Of a DNA stretch of 44,678 nt, positions 1-44,678 are shown piece by piece; the stretch's first letter is position 1, and the number at the start of each line of letters is the position of its first letter. This stretch comes from a virus, in IMG/VR virus record IMGVR_UViG_3300009034_000076, positions 1-44,678 of that record; one strand, given 5' to 3'. The position numbers were made by a program, and so were the translations under genes. Under the pieces are notes generated by a model, which ran no database searches, was not told where the DNA came from, and saw nothing but the letters and a program-made list of their open reading frames with translations.

Positions 1-119
1 TATTATCAATAGTTATGGTGCATATGGTAGAATAATTAACAAAGATATTCCTTTAAAGTTTATGGGATTGAATGTCTGGTGGACTGATATTCCAGATACG
101 ATTGAGGTATTTTAGGATG
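1..119. repeat. Terminal direct repeat, left copy (circle overlap)
   Basis: These 119 bases are identical to 44560-44678. They hold the last 38 codons and stop (113-115) of the gene that starts at 44156, so that gene is complete only at the right end and this copy is its tail. The repeat shows the map closes on itself. The exact length equals a k-mer size used by common de Bruijn assemblers, so it may be an assembly overlap of a circular or circularly permuted genome rather than a biological terminal repeat. Confidence 0.95.
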
Positions 120-374
120 CCTGATAATTGTAATTGCTCAAGAGATGATTAAATGAGATGGCTCAGCAGTGCGGAGATAACGATAGACGAAGTTACCAAA
201 GTAACGGTTGATACCATGCAGGCAAGCCATTCAGTACGGACCACATCATACTATATGGTAAACCTTGTCGCCGTATCCCATAAACATGTCACTTGTCTGG
301 CCTTGGCAGATTGGATATTCATCGGCGGATATCCCGGATTGTTGGCGGCTTCGCCTAAAAACCGAGGAATGGAA

Positions 375-527
375 ATGGATGGAGAAACAAAGAAAGAATT
401 TGAAGAAGTTTATAAGAGAATGCTGAAGCAACAAGAAACGATAAGCAAGCTAGTAAATGTAATGCGCCGGTTCGTTGCTCCAGATTTAATGAATACTGTA
501 GGCGAAATCGACCGTCCGCGCAAGTGA
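375..527 (+). CDS. Small charged, probably coiled-coil protein
   Basis: The product is about 50 residues, rich in Glu, Lys and Gln, with helix-like spacing (EFEEVYKRMLKQQ) and a basic end (RPRK). I chose the ATG at 375 because GAGG lies 7 bases upstream; the ATG at 369 is also possible. The frame stays open back to 153, directly after an 11-codon ORF (117-152) that follows the last gene of the circle. The segment encoded by 153-370 does not look like natural protein. Function unknown; no family recognised. Confidence 0.4.
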   Translation: MDGETKKEFEEVYKRMLKQQETISKLVNVMRRFVAPDLMNTVGEIDRPRK

Positions 528-543
528 AACCCCGCATGAAAAC

Positions 544-582
544 GGCAAGCAAACATTTATATAGTGGTTCTTATTGCTTGCC
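544..582. promoter_or_regulatory. 9-bp inverted repeat flanking a TATA box
   Basis: GGCAAGCAA (544-552) and TTGCTTGCC (574-582) are perfect inverted repeats. The 21-base spacer carries TTTATATA (556-563). Initiation about 25 bases after the box would fall near 585, just before the hairpin at 594. It could be an operator over a core promoter or an RNA stem. No coding gene follows directly. Confidence 0.5.
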
Positions 583-584
583 AT

Positions 585-650
585 CGCGAAACTAGACGCT
601 GTTCCAAAACCATACGGCAGAAAACGGGACAATGGTCGGGCGTCTTCCTT
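585..650 (+). ncRNA. Candidate short structured RNA R1
   Basis: AGACGC (594-599) pairs with GCGTCT (640-645), and inside it CCAT (610-613) pairs with ATGG (632-635). A T-rich stretch (CTTCCTTTTAT) follows at 644-654. The TATA box at 556-563 predicts a start near 585. The frame 632-934 overlaps but lacks a ribosome site and normal protein composition. Strand is inferred from the TATA and T-rich orientation. Confidence 0.3.
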
Positions 651-1110
651 TTATCCGCGCGCTTTTATGGAAACCGTCCCATGATAATGCCGGGCGATGT
701 TTCTATCCTCTTTATATTATATTAACATTATTATGCGAATCGCGGGATACGCCAGGCCAGGCATTGTTGTTCTTTTGTTATTATATTGATAATAGAATAA
801 TAATGGGGCCGGCATTTTCATCCCCGCGTTATTATGTTTACGCCAATATAGACGGGCGCGGATGCAATGACCATTATTTTAATGTTATTATATGGCATTT
901 TACATACTGTATTTTTATAATGATATTCATATGACAATATGAATTATATAATACGGTTTACATATTAAGGGATTTATATAAGACATGTTTTATGTTGAAG
1001 GACATATGTTGTCTGTTATTATGTCATGTGTCATATAAAAACCAAATCGGCTGAAAGACTTTTATCTAAGGTTTACATATCAATATATAAATTAAATGTT
1101 TTCGGGGGAA
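646..1110. other. Non-coding, hairpin-rich AT/GC mosaic
   Basis: No credible gene. AT-rich blocks built on TTATTAT alternate with GC-rich islands. Supported structures are ATAATAA-U-GGGG (797-808) pairing with CCCC-GCG-TTATTAT (822-835), and the perfect repeat ATTCATAT (925-932) with ATATGAAT (937-944). A short direct repeat GGTTTACATATYAA occurs near 953 and 1070. It could be a replication origin, further RNAs or packaging-related DNA; nothing in the sequence decides. Confidence 0.4.
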
Positions 1111-1147
1111 GGGGGTATAAATACTCTCCTCAGAAGAGTATATAAAT
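1111..1147 (+). promoter_or_regulatory. Double TATA promoter with 7-bp dyad
   Basis: GTATAAATA (1115-1123) and TATATAAAT (1139-1147) flank and overlap the perfect inverted repeat ATACTCT (1121-1127) / AGAGTAT (1135-1141). Initiation 24-27 bases after the second box would fall at about 1165-1170, exactly at the outer stem of the RNA candidate that follows. The dyad could be an operator. Confidence 0.5.
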
Positions 1148-1164
1148 CATCGTCACATGCATGC

Positions 1165-1245
1165 CATATAGGTGCATACTGCAAAGGGGCAATATTAATG
1201 CACTGGCCTCATGCAAGATGCCCTATATGAGCCTTAAAAATTTTT
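1165..1245 (+). ncRNA. Candidate small RNA R2 with own promoter and terminator
   Basis: CATATAGG (1165-1172) pairs with CCTATATG (1222-1229). Nested inside, GTGCAT (1172-1177) pairs with ATGCAC (1198-1203), leaving a loop with CTGCAAAGGGGCA. The 3' side runs into TTAAAAATTTTTA (1234-1246), the T-rich kind of end expected of archaeal terminators. A TATA box sits 25 bases upstream of the outer stem. No reading frame crosses it convincingly. Function unknown; its compactness resembles a dedicated small-RNA gene. Confidence 0.45.
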
Positions 1246-1371
1246 ATAGCTTATTTGAATAATAATAACCATAATCCCGGTGTCAATATAAAAGAATTGA
1301 ATAAAAATAAAACGCGAATATAAGACCGACTAAATACCGAATTGACTAACTGCTGAAATGACACTTAGGAT

Positions 1372-1405
1372 AGAAAACTATATAAAGTACAAATGACATA
1401 TATAT
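1372..1405 (+). promoter_or_regulatory. Repeated promoter type 2, copy 1
   Basis: AGAAAA followed by CTATATAAAG, then ATGACATATATAT. It matches 2005-2038 at 29 of 34 positions. The AGAAAA tract has the place of an archaeal BRE and TATATAAAG that of the TATA box. Downstream lies a hairpin, not a gene. GACATA (1395-1400) / TATGTC (1409-1414) adds a small dyad at the predicted start. Confidence 0.5.
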
Positions 1406-1480
1406 TATTATGTCTGAAATAATAATAACAACCAATGTGGCGATAATGAATCTGACCAATATGACCATTGTCGCACAAAT
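1405..1480 (+). ncRNA. Candidate hairpin RNA R3
   Basis: TGTG-G-CGATAATG (1436-1448) pairs with CATTGTCGCACA (1466-1477). This gives a 12-bp stem with one bulged G and one G-U pair, closing a 17-base loop. It lies downstream of repeated promoter 1372-1405 and upstream of the hairpin module of the first gene. No reading frame. It may be a separate RNA or the leader of gene 1577-1954. Confidence 0.35.
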
Positions 1481-1507
1481 CCTGAAATACCATAATATAA
1501 TTTAAAC

Positions 1508-1557
1508 TTTGTATATTCTTTATAAAGTCAAATCAAAACCTTGGTTTGGCGTAAATA
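1508..1557 (+). promoter_or_regulatory. Hairpin module E (type I) before gene 1577
   Basis: GTATATTCTTTATAAA precedes GTCAAATC (1527-1534), loop AAAACCTT, GGTTTGGC (1543-1550), then GTAAAT. As RNA the arms pair over 8 bp with two G-U pairs, 10 bp counting AA/UU. It belongs to the same family as 2256-2314 and 3891-3951. Confidence 0.5.
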
Positions 1558-1576
1558 ATGTATGAAGTGGTCTATC

Positions 1577-1954
1577 ATGGAAAAAGAAAAGCTCATTAGA
1601 TTAGCCACTCAATACGCGACTAGCTTCAAGAGAGACGACGACCAGTTGAGTCTTAATCAACAAGTCGTTTATAAAAGGCTCAATTACATTCTCAATGATA
1701 TCAGATCAGACTTTGTTTCACCAGAGCTCGAAATGATAAAAAACCGCTATGACAATTCAAAAGATACATTGGATGGTCGACTTGCATTTAACCATTTGCT
1801 CGACATATGCTATGAACTTAAGTGGTTTATCAAACTCAAAGCAAATCTGCCATCGAAAAGCACAAAAGAGTGGTATAAGCTCTGCAAAGAGCTAAATAAA
1901 GAAACAGGCTTAGATAAAACCGCAAAGCATTTAAGACATCGTTGGTTTTACTGA
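1577..1954 (+). CDS. Unknown charged helical protein
   Basis: A 125-residue product (130 from the ATG at 1562), rich in Lys, Glu, Leu and Asn, no cysteine pair, no membrane segment. The N-terminal half is charged; the C-terminal half has a Trp-rich patch (ELKWF, EWYKL, HRWFY). I place the start at 1577 (MEKEKLI) because module E ends just upstream and GAAGTGG takes the place of the usual GGAGG. It is followed by a T-rich tract (TCTTCTTTTTTCT, 1956-1968). No family recognised. First gene of the repeated cassette region, so perhaps expressed early. Confidence 0.6.
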   Translation: MEKEKLIRLATQYATSFKRDDDQLSLNQQVVYKRLNYILNDIRSDFVSPELEMIKNRYDNSKDTLDGRLAFNHLLDICYELKWFIKLKANLPSKSTKEWYKLCKELNKETGLDKTAKHLRHRWFY

Positions 1955-1955
1955 G

Positions 1956-1998
1956 TCTTCTTTTTTCTATCAAAACGGCCAAATGTCAAAACGACATT
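1956..1998 (+). terminator. T-rich terminator with following dyad
   Basis: TCTTCTTTTTTCT starts directly after the stop codon of gene 1577-1954. A perfect repeat AATGTC (1982-1987) / GACATT (1993-1998) follows. The next promoter starts at 2005, so transcription probably ends and restarts here. Confidence 0.4.
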
Positions 1999-2004
1999 CT
2001 GGGC

Positions 2005-2038
2005 AGAAAAGTATATAAAGGGCGGATGACATATATAT
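2005..2038 (+). promoter_or_regulatory. Repeated promoter type 2, copy 2
   Basis: AGAAAAG then TATATAAAG (2012-2020), then ATGACATATATAT: 29 of 34 positions match 1372-1405. Initiation about 25 bases after the box falls near 2040, at the first stem of RNA candidate R4. Confidence 0.5.
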
Positions 2039-2040
2039 AA

Positions 2041-2220
2041 GTAAGAATAATGGAATATGGCCTCTCCGCAGCTCGGAATCCTCGGATTCCCGTGACGCCG
2101 TATTGACTTACGCAAGAAGTGGAATCCAAGATGGATTCTCGTTTTCCGGAATTCCAGAATTCGGAATCTCGGTTTTTCCCGTTTCAAATCTTGAATCCGA
2201 GGTAAGAGATTTTTTGTTTT
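2041..2220 (+). ncRNA. Candidate structured RNA R4 with GGAATCC repeats
   Basis: GTAAG (2041-2045) pairs with CTTAC (2107-2111). Inside it, AATATGGC (2054-2061) pairs with GCCGTATT (2097-2104) and a GGAATC-CTCG-GATTCC hairpin sits at 2075-2090. Then GAATCC/GGATTC (2122-2127/2133-2138), TTCCG-AATT/AATT-CGGAA (2144-2153/2158-2166) and CTCGG/CCGAG (2168-2172/2197-2201). ATGGAATAT (2050-2058) also matches ATATTCCAT (2231-2239), so a fold closing the whole region competes. The T-rich run TTTTTTGTTTTT (2210-2221) is a plausible end. A minus frame 1948-2187 crosses it but has no ribosome site. Function unknown. Confidence 0.45.
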
Positions 2221-2255
2221 TCAAGATTCAATATTCCATAACCCCATAATTCCTT

Positions 2256-2314
2256 TTCGTATTTCTTTATAAAGTCAAGTCAGTTTCCCGATTTGACGTA
2301 GATTGATATGGAGG
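2256..2314 (+). promoter_or_regulatory. Hairpin module A (type I) before HExxH gene 1
   Basis: TTCGTATTTCTTTATAAA, then GTCAAGTC (2274-2281), loop AGTTTCCC, GATTTGAC (2290-2297), GTAGATTGATAT and GGAGG (2310-2314). The arms pair over 8 bp with one G-U. The TATA-like core lies right before the hairpin, so the element may be a promoter with an operator dyad, an RNA leader hairpin, or both. Confidence 0.55.
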
Positions 2315-2322
2315 AAATGAAT

Positions 2323-2739
2323 ATGGAATATGTAATTAGAAAATATGGAGGACGTGGATTCTGCTATAATCCTAACAGTGATCGAATAGAATTTAATCAC
2401 GAAGATAACCTTTTAACTGATGAAGAGTTAAGTGAATATTTATGCGACAGTATAATACATGAATATATTCACAAAATACTATATGACATGTTTAATGCTC
2501 GAGTTAGTAAACTTTTTGATCTGGTAGACCATTATTTTCGAAATGAGGAATTGCATGTTAAATATTTAGAAAAATTCAATTCAGAATTAAATTCAGAATG
2601 TCAAAAATATACTTATTCGCAGTGGAAAAAAATGAGAAGCATTGAACAAATTTTAAACAAATGGGATTATACAATATGGGAATTAGCAGAATGCAAAAAA
2701 ATATGCGATAAAAGAATTATCCATAACATGGAGGAATAA
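2323..2739 (+). CDS. Small HExxH protein 1 (putative zinc metallopeptidase)
   Basis: 138 residues. The centre reads IIHEYIH, the HExxH zinc/catalytic signature, followed 14 residues later by FDLVD. Two other small proteins here (2927-3274 and 6032-6361) have the same order: HExxH, 14-15 residues, then FD. The shared Asp could be a third metal ligand as in Asp-type zincins; that is inference. The C-terminal 60 residues are charged and helical. The ATG at 2323 is 8 bases after GGAGG; ATGs at 2308 and 2317 overlap or crowd that site. No signal peptide, so a cytoplasmic protein. A role against host defence or regulators is only a guess. Confidence 0.65.
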   Translation: MEYVIRKYGGRGFCYNPNSDRIEFNHEDNLLTDEELSEYLCDSIIHEYIHKILYDMFNARVSKLFDLVDHYFRNEELHVKYLEKFNSELNSECQKYTYSQWKKMRSIEQILNKWDYTIWELAECKKICDKRIIHNMEE

Positions 2740-2740
2740 A

Positions 2741-2824
2741 ATGAATAGAATTAAATGGATAATGGCTAATAAAAAGGCCAAAACGCTTCAAGATGCACGA
2801 CAGAGAATTATGGAGATTTGGTAA
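2741..2824 (+). CDS. IKWI minipeptide 1
   Basis: 27 residues beginning MNRIKWIM, with TLQDARQR later. It starts one base after the stop of the HExxH gene with GGAGG 6 bases upstream. A paralogue (3278-3361) follows the second HExxH gene and shares IKWI, a Lys at the same place, and TLQ(D/N)AR. Conservation in two cassettes argues that it is translated. Function unknown. Confidence 0.5.
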   Translation: MNRIKWIMANKKAKTLQDARQRIMEIW

Positions 2825-2863
2825 ATGAACAAAATTAAAAAAATTATTCCGTTAAATCTCTTT

Positions 2864-2918
2864 CGTATTTCTTTATCCGGTCTCGGGGCGATCCGGTTCC
2901 GGATATTTTATATGGAGG
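2864..2918 (+). promoter_or_regulatory. Hairpin module C (type II) before HExxH gene 2
   Basis: CGTATTTCTT, then TATCCGG (2874-2880), UC/UU internal loop, TCGGG (2883-2887), loop GCGA, TCCGG (2892-2896), CCGGATA (2899-2905), then GGAGG (2914-2918). Compared with module B the inner helix changes from UCGGG/CCCGA to UCGGG/UCCGG (two G-U pairs), so pairing is kept while sequence changes. Confidence 0.55.
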
Positions 2919-2926
2919 TAAAAATT

Positions 2927-3274
2927 ATGGAAAATGGAATAATTGCCAAAAAAGGGGAATATACCAATGTCAACATAAACATCAAAAAATATCTAGAAGA
3001 CTACCCCGGAGTAAAACACCTCGACGCCGGTGTATTTAACAGAAACGTAAATGGCAAACATCACAAATACACCGAAGATGAAATGATGTTAAATTATGCA
3101 GAAATAATGTCAACATCCAAATCTCATAGTTACAGAAGCGAAGACAAATTTAAAAAACTGTGCATCGCGATAAACCATGAATCCGTTCATATCGCACTAA
3201 GAGAAATTGGCGAAAGAGAAGCATCCCTCGATTTTGATAACATTTGTAATAATTTAGTCGATTACGGGGTATAA
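2927..3274 (+). CDS. Small HExxH protein 2 (putative zinc metallopeptidase)
   Basis: 115 residues. INHESVH carries HExxH, followed after 14 residues by FDNIC, matching the spacing in proteins 1 and 3. The N-terminal part is rich in Asn, Lys and Tyr and differs from its paralogues. I use the ATG at 2927, 8 bases after GGAGG. The frame is also open from 2825, but that stretch would translate the hairpin module; it resembles the start of the 49-residue gene in the next cassette and may be a relic. Probable soluble metalloprotein; substrate unknown. Confidence 0.62.
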   Translation: MENGIIAKKGEYTNVNINIKKYLEDYPGVKHLDAGVFNRNVNGKHHKYTEDEMMLNYAEIMSTSKSHSYRSEDKFKKLCIAINHESVHIALREIGEREASLDFDNICNNLVDYGV

Positions 3275-3277
3275 AAA

Positions 3278-3361
3278 ATGACAAAAATAAAGTGGATTGT
3301 AGATAAAAATATAGTCACGCTCCAAAATGCGCGAAAAAAACCACGGAGGTCTGGTAAATGA
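3278..3361 (+). CDS. IKWI minipeptide 2
   Basis: 27 residues beginning MTKIKWIV with TLQNARKK later, a paralogue of 2741-2824 in the same position after an HExxH gene. Its end diverges to a basic tail (KKPRRSGK). Its TGA overlaps the ATG of the next gene (ATGA), so the two are probably translationally coupled. Confidence 0.5.
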   Translation: MTKIKWIVDKNIVTLQNARKKPRRSGK

Positions 3362-3507
3362 CCAAAAGAAAATATATAACAATTGAAAGCATTGTAGACA
3401 TTATAGAATTCCTCGACAATTTGGGCGGCGGTCAAAGTGACGATCTTGGCAAAGAATGCGAACAGCATTCAAAGACCTTAAAGAAACTGATAACCCTAAT
3501 CTTTTAG
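3358..3507 (+). CDS. Unknown 49-residue protein
   Basis: Begins MTKRKYITIES with an Ile-rich helix, then an acidic Gly-rich turn (NLGGGQSDDLGK) and a Lys/Leu helix. GGAGG lies 8 bases upstream and the start overlaps the preceding stop. The N-terminus resembles the 16-codon ORF at 3957 (MIKKEYI). No family recognised. Confidence 0.5.
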   Translation: MTKRKYITIESIVDIIEFLDNLGGGQSDDLGKECEQHSKTLKKLITLIF

Positions 3508-3512
3508 TCTCT

Positions 3513-3569
3513 TTCGTATTTTTTTATCCGGTCTCGGGATGACCCGATTCCGGATATTCGATATGGAGG
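3513..3569 (+). promoter_or_regulatory. Hairpin module B (type II) before gene 3578
   Basis: TTCGTATTT, then TATCCGG (3525-3531), UC/UU internal loop, TCGGG (3534-3538), loop ATGA, CCCGA (3543-3547), CCGGATA (3550-3556), then GATATGGAGGAAATG shared with module A. The outer helix has 7 bp and the inner 5 bp, all Watson-Crick. Confidence 0.55.
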
Positions 3570-3577
3570 AAATGAAT

Positions 3578-3889
3578 ATGGAATATAAAAAAACGCAATA
3601 TGCAGACCCAGAAAATAATTGGGATTATAGAGCAATAAGTGTCAAAATATATGAGAATGGCCGAATAAAAGAAATTGTCTTTTACACTTTGATAGAGAAT
3701 GGCAAAAGTTCCAAAGGAATTGAGATATTTTCTGGGGAAAACTACATTGTAGATTCAACAAAGAGAAGTCATTCAAGAAGATACAATATTGAAAACTTGC
3801 CAGAAAAATATCAACCATATATCAAAAATTTAATAGACGAATATAATAAAATAAAATGGTCAATGAAAAAATGTGTTAATTCAAATTAA
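3578..3889 (+). CDS. Unknown cassette protein
   Basis: 103 residues, starting MEYKKTQYAD 8 bases after GGAGG. The first half alternates hydrophobic and charged residues as in beta strands (AISVKIYENGRIKEIVFY); the second half is helical and basic. It has no HExxH although it has the same type of leader, so the cassette position carries different cargo here. No family recognised. Confidence 0.55.
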   Translation: MEYKKTQYADPENNWDYRAISVKIYENGRIKEIVFYTLIENGKSSKGIEIFSGENYIVDSTKRSHSRRYNIENLPEKYQPYIKNLIDEYNKIKWSMKKCVNSN

Positions 3890-3890
3890 T

Positions 3891-3951
3891 CTGTATATTT
3901 TTTATAGAGCCAGATCGCGAAATCGGTTTGGCGTAATCAATATATGGAGGT
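3891..3951 (+). promoter_or_regulatory. Hairpin module D (type I)
   Basis: GTATATTTTTTATAGA, then GCCAGATC (3909-3916), loop GCGAAATC, GGTTTGGC (3925-3932), GTAATC and GGAGG (3947-3951). The arms pair over 8 bp, with G-U at two places where module A has A-U or G-C. It follows the stop of gene 3578-3889 directly. Confidence 0.5.
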
Positions 3952-3956
3952 AAAAA

Positions 3957-4007
3957 ATGATAAAAAAAGAATATATAAACAATGAAATAATTTTAAGGGA
4001 GGTGTAA
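3957..4007 (+). CDS. 16-residue leader peptide or cassette remnant
   Basis: MIKKEYI followed by NNEIILREV, with GGAGG 5 bases upstream. It resembles the beginning of the 49-residue protein at 3358. Its last codons form the GGAGG ribosome site of the next gene, so it may act only as a coupling leader. Confidence 0.3.
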   Translation: MIKKEYINNEIILREV

Positions 4008-4009
4008 AA

Positions 4010-4144
4010 ATGGGAATGAACTTCAGGATAGCGGGCATTCTGCCCACGAAGGAAATCGCGGATGAAGTGATGAATATCGCCAAGTGTGCTCTCGTTGCCC
4101 GGAGAGTCAGGGAAATAAGCCAGGACTACCAACAAAGGGAGTGA
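4010..4144 (+). CDS. Small helical protein
   Basis: 44 residues, MGMNFRIAGILPTKEIADEV with a Cys/Ala helix and a basic Arg/Gln tail. GGAGG is 7 bases upstream. It starts a run of tightly packed minigenes up to 4566. No family recognised. Confidence 0.5.
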   Translation: MGMNFRIAGILPTKEIADEVMNIAKCALVARRVREISQDYQQRE

Positions 4145-4149
4145 ACAAA

Positions 4150-4236
4150 ATGACAATTGTAAAATGCAGAAAATGCAATTCGGCAAAACCGGTCTGCCAT
4201 TGCAAAGAGCCGGAGTTTATAAAGGTGGTGATATAG
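4150..4236 (+). CDS. Zinc-ribbon-like minipeptide
   Basis: 28 residues with CRKC at residues 6-9 and CHC at 16-18, enough for one zinc site. GGGAG lies 8 bases upstream. One of many tiny Cys-pair proteins in this genome. Confidence 0.5.
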   Translation: MTIVKCRKCNSAKPVCHCKEPEFIKVVI

Positions 4237-4237
4237 A

Positions 4238-4360
4238 ATGATAGACAAAGCGACATTAAAGAAAATCAAACAGAATAATAAAAAACTTGTTAAATTAGAA
4301 CAACAAAAGGGCATGATACCGAAGACGATTGAGATTTTCTCGGTCAATGCCCTGACATAG
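4238..4360 (+). CDS. Lys-rich small protein
   Basis: 40 residues: a basic Lys/Gln helix followed by a hydrophobic tail (IEIFSVNALT). It starts one base after the previous stop, with a GGTGGTGA-like ribosome site upstream. Function unknown. Confidence 0.45.
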   Translation: MIDKATLKKIKQNNKKLVKLEQQKGMIPKTIEIFSVNALT

Positions 4361-4371
4361 GAGGCGACAAA

Positions 4372-4566
4372 ATGAAGATAAGTAAAAGACAGTTGAACGA
4401 GATAATCGAACTTGTCCATGATTGGTCAGACTTCGAGGTGGAAGTAACCGGGTATCGTGATTATGACGTTGTCCCATATATCGACAAAATGGCCCGAAAG
4501 TGTCTCCTCAAAGAAGTCAACAAAGTGCTAAAACCGGCAAAATGGCTAAGGTTTTTAGGACGGTAA
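4372..4566 (+). CDS. Unknown small protein
   Basis: 64 residues. Its middle (WSDFEVEVTGYRDYDVVPYI) looks like a strand-turn-strand and its ends are basic helices. GGAGG is 7 bases upstream. The stop codon lies inside the left arm of a 10-bp inverted repeat (4564-4573), so the transcript end is structured. Confidence 0.55.
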   Translation: MKISKRQLNEIIELVHDWSDFEVEVTGYRDYDVVPYIDKMARKCLLKEVNKVLKPAKWLRFLGR

Positions 4567-4658
4567 TGCCAGAGCAAAAAGGGGCGCTCTACCTATGTAT
4601 TGTTTTTATTTTACATGTTAGGGTATAGGCCCCTATGTCTATATAAGGTCTGGCATTA
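4564..4658 (+). ncRNA. Long nested hairpin at the end of the minigene run
   Basis: TAATGCCAGA (4564-4573) and TCTGGCATTA (4649-4658) are a perfect 10-bp inverted repeat. Nested inside are GGGGC (4581-4585)/GCCCC (4629-4633), a CTACC / GGGTATAG helix, and TATGTA/TACATG closing a T-rich loop (TTGTTTTTATTT). It overlaps the stop of gene 4372. It could be a terminator, an RNA-stability element or an independent RNA. A TATA-like CTATATAAGG (4639-4648) lies on its 3' side. Confidence 0.5.
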
Positions 4659-4670
4659 CTGTGCTTTGTA

Positions 4671-4729
4671 TCGAGAAAGCTCGAAATTTGAGGCAAAAAA
4701 AGCCCTGTTTTGGGGCAAAACCGGAGGGC
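4671..4729 (+). promoter_or_regulatory. Mutually exclusive leader hairpins
   Basis: TCGAG-AAAG-CTCGA (4671-4684) forms a tight hairpin. Then GCCC (4702-4705) can pair either with GGGC (4713-4716) or, as GCCCT (4702-4706), with AGGGC (4725-4729). The TATA box at 4639-4646 would start RNA near 4668, so this could be a leader with alternative folds. No gene lies in 4567-4867. Confidence 0.35.
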
Positions 4730-4734
4730 AGAAA

Positions 4735-4830
4735 GCTTTATATAACATTAAATTCTGTTTCATAGCATATAAATCTTTCCCCATCCATTTCGTCCCGATT
4801 TTAGGTGAAAAAAACGATAGTATATAAATC
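4735..4830 (+). promoter_or_regulatory. Three successive TATA boxes before gene 4868
   Basis: CTTTATATAAC (near 4736), GCATATAAATCTTTC (4764-4778) and AGTATATAAATCTTTC (4818-4833). The last two are near-identical direct repeats 54 bases apart. The last box would start RNA near 4847, leaving a short leader with GGAGG before the ATG at 4868. Confidence 0.5.
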
Positions 4831-4867
4831 TTTCTGTGCATTTTTGCGCCAAAAAGGAGGAAAAAGC

Positions 4868-5128
4868 ATGAAATATAAGTACAAAAAGAAGATAATAAAG
4901 GAAATCGAAATAGATATTAAGGCTGGAGACGTTCTTGAATGGACCCATGAGGTAAGCGGCGAACAAATCCGCGCCGTGGTCATAAAGGCCGACAAAGAGG
5001 GAATAATCGGATTGTGCTTTTACGATAACAGGGAAGCAAATTATTCAATTCCGCATAAATTGTATTTTTATCCCTATCAATTTCTTGACCGGCTGAGGAA
5101 AATGGAAGATGAGGAATGGGACCAATAA
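4868..5128 (+). CDS. Unknown small beta-rich protein
   Basis: 86 residues. A basic start (MKYKYKKKIIKEIE) is followed by a strand-rich body (AGDVLEWTHE, IRAVVIKAD, GIIGLCFYD) as in SH3-like or OB-like barrels, and an acidic end. The ATG at 4868 follows GGAGG by 7 bases; an open frame from 4805 would read through the promoter. First gene after the triple TATA region. Function unknown. Confidence 0.6.
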   Translation: MKYKYKKKIIKEIEIDIKAGDVLEWTHEVSGEQIRAVVIKADKEGIIGLCFYDNREANYSIPHKLYFYPYQFLDRLRKMEDEEWDQ

Positions 5129-5145
5129 TTGAGGGGGAAAATTGA

Positions 5146-5412
5146 ATGGAGACAAGAATAGAGGTATATGTAAAAAGTAAAGAAAAAGAAAAAGAAAAAA
5201 AAGAGGCTGTTGAGTTTGAAACCGGCGTTTATTCGGTGCAAATCCCGAATGGAGGACGAAGGATACTGGTCGTCCATAAACTTTCTCCCGCTATCCATGT
5301 GATAGATGACGCTGGCCGTATCTACGACATACCCAAACAGGATGCGAACTTGTTCTATCCAAGCATCAAAAAGGTCGACAAATTGACCATTATCGCGGAG
5401 GTGGAGGAATGA
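5146..5412 (+). CDS. Unknown protein, paralogue of 6358-6600
   Basis: 88 residues. A Lys/Glu-rich lead is followed by a conserved body: GVYSV, RRILVVHK, VIDDAGRIY, then an I-x-x-V-D-K-L-T segment ending EVEE. The protein at 6358 shares GxY, RILV, a Lys two residues on, IDxxGxI and the final EV. The pattern suggests a small beta-barrel. Its stop overlaps the next start (ATGA). Confidence 0.6.
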   Translation: METRIEVYVKSKEKEKEKKEAVEFETGVYSVQIPNGGRRILVVHKLSPAIHVIDDAGRIYDIPKQDANLFYPSIKKVDKLTIIAEVEE

Positions 5413-5636
5413 GACCGAAGCTAAAAATACTTCGAGGTGGAATGACGGAAGACATAGCGATGGAGATAGTGGAGGTCGACCCCTGGCGGTTCAAGGTCAG
5501 GAGCACCTCCAACAGACGCAAGTGGCACGAGGTAACGTGGAGGCGGGATAGGACCTTCGCCTGCACCTGCAAGGGATTCAAATACAACGGCGGGAATGAC
5601 AAGCACATTGACGGCGTAAGGGCGATGGTCGAATGA
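5409..5636 (+). CDS. SWIM-like zinc motif protein
   Basis: 75 residues, basic. Near the end it reads FACTCKGFKYNG then NDKH, close to the SWIM motif (CxC, spacer, CxH) but with Lys instead of the third Cys. Upstream strands (WRFKVRSTS, WHEVTWRRD) match the usual SWIM context. SWIM domains bind nucleic acid or protein, so a DNA-linked role is plausible. Coupled by overlap to both neighbours. Confidence 0.5.
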   Translation: MRPKLKILRGGMTEDIAMEIVEVDPWRFKVRSTSNRRKWHEVTWRRDRTFACTCKGFKYNGGNDKHIDGVRAMVE

Positions 5637-5734
5637 TCGGATTTATAGAAGCATTTGTCTTGGGTCTTGGAGCAACATCAGGATATTACGTTGCAACCAT
5701 AGTATATGCCGTCATACGGAAGTTGGTTACATGA
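5633..5734 (+). CDS. Single-span membrane minipeptide
   Basis: 33 residues, mostly one hydrophobic helix (IGFIEAFVLGLGAT through VATIVYAVI) ending RKLVT. Its start overlaps the previous stop and its stop overlaps the next start, so it is translated in a coupled chain. Function unknown. Confidence 0.5.
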   Translation: MIGFIEAFVLGLGATSGYYVATIVYAVIRKLVT

Positions 5735-6039
5735 CTGACCGGAACTTGCGGGGACTCTTCTTCAGAGTCTCCGGCTTCACCCCGGAAGAGACAGACGACA
5801 TAGTCTACAGACAAAAGCAAGTGAAACAGGCATTGGGGCAGCAAAGGGAACGCAGGCGGCAGGAGAAAAAACTTTTAAATATCAGGAAATTTTCAAAGCC
5901 GGCCCCAGGACTGGACGCGGTAATCAAGGCGAAGAAATATATAACAAAAGGAAAAAGGAAAAATAAACCGGAACGGCTGAAAGAGCAAATCCAGTATGGG
6001 CGGGACCTCGCCAAGTGGTGGATGATGCAGCATGAGTGA
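5731..6039 (+). CDS. Basic unknown protein
   Basis: 102 residues with about one third Lys/Arg, including RERRRQEKK and KGKRKNK. The N-terminal segment GLFFRVSGFTPEETDDIVYR could fold as a helix-turn-helix. Probably binds nucleic acid by charge; no family recognised. Overlaps both neighbours by a few bases. Confidence 0.55.
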   Translation: MTDRNLRGLFFRVSGFTPEETDDIVYRQKQVKQALGQQRERRRQEKKLLNIRKFSKPAPGLDAVIKAKKYITKGKRKNKPERLKEQIQYGRDLAKWWMMQHE

Positions 6040-6361
6040 ATATGAATTCTTTTTTGACCCGCGATGGCAATTTAAGCGACCATTGACATATAGTCTGGGA
6101 TTTACGCTTGGAATTAATGATATACATTTAAATATCTATGACATGCATTATCATGCAGAGACAAGAGAAGTTGATTTTGATAATATATTTGCCCAGGGAA
6201 TTTCGCATGAGATACTTCATAACATTTTTAAGAATGTATTTGATGATTTTGTGGCGTATTGCCAGTTCGATAATATTTGTGACAGAAAAAACATTCATTT
6301 TAGACAATGGTTCGGCGGCCTGCCGTGGGTGGTCCGCAGGAAAAAGGAGGAAATAAAATGA
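6032..6361 (+). CDS. Small HExxH protein 3 (putative zinc metallopeptidase)
   Basis: 109 residues. GISHEILH carries HExxH and is followed after 15 residues by FDNICD, nearly the same as FDNIC in protein 2. The first 55 residues are Tyr/His-rich and strand-like. The third copy lies outside the hairpin cassette region, without a module of its own, inside a coupled operon. Likely a cytoplasmic metalloprotein like its paralogues. Confidence 0.62.
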   Translation: MSEYEFFFDPRWQFKRPLTYSLGFTLGINDIHLNIYDMHYHAETREVDFDNIFAQGISHEILHNIFKNVFDDFVAYCQFDNICDRKNIHFRQWFGGLPWVVRRKKEEIK

Positions 6362-6600
6362 AAATAAAAATAAAAGAGAAGAAAAAAAAGATGAAAGAAG
6401 AAGCTGGTGAAAAGATCATAGACGGCATATATCATGCGACACATTTCAGTGCAGATAGGATACTGGTTGCAGCGAAATATCATCAAACCGTATATATAAT
6501 AGACAATAAAGGTATGATACAGCATCGTGACAAATCCGACCTGGAATGGTACAAGAATGTCAGGGAGATAAAGAGTCTGAAGCTGGAATACGAAGTGTAA
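6358..6600 (+). CDS. Unknown protein, paralogue of 5146-5412
   Basis: 80 residues with the same pattern as 5146-5412: Lys-rich lead, GIYHATH, RILVAAK, YIIDNKGMIQ, and a final LEYEV. The ATG at 6358 is 7 bases after GGAGG and overlaps the stop of HExxH protein 3. The two paralogues bracket the 5.4-6.4 kb segment, suggesting a local duplication. Confidence 0.6.
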   Translation: MKIKIKEKKKKMKEEAGEKIIDGIYHATHFSADRILVAAKYHQTVYIIDNKGMIQHRDKSDLEWYKNVREIKSLKLEYEV

Positions 6601-6602
6601 AG

Positions 6603-6956
6603 ATGGACAAAGTGAGCAGGGAGAAGAGGAGCGAGATGATGTCGAAGATAAGGCATGTCTCGAGGATAGAGAGGGTGCCGGAACGGTTGAAAGTACTCCG
6701 TCTAAGACCGCAGCCAAAAGACATATTCGGACATCCGGATTTCGCCAACAAGACGCGGAAGATAGCGCTGTTCATCGACGGGTGCTTCTTCCATGGCTGT
6801 AAGGCCCATTTTAAATGCCCGAAATCCCACCCCGAGTTCTGGATGAAGAAGATAAACCGGAACAGGGCAAGGGACAAGGAGGTGAACGACTACCTCATCA
6901 GTCATGGATGGGCAGTCATAAGGATTTGGGAACACGACTTGAAGGAGATGAAATAG
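6603..6956 (+). CDS. vsr: Vsr-like very-short-patch-repair endonuclease
   Basis: 117 residues. The start MDKVSREKRSEMMSKIRHVS is typical of Vsr. GHPDFAN carries the catalytic Asp, IDGCFFHGCK with the following CP and H residues the zinc and catalytic site, EFW-KI-N--RD the usual central segment, and GWAVIRIWEHDL the closing strand. It ends right after this strand and is shorter than the about 150-residue enzyme of E. coli. Vsr nicks next to T-G mismatches made by deamination of 5-methylcytosine. No cytosine methylase is visible, so it may act with a host enzyme or on other lesions. Start chosen at 6603, after the previous stop. Confidence 0.85.
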   Translation: MDKVSREKRSEMMSKIRHVSRIERVPERLKVLRLRPQPKDIFGHPDFANKTRKIALFIDGCFFHGCKAHFKCPKSHPEFWMKKINRNRARDKEVNDYLISHGWAVIRIWEHDLKEMK

Positions 6957-6958
6957 TC

Positions 6959-7054
6959 ATGATACGAAAAACTTGTGGCAATTGGCAATTTGAGCCTTTT
7001 TATTGTAATAAAGATTGTTATGAGCATCATAAAAATTTAAAGGAGATGAACTAA
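6959..7054 (+). CDS. Zinc-finger-like minipeptide
   Basis: 31 residues with Cys at 6, 17 and 21 and a His pair just after (CNKDCYEHH). GGAGATG lies 8 bases upstream. Probably one zinc site. Function unknown. Confidence 0.45.
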   Translation: MIRKTCGNWQFEPFYCNKDCYEHHKNLKEMN

Positions 7055-7056
7055 TA

Positions 7057-7293
7057 ATGCAATTATGGTATCAAATAAAAAAATTGGGGTTCTTGCCAAT
7101 GGATAAATACTGTCAGCGGTGCAAAATAGGATTAAGACTCCTAAAAAAACATCCATTGCAGGAAAATGAAGCTGTTGTTATATTACCAGAGAAAAATAAC
7201 ATTGGAGGAATAAAAGCTTTTCACATAGCAAGAGTATCAAAGGAAATTTTGAAGGATACCAAAATATATAAGCAACTAAAGGAGATGGAATGA
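7057..7293 (+). CDS. Unknown protein with one CxxC
   Basis: 78 residues. CQRC at residues 19-22 precedes a basic, strand-rich region (AVVILPEKNN, GGIKAFHIARVS). The single pair could bind zinc as a dimer. Close packing with both neighbours, GGAGATG upstream. Confidence 0.5.
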   Translation: MQLWYQIKKLGFLPMDKYCQRCKIGLRLLKKHPLQENEAVVILPEKNNIGGIKAFHIARVSKEILKDTKIYKQLKEME

Positions 7294-7294
7294 A

Positions 7295-7678
7295 ATGAAT
7301 AAAAAAATAGTATCCGATCTATTTATTTTTGAAACCGGGAATGTGCGGTTGAAAACCTGGGTTTGGGGGAACTCCAGATTGAACAACACCAAGCCCCTGT
7401 TTCAGGTGGAACTTCAATACAAAGACGGCAAGATAATCTGGGACAAAGAGTATACGGAAATGCCGTTGACCGTGAGCGACAAACAGGAAATTGAAAATAA
7501 GCTATCATTGTATACCACGAAAATAGAACGTGATGGGCAGGTTTTAAAGCAACTAATTCATGGAGAACTTGTAATGATAGAATGGCTGAGAGAATTTGAC
7601 ATCAATAAATTATATGAAGGAATACTGGCAAACTCAAAACAAGCCATTAATTATTTAATACATAAGATAACGAGATGA
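7295..7678 (+). CDS. Unknown protein
   Basis: 127 residues. First part strand-like (VRLKTWVWGN, FQVELQYKDG), then a Lys/Glu helix and a C-terminal helical stretch. No cysteine pair, no membrane segment, no family recognised. Starts two bases after the previous stop. Confidence 0.55.
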   Translation: MNKKIVSDLFIFETGNVRLKTWVWGNSRLNNTKPLFQVELQYKDGKIIWDKEYTEMPLTVSDKQEIENKLSLYTTKIERDGQVLKQLIHGELVMIEWLREFDINKLYEGILANSKQAINYLIHKITR

Positions 7679-7682
7679 GAAA

Positions 7683-7799
7683 ATGAAAAAGCCAAATAAA
7701 ACTGAAATGAAGAAAAGAATAGAAGCGGGTAATTCATTGTTTTTTCTAAGATACCTAATATATGAGATTGGAGACCAACAGATAACTTCAGAGGGATAA
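7683..7799 (+). CDS. Small helical protein
   Basis: 38 residues: basic start (MKKPNKTEMKKRIEAG), a short hydrophobic helix (SLFFLRYLIYEIG), then a polar tail. GATGAGA upstream serves as ribosome site. It sits directly before thyX. Unknown. Confidence 0.4.
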   Translation: MKKPNKTEMKKRIEAGNSLFFLRYLIYEIGDQQITSEG

Positions 7800-7801
7800 A
7801 A

Positions 7802-8416
7802 ATGGAAAATACATTAGAGCATTATCCGGCAAACTATCTGGACTTGATATACAAGGCGGCCAGGAATTGCTACGGCATAAGGGATGCCTGCGGGACCGAT
7901 AGACAAAAGCAAGACCTGGTGAAATATCTCATATCTAAAGGGCATGAGTCGGTATTGGAGCATATTTGCATATCGATATACTCGAAGGATGTAAGCAGGT
8001 CATTCTTGGCGCAACTGACGAGGCATAGGCTCGTGTCCTATTCGGTGAAGTCCCAGCATTTTGTCAAGCATATCGACTTTAAATACAAGGACCTCGAGGA
8101 TTACGGAAATACTCCAAATCTCAATTTTAGCGAATATAAAAATTTAATGGTGGACATAAATAATTTATATAAGCATTTCATTAGGACCAAGATTCCTCAT
8201 TACATAGCCAGGGAAATTCTCCCGAATGCATGCCTAACTGACATGTTCATTACCGCGAATGCCCGGCAATGGCGCTACATAATCAGGTTGAGGATGACGA
8301 AGAATAATACACCGGAGATACGCAAGTGGGCGTCGGCGATATTGACCGTGTTTCATCAGGCATTGCCTGAGCTGTTCCAGGACATAGTAGACTCCAATGG
8401 GGATGGTGAACAATGA
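7802..8416 (+). CDS. thyX: Flavin-dependent thymidylate synthase ThyX
   Basis: 204 residues. The ThyX signature RHR-x7-S is present as RHRLVSYSVKSQ, preceded by SFLAQLTRHR and followed by FVKH. HESVLEH near residue 50 and the helix REILPNACLTDMF with ARQWRYIIRLR near 150-165 fit the FAD and dUMP sites. It makes dTMP from dUMP with methylene-tetrahydrofolate and reduced FAD. With the MazG-like protein and PolA it would feed viral DNA synthesis. It overlaps the next start (ATGA). Confidence 0.95.
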   Translation: MENTLEHYPANYLDLIYKAARNCYGIRDACGTDRQKQDLVKYLISKGHESVLEHICISIYSKDVSRSFLAQLTRHRLVSYSVKSQHFVKHIDFKYKDLEDYGNTPNLNFSEYKNLMVDINNLYKHFIRTKIPHYIAREILPNACLTDMFITANARQWRYIIRLRMTKNNTPEIRKWASAILTVFHQALPELFQDIVDSNGDGEQ

Positions 8417-8718
8417 ACAGATATTCCATAAGGAAGCACATCGGATGCGGAAGCGTCAAGCCCGGAAACCTGACATATGAGAAGGATGTCATTGAGAATG
8501 TGGTAGTCAACAAGAGGGATGTCAGGAAGTTTGGCGCGGAGGCCAAGATAAAGCAGATTACGAAAAGCCTGTTCAGGTGTGACAAGTGCAATGAACTCAT
8601 CAACATCGTGACCTGCCCGAGCTGGGAGGACTTCGTCTTGAGGGGCAGGATAAGGGTGACTAAGCAGGAGTATTGGCGGATAAAAACAGACAGAAAGAGA
8701 GGAGCGGTAAGACTATGA
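8413..8718 (+). CDS. Zinc-binding unknown protein
   Basis: 101 residues, basic. CDKC near residue 56 and a further Cys in VTCPSW near 68 could hold a metal. The N-terminal half is rich in Lys and Val. It overlaps thyX at its start and a small ORF at its end. Function unknown. Confidence 0.5.
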   Translation: MNRYSIRKHIGCGSVKPGNLTYEKDVIENVVVNKRDVRKFGAEAKIKQITKSLFRCDKCNELINIVTCPSWEDFVLRGRIRVTKQEYWRIKTDRKRGAVRL

Positions 8719-8816
8719 GAATCGATGTATGTTCTAAATATATTAATGTTTTAAATGCTACAGGCATTTACAAATATAGGAAAGTGACATGGTTAAGGAA
8801 TCCATGGAGAGCTTAA
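8715..8816 (+). CDS. Small basic protein
   Basis: 33 residues, MRIDVCSKYINVLNA then Tyr/Lys/Arg-rich with a Trp (KVTWLRNPWRA). Coupled on both sides: the start overlaps the previous stop, and the next ATG follows its stop. Unknown. Confidence 0.45.
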   Translation: MRIDVCSKYINVLNATGIYKYRKVTWLRNPWRA

Positions 8817-9191
8817 ATGACAAAAGGAGACCTCATCTATTGTCATGTCTGTCAAAGTATATCCATAGACAATAATGAACTGAGGATTCAGGACAGCAGA
8901 TTCAATCCATTTTGGAATTACCGTTGCGGGTTCTGCCATGGATTCAAGACCGTCAATGCCTCGCAGTTTCTGGACAGCGGCAAGACTACTTTGATGATAC
9001 CCCTTGGCGTAGACAGGAACCCGGAGACACTGAAAGCATATGGCAGAGGACTTAAGGCAAAGGGCATTATCAAGGAATTCAGAGTCCAATCTATATGTCA
9101 TAGGAGATTTAAGCTATATGAAAGAAGACGTATCAAAAGAGACATATTAAAGGCTCTTAAAATTTGGGGCGAAAAAGAAGACTTTAAATAG
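8817..9191 (+). CDS. Zinc-ribbon protein
   Basis: 124 residues. CHVC (9-12) and CGFC (about 37-40) form a four-Cys zinc ribbon, followed by a basic C-terminal half with RRRIKRD. The last codons, encoding the GEKEDFK end, are also a promoter for the next gene (9166-9196). Probably binds nucleic acid. Confidence 0.6.
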   Translation: MTKGDLIYCHVCQSISIDNNELRIQDSRFNPFWNYRCGFCHGFKTVNASQFLDSGKTTLMIPLGVDRNPETLKAYGRGLKAKGIIKEFRVQSICHRRFKLYERRRIKRDILKALKIWGEKEDFK

Positions 9192-9196
9192 GATGA
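9166..9196 (+). promoter_or_regulatory. Promoter inside the end of gene 8817
   Basis: GGGGCGAAAAAGAAG, one variable base, CTTTAAATAGGATGA: 30 of 31 bases match 35535-35565, which is intergenic. The purine tract fits a BRE and TTTAAATA a TATA box. The box starts 33 bases before the ATG at 9216, so the transcript would be nearly leaderless. The match across coding and non-coding contexts supports promoter function. Confidence 0.65.
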
Positions 9197-9215
9197 GAGA
9201 CAAAGTTAATATCAT

Positions 9216-9602
9216 ATGGAAAATGACGAGTTTTTAAAGATTGTCGAAAACAGACTGATTGTAATTTTAGCCACATTGTCTGAGAAAAATGCGGAATATA
9301 CTCTTGGTGATAATGATAGATTTTCTAATTTCAAGCATAGTGCCAAGATATTTCAATGTTCACCGGAGAAAGCTCTTATTAATTTTTGGGTAAAACATGT
9401 CACTAATGTTCTTGATATGATGGAAGAATTAGATTGTAAATGCGGTGAAGAGGCTTATTGCTTTCCGTCATTTAATCCAGACAAATATATGAAGACTATA
9501 AAAGAAAAAATAGGAGACATAATTAGTTATATGTTAATTTTGGAAGGACTTTTAACGGAAAGATACAAAAGGAATTGTGAATCAAATGACAAAATTCAAT
9601 AA
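9216..9602 (+). CDS. MazG-like / DUF1599-type protein
   Basis: 128 residues, all helical. It reads EKNAEYTLGD, RFSNFKHSA, then WVKHVTNVLDMMEE and a late KEKIGDIISYMLILEGLL. This is the pattern of phage DUF1599-like relatives of the MazG pyrophosphohydrolases, with metal-binding acidic residues in the last helix. It probably hydrolyses or senses (d)NTPs. Start at 9216 fits the promoter at 9166-9196 with almost no leader. Confidence 0.65.
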   Translation: MENDEFLKIVENRLIVILATLSEKNAEYTLGDNDRFSNFKHSAKIFQCSPEKALINFWVKHVTNVLDMMEELDCKCGEEAYCFPSFNPDKYMKTIKEKIGDIISYMLILEGLLTERYKRNCESNDKIQ

Positions 9603-9777
9603 AGGTATAACTCTAGCTATTGCACCTTATAAGACTATAACATTGATGACTACCGAATGTGATAGTTTTGAAGAATGCAACAAAAAATTATTAGAAGAAC
9701 TTAATCGAATGCCAGAAATAAAGAAATTAAATGCATCAGAGATAGAGAAGGTGTTTGGAAATGGCAAAAGGAAATAA
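9586..9777 (+). CDS. Unknown small protein
   Basis: 63 residues from the ATG at 9586 (66 from 9577). An N-terminal strand region (GITLAIAPYKTITLMTT) is followed by an acidic-basic helix (EECNKKLLEELNRM). It overlaps both neighbours by about 16 bases. Unknown. Confidence 0.45.
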   Translation: MTKFNKGITLAIAPYKTITLMTTECDSFEECNKKLLEELNRMPEIKKLNASEIEKVFGNGKRK

Positions 9778-9964
9778 AGCAGTACAGAAAGAAGTAGATT
9801 TAACCATAATCAACAGAAACTTTGATATTATAACACGAACCCTTGATGACATAGCCAACAAATCCGCCCCATTAATGCCTTTAGTTTCCGAGAGCCTTTT
9901 GTTCACGAAAAAGCTCGTCAAGCTTTACAAGGAAGCGTTTAATGCAGGATTGAAAAATAAATAA
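9761..9964 (+). CDS. Small helical protein
   Basis: 67 residues, MAKGNKAVQKEVDL then helices with DIITRTLDDIA and LVKLYKEAFNAGL. No cysteine. I prefer the ATG at 9761 because GAAGG lies about 11 bases upstream. Unknown. Confidence 0.45.
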   Translation: MAKGNKAVQKEVDLTIINRNFDIITRTLDDIANKSAPLMPLVSESLLFTKKLVKLYKEAFNAGLKNK

Positions 9965-9974
9965 GAGATAAATT

Positions 9975-10205
9975 ATGAAAAAAGTTACCAAAGAATATAA
10001 ATGGTTTGATATAGGTCATGAAACATATCGAACTTATGTATTTCCAGGCCTTCAACGAGTAATAATACCAAAACCAAAATTACTCGCAATAAGTAGTAGT
10101 GGGGGTCATAGAATACTTGATGCAAATGATAAATCTCATTACATTCCAGCAGGGTGGCTTCATCTATATTGGGAAACGAATGATAAGACTGCTTTTAGGT
10201 TTTAA
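9975..10205 (+). CDS. Unknown beta-rich small protein
   Basis: 76 residues rich in Tyr, Trp and Gly (GHETYRTYVF, SSSGGHRIL, YIPAGWLHLYWET), resembling a small beta-sandwich. No family recognised. In line with the early operon. Confidence 0.5.
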   Translation: MKKVTKEYKWFDIGHETYRTYVFPGLQRVIIPKPKLLAISSSGGHRILDANDKSHYIPAGWLHLYWETNDKTAFRF

Positions 10206-10222
10206 AAATTGAGAGGTAAAAT

Positions 10223-10594
10223 ATGACACCAACATTTATAACAAATGAAACCGAGGATGAGGAGATTCTGTTCGCCGCCTTTGGCGAAATTAAAAAGAAC
10301 CAAAAACCAGAAAAGTCCCTTCTTATAAAAGAGGAAGGTAATATAACGGGTGTCGTGACCGACATTTCGGATTCGACGACATACAAGAAAATCTATCGTC
10401 TAAAAGTAAAAGGACAGGAGAAAACTGTCGTGGTCCTAGGGACTACCGACCTCAACAATAAGATGGGGTATGGAACAGCCAAGGTATCGCGGCAAGTCAA
10501 GGTCAATGACCTTGTACAGATCACTTTTGATGGCAAAAAGAAAACCGGGAAGGGAAGACCTTTCTACCAATTCACGGTGGGAATCGCCAAATAG
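10223..10594 (+). CDS. OB-fold-like protein, putative ssDNA-binding
   Basis: 123 residues. An acidic lead is followed by strand repeats typical of an OB barrel: NITGVVTDIS, KIYRLKVKGQ, TVVVLGTTD, VNDLVQITFDGK and FYQFTVGI. It lies just upstream of the DNA polymerase. The fold call is by eye. A single-stranded DNA-binding or polymerase accessory role is inferred from fold and position. Confidence 0.5.
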   Translation: MTPTFITNETEDEEILFAAFGEIKKNQKPEKSLLIKEEGNITGVVTDISDSTTYKKIYRLKVKGQEKTVVVLGTTDLNNKMGYGTAKVSRQVKVNDLVQITFDGKKKTGKGRPFYQFTVGIAK

Positions 10595-10626
10595 GAAGGT
10601 TCCCATCCTCCTCACCTCCATATACG

Positions 10627-10668
10627 ATGGCGGCGTGTTCCGACGGGGTTCGACTCCCCGGCCGCCAT
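10627..10668 (+). ncRNA. tRNA-like acceptor/T-arm minihelix
   Basis: ATGGCGGC (10627-10634) pairs perfectly with GCCGCCAT (10661-10668). Inside are a 9-base link and a canonical T arm: stem CGGGG (10644-10648), loop TTCGACT (10649-10655), stem CCCCG (10656-10660). That is the 7+5 bp acceptor/T stack of a tRNA with D and anticodon arms absent. It could be a real minihelix RNA, a decayed tRNA gene, or an attachment-type copy of a host tRNA 3' end; the matching 5' arm argues against the last. Confidence 0.5.
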
Positions 10669-10681
10669 TTCGGCAAGACGG

Positions 10682-10711
10682 TTGTTGGAGCTGGTCTTGT
10701 TAGTCCAACAA
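10682..10711 (+). other. 8-bp hairpin between the two tRNA-like elements
   Basis: TTGTTGGA (10682-10689) and TCCAACAA (10704-10711) form a perfect stem with a 14-base loop. CAAGAC (10674-10679) can also pair with GTCTTG (10694-10699). It may be part of a common precursor with the flanking tRNA-like structures. Confidence 0.35.
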
Positions 10712-10731
10712 GGCATCAGGCCGGTTAACCT

Positions 10732-10822
10732 TTGGTAGAACATTAGGAGTTCATTGACTGTAGCCCTATCCCAAGAAGTACAGAGAGTTTCAATATAATG
10801 GGTTCGATTCCCATCTACCAAA
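10732..10822 (+). tRNA. Compact tRNA-Tyr(GUA)-like gene with possible intron
   Basis: TTGGTAG (10732-10738) pairs with CTACCAA (10815-10821), discriminator A. T arm: ATGGG, loop TTCGATT, CCCAT (10798-10814). Anticodon stem ATTGA (10753-10757) / TCAAT (10790-10794). With a 25-base intron at 10764-10788 between positions 37 and 38, the loop reads CTGTAGT, anticodon GTA. Anticodon CTGTA can pair with TACAG (10779-10783) in the intron. The D arm is reduced (AAC, loop ATTAGGA, GTT) and the usual 8-9 link is missing. The splice bulges are not canonical. Call it tRNA-like; function as tRNA is uncertain. Confidence 0.42.
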
Positions 10823-10823
10823 T

Positions 10824-10910
10824 ATGAACTTAAGAAGACAAATGCTGGAATACATGCCGACCGGAAGCTACCGGGACAACTATACTTTCTATCGGCATCA
10901 TGCCATGTAA
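10824..10910 (+). CDS. Possible 28-residue peptide
   Basis: MNLRRQMLEY followed by a Tyr/Arg-rich segment (GSYRDNYTFYRHH). No clear ribosome site, since the tRNA-like element ends one base upstream. Composition is protein-like, but evidence is thin. Confidence 0.25.
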   Translation: MNLRRQMLEYMPTGSYRDNYTFYRHHAM

Positions 10911-10914
10911 TTAA

Positions 10915-10928
10915 TATTTAAATAGGAT
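10915..10928 (+). promoter_or_regulatory. TATA promoter of the DNA polymerase gene
   Basis: TATTTAAATAGGAT. The TTTAAATAGGAT core (10917-10928) is also at 9183-9194 and 35552-35563. It starts 42 bases before the polymerase ATG, leaving a leader that contains AAAGGGAT as ribosome site. Confidence 0.5.
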
Positions 10929-10958
10929 AAATTATTGTGACATATAAAGGGATATATT

Positions 10959-12740
10959 ATGCCATATATAACTAATTATGGACAAAAATTATTAGATAAC
11001 CTGAGAAAAACCGAATTTGTGGCTGTAGATACGGAAACCATATCCTTGACTGACAAGACGATGGTGGGCTTCAGTGCGGCCTATGGCGATGCGGTTTTTT
11101 ATGTTCCGGTTTTAGATAGGTTTTTGGATGTCATGCCTACGATAAAGGCGAGGAATCTTTTAAACCATATTCTTAAAAATTGTCATGTGATATTCCACAA
11201 TTCTTCTTTCGATATCCCAGTGCTTGAAAAATTCGGGGTGACGATACCGGAAAAATTCTATGAGGATACAGTCGTGATTGCCAATCTCGTCAATGAGAAT
11301 ATGCAGCATGGTCTTAAAAAACTAACCAAGAAATACTTTGATTACGAGATGACTGAATTGAAGGAGATTTGCGGCATAGGGAAAAGAAGGGTTGGATTCC
11401 ATGAAGTTGAATCCAAGAACAAAATCGAATATGCATGTGACGATGCCGAATATACTTTAAAGTTATTTAAATTGCTTATGGAATATTTAAAAAGAGACTT
11501 GCCAAGTTATAAAGTTTACGCCGAGATAGAGCGCCCATTGTTAAATGTAGTTGCCTCTATGCATTCTGGCGGTATCAGGATAAACATGACCGAAGTCATG
11601 AAAATTTCTAGTATTTGCAAAAACAAAATAGATAATGATGAAATCAAATTGAAAATGCTAATGGGTAATGTTAATTTTAATAGCACAAAACAACTTAGGG
11701 AATACTTTATTGACAAATGTCATATGCCGATGATAAAACAAAGCGAAAAAACCGGCGCGGCTTCGGTGGATAAAGAGGTTTTAGAAAAATACGCCGAGAC
11801 AAATAATGAGGCTAAACTTCTGCTCGAATACAGGAAATACTCGAAAATATATTCTACTTTTGTTCCGGCTCTCACACCGGCAAACTGGGACTCTCAGACT
11901 ATGACAGGCTATATCCATGCCTCGTTCAATCAGGTTGGTACTGTAAGCGGCAGATTCAGCAGTAGTCGTCCGAACATGCAGAATATTCCCAGGGATGACG
12001 AAGAACTGGAGATACGGAAAGCAATAATCCCGGACGAAGGTCATGTGTTCATCGGGGCTGACTATTCTCAGATAGAGCTCAGAGTATTGGCGCATTTCAG
12101 TCAAGATGCTGGCCTATTGCGATCTTACAGAAATGGATTGGACATCCATCAACAAACTGCGAATGCCCTTGGAATTGGTAGGCAAGAAGCCAAAACTATT
12201 AATTTCGGCCTCGTCTACGGAATGAGAAACAGGACCTTGGCAAAGCAGATAAAGGTGCCTGCGGACGAGGCCCAACGGTATATCGACAAGTATTTCGAGA
12301 CCTATCCCGGAATCAGGAAATTCTGGGAAGACGCGGAAAAGCAGTTCAGAGATCAGGGATATGTCCAAACCGTCTCAGGACGTAAAAGAAGGCGCTCACA
12401 GCATTTCTTCACGAAAGACGACTATGAGCAGGGGGCCGAGATTCGTAGCGCCACGAACGCCATCATACAGGGTTCTGCTGCGGATTTGATTAAAATGGCA
12501 ATGATTTCAATGCACAGGCGACTAAGAGAATTTGATGCCAAGCTGATTTTGACGGTGCACGACGAGGTATTGGTCTCGTGTTCAATGAAATACGCCAAGT
12601 GCTGTCATGATATAGTCAAGAGCAGTATGCTGAAGGTCGGGGAATGCCTTTCGGTCCCGGTCGAGGTGGACACGAAGTTCGGAAGGACGTGGGCGGAGGC
12701 TCACGGGAAGGGCATTAAATTAGAGGAACTAAATGCATAA
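10959..12740 (+). CDS. polA: Family A DNA polymerase with 3'-5' exonuclease
   Basis: 593 residues. Exonuclease: VAVDTET (Exo I, near 20), FHNSSFDIP (Exo II, near 83), YACDDAEYTLKLF (Exo III, near 154). Polymerase: motif A DYSQIELRVLAH (near 368), motif B RQEAKTINFGLVYG (near 407), motif C LTVHDEVLV (near 528). No 5'-nuclease domain, as in many viral PolA. It would be the replicase with the primase-helicase at 36956. Family A enzymes are not the usual archaeal replicase, so origin from bacterial phages is likely if the host is archaeal. It overlaps the next gene by 8 bases. Confidence 0.97.
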   Translation: MPYITNYGQKLLDNLRKTEFVAVDTETISLTDKTMVGFSAAYGDAVFYVPVLDRFLDVMPTIKARNLLNHILKNCHVIFHNSSFDIPVLEKFGVTIPEKFYEDTVVIANLVNENMQHGLKKLTKKYFDYEMTELKEICGIGKRRVGFHEVESKNKIEYACDDAEYTLKLFKLLMEYLKRDLPSYKVYAEIERPLLNVVASMHSGGIRINMTEVMKISSICKNKIDNDEIKLKMLMGNVNFNSTKQLREYFIDKCHMPMIKQSEKTGAASVDKEVLEKYAETNNEAKLLLEYRKYSKIYSTFVPALTPANWDSQTMTGYIHASFNQVGTVSGRFSSSRPNMQNIPRDDEELEIRKAIIPDEGHVFIGADYSQIELRVLAHFSQDAGLLRSYRNGLDIHQQTANALGIGRQEAKTINFGLVYGMRNRTLAKQIKVPADEAQRYIDKYFETYPGIRKFWEDAEKQFRDQGYVQTVSGRKRRRSQHFFTKDDYEQGAEIRSATNAIIQGSAADLIKMAMISMHRRLREFDAKLILTVHDEVLVSCSMKYAKCCHDIVKSSMLKVGECLSVPVEVDTKFGRTWAEAHGKGIKLEELNA

Positions 12741-12933
12741 GGACAAACTCAAGGGGCATCATGTCACGTATATTGACAAAGATGGTAAGTTTAGAACCGG
12801 GAAGGTCGTCAGAATTGTCGGGAAAACCCTCACCGTGGCGAATGTGTTTGGGGAAAAAACCCGCATACACCCTGACAAAAGGAAGATATTCGGTCGTCAA
12901 CTCAAGAAGAAGATAGAGGAGATACAATGGTGA
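12733..12933 (+). CDS. Small basic beta protein
   Basis: 66 residues, about 30% Lys/Arg. VTYIDKDGKFRTGKVVRIVG and TVANVFGEK suggest an SH3/KOW-like barrel with a basic tail. Overlaps polA at its start and the methyltransferase at its end, so co-translated. Perhaps DNA- or RNA-binding. Confidence 0.5.
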   Translation: MHKDKLKGHHVTYIDKDGKFRTGKVVRIVGKTLTVANVFGEKTRIHPDKRKIFGRQLKKKIEEIQW

Positions 12934-13364
12934 TAAAATACATAAAAAAGACACATGATGATTGGGAAACACCGAAAGAAATTCTTAACATTATTAAAAA
13001 CGATTATTTTGGAGGGCATAATTTTTTTGATCCATGTCCACTTAGAGCTAAATTCGATGGTTTAAAAATTCCATGGAAAAAGCGTAACTTTGTTAATCCT
13101 CCTTATACTCCCGAATTAAAAGAAGCATTTATTATTAAAGCGTTCTATGAGATGCTTAAAGGAAAACACATTGTTATGTTGTTGCCTGTCTTTACCTCTA
13201 CAAATATTTTCCACAGTATTATTTTACCTTATGCAAACATAAAATTTATATACAAAAGAGTTAAATTTAAAGGAATAAATAGTTATGGAAAATATGTGAC
13301 AGATATAGCAAGTGCAGTCGGTAGCATGCTTGTTGAGTTTAAAATTGAAAGTGATATTATATGA
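12927..13364 (+). CDS. Phage-type DNA N6-adenine methyltransferase
   Basis: 145 residues. DDWETPKEIL, then FFDPCPL, FVNPPYTPELK and HIVMLLPVFTST match the compact Dam-like methyltransferases of phages; NPPY is catalytic motif IV. It probably modifies adenine to protect viral DNA from restriction. No cognate endonuclease is nearby. AT-richer than the neighbouring polymerase gene. Confidence 0.75.
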   Translation: MVIKYIKKTHDDWETPKEILNIIKNDYFGGHNFFDPCPLRAKFDGLKIPWKKRNFVNPPYTPELKEAFIIKAFYEMLKGKHIVMLLPVFTSTNIFHSIILPYANIKFIYKRVKFKGINSYGKYVTDIASAVGSMLVEFKIESDII

Positions 13365-13627
13365 TATTGTTCATAGCAGACATATTGGGTGCCGCCGGGA
13401 TGTTTTTCTTCTTGCATGCTGAGATATTGCAGTTGAGAAAAATCCTGAGAAAGAGAACAGTGAAAAGCCTCAGTTACAATACATATAAATGCAAGATAGC
13501 CGCGGCAGTTCTCACATTAGGATGCCTTGGACTGCCTGGTCTGTGGCTCGCTTTCGGCATCTTGTTCGCAGAATTGATAATATTAGTGGTTATTATTAGG
13601 CTTATGCGAAAATACAGAGGAAAATGA
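13361..13627 (+). CDS. SemiSWEET / PQ-loop-like membrane protein
   Basis: 88 residues with three hydrophobic segments (about 3-18, 47-62 and 64-80). After the first, ILQLRKILRKRTVKSLSYNT resembles the PQ-loop segment of SemiSWEET-type half transporters, with Leu in place of the usual PQ pair. Such proteins dimerise to pass small sugars or amino acids. It sits at the head of a group of glycan- and nucleotide-modifying genes. Overlaps both neighbours. Confidence 0.5.
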   Translation: MILFIADILGAAGMFFFLHAEILQLRKILRKRTVKSLSYNTYKCKIAAAVLTLGCLGLPGLWLAFGILFAELIILVVIIRLMRKYRGK

Positions 13628-14088
13628 TGGTTAAAGTCTTATATTTGGCGCATAACTTTGAATTGCGGAAGAATATTAGAAAGTGGGAATTGCGGATGGA
13701 GAGCAAATACAATATGATTCTTGACAACCCATTCTATGATAATCCCAATAGAATACAGGATATGAAGATACTTGACAGTTATAAAGATGGGAGTGCTGAA
13801 CAGAGAAAATATCTTATGTCCAGAGATTCTGAGTCCATTGTGGAAGACGATTTGGAGAAAATCAGGAAGAGCGATGGAATTGTGGCTTTCGCTAATGAAA
13901 CGACAATGGGGACGCCGATGGAAATCTTCTTTGCCTCCAGGATTCTAAGGATGCCGGTCTACATTATCACAAAAAAATATCCATATCATCCATGGGTGAA
14001 AAAACATGCCACCAAGATATTTCCAAACAGGACAGCATTCGAGGAATATACGAAAAAGAAATTCGGGTTAAGGCATGGACTATGCTGA
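13627..14088 (+). CDS. Nucleoside 2-deoxyribosyltransferase-like protein
   Basis: 153 residues. VLYLAHNFELRKNI at the start, then EKIRKSDGIVAFANE and TMGTPMEIFFASRILRMPVYII, match the NDT/Rossmann-like family; Glu in TPMEIFFA corresponds to the catalytic Glu. A HPW segment follows. Members swap bases on deoxynucleosides or cleave nucleotide N-glycosidic bonds. It could salvage nucleosides or act on a nucleotide signal; the sequence does not decide. ATG at 13627 is preferred to 13624. Confidence 0.6.
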   Translation: MVKVLYLAHNFELRKNIRKWELRMESKYNMILDNPFYDNPNRIQDMKILDSYKDGSAEQRKYLMSRDSESIVEDDLEKIRKSDGIVAFANETTMGTPMEIFFASRILRMPVYIITKKYPYHPWVKKHATKIFPNRTAFEEYTKKKFGLRHGLC

Positions 14089-14255
14089 TAATAGGCTTCT
14101 GGATGAAAAATAGGAGAATCTACAAAGCATACCTGAACACGAGTATAAAATGGATTTCCGTTTACGAGGCGGGGAGCGAACGGCTTATCTACACGAAATA
14201 TAATTTAACAAATACCGAGATAATTCAATATAAGAATAGGATAAAAAAACTATGA
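14082..14255 (+). CDS. Unknown small protein
   Basis: 57 residues, basic and aromatic (FWMKNRRIYKAYLNT, WISVYEAGSERLIYTKY), strand-like. It starts inside the end of the previous gene (ATGCTGA overlap). The frame is open from 13992, but the internal start has better context. Unknown. Confidence 0.45.
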   Translation: MLIIGFWMKNRRIYKAYLNTSIKWISVYEAGSERLIYTKYNLTNTEIIQYKNRIKKL

Positions 14256-14264
14256 GGTAAATAA

Positions 14265-14435
14265 ATGATTGAAGTTAAAATAAAATATATGTTAAGTGCA
14301 ACATGCGGAACTACAATGGATAAAGTATTGAATCTGGCTATCGATAAGCTTTTACACCATAAAGCAGATATCGTTGAATTTGAGTTCAATGACTATAAAT
14401 ATAAAATAACAAAGGAAAAGATAGACAAATGGTAG
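14265..14435 (+). CDS. Unknown small protein
   Basis: 56 residues. Strand, helix, strand pattern (IEVKIKYML, DKVLNLAIDKLLHH, DIVEFEFNDYKYKI). GAGG lies about 8 bases upstream. Overlaps the LicD-like gene by 7 bases. Confidence 0.45.
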   Translation: MIEVKIKYMLSATCGTTMDKVLNLAIDKLLHHKADIVEFEFNDYKYKITKEKIDKW

Positions 14436-15025
14436 AGCACAAGTGGATTAAAGAATCATTAATAGCATTCAAAAAGGTCATGGGAAAGAATGGAATTCCA
14501 TTCTGGCTCGAATATGGAACGCAGCTTGGAGCAGTGAGAGATGGAGAGATTATCCCATGGGACTTGGATGGGGATGTCGGAGTCTGGCTGAAGGACATAC
14601 CTAGAATGAAGGATGCCGAACAGGATTTTCGAGCAAACGGAATGTACATAGCATTTCAGCCAGGGCATGCCTTTCTGAACTACATGGTGGCCAAGGAGAA
14701 GAAGGTCTATCTGGCCACCTTGGACATTTACACTTTTACATTCAAGGAATACAAGAAGAAGGTATGGTTGGTCAGAATAGAGAACGGCGAGACATATGAC
14801 GTGAGGTCTCCGGGGCGATATTACCTGACCTTTAGAATTATCAAGCTATTTGGCGAGCTGTTCCATGTCCCGACTGAGGCCGAGAAGGCGCTCGAGTTCG
14901 CATACGGGAAGGAATGGAGAACCCCGATAAAGAAGGCCGGGGTATCCATCCAGATCGGCAAGCTTACGCCCAGGCAGTTGAACAAGGGCGGAAGGACTCA
15001 TCACAAGAAACTGGAGGATTTGTAA
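14429..15025 (+). CDS. LicD-family phosphotransferase
   Basis: 198 residues. FWLEYGTQLGAVRDGEIIPW then DLDGDVGVW is the LicD/fukutin-type nucleotidyltransferase signature, with the metal-binding DxD in DLDGD. LicD proteins move phosphocholine (or a similar phospho-alcohol) from a CDP carrier to a glycan. The gene ends directly before a cytidylyltransferase that could supply that carrier. C-terminal 50 residues are basic. Probably decorates host or virion glycans; the exact group is unknown. Confidence 0.8.
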   Translation: MVEHKWIKESLIAFKKVMGKNGIPFWLEYGTQLGAVRDGEIIPWDLDGDVGVWLKDIPRMKDAEQDFRANGMYIAFQPGHAFLNYMVAKEKKVYLATLDIYTFTFKEYKKKVWLVRIENGETYDVRSPGRYYLTFRIIKLFGELFHVPTEAEKALEFAYGKEWRTPIKKAGVSIQIGKLTPRQLNKGGRTHHKKLEDL

Positions 15026-15439
15026 ATGAAGACAGGAATAATATTCGGATGCTGGGACCTCTTTCATGTCGGACACCTCAGGGTGCTCAAGAAGGCGAGT
15101 TTTTATTGCGACAAGCTGTACATAGGTGTCTTCTCTGATTCTGTAGTAGAGAAATACAAAGGGGAACGTCCGATAATTTCTGAAAGGGACAGGTGGGAGA
15201 TAGTCCATAGCCTCAAACTGGATTGCCCCGTAGCGGCAGTTATCGTAAACGAAAGAAAACCCCAGAATCTGATGGTCGACTACCTATTTGTCAGCGAGAG
15301 ATTGAAAGACAAAAAATTACACATGATAGATGACTGCTTCAGGGGTAAAGTAGTCTATCTTGAATACACTGCTCGGATATCAGGTAATTCGATTAAACGC
15401 CAGATAAGATTAAGAACCCTGGGACAAAAGTATGATTAA
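15026..15439 (+). CDS. Cytidylyltransferase (TagD / choline-phosphate type)
   Basis: 137 residues. GCWDLFHVGHLRVLKKA carries the HxGH site, and ISGNSIKRQIR the C-terminal ISxxxIxxRI site of the TagD/choline-phosphate/FAD-synthase family; ISERDRWEIV is the usual middle helix. It makes CDP-activated alcohols from CTP and a phospho-alcohol. It starts right after licD's stop, so the pair probably works in sequence. Substrate cannot be read from the sequence. Confidence 0.85.
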   Translation: MKTGIIFGCWDLFHVGHLRVLKKASFYCDKLYIGVFSDSVVEKYKGERPIISERDRWEIVHSLKLDCPVAAVIVNERKPQNLMVDYLFVSERLKDKKLHMIDDCFRGKVVYLEYTARISGNSIKRQIRLRTLGQKYD

Positions 15440-16025
15440 AGAACGTTATAAAATTACTTATAAAGATTTTCTCATGCTGAAAAAAACAGGTAAACAGAAA
15501 AATACCAAGCTGGCTAAATACGACTTTACGAATACAATAGTTATAAAACCTTGGGGAATGGAATATTTGTTTATGGAAAATAAGGAATGCTGTGGATGGA
15601 TGCTCCATATCAATAAGCATTATGGGACATCTCTCCATTGTCACAGGACAAAACAGACTGCGGTATATGTCATAAGCGGAATACTGCTCTTGACAACAAT
15701 AAGAAAGAGACAATTGCTGCAACCAGGCGACATGGTGCTGATAGACAAAGAGGTATTTCATGCTATGGGAGCCATGAAAGACGATACGAGGGTGATAGAA
15801 CTTGAGATGCTATCCAGCAAAACCGATTCGATAAGGGCCGTGGATTACTGGAAACGGACGGGAGAACCCTATGAGTCAAAATGTCTTTTAATGACACTCC
15901 AAAATAAAAAATTAGATTTCAAAAAATTTGAGTTAGCAATGAAAGAAGTTTATGAAATTTTTACACAAAGCAATAAATCCTCCGTTAAGAAGGAGAGGGA
16001 TAAAGGAAAAGAGGTAAAAACCTGA
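15432..16025 (+). CDS. Cupin protein, sugar-phosphate isomerase-like
   Basis: 197 residues. IVIKPWGMEYLF, SLHCHRTKQTAVYVISG and LQPGDMVLIDKEVFHAMGA form one cupin barrel; the two His, Lys/Thr-Gln and the later His fit the metal site. The KPWG opening is typical of the cupin part of mannose-6-phosphate isomerase/GDP-mannose pyrophosphorylase. C-terminal 50 residues are basic and disordered. It overlaps the cytidylyltransferase by 8 bases, so it belongs to the same modification module. It ends the left + operon. Confidence 0.75.
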   Translation: MIKERYKITYKDFLMLKKTGKQKNTKLAKYDFTNTIVIKPWGMEYLFMENKECCGWMLHINKHYGTSLHCHRTKQTAVYVISGILLLTTIRKRQLLQPGDMVLIDKEVFHAMGAMKDDTRVIELEMLSSKTDSIRAVDYWKRTGEPYESKCLLMTLQNKKLDFKKFELAMKEVYEIFTQSNKSSVKKERDKGKEVKT

Positions 16026-16040
16026 ATCCCTTTCCCTCTA
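15994..16040. terminator. Convergent imperfect hairpin
   Basis: AGAGGGA-TAAAGG (15994-16006) pairs with CCCTTT-CCCTCT (16028-16039) across the stop of the cupin gene, with a smaller AGGT/ACCT hairpin in the loop. It lies where the left + operon meets the end of the late - operon (gene end 16038), so it may end transcription from both sides. Confidence 0.4.
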
Positions 16041-16133
16041 TTCTTTATAGAATAAGTCTAGCACTTTTTTTATGAATGTGACGGCCCCGGCAAAAGCGAG
16101 TCCTGCCAAGATGCCTATGAATATTATAATCAT
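16038..16133 (-). CDS. Membrane minipeptide at the end of the late operon
   Basis: 31 residues: MIIIIFIGILAGLAFAGAV, one membrane helix, then a basic tail (KKVLDLFYKE). Its ATG overlaps the TGA of the next upstream gene (ATGA). That coupling and its composition support a real gene. Last gene of the late operon, probably part of the exit/membrane cluster. Confidence 0.55.
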   Translation of the reverse strand: MIIIFIGILAGLAFAGAVTFIKKVLDLFYKE

Positions 16134-16312
16134 TTTTTCAGTTCTTCTTTTGTTATCAACCGCAGTATGAAATTTATCACACCTAATGCTCCAAGTTGTA
16201 CTTCTGGCGATATTACATATTCAGTTTCGCATTGTATTATTATAACCGCTATTGCTATGACATTAAGCCATAGAGTTTTACTCAAATACCAAGATTTCAT
16301 AAATTTATCCAC
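16130..16312 (-). CDS. Holin-like small membrane protein
   Basis: 60 residues. After MDKFMKSWYLSKTLW, two hydrophobic segments (about 15-28 and 38-50) with a charged end (LITKEELKK). Size, topology and position after the tail genes fit a phage holin-like protein. No endolysin is seen, so a role in exit is inferred from position. Confidence 0.5.
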   Translation of the reverse strand: MDKFMKSWYLSKTLWLNVIAIAVIIIQCETEYVISPEVQLGALGVINFILRLITKEELKK

Positions 16313-16324
16313 TCCTTATATATT

Positions 16325-16558
16325 TTATATTATTTGAAAGATTCCAATCAATGTAATGGTTATCGCAAAGAACCACATGAGCAGTCTCGTCTTCATCTTC
16401 ATGATCCCGACATCACCGCGTAATTCCATTATCTCCTTGATAATCCAGAGATTCATGTCTTTGTTTGGAAGACGCAATGACGAATTACCGTTTTCTTCGC
16501 GAAACTTTTTGGCTAGCTCTCTTATTGCTTTTATTGTTTCGTTCAGCTCGCTTTTCAT
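16325..16558 (-). CDS. Coil plus C-terminal membrane helix (XhlA-like)
   Basis: 77 residues: a helical charged N-terminal part (ELNETIKAIRELAKKF), then NLWIIKEIMELRGDV, then a single membrane helix at the end (LLMWFFAITITLIGIFQII). The layout resembles phage XhlA-type lysis helpers. Overlaps the upstream gene by 74 bases in another frame. Confidence 0.5.
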   Translation of the reverse strand: MKSELNETIKAIRELAKKFREENGNSSLRLPNKDMNLWIIKEIMELRGDVGIMKMKTRLLMWFFAITITLIGIFQII

Positions 16559-16775
16559 ATTTTTCCGTCTCCTTGGACTTATTTTTATCGACTGTTTTTT
16601 GTTGTGTTGGTTGCTCTTTCTTTTTGGTCTGCTCTTGTTGCAGTTCTCGTTGTATTCTAATTCGCAAAGAACAGATTTTAAAGCCCACGATTGGCTTGAC
16701 TTCTACCTTATCTAATATGGCATCCAATGCCTGTATTTCCTCTTTATCTATATCTACTAATACCATAAATTTCAA
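16485..16775 (-). CDS. Basic disordered protein
   Basis: 96 residues. The first 35 form a small domain (FMVLVDIDKEEIQALDAIL, GFKICSL); the rest is Lys/Gln/Glu-rich and probably disordered, ending QKVSRRKR. Overlaps the fibre gene stop. Unknown role near the fibre and membrane genes. Confidence 0.5.
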   Translation of the reverse strand: MKFMVLVDIDKEEIQALDAILDKVEVKPIVGFKICSLRIRIQRELQQEQTKKKEQPTQQKTVDKNKSKETEKYEKRAERNNKSNKRASQKVSRRKR

Positions 16776-17989
16776 CTCTTTTTCTTTAACGCCTTAATGT
16801 TTGTCCCGTCAAATACGTGTATCGGACTTGCATCACCATCAGTCGTGGCAACCGTGTCGATACCAATTATCTCGGTTCCGTCAAAAACTTGGACAAATGA
16901 AGTATCATCCCTGCACAGTTCGATATTGTCCGTGCCATCGAAATAGTACATGTTCGAGCCTGTGCATTCAGTCACCTGCGATTCCTCTCCCCCGAATGCG
17001 AGAAACGTAGACGGGTCATTTTGCGTGTTATAAGAGGTGCTTATCCAATTGCCACTGAGCATTGCTGATGAAAATCTTATCTCGTCCATATCGCCATGTA
17101 GTGCAGTAGTGAAATCATATTTTGTGGCTATCGCACTCCTGCCATAAGCAAGGGGTGTTATAGTTCCAACGGCTAAACTTCCAGCATTTGCACCGTCATA
17201 ATATCCCTGAGTTACATTGTCATCGTCAACTTTAACAACAAAATGATGAAAGTTAACAAGGTCATCAGGATTATCTTTTAGTTGTATGAATTTTGCACCG
17301 CCGCCATCCGAAATATACCACTTTATTTCAGTTTCAGAGACGTCATAGTATAATATTCCATTAAATTCATCGCGAAAATCAAGGACAATTTGGTCACTTC
17401 CCGAATATGTATCAAACTTAATCCATGTTTCTGCTGTTATAGGCGGAAAGCCATAATCAACGGTGTTGTAAAATCCGCCATTATTGTCGCCGTCAAAACT
17501 TACCGCGTATCCGATTTTACCGGTTTGCTGCCAAACTGGAGGGTCTGTGGATACACCCCAATTCCTGCCAGTTTGACTAGAATCATTTAAAGGTGCTCCT
17601 GAATCATGCATATGGAAAACGCCGACATAATTTGCATTCCAAGTTAGTGAAGTCGATGGATTAGCTCCGACACCTGCTTTGCCATAATACATGTAGAAAT
17701 CCGTATCTACCGCTGCGCTAATTGCCGGTAATTTTACATGCATAATGATTTCGCCAGTCGTGTTTATATATCTCTCTATCTCATGTTTAAGTTGTACAGT
17801 CTCCGCCGCGTTGGTAAATATAATATCCCATCCACTTGCATGCTGAACATGCCCACCATTGCCGACATCTTTTAAATCCACATCTGTCTTACTGACCAAT
17901 ACCGGAAAATCGACCTCATCTCCGGCAACCTGGCCGTTTTGAATAGTTATCTTTTCCTTGTAGCCATAGGTGGCATCAAACCATGCCAT
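16772..17989 (-). CDS. Tail fibre/adhesin with DUF2341 and LamG domains
   Basis: 405 residues. The first 115 (WFDATYGYKEKITI ... FYMYYGKAG) match DUF2341-type jelly-roll modules. Residues about 120-340 are a LamG/concanavalin-like sheet domain (GYAVSFDGDN, ITAETWIKF, HHFVVKVDD, GDMDEIRFSS). The end repeats a short unit three times: YFDGTDNI, VFDGTEII, VFDGTNIK. Such domains bind glycans, so this is the best receptor-binding candidate. It is the last large gene of the tail block. Confidence 0.7.
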   Translation of the reverse strand: MAWFDATYGYKEKITIQNGQVAGDEVDFPVLVSKTDVDLKDVGNGGHVQHASGWDIIFTNAAETVQLKHEIERYINTTGEIIMHVKLPAISAAVDTDFYMYYGKAGVGANPSTSLTWNANYVGVFHMHDSGAPLNDSSQTGRNWGVSTDPPVWQQTGKIGYAVSFDGDNNGGFYNTVDYGFPPITAETWIKFDTYSGSDQIVLDFRDEFNGILYYDVSETEIKWYISDGGGAKFIQLKDNPDDLVNFHHFVVKVDDDNVTQGYYDGANAGSLAVGTITPLAYGRSAIATKYDFTTALHGDMDEIRFSSAMLSGNWISTSYNTQNDPSTFLAFGGEESQVTECTGSNMYYFDGTDNIELCRDDTSFVQVFDGTEIIGIDTVATTDGDASPIHVFDGTNIKALKKKS

Positions 17990-17991
17990 AA

Positions 17992-18474
17992 TTATTCCAC
18001 TGTTGTCTTTCCTATTATTTTATATCCCAAAGTTGTAGTTGTTTTCTGCCATACTTTTATTGTATATGTGTCAGCATTGTCACCGGTTGTTCCTTTCACA
18101 GCAATAATGATACCGCTCTTATTTTTCTGATTGATTGTCTCAATTTCTATGAAATCTAAATTAAATGCGGTTTTAATGCTCGCCAGTTTAGACTCTACCA
18201 AGTCTTTAAACGAAGTATTATCTGATTCTAATTTGGGACCGCCATAATGCCAGTCATAGTCAAAACTCTCAGTATCTATATATACTAACTTGTGGCTAAA
18301 AGTGGAACCGCCATTGACCAGATGTTTGATATTCAGCAATTTCGCGACAAAGCCGCACGGTGCTTCTTCTTCTTGTTCTGTTCGCACTTGATATGATACG
18401 GCCAATACTAAATCTTTGGTAAGTAACTCGTCAATCGCTTCTTGTAATGCTTCTTCTATACTATTATTTGTCAT
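17992..18474 (-). CDS. Tail-end protein, unknown
   Basis: 160 residues, starting MTNNSIEEALQEAIDELLTK then mainly strands (LVLAVSYQVRT, HKLVYIDTESFDYDW, IIIAVKGTTG). It lies between the fibre and other tail proteins with short spacing. Probably baseplate or fibre attachment, from position only. Confidence 0.5.
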   Translation of the reverse strand: MTNNSIEEALQEAIDELLTKDLVLAVSYQVRTEQEEEAPCGFVAKLLNIKHLVNGGSTFSHKLVYIDTESFDYDWHYGGPKLESDNTSFKDLVESKLASIKTAFNLDFIEIETINQKNKSGIIIAVKGTTGDNADTYTIKVWQKTTTTLGYKIIGKTTVE

Positions 18475-18495
18475 GTAAATTCTCCTTTTTTAATC

Positions 18496-18972
18496 TTAAA
18501 CTAAATCCGTCCTGAACCAAATTTGTCCCGTACACGTAGGTGCTGATGGGTCACTTGTCCTGAGTTCAAGGACAAAGTTATGAGCATCAAGGCAATGAAA
18601 GTCAAAGTGCATGTCAGTTCCACTATCTATCTCAAACAATACCTCATCGGTACATGTGCTAACTTCAAACCGCCCGCCTGAATCCTTGATTTTAATAGTG
18701 ACTCCCGAATTCCCCTCCATTTCCAGTACGGGGCAAAGATCATAGCTATTCGCGAAAATATGCAACTTGTCGCCTGTATCGGCTCCGCCATATGCCTCTG
18801 AAATAATTCCATTTATGTCAAATTTGAATACCTGTCCAGTTTCGGCGGAGCAGTTATCGTACATTATGAACGTAACTTCGCTTTTTTCCGGGCATTTAAC
18901 ATAAGCGACCATTGCATTCCATTCTGCATAAGTAATACAATCCTCTGCTGTTTGAACATCGTCCCATGCCAT
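18496..18972 (-). CDS. Tail-end beta protein with cysteines
   Basis: 158 residues. Begins MAWDDVQTAEDCITYAEWNA; Cys recur (KCPEK, DNCSA, LCPV, STCTD, HCLD, PTCTG). Strand-rich (FKFDINGI, VTIKIKDSG). Probably a structural tail or fibre protein. The Cys content matches the capsid and other tail proteins here. Confidence 0.5.
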   Translation of the reverse strand: MAWDDVQTAEDCITYAEWNAMVAYVKCPEKSEVTFIMYDNCSAETGQVFKFDINGIISEAYGGADTGDKLHIFANSYDLCPVLEMEGNSGVTIKIKDSGGRFEVSTCTDEVLFEIDSGTDMHFDFHCLDAHNFVLELRTSDPSAPTCTGQIWFRTDLV

Positions 18973-18983
18973 TTAAACACCTT

Positions 18984-19463
18984 TTATCTAACCTTTTCCA
19001 GCACCAATGTCCAGGAATAGGCGCTGACCGCTTTTTTAATTGTACTATATGAAAATGATTTGATGACATACACACCGTCCAGATAAGTGCCCAATCCTGA
19101 AATTGTCACTTCTTCATGCCTGTCGATTATCACATTGGTGTCTTCTGCCATCTCATCAAGAAATTTAAACTTGTTTGTAAATTTTGTATTGAAGCATAAG
19201 GGAAAGCATGCGCCTGTTTCTGTTTCGCTAAAGCAAAACCCGCTTTCCTCTGCACATGATATTGTCTCAATGCCAGATAAAATAAGCGGCTGAGAGCTTA
19301 TGCCATCATCATGCACAGTATAATTATCCGACCAGAAAGGGAATCTGTTAATCTCTTTCGTTATTTTATTTTCCACTCCATGCCATAATGGTTTTCTCAA
19401 TACCACGGTATGGGTATAACCGGTCAGTGAAAATGTTGCACAAGAACTGCAAGAAAGACTCAT
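18984..19463 (-). CDS. Tail-end protein
   Basis: 159 residues, beginning MSLSCSSCATFSL, then strands and a C-terminal segment (VYVIKSFSYSTIKKAVSAYSW) that closely resembles the end of the 455-residue neighbour (YRIASFGCIKI, PLAYQWILE). The two may share a terminal domain used for packing in the baseplate. GGAG upstream; a 12-codon ORF (19473-19511) bridges the gap. Confidence 0.5.
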   Translation of the reverse strand: MSLSCSSCATFSLTGYTHTVVLRKPLWHGVENKITKEINRFPFWSDNYTVHDDGISSQPLILSGIETISCAEESGFCFSETETGACFPLCFNTKFTNKFKFLDEMAEDTNVIIDRHEEVTISGLGTYLDGVYVIKSFSYSTIKKAVSAYSWTLVLEKVR

Positions 19464-19507
19464 ATCGTAAATTCACACTCCAGATATATTTATTTCATAA
19501 ATTTGAC

Positions 19508-20875
19508 TCATGTTGTAAACTCACATTCAAGAATCCATTGATATGCCAACGGTTTCTCGCTTATTTTTATGCAACCAAAGCTGGCTATCCTGTATTCAGT
19601 ATCAAACACTTTGCTGCCGACTCCAGATAAGCTGATTGGGCTGCCATTTTCTCCCATCATCCTGACACATTCCATTATTACATCAGCATTAGTGTCATAT
19701 TGAGTGCCTGTCATTACCAGTGTTTTGTTTGCTCTTGAAATTCCGTATACCGCACGATTCTCACTCCAGAAGTTGAGCATCTTTATGTTCTGTGCATGAT
19801 TCACGCTTAACTGCTCCGGTTTTTGCAGAGTGCATTCAGATGGTTCTGGCGTATAGTTAACCTTTGCATAACATTGAGTTGTGCGAATTTGTGGATTGAT
19901 GTTTTCCGTATAATAGACCAAAGTATAGAGCATGGCGCAATCCGCTTCATAACTGCCTCCAACTCCGCTTGTACGCATTCGCAAACCAAGTTTAAGAGCA
20001 TCTACTTCTGCCCATGTCCAGGCCATGCTAGTGCTAGGATTGCTTTCCCATTCATCTGAATAAAGCACCCATTCATTTATCAAAGTATTATCAATCCCAT
20101 AATACAAAGTGTCATGAGTGTTTATGATACCTTGAGCATGCGAAATGCCCAATGCCCAATTCTTGGAATAATAAAACTGGATTATCTTAGTTATTGTACC
20201 GGATTCTGTCGTATGATTTGTTGCGTCATATGCATCTCTATGCCACGAACTACCATCTGCGTAGACTAGGTCACTGGAATCAAATATTGCCTCATCTATT
20301 TTCGAAAAATTGGCACCACTTGGATAAGGATGCAATTCTGTATGACTATCGCCTGTTGGTCTTATAACAAGTACGAGACTAGCGCCGGGGATAGTCGGAC
20401 TACTACATTCGTTCCCTATTTCAAGATTATCTATATCATTCCATGTCCATGCAGCAGCAGTCCTGGGATTCTCAGTCCATACGTTATTGTATGTCCGGTA
20501 GCCGGTAATCAAGTCTATGTCATTAGACTTATAAATGTTCGAGCAAGCATTATCTGTAAGTATTATCTTGTATATCCCGTCTGGATGTTGTGCATATGAA
20601 TGTGATTTGGCTCTTGCATAGACCTGCACATAGTTTATCGTGCCTGTTTCAATTGTGTGATTAGGTAATTCATATAAATCATACTCTAAATCTGTGGCAT
20701 TACTGTAGACATATGTGACATCATCATCCGGGATTACCCTAATATCGTCTACACACTCGAAATTGTTTACCTCACCAAAAGGCGTAAAATCTATATTGCA
20801 TCCATTTACATTCGGATATAGATAAAGATTTTCTTTATCTCGTGTTTGTCTAATTGTAAATGTGCCCATATTCAC
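19508..20875 (-). CDS. Tail protein with two tandem beta domains
   Basis: 455 residues from GTG 20875, or 453 from the ATG at 20869. Two repeats cover about 70-190 and 210-330: each runs NHT-E-GTI, a Tyr-rich strand segment, then W-x-x-NP-T-x-x-AWTW, and D-L-x-x-G. The final 110 residues hold a separate domain (TECVRMMGENGSPISLSG-like and YRIASFGCIKI). This WTW repeat is common in structural proteins of uncultured tailed viruses (from memory). Probable distal-tail or tail-surface protein. Confidence 0.6.
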   Translation of the reverse strand: MNMGTFTIRQTRDKENLYLYPNVNGCNIDFTPFGEVNNFECVDDIRVIPDDDVTYVYSNATDLEYDLYELPNHTIETGTINYVQVYARAKSHSYAQHPDGIYKIILTDNACSNIYKSNDIDLITGYRTYNNVWTENPRTAAAWTWNDIDNLEIGNECSSPTIPGASLVLVIRPTGDSHTELHPYPSGANFSKIDEAIFDSSDLVYADGSSWHRDAYDATNHTTESGTITKIIQFYYSKNWALGISHAQGIINTHDTLYYGIDNTLINEWVLYSDEWESNPSTSMAWTWAEVDALKLGLRMRTSGVGGSYEADCAMLYTLVYYTENINPQIRTTQCYAKVNYTPEPSECTLQKPEQLSVNHAQNIKMLNFWSENRAVYGISRANKTLVMTGTQYDTNADVIMECVRMMGENGSPISLSGVGSKVFDTEYRIASFGCIKISEKPLAYQWILECEFTT

Positions 20876-21432
20876 AACCTGAACGGTATATCAATCCATA
20901 CGTCTTCCCATTCTGAATCATTTGTATGCATAAGATGGGTACATGAGTTACAATTAACTTCAATTTTCAGGTATAGTCTTTCTTTTTCCGTAATTCTCTG
21001 CTCTTCCCAGACATCTATGGAAAACCAATAAACCATCTCATCTCCAATGCTCAATCCTGCATCCCAGGCAAGAGTATCTGTAACTGTTATCCATCCGGTA
21101 GACGCAAGTTCTTCATCAGGCAAAGCAGCGCCTTCATATGTCTTGCAGACAGTAACGCGGAAATCCGTAACTGTGGAAGTACAGCCACTTGCCGCAAGAA
21201 CTATATTACCAGTTATCGTTCCTTCTATGAAATATGTTTTTTTAATGTGATCGGGATAAAGAAAATTATGTGTAATAGATGCTTCGGAAGAATCCAATGT
21301 ACTGCATCCATCGCTTATATAATTGCGATGAAGTAAATGATGGTCGTTCGAAAATGTACCAAAAGTTTCCCACCAATCATCTGTATAAAATCCATAAAAT
21401 ATTATATGTTCGCGTTGGTCATCCGCTCCCAT
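20872..21432 (-). CDS. Tail protein, beta-rich
   Basis: 186 residues: aromatic start (IIFYGFYTDDWWETFGTF), then strands (YFIEGTITGNIVLAASG, RVTVCKTYEG, MVYWFSIDVWEE, LYLKIEVNCNSC). Placed just after the tape measure, where distal-tail proteins are normally coded. Six or more cysteines. Family not recognised. Confidence 0.5.
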   Translation of the reverse strand: MGADDQREHIIFYGFYTDDWWETFGTFSNDHHLLHRNYISDGCSTLDSSEASITHNFLYPDHIKKTYFIEGTITGNIVLAASGCTSTVTDFRVTVCKTYEGAALPDEELASTGWITVTDTLAWDAGLSIGDEMVYWFSIDVWEEQRITEKERLYLKIEVNCNSCTHLMHTNDSEWEDVWIDIPFRL

Positions 21433-21433
21433 C

Positions 21434-21595
21434 TTAAGCCTTCCTTTTTCTCACCCAATATTTTTGTGGCATTTTATATTTCCTTAGATTTGTCAAATCC
21501 TTTGCAGTTATTGTTTTTTCGTTTTTATAGCCGCAGAATTTACATCTATGAAATTGATGTTGTAATTTTTTACATCTGGGGCATTGCCATGCCAT
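21434..21595 (-). CDS. Zinc-ribbon miniprotein in the tail block
   Basis: 53 residues from MAWQCPRC: CPRC and CKFCG with His residues between form a zinc ribbon, followed by a basic tail (PQKYWVRKRKA). The frame is open from 21646, but the start at 21595 follows the stop of the next gene. Unusual inside a tail operon; perhaps an assembly or expression factor. Confidence 0.55.
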   Translation of the reverse strand: MAWQCPRCKKLQHQFHRCKFCGYKNEKTITAKDLTNLRKYKMPQKYWVRKRKA

Positions 21596-21596
21596 A

Positions 21597-21734
21597 TTAT
21601 AACCTCTTGGCAATCCATCTGAGAACAATAAATGCAGAACCGTCACTTTTCATTCCTAAAATGATATCCTTTGGTCCTATGTCTATTATGTCTCCATCAT
21701 TTATTGTAATCACATTTTCTTCATAACTTACCAT
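21597..21734 (-). CDS. Small unknown protein after the tape measure
   Basis: 45 residues: MVSYEENVITINDGDIIDIG, PKDIILGMKSDGSAFIVLRW, then IAKRL. Alternating hydrophobic strands as in a small barrel. It starts 4 bases after the tape-measure stop and ends one base before the next ATG, filling the gap exactly. Confidence 0.55.
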   Translation of the reverse strand: MVSYEENVITINDGDIIDIGPKDIILGMKSDGSAFIVLRWIAKRL

Positions 21735-21738
21735 TGTA

Positions 21739-24615
21739 TCATCTTAATCTAAAACGTGTTTGTCCTTTTCTATCAAGTATTTGAGCATTTTTGGCTGAGG
21801 AAAGAACTGCACCCATTTTTTCAACATCATCAATATCCGCTATCTGGTCAACGCGTATTGTTAAATTCTCTATAAATATTCCGCCTCGTTCCGGCTCTTT
21901 TCCGGCAGCTTTTATTGTCTCACCTTCATGGACCATCTTGAATCCAGTCTCATGGACATATTCCGTCCCCCTCTGGAAAAACTGGGACGCTATTGTTCTT
22001 CCCAATCCTGTTTTCGCAAATATGGTTTCCCGCAGAGGTTCCGGCATTGCTGCGACAGTGGGAACTGTCATTTTGGTCGGCCCCTTTTTTCCCGGCCAAG
22101 TCTTCTGCGTCAATTCGTCAATATCTCCCATGAGTCCCTGCATATTGTCCCTCAGTTCTGTAATATCGATATCTATGGCATCAAAAGCAGAAACCAGTTC
22201 GGGGTCAGCCATGATTTCCTCTAAAGTCTTAGACAATTGCGTTTCTAGGCTTATTATTTTGGATACAACTTTATCCCATTCGGTTGCCCTTTCTCTCAAT
22301 ATTTCTTTTTCGTAATCAATTGTTTCCTGCAAGTCAGTGATTTGTTGGTCATATGTATACTTCAACTGGTATGAATTTTGCTCCAAATCCTGAACATAAT
22401 CATCAAGTATTTTTTTCTTTTCAAGATAGTCAGTATGTATCTCCTTGGTTTCCTCTTTTGTTTCCTTTATGTTTTTAAGACGCAGTTTCGCCTGTTCGAT
22501 TTGAAGCGCCTTCATTCTTTTCTGCTCGCTTCTCGTCAGTCCTCTTCGTCTTATCATTCCCACCAGTTGCAGTTCCATGACCTGAATCTGAAGTTTCCTG
22601 AGTTCGATATTCATGAGTGCTGTCTCTTCGCGGTCTTTCTTCACTGCATTCTCGTGTTCTCTGACTATTCTCACGGCTTCCTGCATTTCAGTATTAAGCA
22701 CTTTGTAACCATATGTCTCATCCGCAAGTCCCGACTTAATGTCATGTCTGACATCGGCAAGTTCCTGTTCTGACCTCAGTAAAGCCATCTGATAATTAAG
22801 CGTTCCTTCGATGACTCCTTTCGGACCCATTCCTCCTTCTGCTGTTCTGGCCCATCCATATTCTATCGGTGTCTCAAGTTCATCTCTGAGTCTTTCGATA
22901 TCAAATGCTAATTCATCAAGTGTCAAGCGTAAGTCTTCTAGTCTTCTTATCCCACCAAGTACAGGTTCTCCGAAAGTTTCATTAAAGTTTTCTCCTAATT
23001 CTGCTGAAATAGTATTTAAAACTAGCAATTTTGCAGATAATTCTTCAATTTTTTCTGCATCCTGTGCTCTAATTGCCGTGCCTACTTCTCTAGATACATC
23101 TGCTATCTCTTCCTGTAAATCTAAATAAGCTTTCATATGTTCTGTTGCTTCTCTGAATTTTCTGGCATCAAATAAGTATTCCTTTATTGTTATCGCATCT
23201 TCTCTTTTTTTGAGTTCACCTAAAGCTTTTGAATATTCACCTACAACTATTTTCCCTACTATGAATTCTTCTTTTAATTTTTTTCTTTCAGTTGTAATTT
23301 CATCTAAAGCCACAGGACTTATTATTGTCTGTGCAAGATATTTTTCCTCTCTTCCTCGTGTCCATTTCTGCATGGCCTTAGTTCTTTCATAGTCTATTGC
23401 CGTAAATATAGGACCTATTATTGGTATGAATGATTTCCAGTCTTTCGCCAGAGTAGTAAGTGCTTGTTGTGCTCCCAGAGCTATTCTATCCCAAGCCTGT
23501 CCAACTTCTCTTTGAGTCTTTTCCCAATGCTGGGTTATTTGATTCGAGGCAAATTGACTTGTATTTTTAATTTTATTTAAAGCTTCTTCGGTTCTTCCGG
23601 TTGCCACTGAAAGTCTATCCATGTCATCCATTAAGCCTTCGAGTCCCTCTTCTCCAGCTAAAACCATCGCTACTCTGAGAGACCTGATATTTGGAATCAA
23701 TTCATTAAGGACGATTTTTCCGTATTCCTTGGTTTTCTCATACATTTCCCCGAATACGCCAGTGATTCCCTTGACTCTCAATGCGAGACCGCTCATCTCT
23801 ATACCATACTTCTTAGCTGCCTTTGCCGCGCCCTCTGACGGATTGATGATATTCTGCAAAGCCATGGCTAAACCTCTGGATGCCATGTCAAGGTGCAATC
23901 CATGTCTTGTAGCCGTAGACAAAGCTGCCATCAATTCATCGAATACTATTCCTGCTTGGGCCGCAATCGGAACCACGTAACCCAAAGCTGATTCTAACTC
24001 TGCAAACTGGAATTTACCTCTAACCACTGATTGGAACAATGCATCTGAAACACCTGTGGCTTCATAGACAGTCATTCCATAGGTATTTAAGACAGTCGTG
24101 AAGATATCGACAGAAGTCCTTACATCCGACAAGCCCGCTATTGATGCCTTTGTGGCTTGGTTTAAAAGAGACATCGCATCCTTAGCGCTGAATGCGGCAG
24201 ACATAATATCATAAAGACCCTTGGTCAAGTCACTGGTATTCTGACCAAACGAGAGTGCAAGACTTTCTATCCCGACTTTCATATTGGTGAAAGCGACTTC
24301 AAAGTTGTCAGTCATAATGGTACTGACTTCAGCCAATCGTGTCTCGAATTCCCTGAATTTCGTCACACCTTCCGTAACATACTCGTAGAGTTTTCTCTGG
24401 GCTCCCATCACCTGATTCAGAATCAATTGATACCCGACAAATCTCATAGCCAGATTCTTCAGTTCATTTCCATGTGCCCTATGCCCCGCGATAGCCTTGG
24501 TGTTCATTCTGCCCAAGCTATTTTGTATGTTATGCAGATAGGCATTCATCTGGTATAATTCGCCGCGAATCTGCCTTGCATTTGTGAGAAATTGGAGTTC
24601 TACTTTATTTGCCAT
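21739..24615 (-). CDS. Tail tape measure protein
   Basis: 958 residues from the ATG at 24615 (MANKVELQFL), which overlaps the chaperone stop. Residues about 70-340 match the TP901-type tape-measure region: LTKGLYDIMSAAF, TSVDIFTTVLNTYG, FAELESALGYVVPIAAQ, DMASRGLAMALQNIINP. The middle is long coiled coil (400-800). Length predicts a tail near 140 nm by the usual 1.5 A per residue. It sets tail length and may help DNA entry. No lytic domain seen. Confidence 0.92.
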   Translation of the reverse strand: MANKVELQFLTNARQIRGELYQMNAYLHNIQNSLGRMNTKAIAGHRAHGNELKNLAMRFVGYQLILNQVMGAQRKLYEYVTEGVTKFREFETRLAEVSTIMTDNFEVAFTNMKVGIESLALSFGQNTSDLTKGLYDIMSAAFSAKDAMSLLNQATKASIAGLSDVRTSVDIFTTVLNTYGMTVYEATGVSDALFQSVVRGKFQFAELESALGYVVPIAAQAGIVFDELMAALSTATRHGLHLDMASRGLAMALQNIINPSEGAAKAAKKYGIEMSGLALRVKGITGVFGEMYEKTKEYGKIVLNELIPNIRSLRVAMVLAGEEGLEGLMDDMDRLSVATGRTEEALNKIKNTSQFASNQITQHWEKTQREVGQAWDRIALGAQQALTTLAKDWKSFIPIIGPIFTAIDYERTKAMQKWTRGREEKYLAQTIISPVALDEITTERKKLKEEFIVGKIVVGEYSKALGELKKREDAITIKEYLFDARKFREATEHMKAYLDLQEEIADVSREVGTAIRAQDAEKIEELSAKLLVLNTISAELGENFNETFGEPVLGGIRRLEDLRLTLDELAFDIERLRDELETPIEYGWARTAEGGMGPKGVIEGTLNYQMALLRSEQELADVRHDIKSGLADETYGYKVLNTEMQEAVRIVREHENAVKKDREETALMNIELRKLQIQVMELQLVGMIRRRGLTRSEQKRMKALQIEQAKLRLKNIKETKEETKEIHTDYLEKKKILDDYVQDLEQNSYQLKYTYDQQITDLQETIDYEKEILRERATEWDKVVSKIISLETQLSKTLEEIMADPELVSAFDAIDIDITELRDNMQGLMGDIDELTQKTWPGKKGPTKMTVPTVAAMPEPLRETIFAKTGLGRTIASQFFQRGTEYVHETGFKMVHEGETIKAAGKEPERGGIFIENLTIRVDQIADIDDVEKMGAVLSSAKNAQILDRKGQTRFRLR

Positions 24616-24805
24616 GTTTAGGTCTCTGTTTTTTCCGCCTTTCAATCATGTCCCTTGACGATTGAGGCAATCCCCGTTCAATATAGGGTTTTCCACTCTC
24701 GATGCACATTTTCTTTTCGAGTGTTCTTAATATGCTCTTGAATCGCCAGTAGTTCATGTTAAGGATTTCTTCCATATTGCCGTTTTGCAGATACAGAAGA
24801 TTCAC
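24605..24805 (-). CDS. Tail assembly chaperone, frameshifted extension
   Basis: About 66 residues (NLLYLQNGN, EEILNMNYWRFKSIL, RTLEKK). The frame has no upstream ribosome site or ATG, but stays open back to about 24860, coding RIKVYWGEELKRFQETV, typical of GT-type chaperone ends. It is in -1 relative to the gene at 24847-25182. A -1 shift at the AAAAA run (24859-24863 on this strand) would give one fusion of about 190 residues. Directly upstream of the tape measure, as in tailed phages. Confidence 0.6.
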   Translation of the reverse strand: MNLLYLQNGNMEEILNMNYWRFKSILRTLEKKMCIESGKPYIERGLPQSSRDMIERRKKQRPKHGK

Positions 24806-24846
24806 TGTTTCTTGAAATCTCTTCAGTTCTTCTCCCCAGTATACCT

Positions 24847-25182
24847 TTATTCTTTGGGTTTTTGGGTCTTGCGACCCTTGCGAAAATCCTGATAGTAAAT
24901 GTTCTCTCTTCCGGCATTATAGACTTCTCGGAATAAATCAATAAGTGTCGCTGGATGAATAGCTCTTACTTCCTCAAGTTCGCAATTTGGGTCTATTTCT
25001 ATAAGTGTCTCATGAACTACGTAATATTTAAATTCGTCATTGGCTCTTTTATCATCCCATTTGTTTTTTTCTTGGGCTGTCTCAAGCTTTGCCAGTGAAT
25101 TTTCATGTTTCTTTGGCGTCCAATTTGGCATTTTAAATGGTGCGCCTTTATTTACACACTTTACTGTGAATTTTTGTGTCAT
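24847..25182 (-). CDS. Tail assembly chaperone, N-terminal product
   Basis: 111 residues. Polar and helical (KHENSLAKLETAQEKN), with LEEVRAIHPATLIDLFREVY near the end. Position between tail tube and tape measure and the overlapping -1 frame are the classic G/GT arrangement. The short form ends at 24847 after a Lys-rich tail. Confidence 0.6.
   Translation of the reverse strand: MTQKFTVKCVNKGAPFKMPNWTPKKHENSLAKLETAQEKNKWDDKRANDEFKYYVVHETLIEIDPNCELEEVRAIHPATLIDLFREVYNAGRENIYYQDFRKGRKTQKPKE
24857..24866 (-). promoter_or_regulatory. Candidate -1 ribosomal frameshift site
   Basis: On this strand the codons CAA AAA CCC contain an AAAAA run, letting AAA re-pair one base back perfectly. It is followed by ACCCAAAG and precedes the zero-frame stop by about 4 codons. 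It is not a textbook heptamer, so the site is inferred from the frames. Confidence 0.4.
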
Positions 25183-25231
25183 TTTTTACCTCTTTATCTA
25201 GAAAGAAAATGAGAGATGAATCTCAGAATCC

Positions 25232-26155
25232 CTATGTTACCGTCGAAACAATATTGGTGCAGGCTGAAGGTTTACATGTAAATGGAACGGAATTCATTAT
25301 CGCTTCTCCACCGGTATCCTGGTTAACACTTGAGCTTTTCCATTCGCAATCTGGCAATGTCAATCTAGGACAGCCGGAAAGGCCCATGTCTATCTGCAAA
25401 TCAAATGATGTGTTATTCAATACTTCGCCGATATGTCGCGCTCCACCGCCATCCAGAGTGATGTCTACAGAACCCTCGACATCCATTTCACCCTCTATCA
25501 GATATGTCTTGTAGAGTGAGTCATGGTCGGTATGCCCGGTCAATTTATGCGATACAGTTATTTCAATGCTGTTCGTATTGAAAGCGATATGGTCGGTATT
25601 GACAAGGTAATCTCCGCCGCTTTTGGTGATTTCTCCGGCAACATTGAAAGCAAGATAGTCTCCGGTAAGAACAGCTGGCGTGGTTCCGGTGGCAGTCTCA
25701 GATGTGACAATTGACCTCGCTTCAAAATCTATAACTACGAGATATTCGGTATTCTTCGAGCCGGTTATTCTCACAGTGGCAGGTTTCATGCCATCTACCA
25801 TATAGTAACTGACATTATCTCCATCGTCTTCATACACATTTGCTCCAACGCACATGGCAATGGATTTCAGTGTACAATCCGAACTTCTGTCAATCACATC
25901 GTCTATAAGAGTATCATCACATTGGGGAATATACTCCAAATGCAATTTCGGCTCATATGTCTGCTGAAGTAAATGACATGCAATAGGTGAGCCTATGTCT
26001 CTTAGTACTTTATGTCTATCTCCAGTGTCAATTCTTACATTTTGAATTTTACATGATATTGGAAGGGTCGAGGCGCTTTCGCCGTCTCCATAAGAATCCT
26101 CTATCCAATACCAAGCAGTATTTTGAAAGGGTTTTCCTAGTTGGTCTAAAGTCAT
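25232..26155 (-). CDS. Major tail tube protein (putative)
   Basis: 307 residues, strand-rich, begins MTLDQLGKPFQNTAWYW. Internal Ig-like or sheet segments (TEYLVVIDFEARSIV, DYLAFNVAGEI, FNTNSIEITVSHKL, YLIEGEMDVEGSVDI). The end, MNSVPFTCKPS, resembles the closing strand of tube proteins. Its place just before the chaperone pair supports the call. Several Cys. Confidence 0.6.
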   Translation of the reverse strand: MTLDQLGKPFQNTAWYWIEDSYGDGESASTLPISCKIQNVRIDTGDRHKVLRDIGSPIACHLLQQTYEPKLHLEYIPQCDDTLIDDVIDRSSDCTLKSIAMCVGANVYEDDGDNVSYYMVDGMKPATVRITGSKNTEYLVVIDFEARSIVTSETATGTTPAVLTGDYLAFNVAGEITKSGGDYLVNTDHIAFNTNSIEITVSHKLTGHTDHDSLYKTYLIEGEMDVEGSVDITLDGGGARHIGEVLNNTSFDLQIDMGLSGCPRLTLPDCEWKSSSVNQDTGGEAIMNSVPFTCKPSACTNIVSTVT

Positions 26156-26179
26156 AATTTAATCCTCCATTCGTGCCAT

Positions 26180-26671
26180 TTAGCACAAATCATAATAGAG
26201 GCAATACAAAGTCGCCTCATAGTGAAAGACAACCTGTCTCCCGTCTGTCTCGGGTGTTAATCCGTCATCCTCCACATTCATGAAGATGATTCCGGTAGTG
26301 GTGCTTTGGTTGGTTCTTACTATGTTATGCAATTCATCTTTTATTTTTTTGGCAAATGCCGTTCTATCTATATTATCCAAATCCGTAAAATAGATGTGTA
26401 TTTTTATAGTACAGTTTACTTTTCTTGTTGCCGCAGCGACATCGTGTGGCTCATATATCGTGCCGCCAGGCGGAATATGCATCTCCATAAACGGCATATT
26501 CGGCAAGTCTTCTGCCTTCACTTCTTCGGTTAGATAGATTGGGATATATACCGGTTGATTTTTATCGTCAGTTACAGTCAGACAATATTCCAGATTTCCG
26601 TCTGCATCACGTCTTTGAGTTCCCAAGTTCTCTCTGAATGCTTTTCGCGGGTCGAAGGATTCAAATGCCAT
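26180..26671 (-). CDS. Tail completion / neck protein
   Basis: 163 residues from ATG 26671 (MAFESFDPRKAF), with GGGGAG upstream. YLTEEVKAEDLPNMPFMEM, then CTIKIHIYFTDLDNIDR, FAKKIKDELHNIV and VFHYEATLYCLYYD give the alpha/beta pattern of tail terminator proteins: a strand, a long helix, a strand. Position between adaptor and tube fits. Confidence 0.55.
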   Translation of the reverse strand: MAFESFDPRKAFRENLGTQRRDADGNLEYCLTVTDDKNQPVYIPIYLTEEVKAEDLPNMPFMEMHIPPGGTIYEPHDVAAATRKVNCTIKIHIYFTDLDNIDRTAFAKKIKDELHNIVRTNQSTTTGIIFMNVEDDGLTPETDGRQVVFHYEATLYCLYYDLC

Positions 26672-26673
26672 GC

Positions 26674-27654
26674 TCAACTCCCCGGCAGCATTCCAGCACC
26701 AATGACAGGCTTCTTTATTTTTCTCATTGTTCTCTTATACAGTTTTTCCATTCTATTTTTATTCATATAGATATCTTGTTTATTTGAATGCAAATCAGCC
26801 ATTGTGGCTTTATCCAGAGCCTTGAAAGCTTCAATGCATTTGTAAGCAGCCAGATAGGCTACAGCAAATCTGAACATTCTCTCATTATAAGTTTCCCATT
26901 CAGTATGATAGTTTATTCTGACCCATTCGGCATTATTTGGAATTGCTGTCCCATCTGTCTGAGTTATCGTAATCTTGCCACAATGGGCATCATTAACAGT
27001 TATGTATACTCTATGACAATCTCCATCCGCATCTTTCCACCATCCATCGATGTCGGTTCCACAAGATGCCTCTCCATATCCCTGAACTGTTCCATCTCCA
27101 TCTCTATCAGCTATTGGACTATGTTTAGTCTCGAATACCGTATTAGTCCCATCGAACCATTTACTGTCATCTGGATTGCAATTGGGAATGTCATTATGCC
27201 AATATTCATAGACTTCATCCAAAGCCTCATTGTAGGCTTCCCAAATTAAAGCAGCAATGTCATGTTCGTTTATAGACTTTTTCGACTTGATGCCTGAATA
27301 TCTTCTGACATCATGTATTATATTCCAGGGAAACACATAAAAATAATCCTCGAATATGGCTACTTGATTATCAGAATCAGTCGCAATCACTTTCACGGTA
27401 TATTCTCCGTAAAGACAATCAGTCGGAATACTGTAAGCATATTCATAATATCCGGTTGCATCTGTGACCATAGACCCGTCTGTCACTACTTGATTTCCGC
27501 ATCTATCATAAATGTTCATTTCGACAGAAACCGGATAAACATTAGCATTATCTCTATCTAAGATTAGCAGTCTATGAACATAGGTTTCTTCGCATTGGTA
27601 TGAAGTGTTTACCACTGTCTTTTGCGTATTTAATGGATATGCAAATATAGCCAT
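26674..27654 (-). CDS. Head-tail adaptor with N-terminal Ig-like domain
   Basis: 326 residues from ATG 27654 (GAGG 6 bases upstream). Residues about 15-105 look like an Ig/CARDB-type sheet domain (VEMNIYDRCGNQ, EYTVKVIATD). Then HDVRRYSGIKSKKSI and ALIWEAYNEALDEVYEYW match phage head-tail connectors. A DRDGDG segment near 190 may bind calcium. The helical end (RMFRFAVAYLAAYKCIEA) fits the adaptor core. Combines surface-exposed Ig domain with neck function. Confidence 0.6.
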   Translation of the reverse strand: MAIFAYPLNTQKTVVNTSYQCEETYVHRLLILDRDNANVYPVSVEMNIYDRCGNQVVTDGSMVTDATGYYEYAYSIPTDCLYGEYTVKVIATDSDNQVAIFEDYFYVFPWNIIHDVRRYSGIKSKKSINEHDIAALIWEAYNEALDEVYEYWHNDIPNCNPDDSKWFDGTNTVFETKHSPIADRDGDGTVQGYGEASCGTDIDGWWKDADGDCHRVYITVNDAHCGKITITQTDGTAIPNNAEWVRINYHTEWETYNERMFRFAVAYLAAYKCIEAFKALDKATMADLHSNKQDIYMNKNRMEKLYKRTMRKIKKPVIGAGMLPGS

Positions 27655-27668
27655 AATTAAACCTCTAA

Positions 27669-28400
27669 TTATCTTTTCTTGAGAAATGAGTATTTTCCCA
27701 ATTTGTATTTCCACTCATAGAGTTCTATTGCTGCAAGATAGGCTGGAAATATTTTCTTGAGTTCTTTTATGGTTTTTTCCTTAACTTGTATTTTTCCGTT
27801 TCTTATTCTGCAAATAAAGCCACCATCAACTTCTAAATTAGTCAATTCTTTGAATGCCGTAGCATATGCAGCAAGTTGTAACCAATATGAAGGGTAGATG
27901 TCCTTTCCCGTTTTCCAGTCACCTATCATAAAAGCACTTTTCTTGAATTTTGGTCTTTTGACCCTTTTATGGTCTATGATTTCAGCCGCAAGATATTCTA
28001 CAGGAGACGTATATTTTCCTATGTAATCGGCCGTTCCAGCATAGTTATACTTGTTGCTCCAGAGACTCTGTTCTAGTGCCTGCGGGTTTAATTTTGCGTC
28101 TTTTTTAAATATGTCAAATTCCAGCATTCCGTCTTGTATTTCTGATTCATATGCACCAAGATTAATTGCTTCGTTTTTTAATGAGCATTCTATCAGTTTA
28201 TGAACATGAGTTCCTATAATTTGCCTTGTTTCCAATATTTTCTGGGCCTTGGCATATCCTGTCTTACCCATCCAGTTACGCAGTCCATGTTTCGCTATTA
28301 TACCAAGAGTAGTGGTAACTCTATAATAGACTCTATCGTCTATCCGGTATTCCTTAGGACTCACGAATATTTGGTGCTTTTCCAAACCCCATTTCTTCAT
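27669..28400 (-). CDS. RecB/Cas4-like PD-(D/E)XK nuclease
   Basis: 243 residues. GTHVHKLIE (His site), GTADYIG (Asp), IGDWKTGK (D-x-K) and YWLQLAAYATAF (Q-x(6)-Y) are the ordered motifs of RecB-type nucleases. No four-Cys cluster, so not a typical Fe-S Cas4. It lies between capsid and neck genes but starts its own transcription unit with the 55-residue gene upstream. Could trim packaged or recombining DNA ends; role uncertain. Confidence 0.8.
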   Translation of the reverse strand: MKKWGLEKHQIFVSPKEYRIDDRVYYRVTTTLGIIAKHGLRNWMGKTGYAKAQKILETRQIIGTHVHKLIECSLKNEAINLGAYESEIQDGMLEFDIFKKDAKLNPQALEQSLWSNKYNYAGTADYIGKYTSPVEYLAAEIIDHKRVKRPKFKKSAFMIGDWKTGKDIYPSYWLQLAAYATAFKELTNLEVDGGFICRIRNGKIQVKEKTIKELKKIFPAYLAAIELYEWKYKLGKYSFLKKR

Positions 28401-28564
28401 GGGATTTCCTCAAAGAGTTCGAGATATTTTTCGGGATTATCCGCTATGTTCACTTTTATATGCTCACTGGTCCAAGGATACACGATTATCTGTTGGCCAG
28501 TTATCACGTTTAGATATTTTCGTGTCATATAGCTCTCAGGGAGTCGAAGCCCTTTCGAGTTCAT
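28397..28564 (-). CDS. Small protein coupled to the nuclease
   Basis: 55 residues: MNSKGLRLPESYMTRKY, then LNVITGQQIIVYPW and an acidic end (KYLELFEEIP). Its stop overlaps the nuclease start. A TATA box lies about 35 bases upstream of its ATG. The basic-to-acidic layout recalls a short regulator or partner; unknown. Confidence 0.5.
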   Translation of the reverse strand: MNSKGLRLPESYMTRKYLNVITGQQIIVYPWTSEHIKVNIADNPEKYLELFEEIP

Positions 28565-28596
28565 GTATTTCTTCGTAACAATTTCTATATTATGTC

Positions 28597-28606
28597 TTTT
28601 TATAAA
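28597..28606 (-). promoter_or_regulatory. TATA box inside the late operon
   Basis: On the minus strand TTTATAAAAAGACATA follows the capsid-gene terminator. Initiation about 25 bases on would be near 28575, about 10 bases before the ATG of gene 28397-28564. It separates nuclease and tail genes from head genes. Confidence 0.45.
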
Positions 28607-28607
28607 G

Positions 28608-28633
28608 AAATGAAGATGAGGGGATTAGCCCTC
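28608..28633 (-). terminator. Terminator after the capsid gene
   Basis: On the minus strand GAGGG and CCCTC (28618-28633) form a 5-bp stem with a 6-base loop, followed by the T-rich CATCTTCATTTCTTTAT. It comes 10 bases after the capsid stop. It would let capsid mRNA end here and be made in excess. Confidence 0.5.
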
Positions 28634-28643
28634 TATTTTATGC

Positions 28644-29984
28644 TTAAGCAGCATTATTGACATGGCCAATCGCATTGACGTCTAATTCGCCGATAGCCAC
28701 AAATGCCCACTGGTCAATTCTGTAACTGTTGCAATTCGATTGGAAGAACTTGTATGTCTTTGGCTTTTGGCCGAAAACGCAACCAACAGCTCTTCGAGAA
28801 TCAATGACAATGGCTACTGTTTCACTTGCAAGGTCTGTGCAGCTATTCGCACCACAGTATTCTATGACCTTCAGACCGGCCATTTTCTTGAGTCTGCCTT
28901 CTCCGTCAAATGAAATGTCTCCCATCCAAGGCATTGGGGTAGGGGTTTGCATTCTCTTGAAGATCGCGGCGACCGTAGGCGACACGATCAGATAATCGGG
29001 ATTGTAGGGATTTGTTCCCTCTCTCATGCCTGCAACAAGATTATGAATTGCATTATACAGATTAACTAGAGAAGTATCAGTACAGCAACTTCCAGCGATA
29101 CTCGGGGTACAGTTTAGGTCTGCGGGCAATACTTCTGTATTACCTTCTGCGGCTGTTTCCAGTTCACTGTAAATTTGAGCATCGAACCATTGTGCCCAGG
29201 AATTTGCCATAGCCTTCAAATATGCATCCATAAGGATTCCACCAACATCCCATATGTCTTTTTCACAGACGATTGCCTCTAAGTTATATTGTTTCAAAGT
29301 CAATTGATGCGTGGTAAATGTGATAGAAGCACACGAAGCGCATTCGCAACTGCCTAGCGAGGTAGGATCACCAAAAGAGCCGAAAACCCGTATTTGACAA
29401 TCTAGACCGTCACCGGGATTAATGGATAATCCCTTGACACAGATTTTCATTAAATCGGCAGTACAAACAAAAGTTTCCCATATGATCTTGGCATAGGTGT
29501 CAGCAGGACTCCATGCACTAACTACATCTTGACAACCAGTATCAGAGTCAGTATTTCCGAACAGTCCGTCAAAACCGCATTCTTTCCATTGTTGGTTCTC
29601 GTAGACTTGGAACCGTATCTTGTCTAGTTCTTCTCTGTTTTGTACGTATTGCGATTTGGATTCAAATGTATCAAAGCGTTTCTTGTAGCTATTATAATAT
29701 TTTTGCATATCATCAAGATTGTCTGCATTGTTGACATCAATGGCATTTTCTGGAATTTTTGGTTTTGGTCTAAATTCTGGATGTTCTTTGTATATTTCTT
29801 CTGTAACTTGCTCTTTTATCAATGCATCAGTCGTTTCTTTCTCTTTCTTGATTTCTTCGTCTTTCTCAGCCTGAAGTTCTGACGCCTTTCTCTTTAGTTC
29901 GCGAAGTTTAATCTCCTTGTCCAGAGATTCCTCGTAAGCTGCAAGTTCTTCAGGAGTCATATCTTCTACACTTTTATCAGTCAT
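28644..29984 (-). CDS. HK97-type major capsid protein with scaffold-like coil
   Basis: 446 residues. Residues 1-110 are charged coiled coil (DKEIKLRELKRKASELQAEK), as in delta/scaffold regions removed on maturation. The rest follows the HK97 pattern: a long spine-helix region (ILMDAYLKAMANSWAQWF), an axial domain with SPTVAAIFKRMQ and LKVIEYCG, and a late strand segment (AVIVDSRRAVGCVF). Sixteen cysteines fall in this core, several paired (CECASC, GSCC), so disulphide or metal links are possible. Next to a candidate protease and a strong terminator. Confidence 0.8.
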   Translation of the reverse strand: MTDKSVEDMTPEELAAYEESLDKEIKLRELKRKASELQAEKDEEIKKEKETTDALIKEQVTEEIYKEHPEFRPKPKIPENAIDVNNADNLDDMQKYYNSYKKRFDTFESKSQYVQNREELDKIRFQVYENQQWKECGFDGLFGNTDSDTGCQDVVSAWSPADTYAKIIWETFVCTADLMKICVKGLSINPGDGLDCQIRVFGSFGDPTSLGSCECASCASITFTTHQLTLKQYNLEAIVCEKDIWDVGGILMDAYLKAMANSWAQWFDAQIYSELETAAEGNTEVLPADLNCTPSIAGSCCTDTSLVNLYNAIHNLVAGMREGTNPYNPDYLIVSPTVAAIFKRMQTPTPMPWMGDISFDGEGRLKKMAGLKVIEYCGANSCTDLASETVAIVIDSRRAVGCVFGQKPKTYKFFQSNCNSYRIDQWAFVAIGELDVNAIGHVNNAA

Positions 29985-29987
29985 AAT

Positions 29988-30866
29988 TTAATCCTCCGAT
30001 TGAAGATATTTTTCTTTAACTTTAATTCTTTTAATTGCTTCTTCTACTTTTTCTTTTAAGATTTTTTCATCTAAGTTTGAGCCACTTTCTGAATCAGCGT
30101 TTCGTATCCCGCATCCCTTTTTGTCGTCACATCTTCCTCGTAACACGGTCGAGACACAAAAGGGAAACATCTCAACAATGACCGGAACCAAGTCATCTTT
30201 TCCATAGCCTTCTGCCTCCCAGTCAGCTTCTTTTGGAAGCTCGGAAGTAGGAACGTATTTCCGTTTTGCAAAGTAAGTCGTCGATACATTCGGAATTCGC
30301 CCGGCCATTTCGCACAATTCCACATATGCTTCCCAGGCTTCAGCAAATTCGGTCCTATTATGAATGTGTAGTTCCATCGAAACGCTTTTGTTAGCCTCAT
30401 CTAATTTTGAGTTTTTATGATATCCAATAAAATAGGTAATGTCTTGTTGGGCCAAAAAGAAACCCGTAGAGGTCCCCATGTGATTAATATCGTGAAGCGT
30501 TCCTTCCCACTGCTTATAGCATTTTTTGAGCACTTCCATTGAGACAAATCCGCCGTTCATGAAGCGGTCTCCAATGATAGCCACAATATTCTTCATTGCG
30601 CGGGCAGGAGTACTTTCTTCATTCTCCTCATTTATTTCATCAGATATACGGATAAACTGAGCTTCATCAGTGAATAGTTCATATCCATTCATTTCCATGT
30701 CATTTTTATGCCGCCGTCTCCATAGACTATAGCACACTGCTTTCACTTTGTCCATTTTCCATTCTGGATGCTCTTTATGGACTACAGGAATGCAACGTGA
30801 AATGAATGCTTTCTGAGTTTCGCCCTTTTTTGGATTCGGGTTTTCCAGATCAATCATAATCATCAC
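29988..30866 (-). CDS. Candidate capsid maturation protease / head protein
   Basis: 292 residues. The opening (NPKKGETQKAFISRCI, then VKAVCYSLWRRR) is a module often seen in phage head-morphogenesis proteins. The body has WEGTLHDINHMGTS, with His residues that could be catalytic, and AMAGRIPNVS-like strand regions; the end is a charged coil. Position between portal-side genes and capsid supports a maturation protease. The catalytic set is not proved. Confidence 0.5.
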   Translation of the reverse strand: MMIMIDLENPNPKKGETQKAFISRCIPVVHKEHPEWKMDKVKAVCYSLWRRRHKNDMEMNGYELFTDEAQFIRISDEINEENEESTPARAMKNIVAIIGDRFMNGGFVSMEVLKKCYKQWEGTLHDINHMGTSTGFFLAQQDITYFIGYHKNSKLDEANKSVSMELHIHNRTEFAEAWEAYVELCEMAGRIPNVSTTYFAKRKYVPTSELPKEADWEAEGYGKDDLVPVIVEMFPFCVSTVLRGRCDDKKGCGIRNADSESGSNLDEKILKEKVEEAIKRIKVKEKYLQSED

Positions 30867-31369
30867 TTTTTCTTTTTCATGTATTTTTTATGCCTCTTTT
30901 CTTGAATTTGTGGCGTATATATTGATTCTTCGAGACTTTTGCTGTTCATGGGAATTTTCTTTTCTCTTTTTAGTCTATTAGTTTTATCTATGCTTTTTTG
31001 CCACAAGTTGGGAGTCCATTCTTCCGGTGGTTTAACGTAAGGTTTTAGCATTTCTCTAAGTTCCTCCGCATGCTCAAGAAGTTTGTCTAATGTCCAAAAG
31101 AAATATTCTCTATATGCCGTATCCTTTATGACTGCCCAAAGACCACCTTGACCATATCCCAGTACCATATTCTTTTGCCAATTATCACTTTGATGAAGTT
31201 CGTTTGCACTCAAAATCATTAATGCATTAAGATTACGTACTACAGGATTTTGATTATACTGTAAATCATGACTTATCATCTTCATATCTTTTTTAAGATA
31301 TTTATATCCAAGTATCAAAAGCATTCTGAAGACTTTCTTAAGGCGTTCTCCATGAACTATGTCTGTCAT
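30863..31369 (-). CDS. Unknown head-region protein
   Basis: 168 residues, helical, basic at both ends (RLKKVFRMLL; KRHKKYMKKKK). A Trp/Gly-rich centre (NMVLGYGQGGLWAVI) breaks the helices. Overlaps both neighbours by a few bases. Perhaps a portal- or scaffold-associated factor; no family recognised. Confidence 0.5.
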   Translation of the reverse strand: MTDIVHGERLKKVFRMLLILGYKYLKKDMKMISHDLQYNQNPVVRNLNALMILSANELHQSDNWQKNMVLGYGQGGLWAVIKDTAYREYFFWTLDKLLEHAEELREMLKPYVKPPEEWTPNLWQKSIDKTNRLKREKKIPMNSKSLEESIYTPQIQEKRHKKYMKKKK

Positions 31370-31974
31370 TATTTCCTCTTTTTCTTTCTTTTGGCTCTTT
31401 CGGTATTTATCTTGACGGCCATTTTTTTCTTTTTTGTAAACTCTTCCATTGTTTTTGGGTCATCCATGAGTTTCTTGAATTCCGCTTCAAATAGATTTTC
31501 CTCGTCTGTCACTATTTTTCTGTCTTGAACTAGTTGTTTGGCTTTTAGTTTGCCATATCTTCGAATCATAAATTCACGATTTCTGACGGCGCTTTCCAAA
31601 TATTCTTCATGTCTATGAGTTATTTGACCTTCTAGAGATTTTATACTATTTTGATATTGTGTTATTTGAGTATCATAGAATTTGAATATTTTTTTCTTGT
31701 TGTCTTCTGGATACCATACTAAATTTGGAATCAGTGTCATCATCAGTGGTAATTTAATTTCGTCTTTTTGAATTTTTTTCCGGTCTTCCTGCAATTTAGA
31801 TACCACGAATTCAAATTGCTTTTTTTGCTGAACTAGACTTCCATACCTGTTTGATACATCCACGAGTTCCTGGAAATACTGGGATTCGGCGTTTATTAAT
31901 GGTGCATATTTAGGTGGTGCTTTCACTTCGGCCTCGTTTTTCTTTTTTGTTACATTGGCTCTTTTTCGCGGCAT
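31369..31974 (-). CDS. Coiled-coil head-region protein
   Basis: 201 residues. Basic start (MPRKRANVTKKK), then long heptad-like coils (FEFVVSKLQEDRKKIQKDE, QYQNSIKSLEGQI), and a Lys/Arg-rich end. Shape suggests scaffold or DNA-binding structural role. Overlaps neighbours by single bases. Confidence 0.5.
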   Translation of the reverse strand: MPRKRANVTKKKNEAEVKAPPKYAPLINAESQYFQELVDVSNRYGSLVQQKKQFEFVVSKLQEDRKKIQKDEIKLPLMMTLIPNLVWYPEDNKKKIFKFYDTQITQYQNSIKSLEGQITHRHEEYLESAVRNREFMIRRYGKLKAKQLVQDRKIVTDEENLFEAEFKKLMDDPKTMEEFTKKKKMAVKINTERAKRKKKRK

Positions 31975-32156
31975 TATAACTCAGTCTCCTTCAATACCAG
32001 ATATTGTGCATATGTCATTGTTATATGCCTTTTGCAGTCATCAACTATGGTTACCATTCTGTTTGCTTTACAAAGTTTGCAACTGCAATCACATTCTTCT
32101 ATTTCCACAGTAGGGCAACAACCAGATGGCTTACCACATAATACTGTTTTTGTCAT
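31974..32156 (-). CDS. Cys-rich miniprotein
   Basis: 60 residues with eight Cys (GCCP, ECDCSCKLC, DDCKRH), enough for two metal sites, then a helical tail. A rare kind of protein in a head operon. May bind metal or act as a redox partner for the Cys-rich capsid; inference only. Confidence 0.5.
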   Translation of the reverse strand: MTKTVLCGKPSGCCPTVEIEECDCSCKLCKANRMVTIVDDCKRHITMTYAQYLVLKETEL

Positions 32157-32167
32157 TTTTTACCTCT

Positions 32168-32593
32168 TTATTTATAGTATTTTAAAACTTCCTTTTTGAA
32201 TACCTTATCCGCTTCCATTAAGGTTTTCTGGAGTGCCCAGCTCATGAAAGGCAGGAATGCGGTCTTTCCTCCCCCGCTTGTAATTATCCTCGGACTCTCG
32301 GGCGTTCCTATCGGGATGAATCTCGACAGGCCGCGCTCCAGTATCTCAGGATAGGCGACTCCTTGCTCATTTACGGCATCACATGTCAAAGTAAATGAAT
32401 CCGGACCGTTCATCACATAATCGATTCTTCTCACGAGTTTTCCAGATTTTCTGGGTCCTCGGTATTTTGCCCGATTCTTTGACTTTTTTGCGATCGCCTC
32501 AGTGAATGTTCCTTTATCCAATTCTCTGATTACTTTTTCATTGGTTTCCATGAATTCCCGTAGACCCCGGACTCTAGCCTTTATTGATATCAT
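32168..32593 (-). CDS. HK97 gp10-like minor head/neck protein
   Basis: 141 residues from ATG 32593 (AGGA 6 bases upstream), overlapping the portal end. IKARVRGLREFMETNEK, ELDKGTFTEAIAK, SGKLVRRIDYVM, and AYPEILERGLSRFIP fit the gp10-like fold of neck or tail-completion proteins. The end is a basic helix. Confidence 0.5.
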   Translation of the reverse strand: MISIKARVRGLREFMETNEKVIRELDKGTFTEAIAKKSKNRAKYRGPRKSGKLVRRIDYVMNGPDSFTLTCDAVNEQGVAYPEILERGLSRFIPIGTPESPRIITSGGGKTAFLPFMSWALQKTLMEADKVFKKEVLKYYK

Positions 32594-34121
32594 TTTTATC
32601 CTGTTCTGCCAGTATTTCTTCACCCAGTTTCCGTTCTTTTTCTTTTTGAGCTTTCCGCTTTTCTATCATAACCTTTGTTGCTTCACTAAGCTGAAAATTA
32701 TAAAGGTCTATTCCATATTTCTCTGCCGCTTTTTTTGCTTTTTCGGTCGGCTTAACTATTTTCTCTCCGTATGTTTCCTCTTTGTCATCGTCTTTATCTC
32801 CCGGAGTTTCTGGACTTGGAATTGTCGGTTCCTTGAGTTTTACTTTTTTATTTACGTCCAATTCTACTTGGCCTCTGTTGAATATGCTTCTGGCTTCCGG
32901 AAATTCTATGAATCCGCCCGCTCCCCGGGCTCCGTTGTATGCCAAATCGGCTGCCTGTACTCTTTTCAAGAGAATCTCCGCTTCCGATAATTCGTCAATG
33001 TATATCGGGTTCCAGACTATCTCGTATTTGTCCCATGTATTTCTCCCCTTTCCCCTGAGTATCATAGAATAGAGCCTGTCTAATAATGGATTATAGTCGA
33101 GTTCCTGGTCATCCTTTAAATCTTTAACATAGTCACCGGTACCCACTTCCGCCCCCGTTACCTTACCTACTTGTATTCCAGTGAGAATATGGGTCGGCAT
33201 GAAAAAGGAAGCCGCTATGGACAATATTAGATAATCATAAAAGGGCTTCGGGTCTATCGCCTTTGGTTCCAGGGCTTTCAATACCGCAGTCTCATTGTGT
33301 ATATATGCACTAGGATGCTTATTTACTATCTCTTCCCATTGTTTTCTTTCTGGCTCTTCGCAATTATCTTGCGTTATGTCAAGTATATGATGTGCAAACC
33401 AGGCCAATATTTCTCCGGTCGCAATATCCACATTGACGCTTGATTTTACAATGTTCCTGAGTAGATTCACCTTGGAATTTCCGAAAGGCCCAAATATTTC
33501 ATCATTTACCATATGAATTATTCTATCTGGATGAATCCAGTCATCCTTGTTGTTTTCGACATCCTCATAATGAAAATGTTTAACGAACAATTTTTCATAT
33601 TTTTTCTGTTCTTTAGGATAATAGCCGATTTCCGTTATGAATTTACTCTTTAATAACTTAACTTCATATGGACATGCATTTTTGGTTGGAGGGTCTTGTA
33701 ATTTAGTTTTCTCATCATTGTCAAAGGTAATCAGTAAATAACCGTCACCGGCAGTATAGGCGGCAATTCGCAATAATTCCCACAGTTTTTGAAGATTATT
33801 TCGTTTTATGAAATTATGTATGTAAATCAAGTCAGCCTTAAAAGGTTTCTTGGTTTTATCTATGGTTTCGATTTTATGCCAAGCTCTGACTGAATCGCGG
33901 GCTTTTTTCCTGGCTGCTTTTGTAAAAAGAGGGCATTGCTCGGCTGCCTCCACGCATTGTTGAACTGAGAGTTTCTTGGTGAAAGGGTCATTCTTCAATT
34001 CTGGAAATAATCCGTCTCCAGCTACAAGTTGCTCTTCTTTCTTTCCTTTTTTTGCATCTTCTGGAGTCGGCGCAATATAATTTTTCCAAACATTCCTAAG
34101 TCTGTCACCTAAAGTTTTCAT
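32574..34121 (-). CDS. Portal protein
   Basis: 515 residues from ATG 34121, just after the terminase stop, with AGGTG 7 bases upstream. KLWELLRIAAYTAGDGYLLITF, then IIHMVNDEIFGPFG and ATGEILAWFAHHILDIT, then FFMPTHILTGIQVGKVTG match portal wing and stem segments. The last 90 residues are charged coil. It forms the ring through which terminase pumps DNA. Confidence 0.82.
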   Translation of the reverse strand: MKTLGDRLRNVWKNYIAPTPEDAKKGKKEEQLVAGDGLFPELKNDPFTKKLSVQQCVEAAEQCPLFTKAARKKARDSVRAWHKIETIDKTKKPFKADLIYIHNFIKRNNLQKLWELLRIAAYTAGDGYLLITFDNDEKTKLQDPPTKNACPYEVKLLKSKFITEIGYYPKEQKKYEKLFVKHFHYEDVENNKDDWIHPDRIIHMVNDEIFGPFGNSKVNLLRNIVKSSVNVDIATGEILAWFAHHILDITQDNCEEPERKQWEEIVNKHPSAYIHNETAVLKALEPKAIDPKPFYDYLILSIAASFFMPTHILTGIQVGKVTGAEVGTGDYVKDLKDDQELDYNPLLDRLYSMILRGKGRNTWDKYEIVWNPIYIDELSEAEILLKRVQAADLAYNGARGAGGFIEFPEARSIFNRGQVELDVNKKVKLKEPTIPSPETPGDKDDDKEETYGEKIVKPTEKAKKAAEKYGIDLYNFQLSEATKVMIEKRKAQKEKERKLGEEILAEQDKNDINKG

Positions 34122-34129
34122 ATTTTCAC

Positions 34130-35446
34130 CTAGAAATCCCAAAGGTCCCTTTTCACATATCCGATTACGGCATCCCTCATAAAGCCGCGATAACCCGTCA
34201 GACCATATCCAAGTGCATCCGGAGAGTGGTCATCAAATTTCATGGGTTCCTCAGTGGGATTTTTATTCATTTTAGTTTTGCCATATCGATATGCCGGCAT
34301 TTCCCTTATTAGATTTGCACAACCTGTATCAATATGAATTTTGTTATTTTTAAGTAATCCTTTTATTTTGCCTATTCTGGCATTGACATTTCTTTCTGCT
34401 TTTTCAGCTGGAACCCCTAAATCTGATATCTGCAATATTAAATCAGGATTCGATGGGTCGATATATACTTTTTTGAAATGATACTTATCATGGAAGTCTG
34501 ATACTTTCTGGGATACCAAAGGTGTGGTCATTCCGGACTGATACCATTCTTCGACTACCATTACTTCACGGTCCCGTGTAATTCCGATGACGAGAATACA
34601 AGAAGGATTGCGATGACCCCAGTCAACACCTGCTACAAAATATTTAATGTTTCTGAAATCTTTATAAGACCCCGTATGACGGTCAAGATTGAATTCCTTA
34701 TAGATTTGTCCTGAATAGGCTCCCCATTTTCCATTCAAGAATCTCCTTATCCAATCCTCATCAAGATTTTCTTCTAAGCTTTCAATGTAACTTTTATATT
34801 GTGGAAGCAATACATTATCATATGTAGTAGTTTCCACAGTATAATATTCCTCAGTGGCATTTATAAAAAAATATCTATAAATCCAATGTGCCTGACTTCC
34901 GGGATTCGTAGTTAAAAGTATGAATGGATTATCAATGTTTCCTCCGGAAATCCTATTCATCAGTTGTTTGAAGATGGTTTCGTCAATTTCTATAGGCTCA
35001 TCCAATATCGCGAAATCCAATGTATAACCTCTAATTTTAGTCTCATCATCACAGGATTTGAACATTATCTCCGAGCCATTCCAGAATATAGCCTTCATGT
35101 CACCTTTGCTGTATTTCATCCTAGCCAATTTCAATGGGATATTGTTTTTGTCTAGCACATCTTGGTAAAATTTAAGTTCTTGCTGAAAAACCTTAAATAC
35201 CACATCAGTCAGTTGTGGAGTAGTTAGAGAACCGATAAATCCCTGACAACCGGGGTTTTCTATGCATATTCTTATCGCTACATGGGCGGCTAACAAGGTT
35301 TTTCCAGCGCGAACAGCCCCAGAATAAAGAACATATCTCTTTTCTTTGACTATTCGCATGATTTCAAGTTGCTGTGAAAGAAACTTTCTGCCTAAATTAC
35401 CAACTATATAAATGGTGCCCACCCGTTCCCGAACTTTCTTTTTCAC
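34130..35446 (-). CDS. Large terminase subunit
   Basis: 438 residues. ATPase: SGAVRAGKT (Walker A), FAILDEP (Walker B), LLTTNPG (coupling). Nuclease: VDWGHRNPS, YIDPSNPDL and DHSPDALGYG, three acidic sites of the RNase H-like fold. It cuts and pumps DNA into the head. The start is GTG at 35446: AGGAG is too close to act normally, and a TATA box at 35470-35478 fits a leaderless start. First gene of the late operon. Confidence 0.95.
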   Translation of the reverse strand: MKKKVRERVGTIYIVGNLGRKFLSQQLEIMRIVKEKRYVLYSGAVRAGKTLLAAHVAIRICIENPGCQGFIGSLTTPQLTDVVFKVFQQELKFYQDVLDKNNIPLKLARMKYSKGDMKAIFWNGSEIMFKSCDDETKIRGYTLDFAILDEPIEIDETIFKQLMNRISGGNIDNPFILLTTNPGSQAHWIYRYFFINATEEYYTVETTTYDNVLLPQYKSYIESLEENLDEDWIRRFLNGKWGAYSGQIYKEFNLDRHTGSYKDFRNIKYFVAGVDWGHRNPSCILVIGITRDREVMVVEEWYQSGMTTPLVSQKVSDFHDKYHFKKVYIDPSNPDLILQISDLGVPAEKAERNVNARIGKIKGLLKNNKIHIDTGCANLIREMPAYRYGKTKMNKNPTEEPMKFDDHSPDALGYGLTGYRGFMRDAVIGYVKRDLWDF

Positions 35447-35469
35447 TCCTAGCTATCTTCTAAATAAAA

Positions 35470-35478
35470 CTTTATACT
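35470..35478 (-). promoter_or_regulatory. Late promoter (TATA) before terminase
   Basis: On the minus strand AGTATAAAG lies 24-32 bases before the GTG of terminase, giving an almost leaderless mRNA. The opposite strand carries the early promoter of gene 35586, so this is a divergent control region. Confidence 0.5.
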
Positions 35479-35511
35479 AGTCTATTAATATAAGGTGGCA
35501 AATAAAAATTC

Positions 35512-35527
35512 AAATATTTAAATATTT
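35512..35527. promoter_or_regulatory. 16-bp perfect palindrome between divergent operons
   Basis: AAATATTTAAATATTT reads the same on both strands and holds TATTTAAATA, a possible TATA box in either direction. It sits between late (-) and right early (+) promoters, a natural site for a switch protein. Confidence 0.45.
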
Positions 35528-35534
35528 CCATTGC

Positions 35535-35565
35535 GGGGCGAAAAAGAAGGCTTTAAATAGGATGA
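35535..35565 (+). promoter_or_regulatory. BRE/TATA promoter of the right + operon
   Basis: GGGGCGAAAAAGAAGG then CTTTAAATAGGATGA, matching 9166-9196 at 30 of 31 bases. The TATA box starts 34 bases before the ATG at 35586, fitting a leaderless start. Confidence 0.65.
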
Positions 35566-35585
35566 AATGCAAATATAATATTACA

Positions 35586-36050
35586 ATGACAATGATTCAA
35601 GAAAAGCGATGGCAGGCTGAGTTAGAGATAATCAAGGAATTGAACGAAGTTCCGTCTTGCCGGAAAATGCAGACATTGTTGAAAGAGAAATACGGCATTG
35701 TTGCCAATCATAATACCGTTAATGAAGACTTGAAGAAAGATCTAGAAACTCTAACCAAAGCAGAGTATGAAAATCAGAAAACCGGAATTCTTGACATGCT
35801 GAATGATGAGATTGAAATTGCTCACAAGATTGCCACAAGAGAGACAAACCATGAGATACAGTTGAAAGCAATGAATACGGTATCCAAATTGTCTAAGACC
35901 AAATCAGAAATTTTAATCAAATTCAAAAGGGCCCAAGCACAAATGTCCAAAGAGGAAAAATCTGAGATAAATGTATTTATAGGGCAACCTGAGGAAATAG
36001 ATTTGAAAAAATTTGATAAATTAAATGGAGCAATTAAAAATGAGACCTAA
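35586..36050 (+). CDS. Putative small terminase subunit
   Basis: 154 residues from ATG 35586 (MTMIQEKRWQ); the promoter places transcription start there, so the frame from 35562 is unlikely. An N-terminal HTH-like part (SCRKMQTLLKEKYGI, HNTVNEDLKKD) is followed by helices (IEIAHKIAT, QLKAMNTVSKLSKTKSEIL) like the oligomerisation region of TerS proteins. Opposite to the large subunit and next to it. Could instead be a regulator of the divergent region. Confidence 0.5.
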   Translation: MTMIQEKRWQAELEIIKELNEVPSCRKMQTLLKEKYGIVANHNTVNEDLKKDLETLTKAEYENQKTGILDMLNDEIEIAHKIATRETNHEIQLKAMNTVSKLSKTKSEILIKFKRAQAQMSKEEKSEINVFIGQPEEIDLKKFDKLNGAIKNET

Positions 36051-36714
36051 TCCGCATTTAATGCTAAAGAAAGACCTGCTTAAATATATGACAGGTAGAT
36101 GTAAACATTATCATACTTATTCTGAGCATCCTAGTTGTTGGTGGAAAGAGCAACAAAAAAAGCCAAAAGTGGGATATATAGATATTGAAACTAGTAATCT
36201 TGATGCCAATTATGGAATAATAATTACTTATTGTATTTTAAATGACGAGACTGATGAGATAATAGAAAATACTATAGATTTAAATGACCTCAAAAATGGG
36301 GATTTCGATAAATATCTTTGTAAACAATTAATCAAAGATACACTTAAATTTGATATTCTCAAGGGATATTGGTCGACGGGATTTGATATTCCTTTCATTC
36401 GTTCAAGATGTCTTAAATGGAATTTAGACTTTCCAATCTATAAAACAATAAATCATAAAGACATCTATTATATGGTAAAAAGACTTCTTAAATTGAATAA
36501 AAATTCTTTGGAAGCAGCTACTAAGTTTCTTGGTATTTCTGGGAAAAACCATATTCAAGGAGACATATGGATGCAAGCTCTCATGTGTGATGGAGAATTA
36601 CAGGAAAAAGCTTTGAAACGCATTTTAGACCATAATAAAAAAGATGTTAGAATACTAAAAAAACTGGATTACAAACTTAAGGAATATGATAAAGGCATAG
36701 TAAAGTCGATTTAA
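36040..36714 (+). CDS. DnaQ/YprB-like 3'-5' exonuclease
   Basis: 224 residues from ATG 36040 (GGAG 9 bases upstream). GYIDIETS (Exo I), YWSTGFDIPFI (Exo II) and ILDHNKKDVRIL (Exo III, H-x-x-x-D) form a DEDDh-like RNase H fold similar to YprB. A Cys/His lead (RCKHYHTYSEHPSCW) precedes it and may bind zinc. Acts on DNA or RNA ends, near the primase-helicase. Confidence 0.75.
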   Translation: MRPNPHLMLKKDLLKYMTGRCKHYHTYSEHPSCWWKEQQKKPKVGYIDIETSNLDANYGIIITYCILNDETDEIIENTIDLNDLKNGDFDKYLCKQLIKDTLKFDILKGYWSTGFDIPFIRSRCLKWNLDFPIYKTINHKDIYYMVKRLLKLNKNSLEAATKFLGISGKNHIQGDIWMQALMCDGELQEKALKRILDHNKKDVRILKKLDYKLKEYDKGIVKSI

Positions 36715-36963
36715 ATGGGGAGAATTTGCGCTAAATGTAACATAAAAACCATCAATAACAAACAAAAATATTGCAAAAATTGCGCTTATATTGTTCAACT
36801 GGAACGCAAAAAAAAGTTCATAAATGACAAGCGCAAAAAAGAAAAAGGTACATTTGGACCGAATCCCATAAAGGGGAAAAACGGCGCGATAAACTTTGAT
36901 GCCGAACAAAAGGCGATTTTAAAAGAAATGAGAAGATTGGGATTAAGGAAAAAGCATGATTGA
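36715..36963 (+). CDS. Zinc-ribbon protein
   Basis: 82 residues. CAKC at 5-8 and CKNC at 20-23 form a zinc ribbon, followed by a very basic stretch (RKKKFINDKRKKEKG) and a helix. Its end overlaps the primase-helicase start. Likely nucleic-acid binding. Confidence 0.6.
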   Translation: MGRICAKCNIKTINNKQKYCKNCAYIVQLERKKKFINDKRKKEKGTFGPNPIKGKNGAINFDAEQKAILKEMRRLGLRKKHD

Positions 36964-39154
36964 GATTCCAAAACAGCTTCAAAATAAAAAAATCAGATTT
37001 ATTAAAATAGCAAGTGGAACTAAAAAACCTATTGAAGAGGATTGGACAGAGGGCGGCAATTATAGATATACGGAGTCTGAATTTAAGCAATACCTGAAAA
37101 CAGCAAAGAGCTATGGAATAGCTTGCGGTTTTGGTGATTTGGTAATCGTTGATATCGAAAATATAGAAGACAAAAGTGTATTTAATCTAGTAATAAAACA
37201 AAAATTTCCAGAGACTTTTATAACGCAGACTGGCGGCGGAGGATGGCATCTTTATTACTTTGTCTCCGGCATTAACAAGCAAATCAAATTAAATAAAGAG
37301 GGAAAGCATTACGGTGAAATTCAGGTCAAAGGCAACCAATGTATTGGACCTGGTAGCATCCATTCCGAAGGAACTAAATATATAATTTTCAATCCGGCTG
37401 AAATTAAGACAATAGACAAAGATTCACTGTTAACTATTCTGAAAGACTTCATAGAGGAGGAAAAAGAATTTACGCTCATAAATACTGGCAGAGGTCTTAA
37501 TTGGAATATATCTAAATTAGTGGATGTATGCAGAAAACGACATTGGCTAAAGACTAGTGATGATGTTATATATAGGGGTCCTCATCCGGCACATCCGAGT
37601 ACTTCTGGCACTAACTTTGAGATTGATGTTAAAAAAAATGTCTGGCATTGCTGGAGATGTGGCAAAGGTGGTGATGCAGTAACTTTGATTGCCATGTTGG
37701 AAAAATTGGTGAAGTTTGATGACTTTTGTCCTACCAAGGAACAAATTAGAAAAGAATTCAAGACAATCAAAAAGGTGGGTATTGAAAAATATGGTTATCC
37801 AGATAATGACTATAAATCAATATTGAAATCTACATTGGATTCAAAGGAATTGAAGCTATTCATATATCAAGGAAACAAGAAAAAACTCAATACTAAAGGG
37901 ATAGTGGATTATTTCAAAGAACAATATCCAACCATTGTCATGGAAAGCATAACTGGGAAAGGCTCTCATATTTATGTATATCAAGATGGTTATTATAAAT
38001 TGAATGGCCAAAATATTCTACAAACATTCATTAAAACGCTATTCAATGAATATAATGAATTATGGACATCTTATTATGAAAATGAAATAATAAAATATGT
38101 AAAAACCTTTAAAGCTATGTCCAGAAATGACTTCCAAATAAAAGATCATTTAATTAATTTCAATAATGGTATTTATAATTTAAAGACAAAAAAATTAAAG
38201 AATCATACTTTTAAAGAATATTTTCTATATAAGATTCCCTGGAATTATAAACCCGAAATGCCATTATCACCAAGTATATCTAAATACTTTAAATCCACTT
38301 TTAATAACAGACAGAAACATATTGATTTTGTACAAGAACTATTTGGTTACTGTCTTTACTCAAAATACAATTATCATGGTTTGTTTTATCTCTACGGGAC
38401 TGGTGGCAATGGCAAAACGGTATTTCTTTCTTTATTGGAGAATCTCTTAGGGCAAGACAATGTGACAAATAAGTCAATAAATTCTCTTGTAACCAAAAGA
38501 TTTACATCTGCACACCTCTATGGAAAACTTCTCAACTCTTGCGGCGAGCTATCGGGGTATATACTGAATAATACCGATATGCTGAAACGATTGACAGCAG
38601 GAGACAGAATTGAAGCCGAGTTCAAGGGCCTCGACGGTTTCGATTTTTCTAATATTGCCAAAATCATAACTGCATGCAACTCTATTCCGCAATCTTTGGA
38701 TGATTCCGATGGATGGTATGATAGACAATTCATAATACCATTTTTACAGAAATTCCGCTATTCCAAAGAAGAGGATAATGAATTAGCAGAAAAATTAGTC
38801 ACTAAAAAAAATATGGAAAGTTTGTTATATTGGTCGCTTCAAGGACTGCATAGATTACTCAAGAACAAAGGATTCACTTATCCAAAAAATAAAAAGGATA
38901 TATATTTAATGTATCAAGGCAATACGAAATATTTTATAAATAAATTTTATAAAAGAAGCGAAAACCTGAATGACTTTATCAGGGTAGATGATATAAGAAT
39001 TGCCTATAAAAAGTGGTGCGAAAAAAACGATGTTCCTCTTGATAGCAATGAAGCCTTAGCCAGAGCATTCAGATATTTCAAGCTTCCAAAGGCTGAACTC
39101 ATATCAGAAAACAACAAGAAGATACATGTGAGATACGGGATGAAAAAATGCTGA
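36956..39154 (+). CDS. Primase-polymerase / SF3 helicase (D5-like)
   Basis: 732 residues. Residues about 1-160 are a prim-pol domain (ACGFGDLVIVDIEN, TGGGGWHLYYF, GEIQVKGNQCIGPGS). Near 205-240 is a zinc region (GPHPAHPS, WHCWRCGKGGDAV). The end is an SF3 helicase: YLYGTGGNGKTVFL (Walker A), GELSGYILNN, RLTAGDRIEAE, IITACNSIP. One protein would prime and unwind. Low-GC like its neighbours. Confidence 0.92.
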   Translation: MIEIPKQLQNKKIRFIKIASGTKKPIEEDWTEGGNYRYTESEFKQYLKTAKSYGIACGFGDLVIVDIENIEDKSVFNLVIKQKFPETFITQTGGGGWHLYYFVSGINKQIKLNKEGKHYGEIQVKGNQCIGPGSIHSEGTKYIIFNPAEIKTIDKDSLLTILKDFIEEEKEFTLINTGRGLNWNISKLVDVCRKRHWLKTSDDVIYRGPHPAHPSTSGTNFEIDVKKNVWHCWRCGKGGDAVTLIAMLEKLVKFDDFCPTKEQIRKEFKTIKKVGIEKYGYPDNDYKSILKSTLDSKELKLFIYQGNKKKLNTKGIVDYFKEQYPTIVMESITGKGSHIYVYQDGYYKLNGQNILQTFIKTLFNEYNELWTSYYENEIIKYVKTFKAMSRNDFQIKDHLINFNNGIYNLKTKKLKNHTFKEYFLYKIPWNYKPEMPLSPSISKYFKSTFNNRQKHIDFVQELFGYCLYSKYNYHGLFYLYGTGGNGKTVFLSLLENLLGQDNVTNKSINSLVTKRFTSAHLYGKLLNSCGELSGYILNNTDMLKRLTAGDRIEAEFKGLDGFDFSNIAKIITACNSIPQSLDDSDGWYDRQFIIPFLQKFRYSKEEDNELAEKLVTKKNMESLLYWSLQGLHRLLKNKGFTYPKNKKDIYLMYQGNTKYFINKFYKRSENLNDFIRVDDIRIAYKKWCEKNDVPLDSNEALARAFRYFKLPKAELISENNKKIHVRYGMKKC

Positions 39155-39297
39155 TAGTTGGCCAAATTTCGAACAGAGAAGAGGCGGAAGAAATAACCTC
39201 CATTATTAAATTATTCCTTGTTGGGCAGCGAGCCAGAATTCTCGCCCAGCGAAGTAAAATTCTGCATGATGAATTAAAATCCGAAAAGGTGAAATAA
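39148..39297 (+). CDS. Small helical protein
   Basis: 49 residues: MLIVGQISNREEAEEITSII, then a basic helix (GQRARILAQRSKILHDEL). Start overlaps the helicase stop, stop overlaps the next start (TAATG). Unknown. Confidence 0.5.
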   Translation: MLIVGQISNREEAEEITSIIKLFLVGQRARILAQRSKILHDELKSEKVK

Positions 39298-39569
39298 TGT
39301 CTAGATATATAATTGTAATAGCTGAAAGTATGCTCCAATTTAAAAATTATGTAAATAGCGCTTTGAAAAATGAAATAACTATCGAATGTAAATTAAATCA
39401 AGTAAAAATTAAAGAAACTATATTTCTATGGATACGGGATTATCGTAGTTTATTTGGTTATCAATTTTCAGAAGACTCGAAATTAGTAAAAGTTGGTTCT
39501 TGGTATAATTTACCAGAAAAAGAACTTATAGCAATAGAGATGGCATTTAAAGTCAGGATGGTGAAATAA
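39297..39569 (+). CDS. Unknown protein
   Basis: 90 residues, strands and helices mixed (RYIIVIAESML, ITIECKLNQVKIKETIFLW, SKLVKVGSWYNLP). Coupled to both neighbours by overlap. No family recognised. Confidence 0.5.
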   Translation: MSRYIIVIAESMLQFKNYVNSALKNEITIECKLNQVKIKETIFLWIRDYRSLFGYQFSEDSKLVKVGSWYNLPEKELIAIEMAFKVRMVK

Positions 39570-39793
39570 TGGGAAAATGCGACAATTGCGGGAAGAAAAT
39601 CCTGTATAATAAATTCAAAAGATATCGTGGCACAGTTCTCTGCTATGAATGTTACGATACCAGGCTAGAGAGGAAGAGAGCCAAGAAAGAAGCAGCCAAA
39701 AAGAAACTAGAACAGGAAGACATAGCCAAAGTGGCTAAAGATTATGGTCTCTCGGATGAAAAGCTAGATGAAGCAAAAATTAAACTAGACTAG
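39569..39793 (+). CDS. Zinc-ribbon protein with basic coil
   Basis: 74 residues. CDNC and CYEC (about 4-7 and 25-28) form a ribbon; then a Lys/Arg/Ala helix (RKRAKKEAAKKKLEQE) and a short end helix. The next small gene repeats the ribbon with the same spacing. Confidence 0.6.
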   Translation: MGKCDNCGKKILYNKFKRYRGTVLCYECYDTRLERKRAKKEAAKKKLEQEDIAKVAKDYGLSDEKLDEAKIKLD

Positions 39794-39801
39794 GAATTGA
39801 A

Positions 39802-39936
39802 ATGCCGAAGATACCGGTATGTAACGAGTGCGGGAAAGAAATAGCACTTTTCAGCAAATATGCCAAACATGAAAATGGCACTATTCTATGTGAAAAATGC
39901 TTTAAAAAACTGAAAAAGAAAGGTGTAATAGGATGA
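39802..39936 (+). CDS. Zinc-ribbon minipeptide
   Basis: 44 residues, CNECGKEI and CEKC, ribbon spacing as in 39569 (GKKIL/GKEIA after the first pair). A basic tail ends it. Likely local duplication of the ribbon part. Overlaps the next gene (ATGA). Confidence 0.55.
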   Translation: MPKIPVCNECGKEIALFSKYAKHENGTILCEKCFKKLKKKGVIG

Positions 39937-40142
39937 GAGAAGTAAATTTTGGATACCTCGAAGTGTTGAACGAGACAGAACAGCTTATGATATTCACGGT
40001 CAGATTCAACAAGAGGCTTTGGGGAATGGACATAATCCTGAACACGGTATTACCTGTGGAAATCCAGGACATACAGTTGAGAAAGGTAATAGCTAAAGCG
40101 GAGAATATAAAACTGAAAGACATAAAGCATAGAAAAACATGA
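39933..40142 (+). CDS. Unknown beta protein
   Basis: 69 residues: strands (REVNFGYLEVLN, LMIFTVRFNKRL, MDIILNTVLPVEI) and a basic end. Coupled on both sides. Unknown. Confidence 0.5.
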   Translation: MREVNFGYLEVLNETEQLMIFTVRFNKRLWGMDIILNTVLPVEIQDIQLRKVIAKAENIKLKDIKHRKT

Positions 40143-40288
40143 TTCATAGGTGTTCCGAATGCAAGAGAAAGATGATATGGGTCGAGGACACTCTCTTCTG
40201 CCCGAAATGCGATGCCATGACAATATGGGAATTGGCACAAGAAAGACAACTGAAGAAGAACCCTCATGCCTGGAATGGATTTAAATGA
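40139..40288 (+). CDS. Zinc-ribbon minipeptide
   Basis: 49 residues with CSEC (5-8) and CPKC (23-26), then an acidic/basic helix with WELAQERQLKK. Overlaps both neighbours. Another single-ribbon protein. Confidence 0.55.
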   Translation: MIHRCSECKRKMIWVEDTLFCPKCDAMTIWELAQERQLKKNPHAWNGFK

Positions 40289-41229
40289 ACATATTGAATT
40301 CCATAGGAAATACACCATTAGTCGAGATAGAGAACATTTGGAAATCCGACAAGGTGAGAATCTTCGCGAAAGTCGAGGGAATGAATCCGGGGGGCTCAAT
40401 CAAAGACAGGATTGCCTTGTTCATGATTCAAAAGGCGATTCGGCAAAAGGAGCTGCAGCCGAAAATGAATGTTATTGAAGCAACATCCGGTAATACTGCA
40501 ATAGGTTTGGCAATGGTTTGTTCAGTTCTTGGATATCCATGTAATTTAGTTATGCCTAAGAATATCTCCAAAGAGCGAATTCAAATATGTAAAGCATATG
40601 GTGCAGGTATTCTATTAGTCAATGGAAACATGGATAATGCTATTGCTTATGTAGAAAGAATTATGAGAAATAAAGAATATTCTTATAATTTTTATAACCC
40701 AAATCAATTCTATAATTCTAATAATTGGAAAGCGCATTATAATAGTACTGGACCAGAAATAACACTACAACTTGGAAAGATATTTCATTGGGCAGAATAT
40801 AATTACAACATGAATCCAACACACTTTATTTCTGCTATCGGTACAACTGGTACGATAATGGGATGCTCAATGTGGTTTAAAGATAATTACTTTAGTCAAC
40901 AACATTTTCTGAATGATATATATCGCACTAAGATAATTGCCGTATCTCCATCAAAAGACAGTAAGATACAAGGTCTGAAAAATTTACAATTCTCGAGAAT
41001 ACCGAAAATATACAATTCTAGACTCATAGACAAGACCATAACAGTCAAAGACGAAGACGCATTCAAGATGACAAAGCAATTGGCGAAGAAAGAAGGATTG
41101 TTCTGCGGTGTATCAAGCGGAGCGGCGATGGATATTGCAATCAAGGTAGCAAAACAGCTCGATTCAGGTATCATTGCGGTAATATTGCCCGATAATGGCT
41201 ACCGTTATCTGTCAGAAAAGGTATTCTGA
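40285..41229 (+). CDS. cysK: Cysteine synthase (PLP-dependent)
   Basis: 314 residues. SIGNTPLVEIENI, GGSIKDRIAL (PLP-binding Lys), ATSGNTAIGLAM (substrate Ser/Thr loop), AIGTTGTIMG (phosphate loop), FCGVSSGAAMDIA and LPDNGYRYLS are all present, so it looks active. It makes cysteine from an activated serine and sulphide. As a viral gene it is probably auxiliary metabolism; cysteine could serve the Cys-rich virion. Within the family I cannot choose between O-acetylserine and O-phosphoserine types. Confidence 0.92.
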   Translation: MNILNSIGNTPLVEIENIWKSDKVRIFAKVEGMNPGGSIKDRIALFMIQKAIRQKELQPKMNVIEATSGNTAIGLAMVCSVLGYPCNLVMPKNISKERIQICKAYGAGILLVNGNMDNAIAYVERIMRNKEYSYNFYNPNQFYNSNNWKAHYNSTGPEITLQLGKIFHWAEYNYNMNPTHFISAIGTTGTIMGCSMWFKDNYFSQQHFLNDIYRTKIIAVSPSKDSKIQGLKNLQFSRIPKIYNSRLIDKTITVKDEDAFKMTKQLAKKEGLFCGVSSGAAMDIAIKVAKQLDSGIIAVILPDNGYRYLSEKVF

Positions 41230-41231
41230 CG

Positions 41232-41720
41232 GTGGTTAAATTGAAAATATTCATGACATCTGACCATCATTTCTATCATAAAAAAATAATAGAATATTGC
41301 AATAGACCGTTTGACAGCGTTTATTTTATGAATTCGGTAATGAAACTTAGATGGAATGCGGTGGTATCGAAAAACGATTTGGTGATTCACTTGGGCGATT
41401 TCGCACTTGCAAACAAAAGACAATTACATGAAATAAAGAATCAATTGAATGGGACAGTCATAATCATAAAGGGAAGTCATGATGCGTCGAAAAAACAACT
41501 GGCAGAGACTGGTTTCATTGTCGGGTCGAATCCGATGTACATTGGAAAATATATTCTTTCGCATGTCCCACTTGCAGACAGCCAAATACCGAAGGGAATG
41601 ATAAACATTCATGGACATATTCATGAGAAGAAGACAAATGGTAATAGAATAAATATTTGTGTGGAACAGACAAACTATTACCCTATCAAACTTGAGGATA
41701 TCGAAAAAGGAATGATTTAG
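41232..41720 (+). CDS. Metallophosphoesterase
   Basis: 162 residues from GTG 41232 (TTG 41241 also possible). TSDHHFYH, LGDFAL, IKGSHD and NIHGHIHEK are the calcineurin-type metal motifs, with GSHD in place of the usual GNHD. Small stand-alone phosphoesterase; could act on nucleotides, cyclic signals or phospho-groups. Follows cysK directly. Confidence 0.82.
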   Translation: MVKLKIFMTSDHHFYHKKIIEYCNRPFDSVYFMNSVMKLRWNAVVSKNDLVIHLGDFALANKRQLHEIKNQLNGTVIIIKGSHDASKKQLAETGFIVGSNPMYIGKYILSHVPLADSQIPKGMINIHGHIHEKKTNGNRINICVEQTNYYPIKLEDIEKGMI

Positions 41721-41897
41721 ATGACTGAAGAACTGCATCCATATACATGTGCAAGATGCGGCCGTGAAATAGGAATACACGAATTCGTGCAGCTCAACAG
41801 GCTGTTTTTGCTCTTGGGCAAAAGGCATATCCTGCATTTCTGCCGCACTTGTTTTATGATATTGAAAGAAGAGGTAAAAAATGAGCGAAATAACTAA
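41721..41897 (+). CDS. Zinc-ribbon miniprotein
   Basis: 58 residues. CARC near 10 and CRTC near 46 with His residues between (LGKRHILHFC). Overlaps the next start by 17 bases. GATTTAG upstream, no strong ribosome site, so coupled to the phosphoesterase. Confidence 0.5.
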   Translation: MTEELHPYTCARCGREIGIHEFVQLNRLFLLLGKRHILHFCRTCFMILKEEVKNERNN

Positions 41898-42162
41898 AAA
41901 AGATTTGAGATTCGGAAAACACGTAATGGGTTATGGCGGTGCTCCAAGACGTTGTGATAAGTGCGGCGAATACTATATTCCGCAAGGATGGGAAAAACAG
42001 ATTACATCCATACCTGAAACATTTCCGAGAATTGACTTTCTAAGCAAACGTTGTTGTGAGAGAAGCTTTGAAGTATGCGATGATTGTCTTTATGAAATTA
42101 TGGATTTCATTGAAAAAAATGAACATGTTAAAAAGAGGATGAAAAATGAAGACTCTAAATGA
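41881..42162 (+). CDS. Cys-rich zinc protein
   Basis: 93 residues. CDKC at 25-28, CC near 58, and CDDC near 66-69, enough for one ribbon plus extra ligands. Helical, acidic/basic end (FIEKNEHVKKRM). GAAGAGG upstream. Unknown. Confidence 0.55.
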   Translation: MSEITKKDLRFGKHVMGYGGAPRRCDKCGEYYIPQGWEKQITSIPETFPRIDFLSKRCCERSFEVCDDCLYEIMDFIEKNEHVKKRMKNEDSK

Positions 42163-42277
42163 TTTGAATTTGAAGCTAAAGAATAATAAAGGAATGACAA
42201 AAGAAGAATGTGTTAGATTAAATTTACATTTAATAATTATTAGAGATGGAATTTGTGCATATTGTGGAAAAGAATAA
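42146..42277 (+). CDS. Short protein resembling the start of the next gene
   Basis: 43 residues. MKTLNDLNLKLKN resembles MRTLKDLKLSRRT of the gene at 42304, and the end has CAYC. It looks like a duplicated, truncated version of its neighbour, or a separate minigene from it. Confidence 0.45.
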   Translation: MKTLNDLNLKLKNNKGMTKEECVRLNLHLIIIRDGICAYCGKE

Positions 42278-42303
42278 ATTATATAACTAAATAGGAGAAT
42301 AAA

Positions 42304-43017
42304 ATGAGAACCCTTAAGGATTTAAAACTGAGCAGAAGGACCAAGACAAAGGTCGCCAACTGGTTGAATGAGTGGGTAAAACACTACATGGAAAAATCTG
42401 ATTTCGCGAAAGTGACGGTCGAACGTGCGGATTTCGAGGACCTCGACCTGTTCTATTTCACGGAATGCGTCGACATACTGAGCAAGAAACCCGAATCACT
42501 CGGGCAGGAATCCGACAGAAAAATCAGAAACAGGAAAAGTTTTGTCCAGTTCCAACTGTTCCTGCGTCATCTGATGGGCGAAAAGCTGGGACGGAAGAGA
42601 CCGTGCTCCCACTGCGGGAATGACGACCGATTCATAAACTCGTTCGACAATACTGGACACTATCTGTTTTGCCCGAAATGCAAGATGACTACGATAGTCA
42701 CGTATCCGGCCGGCTATGAAACCTTCATACCAAATATGATAAAGGACATCAAGAGACATGGCTTCGTCCCATATCATCAATTAAGCATGGATGAATTCAA
42801 AAAACAAATGAAAGAAGTTGGGAAAGAACCTAAAAAAGTATTGTGGAATATTGACTGGAAAGAAGACGAGGAATACAGAATCATATCTGAACATCCATTG
42901 ACTGTTATCGTGAATCCGAAATACAGTAATATGTCACTACCGGAATGCAATTACGGCAGTGGTAGAAAAATCAGAACTCGCATTACCGAAAAAACCTCCT
43001 CTAAAGACAGTGTCTAA
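42304..43017 (+). CDS. Zinc-ribbon protein, unknown
   Basis: 237 residues. Helical first half, then CSHCGND and CPKCKM (about 101-126) form a ribbon with an aromatic spacer. The last third is strand-like. A TATA-like TTATATAAC lies 20-28 bases upstream along with GGAG. It may be the main protein of a small operon. No family recognised. Confidence 0.6.
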   Translation: MRTLKDLKLSRRTKTKVANWLNEWVKHYMEKSDFAKVTVERADFEDLDLFYFTECVDILSKKPESLGQESDRKIRNRKSFVQFQLFLRHLMGEKLGRKRPCSHCGNDDRFINSFDNTGHYLFCPKCKMTTIVTYPAGYETFIPNMIKDIKRHGFVPYHQLSMDEFKKQMKEVGKEPKKVLWNIDWKEDEEYRIISEHPLTVIVNPKYSNMSLPECNYGSGRKIRTRITEKTSSKDSV

Positions 43018-43049
43018 ATTCTTTTCGAAAAAGAAAAGGAGTAGCTAAT

Positions 43050-43310
43050 ATGCCATATATTCCAAATAAGAATGATAGAGCAGAATTGAATGAAATAATA
43101 GATGATGCCAAATACAGTTTGGCACCTGACGGAAGACTGAACTATTTTCTCTTTAAACTTATGCTGGCAAGACGCGGCATCGAAGGAGAGAGTTATCAGT
43201 TCTACAAGAACTACAGGGCCGAATTGCAGGAATGCGCCGCGGAGATAAAGAGACGGCACATGGACCCATATGAGGACAGAAAGAAAGAGGAAAACGGTGA
43301 CGTGGAATGA
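43050..43310 (+). CDS. DUF6899-like phage protein
   Basis: 86 residues. MPYIPNKNDRAELNEIIDDA, then GRLNYFLFKLML, SYQFYKNYRAELQECAAEIKRR and PYEDRKKEENGDV match the phage family I know as DUF6899 (ending N-G-D-V). Function unknown. The family is common in diverse tailed phages. Confidence 0.65.
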   Translation: MPYIPNKNDRAELNEIIDDAKYSLAPDGRLNYFLFKLMLARRGIEGESYQFYKNYRAELQECAAEIKRRHMDPYEDRKKEENGDVE

Positions 43311-43558
43311 AGATAATCAAAAAGGAATGGATAGAAAAGGTTCCGCATTCCGAGGAAAAGCCGGATAAGATATGCTGCAAGAAGATGAAGGAAGTACTGG
43401 AAAACAAAAGGCTAGGTATATATCCATACGATATAATTTATTCTAAATTCATAATCAAGAATGGTAGAATAGGAATAATAACTTATGATACTTATGATGA
43501 TGATACCATATATGCTTATTTTTCATATTGTCCATTCTGCGGAGAAGAGATAGAATGA
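43307..43558 (+). CDS. Zinc-binding unknown protein
   Basis: 83 residues: CC near 23-24 and CPFCGEE at the end. The middle is strand-like (KFIIKNGRIGIITYDTY). The end CPFCGEEIE is typical of rubredoxin-like or ribbon tails. Coupled to both neighbours. Confidence 0.55.
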   Translation: MKIIKKEWIEKVPHSEEKPDKICCKKMKEVLENKRLGIYPYDIIYSKFIIKNGRIGIITYDTYDDDTIYAYFSYCPFCGEEIE

Positions 43559-43839
43559 AACATTTAACATTTGACATATTTCTCGGATTTAAAAGAGTAA
43601 GTAAAATGATAGTAGAAGAAATACTGGAAGACCATGCACCGAAAGACGGAACACAAAATAATGATTATAGAAATTTTGACTTAATTCCAATGTACGAGGA
43701 AAATGAAGGATGGTATTATGGTGATATACGCGGAATATCTGAATGTGGACATGGGCCATTCTGCATGTCTTGGAGAACATATTGCCAGAAATATGAAAAA
43801 TATCTCGAAAATCTGGTAATGCAAAGTATGTGTCGATAA
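43555..43839 (+). CDS. Unknown protein
   Basis: 94 residues from ATG 43555 (overlapping the previous stop). Acidic and aromatic (WYYGDIRGISECGHGPFCMSWRTYCQ) with Cys and His that could bind metal. Unknown. Confidence 0.5.
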   Translation: MKHLTFDIFLGFKRVSKMIVEEILEDHAPKDGTQNNDYRNFDLIPMYEENEGWYYGDIRGISECGHGPFCMSWRTYCQKYEKYLENLVMQSMCR

Positions 43840-43865
43840 TAATAGAGGATAACCTAAAGTGGTGG

Positions 43866-44006
43866 ATGCGCGTGGCGAAGTCGGACACTGAAACATGCCT
43901 TACTTGCAGGTATAGGGTCGGCGGCTACTGTCACAGGTATCCGGTAGTCAAGTACATCGGAAAGTACCTCGACTATCACTGGTGTGGGGAATGGGTCAAG
44001 AAATAA
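43866..44006 (+). CDS. Zinc miniprotein of the phage CxxC...CxRYP type
   Basis: 46 residues. CLTC, then GYCHRYPVV, and WCGEW give the four-Cys pattern seen in small phage proteins of the CxxC/CxRYP/CGE type (from memory). It looks intact. Unknown function. Confidence 0.55.
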   Translation: MRVAKSDTETCLTCRYRVGGYCHRYPVVKYIGKYLDYHWCGEWVKK

Positions 44007-44155
44007 TGCAAGAAAAGGGCCTTACGGTTAAAAACTAATGAAATAAGGGTCATCATATATGCCCCAATGAGTTTTGTCCTTTATGGCCTGTTTCTGGCGA
44101 TATATGGCTGAATTAGGAGACATATAGAAACATTATCCGAGATTGGAGAATTTAG

Positions 44156-44674
44156 ATGAAAAAATATACCACATATATAACAGAAATAGATTTAGGAGTT
44201 GCTGACCAAGATTATATAAGACACAGATTGATAAGACGCTTTTTTTCTGTATTAAGGAAACTTGGTACCGCGATGTACATGGAATACAACCGTTCAAGCA
44301 ACAAATACGAAATTCGGTTTTTTGATGAAAAACTGGAGGATGAAGTACAGTTATTGGCTAAGAGCATAGTCAAAAACACCGAACGGCTGGAGACCCTCGC
44401 GTCAGACCTACTCATCCTCGGTGTAAATATAGAGATTATTATTCAATTCCCAAGAGATTTATATTCTGCTATAAGTATAAAGAGACAACAAAGATTGGAG
44501 CAAAATAGGAATCCTAATTTATTAGTTCTTTGGACAGGATATAAAATGTTCTTTGATGATATTATCAATAGTTATGGTGCATATGGTAGAATAATTAACA
44601 AAGATATTCCTTTAAAGTTTATGGGATTGAATGTCTGGTGGACTGATATTCCAGATACGATTGAGGTATTTTAG
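44156..44674 (+). CDS. Unknown 172-residue protein across the map junction
   Basis: Complete here; the last 115 bases are repeated at 1-115. A helical N-terminal half (RHRLIRRFFSVLRKLGT), a strand-rich centre (NKYEIRFFDEKLEDEVQLL, GVNIEIIIQFP), and an aromatic end (LNVWWTDIPDTIEVF). GGAG lies about 8 bases upstream of the start. No family recognised. Confidence 0.6.
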   Translation: MKKYTTYITEIDLGVADQDYIRHRLIRRFFSVLRKLGTAMYMEYNRSSNKYEIRFFDEKLEDEVQLLAKSIVKNTERLETLASDLLILGVNIEIIIQFPRDLYSAISIKRQQRLEQNRNPNLLVLWTGYKMFFDDIINSYGAYGRIINKDIPLKFMGLNVWWTDIPDTIEVF

Positions 44675-44678
44675 GATG
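44560..44678. repeat. Terminal direct repeat, right copy
   Basis: Identical to 1-119. The bases 5' of it (44550-44559) continue the gene 44156-44674, whereas the left end has no upstream sequence, so the right copy is the natural context. Confidence 0.95.

Follow-up and report, generated by a model that had tools for sequence, protein, structure and literature searches.

The three genes and their surroundings

The DNA analyzed here, referred to as the window, is one strand of 44,678 nucleotides from a virus (IMG/VR record IMGVR_UViG_3300009034_000076, positions 1 to 44,678). An exact direct repeat of 119 nt is found at both of its ends, and the window is therefore probably a complete, circularly assembled virus genome. 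Its products include the large terminase subunit, a DNA polymerase of family A, a primase-helicase, and ThyX, and there is a weak capsid match. Three genes on its plus strand, here called A (2323..2739, 138 aa), B (2927..3274, 115 aa), and C (6032..6361, 109 aa), encode small proteins with an HExxH motif and a downstream FD pair. In A, HEYIH (nt 2458-2472, aa 46-50) is followed after 14 residues by FDLVD, with FD at nt 2515-2520 (aa 65-66); in B, HESVH (nt 3176-3190, aa 84-88) is followed, also after 14 residues, by FDNIC, with FD at nt 3233-3238 (aa 103-104); and in C, 15 residues separate HEILH (nt 6206-6220, aa 59-63) from FDNIC (aa 79-83). This confirms the motifs and spacings that a first, sequence-only reading of the window had reported, as well as its statement that the rest of the sequences differs strongly: A and C, and likewise B and C, are only ~17% identical, and the nearest relatives of A, B, and C each lie in a separate virus. 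Protein A has a C-terminal extension of ~70 aa, and C has GGLPW at its C-terminus, a feature common to its relative in virus G003. Protein C also has a second FD, an FDD at gap 6, which is unrelated.

The leaders of A and B are related. That of A (2257..2322, plus strand) has a TTTATAAAG box, a GTCAAGTC...GATTTGAC palindrome, and GGAGG, and that of B (2859..2926, plus strand) has a TTTAT box, an imperfect CCGG...CCGG palindrome, and GGAGG. This arrangement of TATA-like box, imperfect palindrome, and SD sequence (GGAGG) is common to three other neighboring units; protein C has no such palindromic leader. An IKWI minipeptide of 27 aa follows on the plus strand in both cases, at 2741..2824 after A (MNRIKWIMANKKAKTLQDARQRIMEIW) and at 3278..3361 after B (MTKIKWIVDKNIVTLQNARKKPRRSGK), and the earlier description of two hairpin cassettes, each with an IKWI peptide, thus stands. 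Past an A7 run, the 3′ end of the second copy departs from the reading frame of the first. The IKWI peptides are absent from the related viruses described below and were found nowhere else; a role as a general partner or inhibitor was rejected because of this absence.

The gene just before C (5731..6039, plus strand) shares 8 nt with the start of C and encodes a partner protein of 102 aa with a C-terminal QIQYGxxLAxWWxxQH. A search for relatives of this protein found nothing. In G003, partner and HExxH domain are fused in one ORF of 217 aa (a Rosetta-stone fusion), and in G008 a related partner gene adjoins the HExxH gene on the downstream side. Overlap, fusion, and adjacency together suggest a joint function of the partner and HExxH proteins of the C type, and the fused or overlapping partner might be a targeting or regulatory part of C.

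Homology and extent of the family

The resemblance between the three proteins could be a chance occurrence of the pattern in unrelated small proteins, as the very low overall identity (~17%) would allow. When the residues following HExxH were shuffled, FD at a gap of 14 or 15 arose with p = 0.015 for A, 0.009 for B, and 0.031 for C, and in all three proteins together in 0 of 200,000 trials. An HMM built without the window sequences picked out A, B, and C alone among the window ORFs with 45 aa or more (E 4e-11 to 5e-13), with alignments spanning 70-80 residues. On this profile evidence, which draws only on other viruses, the three proteins are true homologues; the one small family that had been proposed for them is upheld, and it is far wider than the window. 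Leave-out E values of ~1e-11 to 1e-13 over 70-80 residues, the specific spacing, and all-against-all BLAST links that join family members all argue against chance resemblance, which we regard as extremely improbable and which was rejected on the leave-out HMM and the x15 control described next.

HExxH-x14-FDNI, written as a DNA pattern, was scanned against the 2.9 million viral contigs of IMG/VR. Thirteen stretches matched, with nine loci (10 matches) representing small family-like ORFs and the remaining stretches being clear misfits; an x15-FDNI version, which carried two hydrophobic constraints that the nine x14 loci also satisfy, gave no matches in the same scan. Since x14 yields nine family loci and the x15 control none, 14 residues is, by this comparison, the family spacing and C a one-residue exception. 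Further members came from a second pattern, ending in FDN. A 16-member profile was then run against the members' own virus records, finding at least one member in 15 of 15 and recovering copies that were absent from the profile (E 5e-13 to 3e-6; three in G012 and four in G009). The search for HExxH-x14-FD that the sequence-only reading had recommended thus gives, from the IMG/VR scan and profiles, 24 members in 15 virus records, with one to four copies in each and often two to four; near-duplicate records (G005/G009 and G002/G004) bring these to ~13 independent viruses.

In the alignment of the 24 sequences, mean column identity is 16% and the only invariant columns are Met1, the H, E, and H of the motif, and the D. 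HExxH occurs in 24 of 24 aligned members, a count that reflects in part the gathering of most members by HExxH itself, although the paralogues found by profile keep it as well, except L052. The invariant D is usually followed by Asn and is preceded by an aromatic residue or Leu ([FYWL]D). L052, a paralogue in G001, has HKETN...YDNI without HExxH, and its existence suggests that some of these proteins may do without catalysis. The family tree gives little resolution, and synonymous and non-synonymous counts between close pairs were uninformative. A search with C alone found no relatives of C, and the phage and plasmid collections searched held no significant match to the family. A scan of GTDB with a narrow FDNIC pattern returned only two chance-like matches (Romboutsia and Bacteriovoracaceae), which is weak evidence on cellular members, as FDNIC is present in few members.

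Predicted structure and the proposed third zinc ligand

AlphaFold2 predictions of the protein chains of A and C were made with the alignment of 24 members. In the model of A, three strands are followed by a long helix that carries HExxH, and the Asp sits on a second helix; the model of C ends in a like manner, its HExxH helix spanning residues 49-70 and its FD helix residues 73-83. In both models pLDDT is ~85-94 in the HExxH/FD region and the tails are poor, with a mean pLDDT of only 71 and a pTM of ~0.6. The zincin core consists of three strands, an HEXXH helix, and a ligand helix (PMC5512222), and the arrangement predicted for A and C fits it. As far as secondary structure goes, the two models are compatible with the layout of zincins (MEROPS clan MA), an HExxH helix packed on a beta sheet with the third ligand C-terminal to it; Foldseek matches were insignificant throughout. 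For A, the PDB list was headed by PprI/IrrE, selecase, abylysin, and jannalysin (E 0.5-2.7), all of them HExxH proteins, and the BFVD matches included IrrE-like, PolyVal metallopeptidase, peptidase, and SprT-like models (best E 0.12). For C, YbeY came first (E 1.4-3).

The models place A and C in one common predicted arrangement, in which the helix following the HExxH helix bears the Asp, in keeping with the zinc-protease-like family first proposed. The proteins of the family probably bind zinc. The suggestion of Asp as probable third ligand is likewise consistent with the alignment, where Asp is the sole invariant residue besides H, E, H, and Met1 across 24 sequences. Given this invariance and the order of helices in the predictions, the Asp probably reaches the zinc as third ligand.

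Comparison with known families

Searches of Pfam, PHROGs, NCBIfam, and PADLOC gave no match for A, B, or C that reached threshold, and the family profile had no family match among PDB sequences, the only hit being dipeptidyl-peptidase III at E 1.5. When all 24 members were run against the libraries, matches were scattered and none was common to members. That the family might be new, as had been suspected, is thus borne out as far as Pfam, PHROG, NCBIfam, and PDB-sequence families go: it is undescribed in the libraries searched and probably a variant of the minimal zincins.

Among named sets, PHROG 1365, which comprises unannotated bacterial-phage proteins of ~110-127 aa, comes closest; L023, L028, L059, and L065, met in the same pattern scans, belong to it. 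These proteins have HExxH-x14-[FY]DN at the same positions as the family, and hhalign of the two alignments gives E 2e-5 and a probability of 77% over 26 columns. They differ from the family in an invariant Glu at Asp+3 (an HExxH-x18-E layout) and in an AYLxG-like helix, and hmmscan of the archaeal-virus members against PHROG 1365 gave no significant match. This comparison bears on a rival reading with the same fold, in which the Asp would be a second-shell residue and zinc would be held by the two His together with another group, such as water, a carboxylate, or the FDNIC Cys where a member has it, making these proteins weak or latent enzymes. The Asp of PHROG 1365, followed as it is by an invariant Glu, may indeed not be a ligand, and mini-Glu-zincins had no activity found when they were described (PMC3890501). 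However, the Asp+3 position in the archaeal-virus members holds no conserved Glu (Cys, Phe, Ala, Ser, and others occur), and Asp is the only invariant candidate; a second-shell Asp is possible but on the unlikely side.

The minigluzincins (abylysin, jannalysin/selecase; provisional MEROPS M95) resemble the family as minimal zincins of ~105 aa and are among the first structural neighbors of A, with a TM to target of up to 0.47. Their third ligand is Glu, whereas the family has an invariant Asp and no invariant Glu outside HExxH, and they have no sequence match to the family in the search of the profile against PDB sequences. The mini Asp-zincins of PF06262 (Acel_2062, DUF1025) and the M35 aspzincins share HExxH and an Asp third ligand with the family, where that ligand is predicted. 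Asp-zincin motifs are HEXXHXXGXXD and GTXDXXYG (PMC3890501, PMC3938660). The former, typical of Asp-zincins MA(D), is not in the family, which has no Gly or Asp at those positions and has its Asp 16 residues past the second His; in place of the GTXDXXYG of M35 it has FD[N]x[x], with no Pfam match. Membership in the known Asp-zincins or minigluzincins was rejected on these motifs.

The zincin-like MPTase domains of polyvalent proteins and ArdC have the three strands, HEXXH helix, and ligand helix that are predicted for the family, and are found in conflict-related contexts on phages and conjugative elements (PMC5512222). They bear a Glu ligand on the second helix and lie within large multidomain proteins (PMC5512222), whereas the family has Asp and occurs as stand-alone mini proteins, except for the 217-aa fusion in G003. 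ImmA/IrrE proteins share an HExxH helix and a weak structural resemblance with the family, with no Pfam match above cut-off, and SprT shares the HExxH helix with a sub-threshold profile match only (PF10263, 13.4 bits versus a curated cut-off of 25.6). In an SprT-like reading, the proteins would assist viral DNA replication by removing protein crosslinks, and their position next to the replication module would then be accounted for. Yet the SprT-like matches (two members, E 0.04-0.07) are weak and fall below the curated cut-off, and a housekeeping role leaves three to four divergent copies per virus unexplained; we consider an SprT-like role quite improbable.

Related viruses and probable hosts

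The window and G003 share terminase, portal-position, capsid, tape-measure-like, and other genes, mostly at 45-78% identity; G001, G005, G008, and G012 share window genes more distantly, and G007 shares the terminase. In the window and five fully compared relatives, the HExxH genes are located no more than a few kb upstream of a conserved gene at window position 9577. In these six related viruses they thus occupy the same region, beside the replication genes, in varying number, order, and subtype, and the structural genes are conserved at 30-78%. The nearest relative of A is G012_a (33% over 82 aa), that of B is L011:9125-9448 in G008 (32% over 74 aa), and that of C is in G003 (35% over 75 aa, against 45-78% for most genes shared with that virus). 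The HExxH genes are patchy, multi-copy, and fast-diverging. The family also occurs in viruses that gave no clear terminase match (G002, G006, G010, G011, and G014), and the terminase match in G013 is only marginal.

The tailed viruses carrying the family probably infect archaea, and we infer an archaeal host for the window as well, because Hjc matches were found in G001, G005, G008, G009, and G012 (two of them above the curated cut-off), an MCM helicase match was found in G013, and TATA boxes are enriched in the window (13 observed vs. 5 expected). MCM is the softer archaeal marker, since MCM models also match bacterial genomes. PCNA, also sought as such a marker, was absent. Within the window, none of the archaeal marker genes tested was found.

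Possible function

The most likely reading, which we hold with about even confidence, is an undescribed family of minimal zincins of ~90-145 aa in tailed viruses of probably archaeal hosts, with an Asp third ligand and a role as early accessory proteases. In such proteins, three strands would pack against the HExxH helix, whose two His would bind zinc and whose Glu would activate water. The third ligand of the zinc, normally Glu, would be the invariant Asp, which lies 14 residues past the motif on the helix that follows. The small size of the proteins, their early or replication-side location, divergent multiple copies, and patchiness suit accessory effectors that act on the host better than parts of the virion or replication machinery. 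As small early-expressed proteases they might cut host defense or regulatory proteins, a diversified set being kept because targets differ between hosts; we put this role forward tentatively, with confidence somewhat short of even. The precedent of polyvalent proteins and ArdC (PMC5512222) makes counter-defense by proteolysis plausible by analogy; the defense libraries searched gave no match.

The main functional rival to counter-defense is regulatory cleavage of the IrrE/ImmA kind, in which the proteases would cut a repressor, perhaps one binding the leaders of A and B, and thereby switch viral or host transcription. IrrE/PprI is the first PDB Foldseek neighbor of A, IrrE-like models appear in BFVD, and palindromic TATA leaders are common to A, B, and three neighboring units. 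On the other hand, there is no IrrE Pfam match and C is without the palindromic leader, and we hold regulatory cleavage to be distinctly unlikely. The counter-defense reading can also be taken further, to a new zincin subclass with Asp on the second ("glutamate") helix that forms an archaeal-virus protease arsenal against different host defense proteins; this fuller version is conceivable, though doubtful.

Significance

Little is known of the proteins with which archaeal tailed viruses counter defenses and take over their hosts, and 24 sequences with one motif in a fixed genome region provide a testable list of putative mini-protease candidates. If the proposed ligand is correct, a zincin of ~100 aa whose third ligand is an Asp of the second helix would represent a new ligand arrangement and, set beside the Glu-bearing relatives in PHROG 1365, would offer a natural example of a ligand that changed in a single superfamily.

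Divergent copies of the putative mini-zincin family in other viruses

In virus G001, a paralogue of the small HExxH proteins (stretch L052, 1480-1941, minus strand) carries HKETN in place of HExxH, with YDNI retained, and is probably an inactive copy. In G003, the HExxH domain is fused in a single ORF (L081, 975-1628) to the partner protein, which in the window is encoded by a separate gene overlapping the start of the third family member. A membrane-like HELGH protein (L010, 11321-11737, minus strand), distinct from the family, is encoded on a virus fragment that also carries a family member.

Genomic setting in the window

Five related leaders (1510-1567, 2257-2322, 2859-2926, 3510-3573, and 3892-3956) each precede a small accessory gene and combine a TATA-like box, an imperfect palindrome, and GGAGG. 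The palindrome sequence differs from copy to copy; operator and 5′ hairpin are both candidate readings. The second IKWI minipeptide (3278-3361) differs in frame from the first beyond a run of seven A. The two ends of the record (1-119 and 44560-44678) form an exact 119-nt direct repeat, so the genome is probably complete, either circular or permuted.

A PLP-dependent cysteine-synthase-like gene (40285-41229) is conserved across all five relatives compared (34-62%). Consecutive LicD-like, cytidylyltransferase-like, and, by appearance, cupin-like genes (14429-16025) form a row shared with G003, possibly serving sugar- or phosphocholine-type modification of the virion or cell surface.
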